The translations under genes and the position numbers were made by a program. A stretch of 26,192 nt of DNA from Paramecium tetraurelia (Eukaryota; Ciliophora; Oligohymenophorea; Peniculida; Parameciidae), in contig NW_001799057.1 in NCBI RefSeq assembly GCF_000165425.1, forward strand, positions 1 to 26,192, in the 5' to 3' direction. Under the pieces are notes generated by a model. The model was given only the letters and a program-made list of their open reading frames with translations, was not told the DNA's origin and did not search any database. Each line of letters begins with the position of its first letter. The stretch's first letter is position 1. Positions 1-26,192 of the stretch are shown in pieces.

Positions 1-93
1 CATTAGAAATGTTTTCATCTACGTAGCGATAGAATAAGATAAAAAGACTTTCCACCATAGATTGCGAATATTTGGTTTTGTGATATTAGACAT
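1..93 (-). CDS. 5' end of an unknown gene leaving the left edge
   Basis: An open frame on the minus strand begins with ATG at 91-93 and stays open to base 1 without TGA when TAA/TAG are read as glutamine, giving 31 residues starting MSNITKPNIRNLWWKVFLSY. The upstream side is AT-rich, as expected for a Paramecium start. The piece is too short to assign to a family. It would be divergent from the phosphatase-like gene at 269, with 175 bp between the two starts. It could be a chance open frame, because TGA alone is a rare stop in such DNA. Confidence 0.45.
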
Positions 94-268
94 TATTAAT
101 TTCATTTTTATTGAATAATTTTATATTTACATTTAATCTTTTTAGTTTATTACTACTAAATACTATATAAAAAAGAGATTATGATCTGGAAAATTAGAAA
201 GTTTTATTTTTTAATCAAAATATTTAAGGATTTAATTGAGATTTGAAATAAATATTATTTGATTAAAA

Positions 269-1538
269 ATGAGTGCTTAACATAAAAAGCTTTTCGAACT
301 TAAACAAAAACAAGGAGTAGTCTCCTTTAATAGAAGTTCTCACATATTGCTTCCATTAAGTTCTCTGAAATCACAACAAACAATTTCAGATGTTTAGGTT
401 CAACTAGGCTCCCTTAGAACCCTCCCCGATATTAACTCAAGTCCTAAGATTGAAACCCAATCGAAATGGTCAAAATTATAAAAAATTTCCTAAACTTTCA
501 GATCCCCAAATAGGAACCTCGTAATGCCTGCTAAAAGGAGTTCCATATAGAGAATGTCAATTTCATAGTAGTTTAAAAATGTGGTTAAATTTACAAGTTC
601 AATGTACGAATTTCAAATAAATCATAGATAATTTGATGGTCTTGATGCAGCCAAGAATATTGTCAAAAACAGCGATGCAGTAGTGGTGAAGATGTAAAAG
701 ACCCAGAACATTGACTATCTAGCAGTAGGATTAGGAAATAGTCATGGTAACCAGGGTTTAAATTTTTCGAAAATAATCACTCATTGTGCATTAGACTAAA
801 TAGTGCATGCCATCAACGTCATACCCATAATTGGATTGGGGTTGTAAATACAATAAAGTTTCTAAAATATCTACTAGAAAGTGGAACAAAATCTGGTAAA
901 TATCCATTTTTAACTTTTAGATAGAGTAAACCGATTTTGATGTAAAGAACAATGGGTGTTCATTATTATCACTGATTGTTGTCAATAATACCATATACTG
1001 TGCCAATTTAGGGGATTCCAAGGCTGCCTTTTTCTATAGAAAAGATTTTGATCCGAGTGGACCAAAAGAAATCAGAAAGTTTGTCTAGAAGAATTTAAAT
1101 TTTGTTCATGACACGAACAATAGTAAAGAGGTGCAAAGGATATTAAACAAAGGTGGCAAAATAGATTAAGCAGTATACAAAGGGAAGAAAGTGTGGGAAT
1201 TTGAAGGTGTGGGTACTAAATAAAATTAACCTGGTGTCAAATTGACAAGATGTTTTGGTAATTTGATTGGCAAGACAGTTGGAATGAGTGCTGAACCAGA
1301 GTTTTCAGAGTTTAAGGTTCCTAAATCAGGATACTTATTGATTGGATCAACAGGATTATGGGAAATCTTGGATGTTTTAGTCATCGATTAAATTTTAGAT
1401 GCTCATTTTCCTCCAACTTGCTAGGAGGACATTGATTTAGCAATAAAATAGATAGGTGACCAAACAAAAAAATATTGGGATTAAGATGGAGAAGGCTTAA
1501 TTGATATCTCTCTAATTTTGATTTATATATAAATGTGA
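269..1538 (+). CDS. PP2C-family pseudophosphatase
   Basis: Two exons, 269-895 and 921-1538, joined across a 25-nt GTAA...TTAG intron, give 414 residues ending at TGA. The first ~120 residues are a basic Ser/Gln-rich tail. The rest follows the PP2C fold order: GLGNSHGNQG (from residue 156) sits where active enzymes have the DGHGG motif; ANLGDSKAAFF (Asp about 241) matches the conserved GDSRA strand; LTRCFGNLIGK replaces the usual RAFGD; IGSTGLWEILD (about 350) replaces ASDGLWD; and the last metal-binding Asp-Asn pair is not recognisable. At least three metal-ligand aspartates are therefore missing. The fold is probably kept but Mg/Mn-dependent catalysis is unlikely; a binding or scaffold role is my inference. 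An apparently active PP2C lies 1.6 kb away at 3114-4018, beyond a transporter gene on the other strand. Confidence 0.8.
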
Positions 1539-1586
1539 TATTTATATATAATTATGATTGACAAAGATACTTCACCCACTTCTATT

Positions 1587-3106
1587 TCAACGAAACCTAT
1601 CTTCTTAGTAAACCTCCTAATAAGGCATCTAATCAAACTTTTGATTCTCAAAATATTTGTCCACACTTTCCCTATCTAATCCTTTCGTTTCAATCACTTT
1701 CTATTGGATGATCAAGTAACTAGTATGCTAATTAAACTGTAAAGATACGCTGCAAAGTTAAATATGGAGAATATGCCAAAACAATAGGATATATCGTATG
1801 ATGCTATAATCGGAAACATCTAGGCTACTAATCCTCCCGACATCCAATTCATTAAACTACTGGCACTCACTCCCAAATCTGGCAATATTTCAGTCAAATA
1901 AATAAATAATAATGGGCCCAAGGAGAATCCAAAACCAAATAGATAGGAGAATATACAAATCACTATCAAATACGATCCATATGATGTATCCCCTATGCTA
2001 TTGGACATTACAAATGTCAGCATCAATAAACTTACACAGCACCATAGGGTTCCATATTTTTAAGAATTGGCTTTCTAATTTATAATTTCTTATTAATCAT
2101 ACCTTCCAAATTACTCGATTATTACAGTTGGCTAATAAGGCTGTAAACACTCCAATAAAGCCAACTATTAAATTTAAATAAAACACTTTCTTTGCTGCTT
2201 GGCCAGTCACCTAAGTTGATTCATATAGTATATACTTAATCAAATATAGAAGAAGAATAAAACATAATCCCATTTATGCCTCCTAACTGTTGTAAAGAAG
2301 CAAGAGAAATTCCGATAATCAATCGACTTCTGTACTTTGAAGATAGTAATTGATTTATAGTCATACTCCTTTCTGTTGATTTTTGTGATTATTAAAATTA
2401 TTCATACATTTTCTCTGCTTTTTCTTCGTATATCATTTCCACAACTTTATGTAATTGCTAACTTTGTTTTGATTTTATTGATACTTTAAATGATGTTTAG
2501 CGCAATATACAGGTGTTTCATATTTAAACACAGTTGACAATGCACTAGCTCTTATTATACAAGGTATCATAGGTAGATACAGCATCAATTTATAAAATGG
2601 GATAGGCAATGATGCATCTGAAAATGAGGACATCAAAAATGTAGTCAATATTCCTAAAGTTATAAATAGTTGATTCATTGTTCCCAAGATGCCTGCTTTC
2701 TCCTTTGGTGACATCTCGTTTATATAAACAGGTACTAGGACTCCATTAAGTCCTAATACAAGTCCGACAAAGAACCGAGAAGCCAATAGTAAGTATCTGC
2801 TCTCATCCATGAATGCTATCATTATTGCCATCATTCCAAAGACATCGGTTATCTGGAGACACTTTCTCCTGGAAAACAAGCCCATCAATATTGATGCTGA
2901 TATGGAACCTACTCCTCCTCCTATGGTTAATAGGGCTGAACGAAAACGGATATAATTTTACATTGCATCAGACCTTTGGTAAAAGTATCATCAATTTTAT
3001 AGACATTATATACTTCTGTACTAATCACATTCATCTGACCCAAACAGAACCCCATAAATAAACTACCCAAACAGCAATTCAGAATTATGAGCAATAATTT
3101 ATTCAT
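1587..3106 (-). CDS. MFS sugar-porter-type transporter
   Basis: Six exons on the minus strand (3106-2962, 2935-2485, 2461-2236, 2210-2103, 2074-1749, 1719-1587) give 462 residues, normal for a 12-helix sugar porter. Recognisable family signatures are the helix-5 region [20 protein letters not shown] followed by [20 protein letters not shown], the helix-7 motif [17 protein letters not shown] near residue 260, [15 protein letters not shown] in the helix-10 region, and VIETKG after helix 12 (the usual PETKG). The GRR motif after helix 2 is reduced to SRRK. Introns are 23-29 nt; four are GTA...TAG/CAG, while the one at 2462-2484 ends in AAG and was placed because it is needed to keep frame. The start ATG opens directly into helix 1. 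The family imports or exports hexoses or polyols; the substrate here cannot be told. Its start lies only 7 bp from the start of the divergent PP2C gene. Confidence 0.88.
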
Positions 3107-3113
3107 TAAAATA

Positions 3114-4018
3114 ATGTATACTAATTAAAGTGTGTATATTCCAAAGGCAATCGGTGTTAAAGAATATGCTTATGATGAAGAGATTAATATACCATACAGA
3201 TAATAGATGGAAGATTGTATGGACTGAATTTCATTTAGTTTATTTTATCAAGGACAATATTTTAGAAGATGGGAGTCAATCTATTTTATTCGGAATCATG
3301 GATGGTCATGGAGGATAAACTGTTGCTAAGTTTGTATCCACTAACTTCCCCAAAGTTTAACATTCATTAACTATCCCAAGGTTTTTCTTCAGTTACACAA
3401 ACAAAAGCAAAGACCATTTGATAAATTACTTTAGGATACATTTGAAAAAGTATAAAAAAACTCATTTTAAGGTCAATGAATTGGTTAAATAAGAATGCAA
3501 CTCAAATGAGATGGGCTCAACAGCTAGCATAGGCTTTATGAGACTTGAAGGAGCCAAAAGGGTGTTATATTTTGCAAATGTGGGAGATTCTAGAGCATTT
3601 CTATTTGGCGATTAAGTAGTCCCATTAACCACCGACCACAAACCTAATAAATAGGGGGAGAGAGCACGCATACTAAAGCATTAGGGAACAGTCTTAATGG
3701 ATCGTTTAAATGGAATTTTAGCAATATCAAGAGCTTTCGGAGATCACAGCTTTACTTAATATGGATTAACTTGCACTCCAGATTAAGTTAGAGTAGAATT
3801 GAGACTTTCTCATAAGTGGGTGGTTGTAGCATCAGATGGTTTGTGGGATGTCGTCAATGAATAGGTATCAAAATGATTTTTGATTTCAATAGGAATTGTT
3901 ATAGTTCATTAGATACAAAGAATCTGCTGATGAAGTCACTAAATTCTTATAGAAATTAGCACAAAAAAGATAGTCAAAAGACAATGTATCAATTTTGTGC
4001 CTAAAAATTCAAATTTGA
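3114..4018 (+). CDS. PP2C (PPM-type) serine/threonine phosphatase
   Basis: Five exons (3114-3216, 3239-3354, 3381-3449, 3472-3864, 3893-4018) give a compact 268-residue PP2C with almost no flanking tails. All catalytic landmarks are present: RQQMED (Met 32-Asp 34), IMDGHGG (Asp 56), GSTAS, ANVGDSRAF, TTDHKP followed by ERARI, ISRAFGD, ASDGLWDVV (Asp 218) and SKDNVS (Asp 257). The enzyme family removes phosphate from Ser/Thr using two metal ions held by these aspartates. The introns at 3217-3238 and 3865-3892 are canonical. The pair at 3355-3380 (GTT...AAG) and 3450-3471 (GTA...AAG) is inferred because removing both restores a PP2C-like stretch (RPFDKLLQDTFEKVNELV); reading straight through is also open. 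The contrast with the inactive relative at 269-1538 is clear. Confidence 0.9.
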
Positions 4019-4710
4019 TTTATATAATATATTTAGTATCAATTAATTTCAATATATATCTGATAAATAGTAAATTAAATATTTTTGCTATAATTTTATA
4101 GGAATATTCAAGTTTATGAACTATCTTTTAATCCAAATAGGCATTTAAGTATGTTCATTTATTTTGTCTTTTGATTTTACATCTATCAAACTTGAATCAA
4201 TCTGTTAATTTTAATGAAGATCGAAACTCAGATTGAATATTACATACCAAAATAAACTTTTTAGTAATTATTATTTAAATAAATTCTTATTTCTAAATAC
4301 TTTTGTTATTTTGCTTCTAATCTTCAATACTTTAACGATTATTTGATATTACATAGCGATATATTTCTTTATTCAAGACTGATGTATTTCTATAATACTA
4401 AATGCATATTTGATGATGATAGGAATATTCAAATATCCTTCATTTACAAGTAGCTTATAATGATATATAATGGTTATCGTAATCAACATCTTAAAAAATT
4501 CTAAACGATTGTAGATGTTTCCGTTTCAATACACTTATCCTCGTTTGATTCATAAATAGAATGAATATAGAATTTAATATTGAATGTGATTTTAATAAAT
4601 ATTCTGCTCTAACATTATTATATAGATAGTTTATAGATAATATGTAATATGGAATTTTAATAATATATATAAGTTTTTTGGAATATCCACATTAAATTAT
4701 TTGACTCGAA
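4019..4710. other. 692-bp AT-rich intergenic stretch
   Basis: Long spacer between two plus-strand genes, unusually large for this window, where most spacers are below 100 bp. I see no convincing coding frame with domain content, no tRNA-like structure and no tandem repeat. A 14-bp sequence, ATAGGAATATTCAA, occurs at 4098-4111 and again at 4419-4432, and a related GGAATATCC lies at 4680-4688 shortly before the next start. It may hold promoter elements, an unrecognised non-coding RNA or a decayed gene. Confidence 0.6.
4098..4432. repeat. Two exact copies of a 14-bp GGAATATTC-containing motif
   Basis: ATAGGAATATTCAA is present at 4098-4111 and 4419-4432. Its core GAATATTC is a perfect 8-bp palindrome. 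The second copy is followed by AATATCC, forming an imperfect inverted repeat. In AT-rich DNA such a match may be chance; it is listed because both copies lie in the only long gene-free stretch. Confidence 0.35.
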
Positions 4711-6270
4711 ATGTTAAAATTTGTTAAAACACCAAAATATGCTCGTTGGATAAAACTTGGAATGATAGGATTCTCTATCTTAGCAATCAGCCTCTCCATT
4801 GTATTTTTGGTTAACATTATTACTCCTTTTGGAAGATTGACAATATCTTCTCCAGCAAATAGTTTCGTGGAATTAATCTTTTGTATTTTTGTCTCGATAA
4901 GCTTGATACTGAGATTAAATGATATAATGAATTATAAACAATAAGTACCGTATAAAATTGGACTGGAGATTATTATTGCTGCAATAGGAATACTTTAACT
5001 AATAGATTTTATTTGCTGGTTCATTAATCCTGTTTCTGATGTGCTGGCTGCCATTATCTGTTTATTTACATTTTTTATTGCAGGTTTTCATTTTGGGTTA
5101 TGGATTCTCTAGAGAATTGAGAACAACAAGAAAGTATAAGAATTAGACGATCATTTGACATAATAAATTTAATATATTGAAAACTAGGGCTCCATCTAAA
5201 TCCCATAAACTTCAAAATGTAAGTTAGTTCTAGAATACATTCTATATTCTTTTATGTTAGTCTTAGTAATCTTAAATACATGTTAAATAATTCATGAAGC
5301 CAATTATCCAAACAGTTTGGGTGAAGGTGAGTAATTTTACACTGTTGAAAGTTAAGGTTATGATGTGAAAATCAGAACGTATTGTACTGGGGTTAAGAAT
5401 TAACAATAGATTATTCTAGAGGCTGGAGGAGGTTCTGGTGGATGTGATTTTTCTGAAATACAAACTCAACTTTCCAAAAATTACAGAGTTTGTAGTTATG
5501 ATAGAGCTGGATATGGAATGAGTTGGTAAGCAGCTGCCCCATAAAATTCTAAAAACGCTATGATAATTGTTCAATAAGTGATGGAGAAGGTGGGATTTAA
5601 TACTTCAGTTCCAAATTCCATAATTTGTGTTGGTCATTCTGCTGGAGGATAGCTGTGTCGTTATTATGCATAATAAATGGCAAGCATAAAAGGTATTGTG
5701 TTATTAGATTCAGTGCCAGTAATGAATTGGTTTTACTTGGCAGGATAATGTTAGAATCAAACTGTAAGTTAAATTTATGCATAATAATAATCGACTTTAC
5801 CTTTGATTAAGACTATGGCTTCCTTATGGCCTTTGTATATAATAACTCCATTCATGTCAAAGGGAGGATTTAAACCATCTAATCTATAAGGCTGGGTGAA
5901 TTGGTAAATTACTACTACAAGGAATTGGTATTCGTAATCACTTGGATATGCATCTGAACTTGAGGAATGTTAGGAATAATGCATGGAGTCATCAATCATA
6001 AATCCGGAGTCCATGATTGACAAGCCAATTATCGTTATTACTGCTTCTAATTAATCAATAACTTGTGAGGATAGAAATTTAACAGGCACTGATTGTCAAA
6101 ATTATTACTGCTAATAGAATGCCTCAATGAAATTAGCAGTCAATTAGTCGCTTCTTGGTAATGAAGTGAGCAAATATGTTGAATGCCCAGGTATTTGTAA
6201 TCACGATTTTATATGGAAATAACCAGATTTTATAGTTTAACAAATTGAGTATTACATCCCACTATTTTGA
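4711..6270 (+). CDS. Five-TM membrane protein with alpha/beta-hydrolase domain
   Basis: A single uninterrupted frame of 519 residues, with many internal TAA/TAG read as glutamine. The N-terminal 190 residues hold about five hydrophobic segments (roughly 15-36, 50-68, 84-106, 110-132, 172-190). From about residue 225 the sequence follows the alpha/beta-hydrolase order: strand IILEAGGGSGG with a glycine-rich oxyanion-type loop, YDRAGYGMSW, the nucleophile elbow ICVGHSAGG (Ser 310), GIVLLDSVP, a late strand PIIVITAS, and CNHDFIW with the likely catalytic His 498. The acid residue is not certain. The enzyme class hydrolyses ester or amide bonds, and membrane anchoring suggests a lipid-type substrate, which is inference. 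It is one of the few long genes here without an intron. The start is the first in-frame ATG and is followed by a basic stretch and the first TM segment. Confidence 0.85.
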
Positions 6271-6361
6271 TATGGTTATTTATAAATTATTCATTCTTAT
6301 ATTCAAGATAGTATTATTGTTTAAATGAGGAATATGAAATAATGTAATAATGATATAATGC

Positions 6362-9300
6362 TCATTTCTATTTGCTATTTTTATAATCTTATCTTAGCTT
6401 TCTGTCTCTTCTCTAGATGATTTCAAGTCTAGTTTTTTCCCTATACTTTAGAGGTAATGCATATACTCTTAAGCTCCATCTAAATTATGATTCGACAATT
6501 CAATAAGGTCGGTTCTGAATCTGCAATCACTGGGCAATGGGGATTCACTTTTGATGATATAGGCGGGATCTATCTTTTCCAAATCCCAATATTTGATTCC
6601 ATCCCAACTAATGGATTCTAGCCAAGAACCTTCAACTTTGGATATTACTCTATTATGCTAAAACAAGGTCCCCCTATAAATGAAATGTAAATTAAATACT
6701 CAAAGTAATCAGTGGGCTTCTAATTTCTCCCAATTAACATACCTGCACCTTCAGAAAACTTGATATCACAAACAATGTCATTCTTCTGATCAACAAATTT
6801 GATACTGCCATACCATTCCAACAAGCGAGCACCATAAATTAAACCACTGACTTTAGCAGGAGGCATACTAAATGTAATCCTTTATCCATCACTAAATTCT
6901 ACGGCATTCTCCCCAACTTGATGACCAATAACAGCATTATATCTCAATGCAGCCTAATACTCAAAGTGACCATAAAATCTATATTTCTTCCTGAAATGCT
7001 CAATATAGAAATGAGAGATAGGAGGATGGTGACTAGTATGTTCAATGGAAATGGATGATCCATCTTACCATGAACCTTAGAATGTTTCACCTAAAATAGG
7101 ATTAAATGGTTTCTTCTATCTGCCTCCATTGTATAGTCCAGCTATGATCATTGTGACAACAAGTTTAAACCTCTCTTTCTCATCTTGTTATCCTATAGCA
7201 TACTCCATGTAAATAGGCATGAAACCCCAATAGTCACATATCCTTTCAATCATGGATCTAGGTTCAAAAATACGAACAGGAAGTGAGAATGAAATGATAT
7301 TTCGACCTTCAAATAGTTATCTGCCTGCCGATCTCATTAAATCTAATACCAATCCATCCTATGCCTTAGTTTCTTCCTTGTTGAAACATTCAATTCCTCC
7401 CTCTTTAAATCTTCTATATCCTGGAACTCGTTCTTCCAGTCTTTTGCTTTTGAGTTGCTATCCATTCTTCAATAATGTGATAGAATTTATTTATTCATCA
7501 AATCCTACAATAGACTTTGATTTCTGTCGAATATAGGTGGATGAGAGTTCACTTACAATGGATTGTTGGAACTAGTGGAATCTTTCTTCATCAATGGTTT
7601 ATGAAATCAAGCTTAAGTTCTCTGCTTTGTTGTATAAGTATTTTTCCTAATTCAATTAATGATGCCAATTACCAATTCGGTTGTTATTTTGGAACACGTG
7701 ATCTCACAATAATAATTAATTAGTCCTTTGCCTGAGACCTTGGGAATTCTTTGAATTTCGTATGCTTCGAACATATTAAACTTGTTGTTTTCAGAATTCA
7801 AGATATCGACAATGAAGGAGCTACCATTGTTTATGATGAATCGATATCTCAATAGGTTCATTTGAATGATGACTGGTTTTGAGACGACTTACTTTTGTCT
7901 AATGGGATGTATTATAAAATGAACCTTAGCTCTTTTCTAATATAAATTAACAAATTTACAGTAAATTCTAATTCGTTGCTATCCTTTATTTTATTAATCT
8001 AAACAAAATTGCTGTCCAAGACCTTTTTAAACTTCAAGTTCTTAATTATTCTAAATGCCTTTGATGAATCTATGTCACAAACCATCCTCCCATAAACGCG
8101 TATGGTCTACGCCTTTTGCTTATTAAAATAAGAGGCAGACAAGCCTGCAACCAGAAAAGCCATCAAAAACGGTAACCAATTAGGTTTCAGATAGACACTA
8201 ATAGCGAATGCAATACTCAAAAGTAGATATAGCTTCCAATTCAAGGTGCTTTTATTTTGGATAGGACTCTCGTATATTTTGACTCCATTTCTAAATTTGC
8301 GAAATTGCCATTGATGTTGTAAATCATCAAGAATTGTCAATATTTTATGTTTCGATAATTCCTAAGGGAGAGTGTCAGTCAATAGGTAGGTGTTAGTAAC
8401 TACAAAAGAGGGTCGCTTTTCTGCTTATACTACTGCTGTTGTGGCTTGGGAGATCTCTTCACGCCATTGTTCAGTTTCATCCAGAGTCTCACCGCTGAAA
8501 TAGAATTGTTTATTATTTTAGGCCTCCACCTCAATATAAAAGCAATGTTCCCTATCATCCAAAGTAGACATAGGTGAGATGTAGGCTTCCCTTAGATTGA
8601 TGGCACCTCTGGGTACCTTATCATTTCTATCCTTAAAGTAAATTAAGGTTTGTCCATCTAAAACCAAATATCTCTGATTCCAATTGTAATCTATGGGTCC
8701 ATCTCCTCGTTTCAAAATCATTCCTGCTTTTTTTCGCTGTATTTAGGGAGTTTTAGTTGGTGTTTATGAACTCGTAAGACTAACCTAGGATTATTTGACA
8801 GGAGTGGAGAATGTGGATTAGGATAGATTGGAGTAGTGCTTGAAGTACTTCTTCTTTAATCTAGATGTTGAATGATATAATATATTACTCTTTATACGAG
8901 GTCTTTTGTAAATCTTTGAGTGAGGTTATTTATTGAAAGAGATTCAATTTGACCTCTTGTTATTGCAAGAGAACTGTTTTATTCATTCTAAACAATTCAG
9001 AATCGTTCATGCTCTACCAAACATTGTAGGTGAGGAGCATGGACTTGTAGAAATACAATATGTACTTTCTTATTATTTCTGTTAAGAATTATGCAATTAC
9101 ATTTGACTCTTCTCCATATTAATAGATATTGATTTCAACATTCAAATTAACAGCAACAATGTTGGGACAGAATCGTTACCAATTATTCTTCTCCAAGATG
9201 CCAAAGTTGTCTCTCAATTTTCTCTCGACATCCTTTTCATAGCCCTTAAAGTAATCCAACTCTTCTGCAACCACATCAATCACTTGAGCAGCTCTATTCG

Positions 9301-9508
9301 AATTTGGACTTACTTTGGCAATTACTGCCACCTCGATTCCTGAAAATTGAACCACATTAAATATTCTCTGTTCACAATTTTCAAACGAGGTCTTGCGTTC
9401 CTGAATTTGAATCTATTTCTGATTTGTCAATTTCACCATGAACTCTGGTAAGTAATTGGAGAGGATGTACATTTTGACAATTGGTGACTTGCTCAATATC
9501 AATTTCAT
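6362..9508 (-). CDS. Oxysterol-binding-protein-related protein with PH domain and hydrophobic hairpin
   Basis: Six minus-strand exons (9508-8889, 8860-7960, 7936-7673, 7646-6700, 6673-6467, 6440-6362) give 1005 residues with frames closing at every join (introns 23-28 nt). Residues 1-225 are charged, predicted helical and possibly BAR-like, followed by a Ser/Thr/Pro/Gln linker. A PH domain begins near 250 (KKAGMILKRGDG, then NWNQRYLVLDGQTLIYF). At about 415-452 there are two adjacent hydrophobic segments separated by LKPNW, suggesting a membrane hairpin. The C-terminal third is an ORD lipid-transfer domain: SLPVRIFEPRSM, KPFNPILGETF (about 775), EHTSHHPP (about 797, the ORP fingerprint), LPSDCRFRTDL, and a terminal QRRDRKLR helix. 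ORPs move sterols or phosphoinositides between membranes at contact sites. The region between the hairpin and ORD (about 455-600) is unassigned. No in-frame ATG exists between the PH domain and an upstream TGA without the 28-nt intron at 8861-8888, which supports the long N-terminus. Confidence 0.9.
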
Positions 9509-9675
9509 ACTTATGATACCAATTCAACCTTTTACTAATTTTGCTTACTCAGATCGAAGTCAATCAGGTAGTCTACAAATTTGCTCCCCTTTTAGAAACT
9601 CTAAATAGGATGAGCAAAAAGTTTACTTCAGCACTAATTGGTAGTATCACACTATATTATTATTTCATTAAATTA

Positions 9676-10242
9676 ATGGATGTATCAACAGAGAAAGTCA
9701 AATAAGGAACCAATCAAGAAAGCATGAGATTGTTGTCCTTGATCAAGAAAGATCTTTGTCAAAAACTCAAAAAACATCACTTCTCCCCTCCTTCATCACC
9801 ATCCATATTGGAAGCTGTTAGATCCAAACCGTTGGTCAAAATAGAAAGGTAAAAAAGATCGCCAGTAGTTCAACAGATAAACGACCTAGATTTTGGTTAC
9901 ATGGAAGAATTGGAAAGGAAAAAAATGTTTATGATGATCAGACTCGGCCATCTCAAGGATCCTGCCCGATTACTTCCAGTCCATAATTATAATAAAATCT
10001 CAGTTCTTCCCCCAAAAAAGCGGAGGAAAAACAACAATACTCCTTCCCCAAACGTATCTCCTTTAAAAGCCATTTTGCATAATCCCAATGATATTTCATT
10101 ACCTGCTTTAAGTACAAGAGTGCATGAAGATCCGTACTAAATGTGTCGAATACATAACACACACAAGCAGAAATTGGACTAGAAACAAAGGAGATTGAAT
10201 GTTATCAATAAACGAATACTAAATAAATTCTCAATAGAATGA
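9676..10242 (+). CDS. Small basic protein of unknown function
   Basis: Uninterrupted frame of 188 residues ending at TGA 10240-10242. I recognise no family. The protein is rich in Lys, Arg, Ser and Pro, with clusters such as PPKKRRKNNN near residue 115 that resemble nuclear-localisation signals, and a MEELERKKMF stretch near 76. Low-complexity Ser/Pro segments occur at about 39-46 (FSPPSSPS) and 120-127. It lies 167 bp from the divergent ORP gene. It could be a disordered nuclear or cytoskeletal protein. Its reality rests on a long frame with ordinary Paramecium codon use and TAA/TAG read as Gln. Confidence 0.65.
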
Positions 10243-10482
10243 GTTTATCATCTAAAAATGTGATCATCCCCATCTTTTGAACCTCAAATTGATACTAATT
10301 TATTAATAATAATCTCTAATTATGCACTTTATTGAAAATTCAATATTATTACAAAATAAAAAGTAGTTGAGTTCAAAAAAAAGTCACGAAATCCTGTTAT
10401 TGTCTCTTTTAGGAATCAATGCGAAATAAATCCTATTTATTTGATATTAGATTTTATATTTAAATAATATTATTTAATTAAA

Positions 10483-11185
10483 ATGGGATCCACATCAAGA
10501 TATACATTTACATTTGAAAAATTAGTAGAAGTCTCCTCCACTGATTTTCTTGGTCATTCTGTGGCTGGTACACTATTTGTGTTGGCCTTGATCACCCACC
10601 TCTTCAATTACCGTAAGGGTCTGGGTTTTACTTATTGGTGGTTTTTGGTAAATGGATATTTGATACATTTGTACATGGACGGATTGGCTGCTTACTTTGA
10701 ATATTCTAAGACGTACTCATTTCTTATTATTAATTTAGGACTCATTACCTCTATTCTCAAATGGATGCAAGATTCCTGAGAGATGACAAGATGGTTGCTA
10801 TTGTGTCATTGGGTGAGACCTTTGTAATGGGACCATTGTGCATAGTGATTGCATTGCTCTATAAGTCGTCAAAGTTCGAGCATAATGTATCTATTTAAAT
10901 AATATTATTAAGTTATTAAGAGAAGTGCTGATCCTGGTAGTTTCTTCAATTCAAATATGCGGAACAATAGTATTCTGTGCTTAGCCTATATGGGCTGGCT
11001 TCATTGAATAATGTGGAGCAGAGGGATGTTTTACCTTCTCTATTTACAACATATTCTTTTTCTGGTTCTCCTTTGTGTTTTGCGATTCCATCTGGATCTG
11101 GTAGCCAATCAAGGAAATCATTAAATCTTATAGGAGATTAGAACTATTAGTCAAGCCCCAGCCATAAAAAGTAAAGAAGAATTGA
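10483..11185 (+). CDS. EBP: Emopamil-binding / sterol delta8-delta7 isomerase-like protein
   Basis: Three exons (10483-10712, 10739-10886, 10913-11185; two 26-nt introns) give 216 residues, near the usual ~230 for EBP. Expected family landmarks appear in order: a first TM segment GHSVAGTLFVLALI, WWFLVNGYLIHLYMDG, SQMDARFLRDDKMV matching the family's DSRY-containing loop, LGETFVMGPL with the conserved Glu, then hydrophobic segments ending in a Lys-rich tail typical of ER proteins (KPQPQKVKKN). EBP isomerises the ring-B double bond of sterol intermediates in the ER membrane. In the human enzyme a His and a Glu four residues later are catalytic; here the pair is His 62 and Asp 66, a conservative change. 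The third intron boundary ends in AAG rather than TAG but the frame requires it. Confidence 0.82.
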
Positions 11186-11233
11186 ACTATATTAAATGTG
11201 CATGTGATTATTAAAGAAATATTAATATTTTAA

Positions 11234-11864
11234 ATGGAGATATTTGATTTTAGCAAACCAAAAAACATCAAAAAAGTCAAAGCTGGTATATACATGTGTT
11301 TATGGTCTTAGCGAAGAAGGTTCTTGCAAAAGCACCTGGAGTCAATAAATAATAATAGAATAAAGAATATTACGATTGGGCATTAGAGAGAATAACTCAA
11401 CTATTGATGGAACATAATCTTCCTTTAGCCACACCAACCAGAAAGCTACTTGAAAGACCATAGATTTGGTTGTTGGGACCAAAAAGAATTTTATGGAGGA
11501 ATTTTGTACCATTTTGCAATGAAATCAATAGAGAAGTTTAACATGTCAGCCAATACTTTTTCCTTGAATTGGGTACTGAAGGGTATTCTATAAACATATT
11601 AATTTAGATCAATAGCAGGTGAATCATTGATTATTAGAAAAAAGTTCACAAGTACTAAAATTGAAACATTAATAAAATAATATTTGAGTAATCATTAAAT
11701 AATAAACCTATTTAGAGGAATATGTCTTATGCTCAATGTGTAGAAGCTTAGCTACTTCTATAATGAAGGATGTTGAGTCTAGACTCTACATTCAAGAATG
11801 TAAAATTTGTATGGCCACTAAAACAGTGCCAAAACTAAAGATTTCGAATATGGAATAGATATGA
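11234..11864 (+). CDS. EIF2S2: eIF2-beta-like translation initiation factor
   Basis: Four exons (11234-11285, 11312-11582, 11608-11687, 11716-11864; introns 26, 25, 28 nt) give 183 residues. The C-terminal two thirds follow eIF2-beta: a helical ERITQLLMEHN stretch, RPQIWLLGPKRILWRNF matching the family's 'P-V-R-GTKKTVFVNF' segment, ELGTEGSIAGESLIIRKKF, KQYLKEYVLCSMC and a second cysteine pair CKIC, forming the C2-C2 zinc ribbon. The factor is part of the eIF2 complex bringing initiator tRNA to the ribosome. The N-terminus is short, with a single lysine cluster (KPKNIKKVKAAKKVLAK) instead of the three long K-boxes usual in animals and fungi, so size is nearer the archaeal factor. The related eIF5 N-domain fits less well. 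It lies 48 bp behind the EBP-like gene on the same strand. Confidence 0.75.
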
Positions 11865-12184
11865 ACTTTTAGTGGTTGATTTATTTTAATTTCTTTTTCT
11901 TTTTAAATATGATGAAGAGTCTTGATTTTGTCTAGAGGGGTGCCTTCACTGACTGAGAGAATCAATTGGGCATCTGGTTAAATGAGTCGAGAAGGTTCCC
12001 CTGTAAAAGACCTTGAGGTTTCCACAGTCTTGAAAAACTCCTTGCACTTGATTTGTCTATAATTATTCTTTTTACTAGGTTTATTAACTTTGATATTATT
12101 AATAAGATGAATTAAAAATCAATCTATAAATAATGAAACTTTAAAAGTAACTCAAACAAAATAGAATATCAATTAATAAATATA
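11865..12184. other. 320-bp intergenic stretch holding a gene fragment
   Basis: Space between the convergent eIF2-beta-like and kinase genes. About half is the Tim14-derived fragment described separately; the remaining ~170 bp is AT-rich and shows nothing else I can support. Confidence 0.7.
11911..12060 (-). pseudogene. Truncated copy of the Tim14/Pam18 gene
   Basis: 150 bp that align to 25353-25508 of the intact Tim14 gene, both on the minus strand. The first 60 bp differ at about seven positions and the last 48 bp at about two; between them are a 5-bp and a 1-bp gap relative to the intact gene, so the frame is shifted for part of the length and then regained. The copy corresponds to residues ~26-77 of the 107-residue protein ([17 protein letters not shown], then EGTPLDKIKTLH). 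It lacks the membrane segment and the J-domain HPD motif, and LGV has become LSV. No TGA occurs inside, but no start or complete domain is present. I regard it as a decayed gene fragment. Confidence 0.8.
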
Positions 12185-13676
12185 TCATTATAAAGTATCA
12201 AATCTCTCTAATAACTACTTTTTGGTCATTGATCTAATTTCCAAATAAGCATCCATAGTAGGATCTAAAATATAATAAAATATATATACCAATATTAGAA
12301 TTCATAAATTTATCAACTTACAATGCATCTAAGACTTAGACACAATGGGATAAGAGGGTTTTTTCTTAATTGGTATCTAAGAAAGCCACATAATTAGATT
12401 ATTTGATTTGGTTTACATAGTTCTTAATATTCTATCTATAATTATCTCTAATTTCTAGGGATTAGGCATCTAATATCACTTTGTAATCTTTTAATCCATT
12501 ATTCAATTAATCAACTTCCTTGGCAATAGTTTCAACCAATCGTGTGAATTCAAAGTTGGATTATAATCGATTATCTTATGACTATTTGAGGTGGATCGAT
12601 AATTTGTTTAAACTAAAGTACTCAGTAGCAGTAGTGCATTGGTTTTTGATAACACTTAACAATTGTTGCCCTCTGTTATTGGCCAACAACAACAGATAGT
12701 ATGCTATTAGTGGAGATTCTTTGTTCTGTGACTATTCCAAAATAGTATGGGCAGTTGAACACATGAATTAGACTTTGCATCTTTCATTGACGATCTCTTA
12801 CAAGATGCTTACATTATTGGTATTACTATTAGATGGCTATAGAATATTCTGCTCTGGTTTATCCGAATAAAGATCCAAATCTCCACTAAACTCCCCATCA
12901 CTTTTTAAAGGAATTTTGAATAAGTATTCCCAAGTGCATCGTTTAGTTGGATCTTTAATGAGCATTGATTTCAGCAAAGTGATTGTTTATTTTGTAAAAT
13001 GAAATTGGGGAGGTATCACCCAATCGGATTCATCTTGAGCGGTAATTAATTTAGCAATGGATTTCTCTTCGAATGGACACTTACCTATCAATAATTCATA
13101 TAGGACAGCTCCCAGACTCCAGATATCGGCCTTACTATTATAGGAAAGGCCTCTGAGGACTTCTGGGGCCATGTATATTGGTGATCCCAACATGGTGGCT
13201 GTAACATCGTTTTTGATGGGTTTACAGAATCCAAAATCTGCTAATTTGTAAATTCCATTGTGGATTAAAATGTTTGATGGTTTTAGATCTCGATGAATGA
13301 TTGAGTTTTCTCTAAGAACCTTAAATGCTTGAATTAATTGATAAATTATCTCTAAGGATTTTCTCTCTGTAAAGTGTCCTTACAAAAGCAACAATTTATC
13401 GAGTGGGCCTCCTGAACAATATTCATAAACGAAATGATATTGATGAGTTGCTTTAATTAATTCAATGAATTTAACAACATATGGACAATGTTAAAGCTTT
13501 TAAAGCACTTCTATTTCTTGCATGCTCAATTCAAGTAATTTAGGTGTTTCATTAAATTTGATCACATCGACACTTTTAATGGCAACCACCGTCTAAGTAA
13601 GAAGATTGGTTGCTCTATAGACCTTTCCAAACTCGCCTTGTCCAATTTATTCATGAACCTTATATTATTCAATCAT
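12185..13676 (-). CDS. Serine/threonine protein kinase, ULK/ATG1-like
   Basis: Two exons (13676-12290 and 12264-12185, 25-nt intron) give 488 residues. The kinase domain fills about residues 4-270: IGQGEFGKVYRA glycine loop, VVAIKSV with the ATP lysine, IIHRDLKPSNIL catalytic loop, LADFGFCK, a short activation segment GSPIYMAPEVLRG, and DIWSLGAVLYELLIGKCPFE. All catalytic residues are present. The arrangement (short N-terminus, 'GSP-YMAPEV', 'PFEEKS') most resembles the ULK/ATG1 group common in ciliates; assignment within the kinase tree is tentative. The C-terminal ~215 residues are helical and Gln/Asn-rich without a recognised domain. The start ATG overlaps the TGA of the upstream gene on the same strand; it is the only ATG before the glycine loop, and an in-frame TGA lies just upstream. 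Confidence 0.87.
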
Positions 13677-14209
13677 TTTTTTAACAGTTAAATTAATAAA
13701 TCAAAACTATATTGCTCATTTGAATTACTTAATTGTGTTTCAAATTATTAGAGTATATTCATAGTAATAGGACTGACCTTCTTCATCTATTCGGCTAATT
13801 CATGCAACTCTCTCAACCTCAAAGACCAAATGATGATCTGAACAGCCTTGTCTATTGTCAACATTTCATCATAATTGTCAACTATGTACTTTTATAATAA
13901 TGCTAAATTGTGTGGAATAAAGAGTAAAGTAAAACTAGTTATCAAGTAAGATCTTTTGACTTTGGTTAATTGATACTATTCTACCAAGAGTTAATAGAGC
14001 ATGGATTATAATTATTGTTTCGTTTGATTATTTGTTGTTAAGAAGTAGAGATAATGTGCTAAATTTGAGGGTTGTTCATACACGAATAGCCAAGGATTGG
14101 TGGGTAAGAAGGCTTCGAATTGACTAATCTATTCTTAGACAACTGCATTCCAATTGGAATCCTTTATGAATTGCTTAATTTCGTTCTAAAGTTCAGATTA
14201 ACTTATCAT
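13673..14209 (-). CDS. Helical protein of unknown function overlapping the kinase start
   Basis: A 178-residue frame on the minus strand, from ATG at 14209 to the TGA at 13675-13673. The sequence is rich in Leu, Gln and aromatic residues and looks all-helical, with repeat-like segments such as QSMLYQLLVEQYQLTK and AVQIIIWSLRLRELHELAEQ that recall TPR-type solenoid proteins; I cannot name a family. A 22-nt stretch at 13707-13728 (GTA...TAG) could be an intron, which would change the last few residues and shift the stop a few bases further into the kinase gene. Its stop overlaps the kinase start by four bases (ATGA). The divergent EST1-NYN gene begins 25 bp away. Confidence 0.7.
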
Positions 14210-14234
14210 AATTCTGTATATTAATATTTAATTT

Positions 14235-16343
14235 ATGAATGTTGAAACACAGAGCAGTTTATATAACAAATTCAAAGACTTATTAGATACATTGAAGTAT
14301 TATCAATCTACATGCTAGAAATAAGGAAAAGCCCCCTGTTGTCTTTACGCTTCATGAATTGAATTGTAATGACACAAAACAATTTTTTCAAGTAACTGCG
14401 GAACTCATCTCATCCGGCATCAATTTCGTTATTGCTAAAGTAACACTTAAGACAATTATTTAAGTAAATTGACAAGAGAATGTGGCACATTCTTAAGCAA
14501 TAAATCGATATTGAATTAAAAAGCATATCTCCAGATGTAGAAGAAGAAATTTAACAATTTTACGATCTTCGAATAAATTTCCTCAGATCTATTATCAAAA
14601 ATCTGACACAATCACATTAACTAGGAGGATTGAATAATGATAATGAATTCAGATAGTTTTTAGCTAATTTATACTGCTATGCAGGGGAATTACACGAACA
14701 TCTTGGTAGGAGATTAGAGAAGATGAATCAAAAGCCTAAAGATAATTACAAAATTGCTGATTTGTTCTTTAATAAGGCAATTTCTATTTACCCTTTTTAA
14801 GGAAAATACTACTTCTTGATAGCTACCTTAATGAGGTAATTTTAAGACACGTTCAATGCAGTATGTAATCTGCAAAAAGCCTATTTTGCTCAAATACCCT
14901 ACAATTGCAAGGAGAACATGAATGAAGTCTTTGAAATAAATAGGAGCCACTTCAACGATTGGGCTAAACATGTCAAGCCTGCAAGTGAATTGGATAGGAA
15001 TACATACTTAAGAACTTTTATGGTGTATTTAATAAGATTCAATACGATTGTTGTATGAAATTAGAATTAATTTAGTTTACTAAAATTGGGTTCGAAGAGT
15101 TGTCTTAATTAACTAATATGTTTTTTCATTTGCAAGAGTATTTCAATATCATCAAAACTAATGTACATAGTGATTATAAGCAATAATATCAATTGTTATT
15201 GAAAGTCATAATGATGACGAACTTTGGTTTGCACAACAGCATTACCACATTCTAATTGAAAACTGTTCAAGATATCAAGGATAATGATTTAGTGAGAGAG
15301 TCAATCAAATTTGTATATGGATTGTATGTCAACTCACTTGATTTTATATTAAAATATTTGCTTTAGAATTCTATGAAGAATTTAGATCAAGTACCTCCAG
15401 TGACATTTTTATAATTGGTAATTCCAATCATCTACTATTTATATGATTAACCTTTGATTTGTACATATTTTTTGTCTGAATACCCTAGTTTAAATGATAA
15501 ATTGGCATAGATCTATTTATACTCAAGATAGAACTTGTATTAGGCAGAGAATATGAGTAACGATCTATTTTAATATCAAACTTAATTGAATGAGTAATTT
15601 CACAACTTTTTGTTTCCATTTGAAGTACCTTTAGTAGGATTCACTTGTTATAACCACGTACTATAGACATTCAAACAACAATCTTCAACCTAGAAAGATG
15701 AAGATACTTAGACATCGATAATATTATTTTATGTTTGCGAACAAATAATATAATAATTGCATGGCATTTAAATAAAGAATGTGAAGGAACAGAAGTGGGA
15801 AGAAGAAATTCCAAAAGAATTGATTAGGAAAAAAATAATAATTGATGGAATGAATGTGGCAATGAGATATGGATAGGAATAATCTTAGGTGGCAAAGTTT
15901 TGTTCGTAGGGATTGAAATGTGCCTTAGAATTTTGGGTTAAGAGAGGACATGATGTTATGATCATATTGCCTGACTTTTGTTTTAACGAGAGCGAGATAA
16001 GCAAGAAGAAGCTAACAAATGTAATTATTAGGTAGATATTCTTTAGTAAAACAATGTCAACAAATTGCCGGATGATGTCAAGTTGTTATTGGATATGAAG
16101 AATAAAGGGTATGCTTATGGAGTTCCAAATTGGAATTATGATGACTCTTATATGATTCAACATGCAAGAGAAAAGGGAGGGTTGATTTTGACCAATGATC
16201 GATATAATGATCACATTAGAGCTCTGGAAAACAATATTGTAGAAAGAGAAAGATTGAAGGAATGGATCAGAAACAATTGTATCAGTTATACCTTTCTATA
16301 AAATGAATTGGTTCCAAACCCTGATCAATTAAAGAGAATTTGA
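14235..16343 (+). CDS. EST1/SMG-type helical protein with C-terminal Regnase-like NYN ribonuclease domain
   Basis: Five exons (14235-14296, 14319-14439, 14465-15052, 15076-16020, 16047-16343; introns 22, 25, 23, 26 nt) give 670 residues. Residues ~20-260 match the EST1/SMG5-7 14-3-3-like and TPR region: KQIDKRMWHILKQQID, then GELHEHLGRRLE, YKIADLFFNKAISIYPFQGK, and NAVCNLQKAYFAQIPYNC. The middle (260-500) is helical. Residues ~510-660 match the Zc3h12a/Regnase NYN (PIN-like) nuclease: IIIDGMNVAMRYG (Asp 514), HDVMIILPDF, NWNYDDSYMIQHA (Asp 604, Asp 605), GLILTNDRYND (Asp 623) and a C-terminal YTFLQNELVPNPDQ. The four acidic metal ligands are all present, so an active endoribonuclease is expected. 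No zinc finger is seen. EST1-type proteins act in nonsense-mediated decay and telomerase; coupling this module to a Regnase-type nuclease, rather than the SMG6 PIN domain, suggests an RNA-decay role, which is inference. Confidence 0.88.
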
Positions 16344-16427
16344 TTATTATAATATGCATAACATAACATAAATTATGTAAAAAAATTAATAAGCAAAATT
16401 CTTTTTTTATGATGTACTTATAATTTA

Positions 16428-17343
16428 TCAAATGTTATTGTTCAAATTTGATCTGGGAGGTTATTATTAAACTTATTGTGGTGCTGGGTGATATTAAGGA
16501 TATTAAGGATATGATGGAATCACTCTTGATGAAATGATTGGGGCAGCATATTAGACTGGATAGGTCTAAACTGGTTAGACAACACTGACTGGTTATTGTA
16601 CAAATTATTAAACAACTGGTTATGGTGCAATTGTTTAAACAACTGGTTATTAGACCACTTATTAGACGACTGGTTGTTGGACGACTTATTACTAAAAAGT
16701 TAATTTAAGTGGAAAGTACATGAACAACTTGTCTCTCAACTGGATAGTACTCAACTCTCTCTTGATATCTGTCGACTGGGACATACTCTAATAATTTAGT
16801 GGGGATTTGGAGTACCTGTGTATTTCTCTTGGAAAACTTATGGGACGTATTCTGTTTAATATTCAACTGCATAATAATCTGTGACTTTTCTTTCTCTTGG
16901 GACATATTGAACGACTTCTTATTCTTCATATTCCATGACAGCCTTTTAGTAGGGGACGTATTCGATTCTTGATTCTCCCTTGATTGTTGCCTAATTTGAA
17001 TTTCAAATTTTTGTTTACATGGACTGGTTGTTAAACGACTGGTTGAGCGATGACTGATTATTGTAAAACTGGGGCTTAGACGACTGGTTGAGCGACGACT
17101 GGAGCCACTGGTCTGGCGACGCTGTATGTCAATGGGGCAACGGGAGCATATGCAGGTGCATATTATGCTGGATATGTGGCTAATGGAGCAGGGGCATATT
17201 AAGGAGCATATTAAGGGGCATATTAAGGAGCATATTGTGGTGCTTATGGATGATATTAAGGTGCTTGGGGTTGTTGAGGAGGTTGATCTAAAAATGTAGA
17301 GATTAATATTTTTACTTGATGGTGCGGGTGGTCTTTGAGACAT
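16428..17343 (-). CDS. Alveolin/epiplasmin-type cortical cytoskeleton protein
   Basis: Five minus-strand exons (17343-17316, 17287-17019, 16990-16816, 16787-16720, 16691-16428) give 267 residues; all four introns are exactly 28 nt, GTA...TAG. Residues 1-50 are Pro/Gln/Tyr/Ala repeats (PQYAPQYAPQYAPQYAP) and 60-99 are Val/Pro/Gln repeats (VVAQPVV). The core, about 100-180, has the Val/Glu/Tyr/Pro/Arg pattern of alveolins: RIEYVPYQKAVMEYEEQEVV, QYVPRERKVTDYYAVEYQ, EYVPVDRYQERVEYYPVERQ. The C-terminus repeats QQPVVQQ and ends in a PQYPQYHPAP stretch. Such proteins build the epiplasm under the ciliate surface. Read on the plus strand the same DNA has Gly/Tyr/Thr-rich frames that are only shadows. 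Confidence 0.88.
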
Positions 17344-17434
17344 TATTTGATAAAAAGATTTTTTCTTATTTTTATTTATATATCCATGCCATAAATTTTA
17401 TTGCTTAAATATCCTAAACAAATAATTATAATTA

Positions 17435-18408
17435 ATGTAGTTAAGAAGTATCTCAAATAAAAAAAAACCAAGTCAGTTGACTCAAACTACGCAACTCTTG
17501 GAGAAAGAAACCAAGCACATGGTAAATCATCAATCTAACAATTTCAATAGGAAGAGCAATTATAGCAACTTAAATAAATTATGCAATAAGAAAAATTTAA
17601 GAGGGAATCTGAAAAACCTACCGGACAAAATGGGACCAGATGGAAAGCTGCCAAAATTGACAAGGGATTGAGAAATTACACTCAAAATTTGCTTCAAAAA
17701 AAAAATAGTTTTGAAAAGAAATCAATACCCGCAGTTGTTAGACCAACCTCAGCCAAATTGCAACCTCTAGAAAAATCAATTAAAACACCAGCAATAGACA
17801 AAGATGTTGAAATATTTTTTACCTAAGTAGGATTGCTGCAATATAAAGAAAAATTTTAAAATTACACAATTCAAAGTTTAAGTATTTTTTATTTCTTATT
17901 TAGAGAGAATGTCACTGTGTAATAGTTAAGAGAAATGGGCATATTACCAGGCCATTAAATAAAAATTATGAGGGCATTAAAAGAAATGCCTGAAAATATA
18001 TAATAAATGCAAGAAGACAGCTTCTGTCAAAGTAGAGTAAGTGTGTCAGTAAGTGGCGTATAATGTAATTAAGCAAAATTAGCATGCTGGTTGTGTTATA
18101 AGATATTTGATGATACCGAGATAAATTGCAATGGAAGGAACTTCTGTAGTTAACAATGTCTGATATAATTTAATTAAGAATATATGATCAAATGTTCAAA
18201 ATGCAACAAGAAATTTTACAAGAACGATGGCTGCGTCGTATATGATAATTACTATTGTTCTCAATCTTGTAGTATAGATGCAAATGACTCAGTGAAAGGA
18301 TGCAGTACAAATACTATAGAAAGCGTAATAGAAGAGGATTAATTTCAATAAACCAATTATGCAGAACAATTTAATGAATTCTTAACTTCTAGTTTATTAA
18401 ATAATTGA
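17435..18408 (+). CDS. SAM-domain protein with C-terminal cysteine clusters
   Basis: Three exons (17435-17447, 17477-17881, 17906-18408) give 306 residues. After MQLRIDSNYATLGERNQ comes a Gln/Glu/Lys coiled-coil stretch (QQEEQLQQLKQIMQQEKF). Residues ~126-175 form a SAM domain: VEIFFTQVGLLQYKEKFQNY, then TVQQLREMGILPGHQIKIMR. Residues ~205-265 contain two similar Cys motifs, CWLCYKIF...RNFCSQQC and CSKCNKKFY...YYCSQSC, likely zinc-binding and resembling MYM/TRASH-type fingers. The tail is acidic. The first intron (29 nt, ends CAG) is needed to enter the coiled-coil frame; the second is placed as 24 nt ending AGAG because the usual TAG acceptor two bases earlier would break the SAM domain, so that join is uncertain. 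An alternative unspliced frame from the same ATG ends at 17670. SAM domains mediate protein or RNA contacts; the role here is unknown. Confidence 0.75.
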
Positions 18409-18411
18409 TCA
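18406..18411. other. Palindromic TGATCA carrying both convergent stop codons
   Basis: The plus-strand gene ends with TGA at 18406-18408 and the minus-strand gene ends with TGA at 18411-18409, so the six bases TGATCA serve as two abutting stops with no base between the coding regions. Their transcripts must overlap as antisense RNA or have 3' ends within the other's coding sequence. Confidence 0.75.
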
Positions 18412-19191
18412 ATCATCCTCTGATTGTTCTGAACAGTCTTCTTTTAATTTCAATTCATTAAGTTAATATATCAATTTATCTTGATCTAAGTTTGATTTGC
18501 TTTTCATCTACTACACATCAGCCACATTGGGTTCCTCTAATTATTAAACAAGTTTTTTATCTGTTTCCCCTTCTGGCTATTGTTGCTATAATCGTTTGAG
18601 ATCCTATAACTGCTATTTTTTTTTCAGTAACTCTCTTCTTTTTTTTAACCTCCACTGGAACTTGCACTCTTGGAACAAAGCAATTGTAAATGCGTCGAGA
18701 ATGCGCAGTAAGATTCTTTAAATATAATTTATTTTTCTTGTATTCTTATTTTATTTTATCAAAGTTGATAACACTGTTAGTTTGCTTAATCCTCTTTTCA
18801 ATTCCCTAGTATTAATTTATAGATAATACTTCATTATCTTCAATTAATTTTCTCATTTCTAATATTTTCTAACCTAAATTTGATGGTTTAATGGGTAGAT
18901 CCTCATTCAAAGCATAAGACGAAGGTTGATTGTTGATAGTTAGGATTTTTTGCACCAATATTTTATTCTCAGTGTTTTCAGGATGTTTGATTTCGAGTAA
19001 TTTTTTGGATGTTGAAGATTTGAGTTTCTTTTTGTGGAATGGTTTCTCTACATTCATTGGTTATTCTTTGATATTTTGGACTTGATTGACATGCTTGTTA
19101 TATTACTACCATGAAATTGAATTCATACATATAGCAAATTGTACTCTGATATTGGAGTGATTATTTCATTTTTATTCCAAATATTAGTCAT
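18409..19191 (-). CDS. Basic, partly coiled-coil protein of unknown function
   Basis: Three exons (19191-19129, 19105-18632, 18612-18409) give 246 residues. The protein is Lys/Gln/Glu-rich, with a Gly-free middle part (FHKKKLKSSTSKKLLEIK; RRIYNCFVPRVQVPVEVKKK) and a coiled-coil-like C-terminus (QLQDLKRLQQQQPEGE, then DKLIYQLNELKLKEDCSEQS). The 23-nt intron at 19106-19128 is canonical. The frame change near 18620 is best explained by a 19-nt intron (18613-18631, GTT...TAG) containing nine A's, which is at the short limit; a sequence slip in the A-run is the alternative. No domain is recognised. Its start is 8 bp from that of the divergent small gene at 19200. Confidence 0.65.
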
Positions 19192-19199
19192 TAAAATAA

Positions 19200-19570
19200 A
19201 TGGATAAGTTTGACACAATTTAGGGAAAACTGTTCTATACTGTCTATTGCATGCACAAGTCAAATGAGATTACTAATTATTAGAGAGGTAGAATCAAAGG
19301 TAGACAATCTATATTCATCACCTAGATATGATTGTCTAATGGGATCCTCAAATTCAAGAAATCATCAGAAATCCAAACAGGCTTAAACAGAACCTTCTCG
19401 AAATGGCATGTGCTTACTCGGACAACGAAGACTCTAAACAAACTAAAATAACTCAGAGGAGTATTAGTAGATTGAATGTAAGAATAGGACAAAGCAATTT
19501 TAAATTATCAAGCAAATCATATAGTTCATTATCATCGCCATTGGATTAAAGAAAACAGTTATTAATATGA
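19200..19570 (+). CDS. Small protein of unknown function
   Basis: Two exons (19200-19299 and 19326-19570, 26-nt GTAGAC...CTAG intron) give 114 residues. The first half (LFYTVYCMHKSNEI, RGRIKDMIVQWDPQI) looks folded; the second half is Ser/Lys/Gln-rich (LSSKSYSSLSSPLDQRK). I do not recognise a family. Its stop lies 10 bp from the stop of the convergent kelch gene and its start 8 bp from the divergent gene, so it has almost no private flanking DNA. Support comes from the canonical intron closing the frame. Confidence 0.65.
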
Positions 19571-19580
19571 TAATAAATAA

Positions 19581-21417
19581 TCAGATTAATTTTCTTTCTT
19601 AATATTTGTCAAAATTTTAGAGTATCTGCAGATTTTCTTGAATGACTGTTTTTACAAATCCAATCATGATATCATATCGCATTAGTACTTTTTTTCTTTA
19701 TGGGTTTGGAAGGTATGATCTTCTCGCTTGAGTAGGTTTTCTGAGAGTGATTTTAAATGGTTTGTATCCATCTGAGACATCAGATTCGTCGTAAAACATA
19801 GATCTTTTTTTTCTTAATTAAAATTCCATTTTTGATGGTTCTTCAATAGTAGGAGTGTGAATGTGCATAATTCTGTCTTTGGTTACACGAGATAGAACCT
19901 ATTGTTAATCAGTTTCAATGAATCCTACATCAGGTTCTAGATATCTTTCACTACCAATTCCTCCAAAGACTGCTATTTTTGAACTAAGTAAAACAGTTGA
20001 ATGAGCACACCTTGGGATCTTGAGTCCTTCAGCTATGACCTATTACCAAAGGTTCAAATTGGGGTAGAAGATGTAATATTCATCTGATTCCAAAGTGCCA
20101 TTCACAATGAAATCCCTTAAACCACCTATGACTGCTATGCCTTACACTTTCCTGAGATATTCAACAGTGTGATTGTGCATCGGATAAGGTGCTTTACCAA
20201 GAGTTTCCACCTAATCCCACGAAAGAGGTGTATTATTGGAGGAACAATAAGATAGTTTGCGCATAACGTTGACTGAATTCCCATCTGCATCTTTGCCTCC
20301 AAATGAATATATGTTATCTAATGGCATTATGTCGGTAGGTATAGTTTCTTGGAATTTGCCTTGAGATGAGATGTTGACAATGGCATGACAACTTATAGGA
20401 GGAGATTTGACCTTAAATAATCTCCACACCTACTTTTCCATATTGAAAACAGCAGTGTCAGATAGTACCTCTTCATTAGAGTTAATTCCTCCATACACAA
20501 GCATCCATTTTGGACCTAGGAGACAAGCCCTATGTTGCCTCCTAGGTTCAATATAGTCTCCTTGAGGATGAACCTTTTCCCAAGTCATGGTGCTTACGGT
20601 GTATTCATAAATAGAATTGGTGCATTCTCTAAGTTTTAGTTTAGGATTGAATTGACCACATCCACCAAAGTAGATAAATTTATTCTTGTATTGAACCACT
20701 GACAAGCCTGCTCTTCCTTGTTTAGGATGATCTCCATTCCCTTAGACCACTTGCCAGATCTGAAACTCTTAGGATAATCAAATCTATTTACTGATATCGT
20801 ATTTGAGCATTTGATTTCTGACTCCATCTCCTCCGATTCCTCCATATAAATATAATTGATCATTGAAAAGAGTGAAAGCAGCCTGTTCTGTGAAGGAGGG
20901 CTTGAATGTCCTTATATCTCTGGTGAGACGTTGAGATTCGAAGTAGAAAGTAAGCTGGGTGGGAGTGTCCATGATTTATTCTATGGGTGCCTCCAATTTT
21001 GGAAGCTAGAACACTATTATTGTTGCAAAACGATGTACCCATTTGTTATGGCTTTAACTCCATGGCCTTTTTTGGTGATTGATCCCTGCGCTTGAGTTTT
21101 TAATAGTTCCTAAATTTGGTCTTTTGAGTCAGGAATAAGGCTTCAGTCATAGCATTTTCTTATCTTTCTCTGCTTTGGTTGATGATGGTTTCTCTCTATT
21201 TTTTATTGTGTTATAACTGGACTTGCAAACGCTCCTTTGGAGATGGTATTCTTGAGACTTGATGTGTGAATGCAGCCCTATATCAATCAATCATATACAT
21301 TTGGGGCATTTCGGTAAATGTTTTGAAGAAGGTGCTTTGCGTTAGTGAGGCATTTTTCTCAAAGTGGATTATTTCTATTTGAGGTTGAACAGTTACAAGA
21401 GACGATGATCGTCTCAT
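19581..21417 (-). CDS. Six-blade kelch-repeat protein
   Basis: Four exons (21417-21299, 21277-21039, 21013-20792, 20767-19581; introns 21, 25, 24 nt) give 588 residues. Residues 1-130 are basic and coiled-coil-like. From about 150 to 480 six kelch blades are visible by their GG turns: QLYLYGGIGGDG, KFIYFGGCGQF, WMLVYGGINSNEEV, NIYSFGGKDADG, GIAVIGGLRDF and KIAVFGGIGSER, most followed by the conserved Tyr/Trp spacing (MTWEKVHPQGD; NLWQQVIAEG). The last ~100 residues are a basic tail with KKKR and RKPTQARR. Kelch propellers are protein-binding modules; there is no BTB or F-box partner domain, so the role is open. Ciliates have many such proteins, often cytoskeletal or signalling adaptors. Confidence 0.88.
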
Positions 21418-21484
21418 TGATTATTACTATTGTGGCAATTATTTCACTTTTTTCATTAAATGCAATAATTTTTATTGTTAATTA

Positions 21485-22612
21485 ATGTTCAGCTTTTCGC
21501 CAATCAAACAGAAATAATACCTCAGTGCCTCAAACCAATTTGAACAACCTTTGGATGACATGAGTTGCATAATCGAAAACGGCAGCGTTGGATCCCTTTA
21601 TTTAGGGAACATCGAGTCAGCTTGTACTTAATCTCATAAACCTTTAAAGCCAGTCTAGAAAACTTGAGGAGACACAAAATCAAGGGAGTTCTATCCATCT
21701 GCATGAATAAGATTCCCTTTGAAGTGTAGTCATCACTATAACATTACTCCCACATTTATTTGGAGGATTGTGAGTCTGAAAATATAGCCAGGCATTTTGA
21801 GAACTCCAATCAATTCATCGACAAAGCCAGGCAATCTGGGAATGTATTGGTTCATTGCATGGCTGGAATCTCTAGATCGGCTACTCTTGTTGCAGCTTAT
21901 CTAATGAAGAAAAACAATATGAGTGCCCAAGATGCCATAAGATTGCTTGAAAGAAAGAGATGGCAAGTCTATCCCAACAGTGGATTCCTAAGACAATTGT
22001 AACAATATGAAAAGGTTTTATACTAATAAAATGGAAGATCTGACATCTCTTCTCCTCTCAGAGATTCATGGTCTAAGTAATTAGTCATCATTATAGATTT
22101 AGATAATATTAAACTCCCACCAAGGATAATTTGTTTTACAACAAATATGAAGAACAGCAACAATCTAGTCAAAAAACTAGACCATTGGATGAGATTTGCT
22201 TTGACAATTACAAAAGGAAATCCATTGGCTTTGAAGATTTGCTTAGAAGTCCAGAACCTAACGAAAAGAAACCTTTTTCTTTAACTTAACATAGACCAAG
22301 TTCAGCTGTAAGGACATCCCCTGATCTCATTCGAAAAAAGAATTTGTTGTCTGATGCAAGTAATATTTTATAGTTCTTTATATTTTAGTCCATGGAAATA
22401 AGAAGGATGGTTTGGCTGCCTTGGCTTAGGAATTGAATCAGGGAGATTGGCAAAGTAAAAAACTGGATTTTGAAAACAAATACTCAAAACCAGTCAGTTA
22501 ACAAAACAATGTCAAATCATTTCTTACTCCAACTCGTCCATCATAATTGAATCAGCATCAAAGTAAATTGGATGAATTGCTTAATTCTTTCAATAGAAAA
22601 TCCATACTCTGA
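21485..22612 (+). CDS. Dual-specificity protein phosphatase with disordered tail
   Basis: Four exons (21485-21623, 21650-22076, 22097-22359, 22389-22612; introns 26, 20, 29 nt) give 350 residues. The DSPc domain covers about 30-170: SLYLGNIESASSLENLRRH, KIKGVLSICMN, YLEDCES with the likely general acid Asp 86, the P-loop VHCMAGISRSAT (Cys 116, Arg 122, the HC-x5-R signature), and YLMKKNNMSAQDAI followed by RWQVYPNSGF. All catalytic parts are present. Residues 180-350 are a Ser/Lys/Gln-rich tail without a domain. The enzyme removes phosphate from Tyr and Ser/Thr, typically on MAP kinases; the actual substrate is unknown. The 20-nt intron at 22077-22096 is among the shortest here. Confidence 0.9.
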
Positions 22613-22659
22613 TATATATATGAATATATCCTATTAATCTTTATTCATTATTATTTTTA

Positions 22660-24349
22660 ATGAACTCCCTGTCCAAGCGTATTAGAAAGATCAAGAAAAC
22701 CCCTAAGGTGACCTAATTTGAAGATTCCGATGATCCTCAATAATTCACAGCGTGCATCGCAAACCTCAATTAAATTGTGGCTGAAGATCAATGTTTCTCT
22801 AGTTTCACTATTTTCTAGTCAAACAAATCGTAACCAAGGAGTTATTGGTTAGATTGATGGAATACTTGCGACACAACAATCCCTAAGTGGTTATCAATGC
22901 TCTCAATGCAATCCAAAATGTATTACGTATTAGTGATAATTTTGGTTCTGAAGTCAGAGATCAATTCAAAGACCTAGGCTTATTGGGCATCTTATTATTA
23001 TTCCCCATCCAAGAGAACACCTTGTCAAGTTACTTGAACTTGGCAATTGAAATTTTTGAAACTTGGGACATAACCTTGTTAATGCCACTTTATTAAAGAA
23101 TTTTGCCAATTTTAGATACTTGTCTACAGAAAGTTTATAATGAAGATATCATATCAGAAGCATTAAACTTGTTACAAGTACTAACCGAGATACCTTAATT
23201 TAATTTAAAGAAGATAAATGTAGACTAAATATTCTAACATGACATTATTAAATAATTACATTTTGCCAACCAAATGAAACTAAAAGCACTGACTCTTCAA
23301 ACATACTTGAACATCGATAGATTAGACAATGAAATGTTTTCATTAATTAATGAAGTCATCAGAATCAACATCTTCTAAGAATTGGACAATATCGAATCAT
23401 TTCTATAGAAGCAAGTGACTATGGAGGAAGAATCTGAATTTAAATAAGATGAAAGACTACTTAGTACACTTCAAATTTGGAAATGCTCAGCTCAATCTAT
23501 CATCTAAGTATTGGTTTATTTAAATCGAATTTATGAGGAAGATAATGATGATCAATATGTGAATAATTAAAAATTCTAATAGTTCTTCTAAAAGAATATC
23601 ATAGTTGAATTAGAAGAATTAGTATTAAAGAATTTCTTCAATTACTCTGGAGTCATTCAAAAAAAATTATTTACTGATCAAACCACTTTCACCGACGAAT
23701 TATTGAGTCTAACTCTATTGATTTTTAAGTAATTATATTAACTATATTTTTTAGTTTAGGAAATAATTTATTAGCCAATCTCTAACCATTAGTTTGTTTA
23801 TAAACATTAGAGCCTATTCTACCCTAAATTTAAGCAATACTTCAAGTAGATATAATCGCAGATGAGGATAAAAAAGAACTTGCTTAATCTGAATTTTTAC
23901 TGTTGATAAAGTTATTAAAGGTGAACCCACAACTGGTGATGCAAATTCCTCCTTAATTTATTGTACATTTGTGTGAATTGACTGATACTACTGATATATT
24001 ATTTCACATCATAGAAGTCATGAAAATTAGGTATTCAAGCAAAGTCAAAAATGATATTGAAACCATACGCTTAGTTACATAAAAGTTACTTAAGTTAATG
24101 AACTAATCCAACATTATGTTGGCTGCTTAGGCTTTGGATTGTCTTTTTGACGTGTATACAGAGGAAGACTTCAATGCTCTTTTAGTGGAAATGCAGATTC
24201 TTGAATTGTTATCGTAGGGATACTAATATTTATAATCGCAATTGCCACAAGAGAAGAAGACTTTAGCAAAGGATGATTGGAAGTTCTTGAAACTGACAGT
24301 TACCAATTTAAAGTAGTTTATTGAATACAAAATAAAAATCATAAAGTGA
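22660..24349 (+). CDS. HEATR3: HEATR3/Syo1-like HEAT-repeat protein
   Basis: Three exons (22660-22792, 22819-23728, 23755-24349; two 26-nt introns) give 545 residues. The N-terminus is basic (KRIRKIKKTPK), followed by HEAT/armadillo helices (LLVRLMEYLRHNNPQVVINA, NVLRISDNFGSEVRDQFKDL). The C-terminus has AAQALDCLFDVYTEEDF and KDDWKFLKLTVTNLKQFIEY, which match the ending shared by HEATR3 and yeast Syo1. Syo1 carries ribosomal proteins uL18 and uL5 to the nucleus for 5S RNP assembly. A charged acidic stretch occurs near the middle (MEEESEFKQDE). The assignment rests on architecture and the C-terminal motif only; another ARM-repeat protein is possible. It starts 47 bp behind the DUSP gene. Confidence 0.68.
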
Positions 24350-24417
24350 TTTCATGTGTATATTAATTAATATAAACATTGCATATTAAAGTTAACAAAT
24401 TAAAATTCAAATGTTAC

Positions 24418-24669
24418 TCACTATTTTTTGTTGCCATCAATGAATTTGCCCAACAATTCTTGAATGCCATAATCACTCCATTCTCTTTCCTTTTCCAATT
24501 TGGGTAGTGATTCTGGGAGATCCAAATTGACATTGTCTTTTTTGTCTGAAACGTAGATGTTGACATCCTTCAGAACATCCTTCCTCCACTTTGTATCAAC
24601 CTTGTAACTCAATTGAGGATTGAGCATATTGAAGGAGAAAACTCCATCTCTTCTTTGTGATGAATTCAT
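24418..24669 (-). CDS. Small soluble protein of unknown function
   Basis: An uninterrupted 83-residue frame, MNSSQRRDGVFSFNMLNPQL onward, ending ...GKFIDGNKKQ with an internal TAG read as Gln immediately before TGA. It contains WRKDVLKDVNIYVSDKKDN and a C-terminal acidic/Trp segment (EREWSDYGIQELL). There is no signal peptide or membrane segment. I do not recognise it. It shares short spacers (68 bp and 89 bp) with its neighbours and the more C/G-ending codon use seen from here to the end of the window. Confidence 0.65.
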
Positions 24670-24758
24670 AATTTAAATTTATAATTAAGAGTTTATACAT
24701 CAATGTGAACAATTAAATTATGAACTGATTAACTAAGAATTTTAGTTTATAAATTAAT

Positions 24759-25208
24759 TCATTATAAAATGAGCTGTAAAATTGTATTCACATCAAATTT
24801 GAATTCGAGTTCTTTGCTAATTTCAGGCAATGGATACTCATCCTCGAAATCGAATTGCACATTGTAATTCTGCAGTTTCCTCCTCAATTTAAGGACCTTT
24901 TTGGAGACAATGACTTATTATTTGGGAAATCTCTCGATGGGAGCCTCGTAACCTTTGGTTTTGGCTCCAGGGATGGCAGCAGCAATGAGATCATCGAAGG
25001 TGTTCTTGTTTTTGTCGAGTTTGAGTACGATCCAAATCATCTATTGGAAGAGGACATCCTTCTGGTATTGGTTGACCAATTTATCGTATTTATCCTGATA
25101 ACGATAGGGTTCGTAATCCTGTAGGAGGATGGCGACCCATTCGCTGTAGTTGTATAGATCTTTCTCTTCGGAAACACTTAAGTATAAATCATCATCATTT
25201 GAGTTCAT
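24759..25208 (-). CDS. Conserved-looking protein of unknown function
   Basis: An uninterrupted frame of 149 residues on the minus strand. It is acidic at the start (MNSNDDDLYLSVSEEKDLYN), then helical with aromatic residues (EWVAILLQDYEPYRYQDKYD, LFQQMIWIVLKLDKNKN), a loop AAAIPGAKTKGYEAPIERFP, and a basic helix KKVLKLRRKLQNY. Codons end in C or G far more often than elsewhere (GTC, CTC, ATC, AAG, CAG), a pattern seen in strongly expressed ciliate genes. No family is recognised. The plus strand holds a frame of 89 codons here that is a shadow. Confidence 0.72.
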
Positions 25209-25260
25209 ATATGATTATTTAATTTGTACACATAGGAATATTAAATTATTGTGGATATAA

Positions 25261-25584
25261 TCATTTCAGTAACAACTCTTTGGCTTCATTGATTTTAGTG
25301 GCCACATATGTGGATCCTCCTTGATCTGGATGATTGAGCATCAACAATGTGCGATGTCGAGTCTTGATTTGGTCTAGCGGGGTGCCTTCTCTGACTCCGA
25401 GAATCAATTGGGCTTCTCTCCTGGTGAGTTGAGTGGAGAAGGTTCCCTTGTAGAAGGCCCTTGAGGTTTCCACAGTCTTGAAAAACTCCTTGCTCTTGAT
25501 TTGTCTGTAGGTGCGAATGAGTAGTTTTGTTCCTCCTCCCACTACGATTAGGCCACAACCTATGGCGAATAGAGCAGATGACAT
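25261..25584 (-). CDS. TIM14: Tim14/Pam18 mitochondrial import J-protein
   Basis: 107 residues from the ATG at 25584, with no intron. [18 protein letters not shown] is a single N-terminal membrane segment, followed by a short linker and a J-like domain: [20 protein letters not shown], then [10 protein letters not shown] with the HPD motif at 85-87 and [12 protein letters not shown] at the end. This matches Tim14/Pam18 in length and layout. The protein sits in the inner mitochondrial membrane and stimulates mtHsp70 in the import motor. An upstream in-frame ATG at 25611 would add nine residues (MVIINKIKF); I prefer the later start because family members begin just before the membrane segment. 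A broken copy of codons 26-77 lies at 11911-12060. Codon use is relatively C/G-ending. Confidence 0.92.
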
Positions 25585-25626
25585 AAATTTAATTTTATTT
25601 ATGATTACCAATTCAATTTATAATTA

Positions 25627-26192
25627 ATGAATGTTTCTCTCAAAGACATAATTCCAAACAAAAACCCATCATAATTCAATCTAAACAAAATTCGGTTTAA
25701 AATCTCCAAAAAAGTGGAATCCTACTGTCAATGCAATCAAAGAAACTGTCTGATTTGTGCTCGTAAACGTTCTTCTTCGATGTTAAGCATGAAAAACTCG
25801 ATTGTGTATGATGAGAATTCTCCTGTTTCCAAATGCACTGTCGAACAACCAAAACCAATCCAGCCATTCAATCGATCCATCTCCAGACAATAATCCAATT
25901 ACATGGGGAGAGTCTCAGTCAATGTCTCAGCTTCCACTAATTCAACAAACAATTATGGCAGAACCAGGAAAACCTCGGTCGAGTCCTCCCCTCCCAAAGA
26001 CAATAGTATGATATTCGCTAATCCCCTATTTAGTTATTGGCAAGCACTCCTTTAAATACCTCTACGTAATTGGGAAAGGAGGCTTCGGAAAAGTGTGGAG
26101 AGTCGAGATGAAAGCCAATAAACAGGAGTTCGCATTGAAAGAAATGATTAAAGCAAAGTATACCAAGCATACATTAAATAAGGATCATATCC
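25627..26192 (+). CDS. Protein kinase, 5' part, leaving the right edge
   Basis: Exon 1 (25627-26005) and the start of exon 2 (26034-), split by a 28-nt GTATG...TTAG intron, encode about 179 residues before the window ends. The first 130 are basic and Ser/Asn-rich, with a small Cys cluster (YCQCNQRNCLICARKR). The kinase domain starts at HSFKYLYVIGKGGFGKVWRV, a full glycine loop, and continues EFALKEMIKAK with the ATP-binding lysine. 'ALKEM-KAK' after a GKGGFGKVW loop is typical of AGC-type kinases, but the catalytic loop is outside the window so the subgroup is tentative. A further intron may begin near 26158. The start is 42 bp from the divergent Tim14 start. Confidence 0.82.

What the first reader, a model, noticed from the sequence alone, without database searches (positions are those of the whole stretch)
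14235..16343. EST1/SMG-like helical module fused to a Regnase-type NYN ribonuclease
Known SMG6 proteins pair the EST1 region with a classic PIN domain, while Regnase/Zc3h12a NYN domains normally stand beside a CCCH finger. Here the EST1-like half (LGRRLE, ADLFFNKAISIYPFQGK) is followed by an NYN domain with all four metal ligands (Asp 514, 604, 605, 623). This could be an independently built nonsense-mediated or small-RNA-linked decay endonuclease of ciliates.
Basis: partly seen in the sequence, partly recalled or inferred. Interest (0 to 1): 0.75.

Follow-up and report, generated by a model that had tools for sequence, protein, structure and literature searches.

The report
Paramecium Smg6L-type mRNA surveillance nuclease
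This Paramecium gene joins an EST1/SMG-type scaffold to a Regnase-like RNA-cutting domain; it looks intact, but it is most likely the Paramecium version of Smg6L, a nuclease already described in Tetrahymena as an enzyme that helps destroy faulty messenger RNAs.

Summary

The novelty does not hold. The same architecture is Tetrahymena SMG6L, a SMG5/6/7-family protein with a C-terminal NYN nuclease that appears to act with UPF1 in nonsense-mediated decay (review PMC6173133, passages; original paper not held). This is most likely its Paramecium ortholog.

One further point: at the phosphoserine-pocket arginine (SMG7 R163) 6 of 7 family rows have Glu and one Gln, suggesting that UPF1 is recruited without phosphoserine.

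The parts
14235..16343 (+). Smg6L-type gene, 670 aa, ciliate code (TAA/TAG=Q, stop TGA); exons 14235-14296, 14319-14439, 14465-15052, 15076-16020, 16047-16343
   Evidence: splice and translation; ohnolog with the same intron positions; relatives of equal length
14297..14318 (+). intron 1, 22 nt, GTA...TAG
   Evidence: same position and length in the ohnolog, (2 of 22 bases differ)
14440..14464 (+). intron 2, 25 nt, GTA...AAG
   Evidence: same position and length in the ohnolog, (6 of 25 bases differ)
15053..15075 (+). intron 3, 23 nt, GTA...TAG; lies inside the EST1 module
   Evidence: same position and length in the ohnolog, (2 of 23 bases differ)
16021..16046 (+). intron 4, 26 nt, inside the NYN domain; identical in both ohnologs
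14235..15795 (+). EST1/SMG5-6-7 14-3-3-like TPR and helical scaffold, residues about 1-497
14765..15333 (+). EST1_DNA_bind (PF10373) stretch, residues 162-343, mapped from the P. octaurelia ortholog
   Evidence: 23.3 bits against a cut-off of 22; not called in the window protein itself
14495..14497 (+). Lys72, equivalent of SMG7 K66 (phosphoserine pocket); Arg in the ohnolog
14696..14698 (+). Glu139, at the place of SMG7 R163, a charge reversal in the phosphoserine pocket; Glu also in the ohnolog
   Evidence: role of R163 from PMC6739308 and PMC3215184 passages
15829..16340 (+). RNase_Zc3h12a NYN nuclease domain, residues 509-670
15844..15846 (+). Asp514, metal ligand by alignment
16140..16145 (+). 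Asp604-Asp605, metal ligands by alignment
16197..16199 (+). Asp623, metal ligand by alignment

Best explanation
The gene encodes the Paramecium ortholog of Smg6L, the ciliate nonsense-mediated decay nuclease. [quoted passage not shown] Because the phosphate-binding Arg is replaced by Glu and SMG1 is reported missing from alveolates, docking on UPF1 is probably not through SMG1-type phosphoserine. Shown here: gene structure, both domains, conservation, the catalytic residues by alignment. From the literature: the role of Tetrahymena SMG6L in NMD. Inferred: orthology of function, RNA cleavage by this protein, mode of UPF1 binding.
For: Same two-domain order in T. malaccensis P0006 (PF10373 42.6 bits, PF11977 132.9 bits), P0003, P0005 and P0007, and in P0004 with PF10373 just under the cut-off. 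P0006 finds only this gene and its ohnolog in the 69 Mb genome at E up to 0.01 (6 exon matches, 2 loci), as does P0001 at E up to 0.1 (10 exon matches, 2 loci). Profile match to SMG6; fold. UPF1_Zn_bind at 2 loci, Smg4_UPF3 at 1 locus; no PIN_4 match in the genome at E up to 0.001; PF11977 only at these two loci (4 exon matches). NMD through UPF genes is shown in P. tetraurelia (PMC5663052 passages; PMC11888146 passages). SMG6L as a SMG5/6/7 family member with C-terminal NYN in Tetrahymena NMD (PMC6173133 passages).
Against: The original Tetrahymena paper is not held and the T. thermophila Smg6L sequence was not in hand, so orthology to that exact protein rests on T. malaccensis P0006 and on architecture. 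Identity of the P. octaurelia protein to P0006 is only 33% overall, with 49% over 85% of the P0006 C-terminal segment; the window's N-terminal part is 28% identical to that of P0006. No Pfam EST1 match in the window protein or the ohnolog. No expression, binding or cleavage data. The UPF2 model found nothing, though it rang in no control either.
Confidence: 0.88

Rival explanations
1. A UPF1-independent, Regnase-like decay factor: the helical module is a general protein or RNA scaffold that brings the NYN nuclease to selected mRNAs (stem-loops, small-RNA targets), not to premature stops.
For: The NYN domain is of the Zc3h12a family, whose known members cut chosen mRNAs (roles recalled). The phosphoserine pocket looks altered.
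Against: The scaffold is specifically of the EST1/SMG5-6-7 type by profile and fold; Tetrahymena SMG6L appears to work with UPF1 in NMD; no CCCH finger was matched at E up to 1.
Confidence: 0.07
2. A telomerase-associated Est1 protein carrying a nuclease.
Against: Sequence profiles reach SMG6 and SMG7, and no yeast Est1 chain is among the 23 matches at E up to 10; the nuclease domain has no telomerase role that I know of (recalled).
Confidence: 0.02
3. Two neighbouring genes misread as one.
For: Four short introns had to be inferred from sequence; no RNA-seq was examined.
Against: One 945-nt exon runs from the EST1 module (residue 258) into the NYN domain (residue 572); two other Paramecium species have the same 670-aa product; the order of domains recurs in other ciliates.
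Confidence: 0.01

Closest known systems
Smg6L of Tetrahymena thermophila (Tian et al. 2017, NAR 45:6848; seen only through passages of the review PMC6173133)
   Same: SMG5/6/7-family scaffold with a C-terminal NYN nuclease in a ciliate; appears to work with UPF1, SMG1 being absent
   Different: Shorter N-terminus here (670 aa, against 985 aa in T. malaccensis P0006, which has a long low-complexity leader); two ohnologs in Paramecium
Animal SMG6/EST1A
   Same: EST1/14-3-3-like TPR scaffold; best profile match among SMG proteins; C-terminal metal-dependent RNase (PIN in animals)
   Different: Nuclease is a Zc3h12a-type NYN, not a PIN_4 domain; the phosphoserine Arg (R706) is Glu
Regnase-1/ZC3H12A-C, KHNYN
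   Same: NYN nuclease domain with the four Asp
   Different: No CCCH finger matched; an EST1 scaffold stands in front instead
Yeast Ebs1-Nmd4-Upf1 (9qdq)
   Different: Separate polypeptides in yeast, one here

Membership tests
Smg6L (ciliate/protozoan NMD nuclease) | SMG5/6/7 (EST1) family scaffold in the N-terminal part | tested here: met
Smg6L (ciliate/protozoan NMD nuclease) | C-terminal NYN nuclease domain with intact metal ligands | tested here: met
   PF11977 7.5e-26 over residues 509-669 and four Asp
Smg6L (ciliate/protozoan NMD nuclease) | Sequence orthology to the T. thermophila protein | tested here: inconclusive
   T. malaccensis P0006 finds only this gene and its ohnolog; the T. 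thermophila sequence was not in hand
Smg6L (ciliate/protozoan NMD nuclease) | Required for decay of PTC transcripts, works with UPF1 | not testable with these tools
   Reported for Tetrahymena according to PMC6173133 passages
Animal SMG6 | C-terminal PIN_4-type PIN domain | tested here: not met
   The domain is NYN (PF11977), no PIN_4 match at E up to 1; no PIN_4 match in the whole genome at E up to 0.001
Animal SMG6 | Phosphoserine-binding basic pair in the 14-3-3-like pocket | tested here: not met
   R706/R163 equivalent is Glu139; Glu in 6 and Gln in 1 of 7 family rows; the K66 equivalent is Lys in 5 of the 5 rows that cover it, Arg in the ohnolog; human SMG6 itself has Tyr at the K66 column, and SMG6 R625 was not placed
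Regnase/ZC3H12 | CCCH zinc finger beside the NYN domain | tested here: not met
   No zinc-finger family in Pfam at E up to 1; the NYN domain ends at the C-terminus
Est1 (telomerase) | Binding to telomerase | not testable with these tools
   Only a fold match

The most novel reading that the evidence does not exclude
In ciliate Smg6L the 14-3-3-like pocket has lost phosphoserine reading by a charge reversal (Arg to Glu at the SMG7 R163/SMG6 R706 place, the change made in the laboratory to break binding), so that the nuclease is brought to UPF1 in a phosphorylation-independent way. This would be a natural record of how the SMG5/6/7 family works after SMG1 is lost.
Probability: 0.4. Interest if true: 0.45.

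Novelty: already known. Interest (0 to 1): 0.22.

Why it matters
Little by itself: it places the nuclease of a known ciliate decay pathway in Paramecium, where UPF genes have already been silenced by feeding (PMC5663052). The useful additions are a second ciliate genus with a good genetic test, evidence that the scaffold is SMG6/SMG7-like in sequence profile and fold, and a concrete, testable reason why UPF1 binding may not need phosphorylation, a point that the 2018 review leaves open.

Tried and rejected
First splice model with three introns gave frame breaks after residue 257; adding intron 15053-15075 cured it. Pfam EST1 on the window protein, its N-terminal part and the ohnolog: no match. 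EST1_DNA_bind in the whole genome: one sub-threshold hit elsewhere, E 2.76, and since that search also misses the gene itself it says nothing on other EST1 proteins. UPF2 and SMG1 models: no match, but no control rang, so nothing follows. SMG8/9 model: not answered three times. The full-length protein search found only two proteins, both Paramecium; the C-terminal segment of P0001 found 7 (itself included) and that of P0006 found 4 (itself included). I therefore cannot say how far outside ciliates the fusion goes. P0003 (metagenome) and P0005 (transcriptome) are of unknown organism. The idea of a small-RNA-linked role was dropped for lack of any evidence. On rechecking I corrected one count of my own: one search printed 615 identical positions because it counted the stop; the residues are 614 of 670.

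Full report
Gene. The window is contig C102 of a 69 Mb, 231-contig assembly. A frame open only with TAA/TAG as Gln, introns of 22-26 nt and 95% identity to a P. octaurelia protein place it in the Paramecium aurelia group, probably P. tetraurelia (inference). The finding is a five-exon gene, 14235-16343 (+), 670 aa. A syntenic copy on C223 has introns at the same four places with the same lengths and 614 of 670 identical residues; dN/dS is 0.075. The deposited P. octaurelia and P. sonneborni proteins have the same length and 95% and 89% identity. So the reading is sound without RNA-seq, though RNA-seq would still be the direct proof.

One polypeptide. Exon 4 (15076-16020, 945 nt) runs without a stop from residue 258, inside the EST1 module, to residue 572, inside the NYN domain. 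A two-gene reading is therefore very unlikely from sequence.

C-terminal half. Pfam RNase_Zc3h12a, 91.2 bits, E 7.5e-26, residues 509-669. Of 13 PDB sequence matches at E up to 1, ten are ZC3H12C, ZC3H12B, ZC3H12A or KHNYN (E 4.5e-12 to 1.3e-9) and three are weak matches to protein-only RNase P (E 0.13-0.15); the Asp ligands fall on D514, D604, D605 and D623.

Is it new? No. [quoted passage not shown] it cites Tian et al. 2017, which is not held. T. malaccensis P0006 has the same layout and finds in this genome only the present gene and its ohnolog. The search 'smg6l' over the held library gives one paper and 'Paramecium + NYN + EST1' none, so I found no held paper naming the Paramecium gene; the original may.

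Context. The genome has UPF1_Zn_bind at two loci and Smg4_UPF3 at one, consistent with UPF1A, UPF1B and UPF3 silenced in P. tetraurelia (PMC5663052 passages). PIN_4 has no match at E up to 0.001 (the control rang in 9 of 14 genomes, those 9 all prokaryotes), and PF11977 matches only at these two loci. These searches read exon by exon, so absence is suggestive only. [quoted passage not shown] my own SMG1 search had no working control.

Phosphoserine pocket. K66 and R163 of SMG7, and R625 and R706 of SMG6, are reported to matter for binding phospho-UPF1 (PMC6739308; PMC3215184; passages read). I aligned the window and 6 of the 7 homologs (P0005 begins too late and was left out) with SMG fragments. 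K66 meets Lys72 (Lys in 5 of the 5 family rows that reach it; Arg in the ohnolog), and R163 meets Glu139 (Glu in 6, Gln in 1, Arg in 0 of 7 rows; three of the six Glu rows are closely related Paramecium proteins), while human SMG6, human SMG7 and C. elegans SMG-7 all have Arg. Profile-profile alignment gives the same register (hhalign probability 96.4); the single-profile HMMER alignments to SMG6 and SMG7 drift in this stretch, while the one to C. elegans SMG-7 agrees. I did not place SMG6 R625. The register is likely but not certain, and model coordinates were not readable to check the pocket. Against weight on this point: PMC6739308 reports that K66 is absent in SMG5 and SMG6 and that SMG7 K66E cells keep NMD, so the pocket is not always decisive even in human cells.

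Verdict. Real, correctly described, functionally readable, and already known in kind.

Noticed in passing
15780-18500 against L005 (C223): The two ohnologous regions are unusually alike here: 20 of 27 bins of 100 nt between 15800 and 18499 are 0.94-1.00 identical (the rest 0.86-0.93), against 0.79-0.91 in the 12 bins of 14200-15399. dS is 0.10 in the NYN part against 0.85, 1.42 and 0.37 in the three parts before it, and intron 4 is identical. It may be gene conversion between ohnologs, or strong constraint on the DNA.
   Followed up: partly
14209-14235: The start codons of this gene and of the minus-strand ORF 13673-14209 lie only 25 nt apart, a very tight divergent promoter if both are real. 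That ORF has no Pfam match.
   Followed up: no
16441-17400: Repeat-rich minus-strand stretch (Pro/Val/Gln/Tyr repeats) with many further partial copies in the genome, 66-83% identical; possibly an epiplasmin/articulin-type cytoskeletal gene (recalled; the ORF scanned has no Pfam match), convergent with the Smg6L gene.
   Followed up: partly
12198-13676 (-): Protein kinase gene (Pkinase 1.2e-64).
   Followed up: no
17386-18408 (+): SAM-domain protein (SAM_2 1.4e-6) with a Cys-rich C-terminal part.
   Followed up: no
6423-8721 (-): ORFs with an oxysterol-binding domain (1.6e-34) and a PH domain (1e-15), possibly exons of one OSBP-type gene.
   Followed up: no
21703-22473 (+): Dual-specificity phosphatase (DSPc 4.3e-31).
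   Followed up: no
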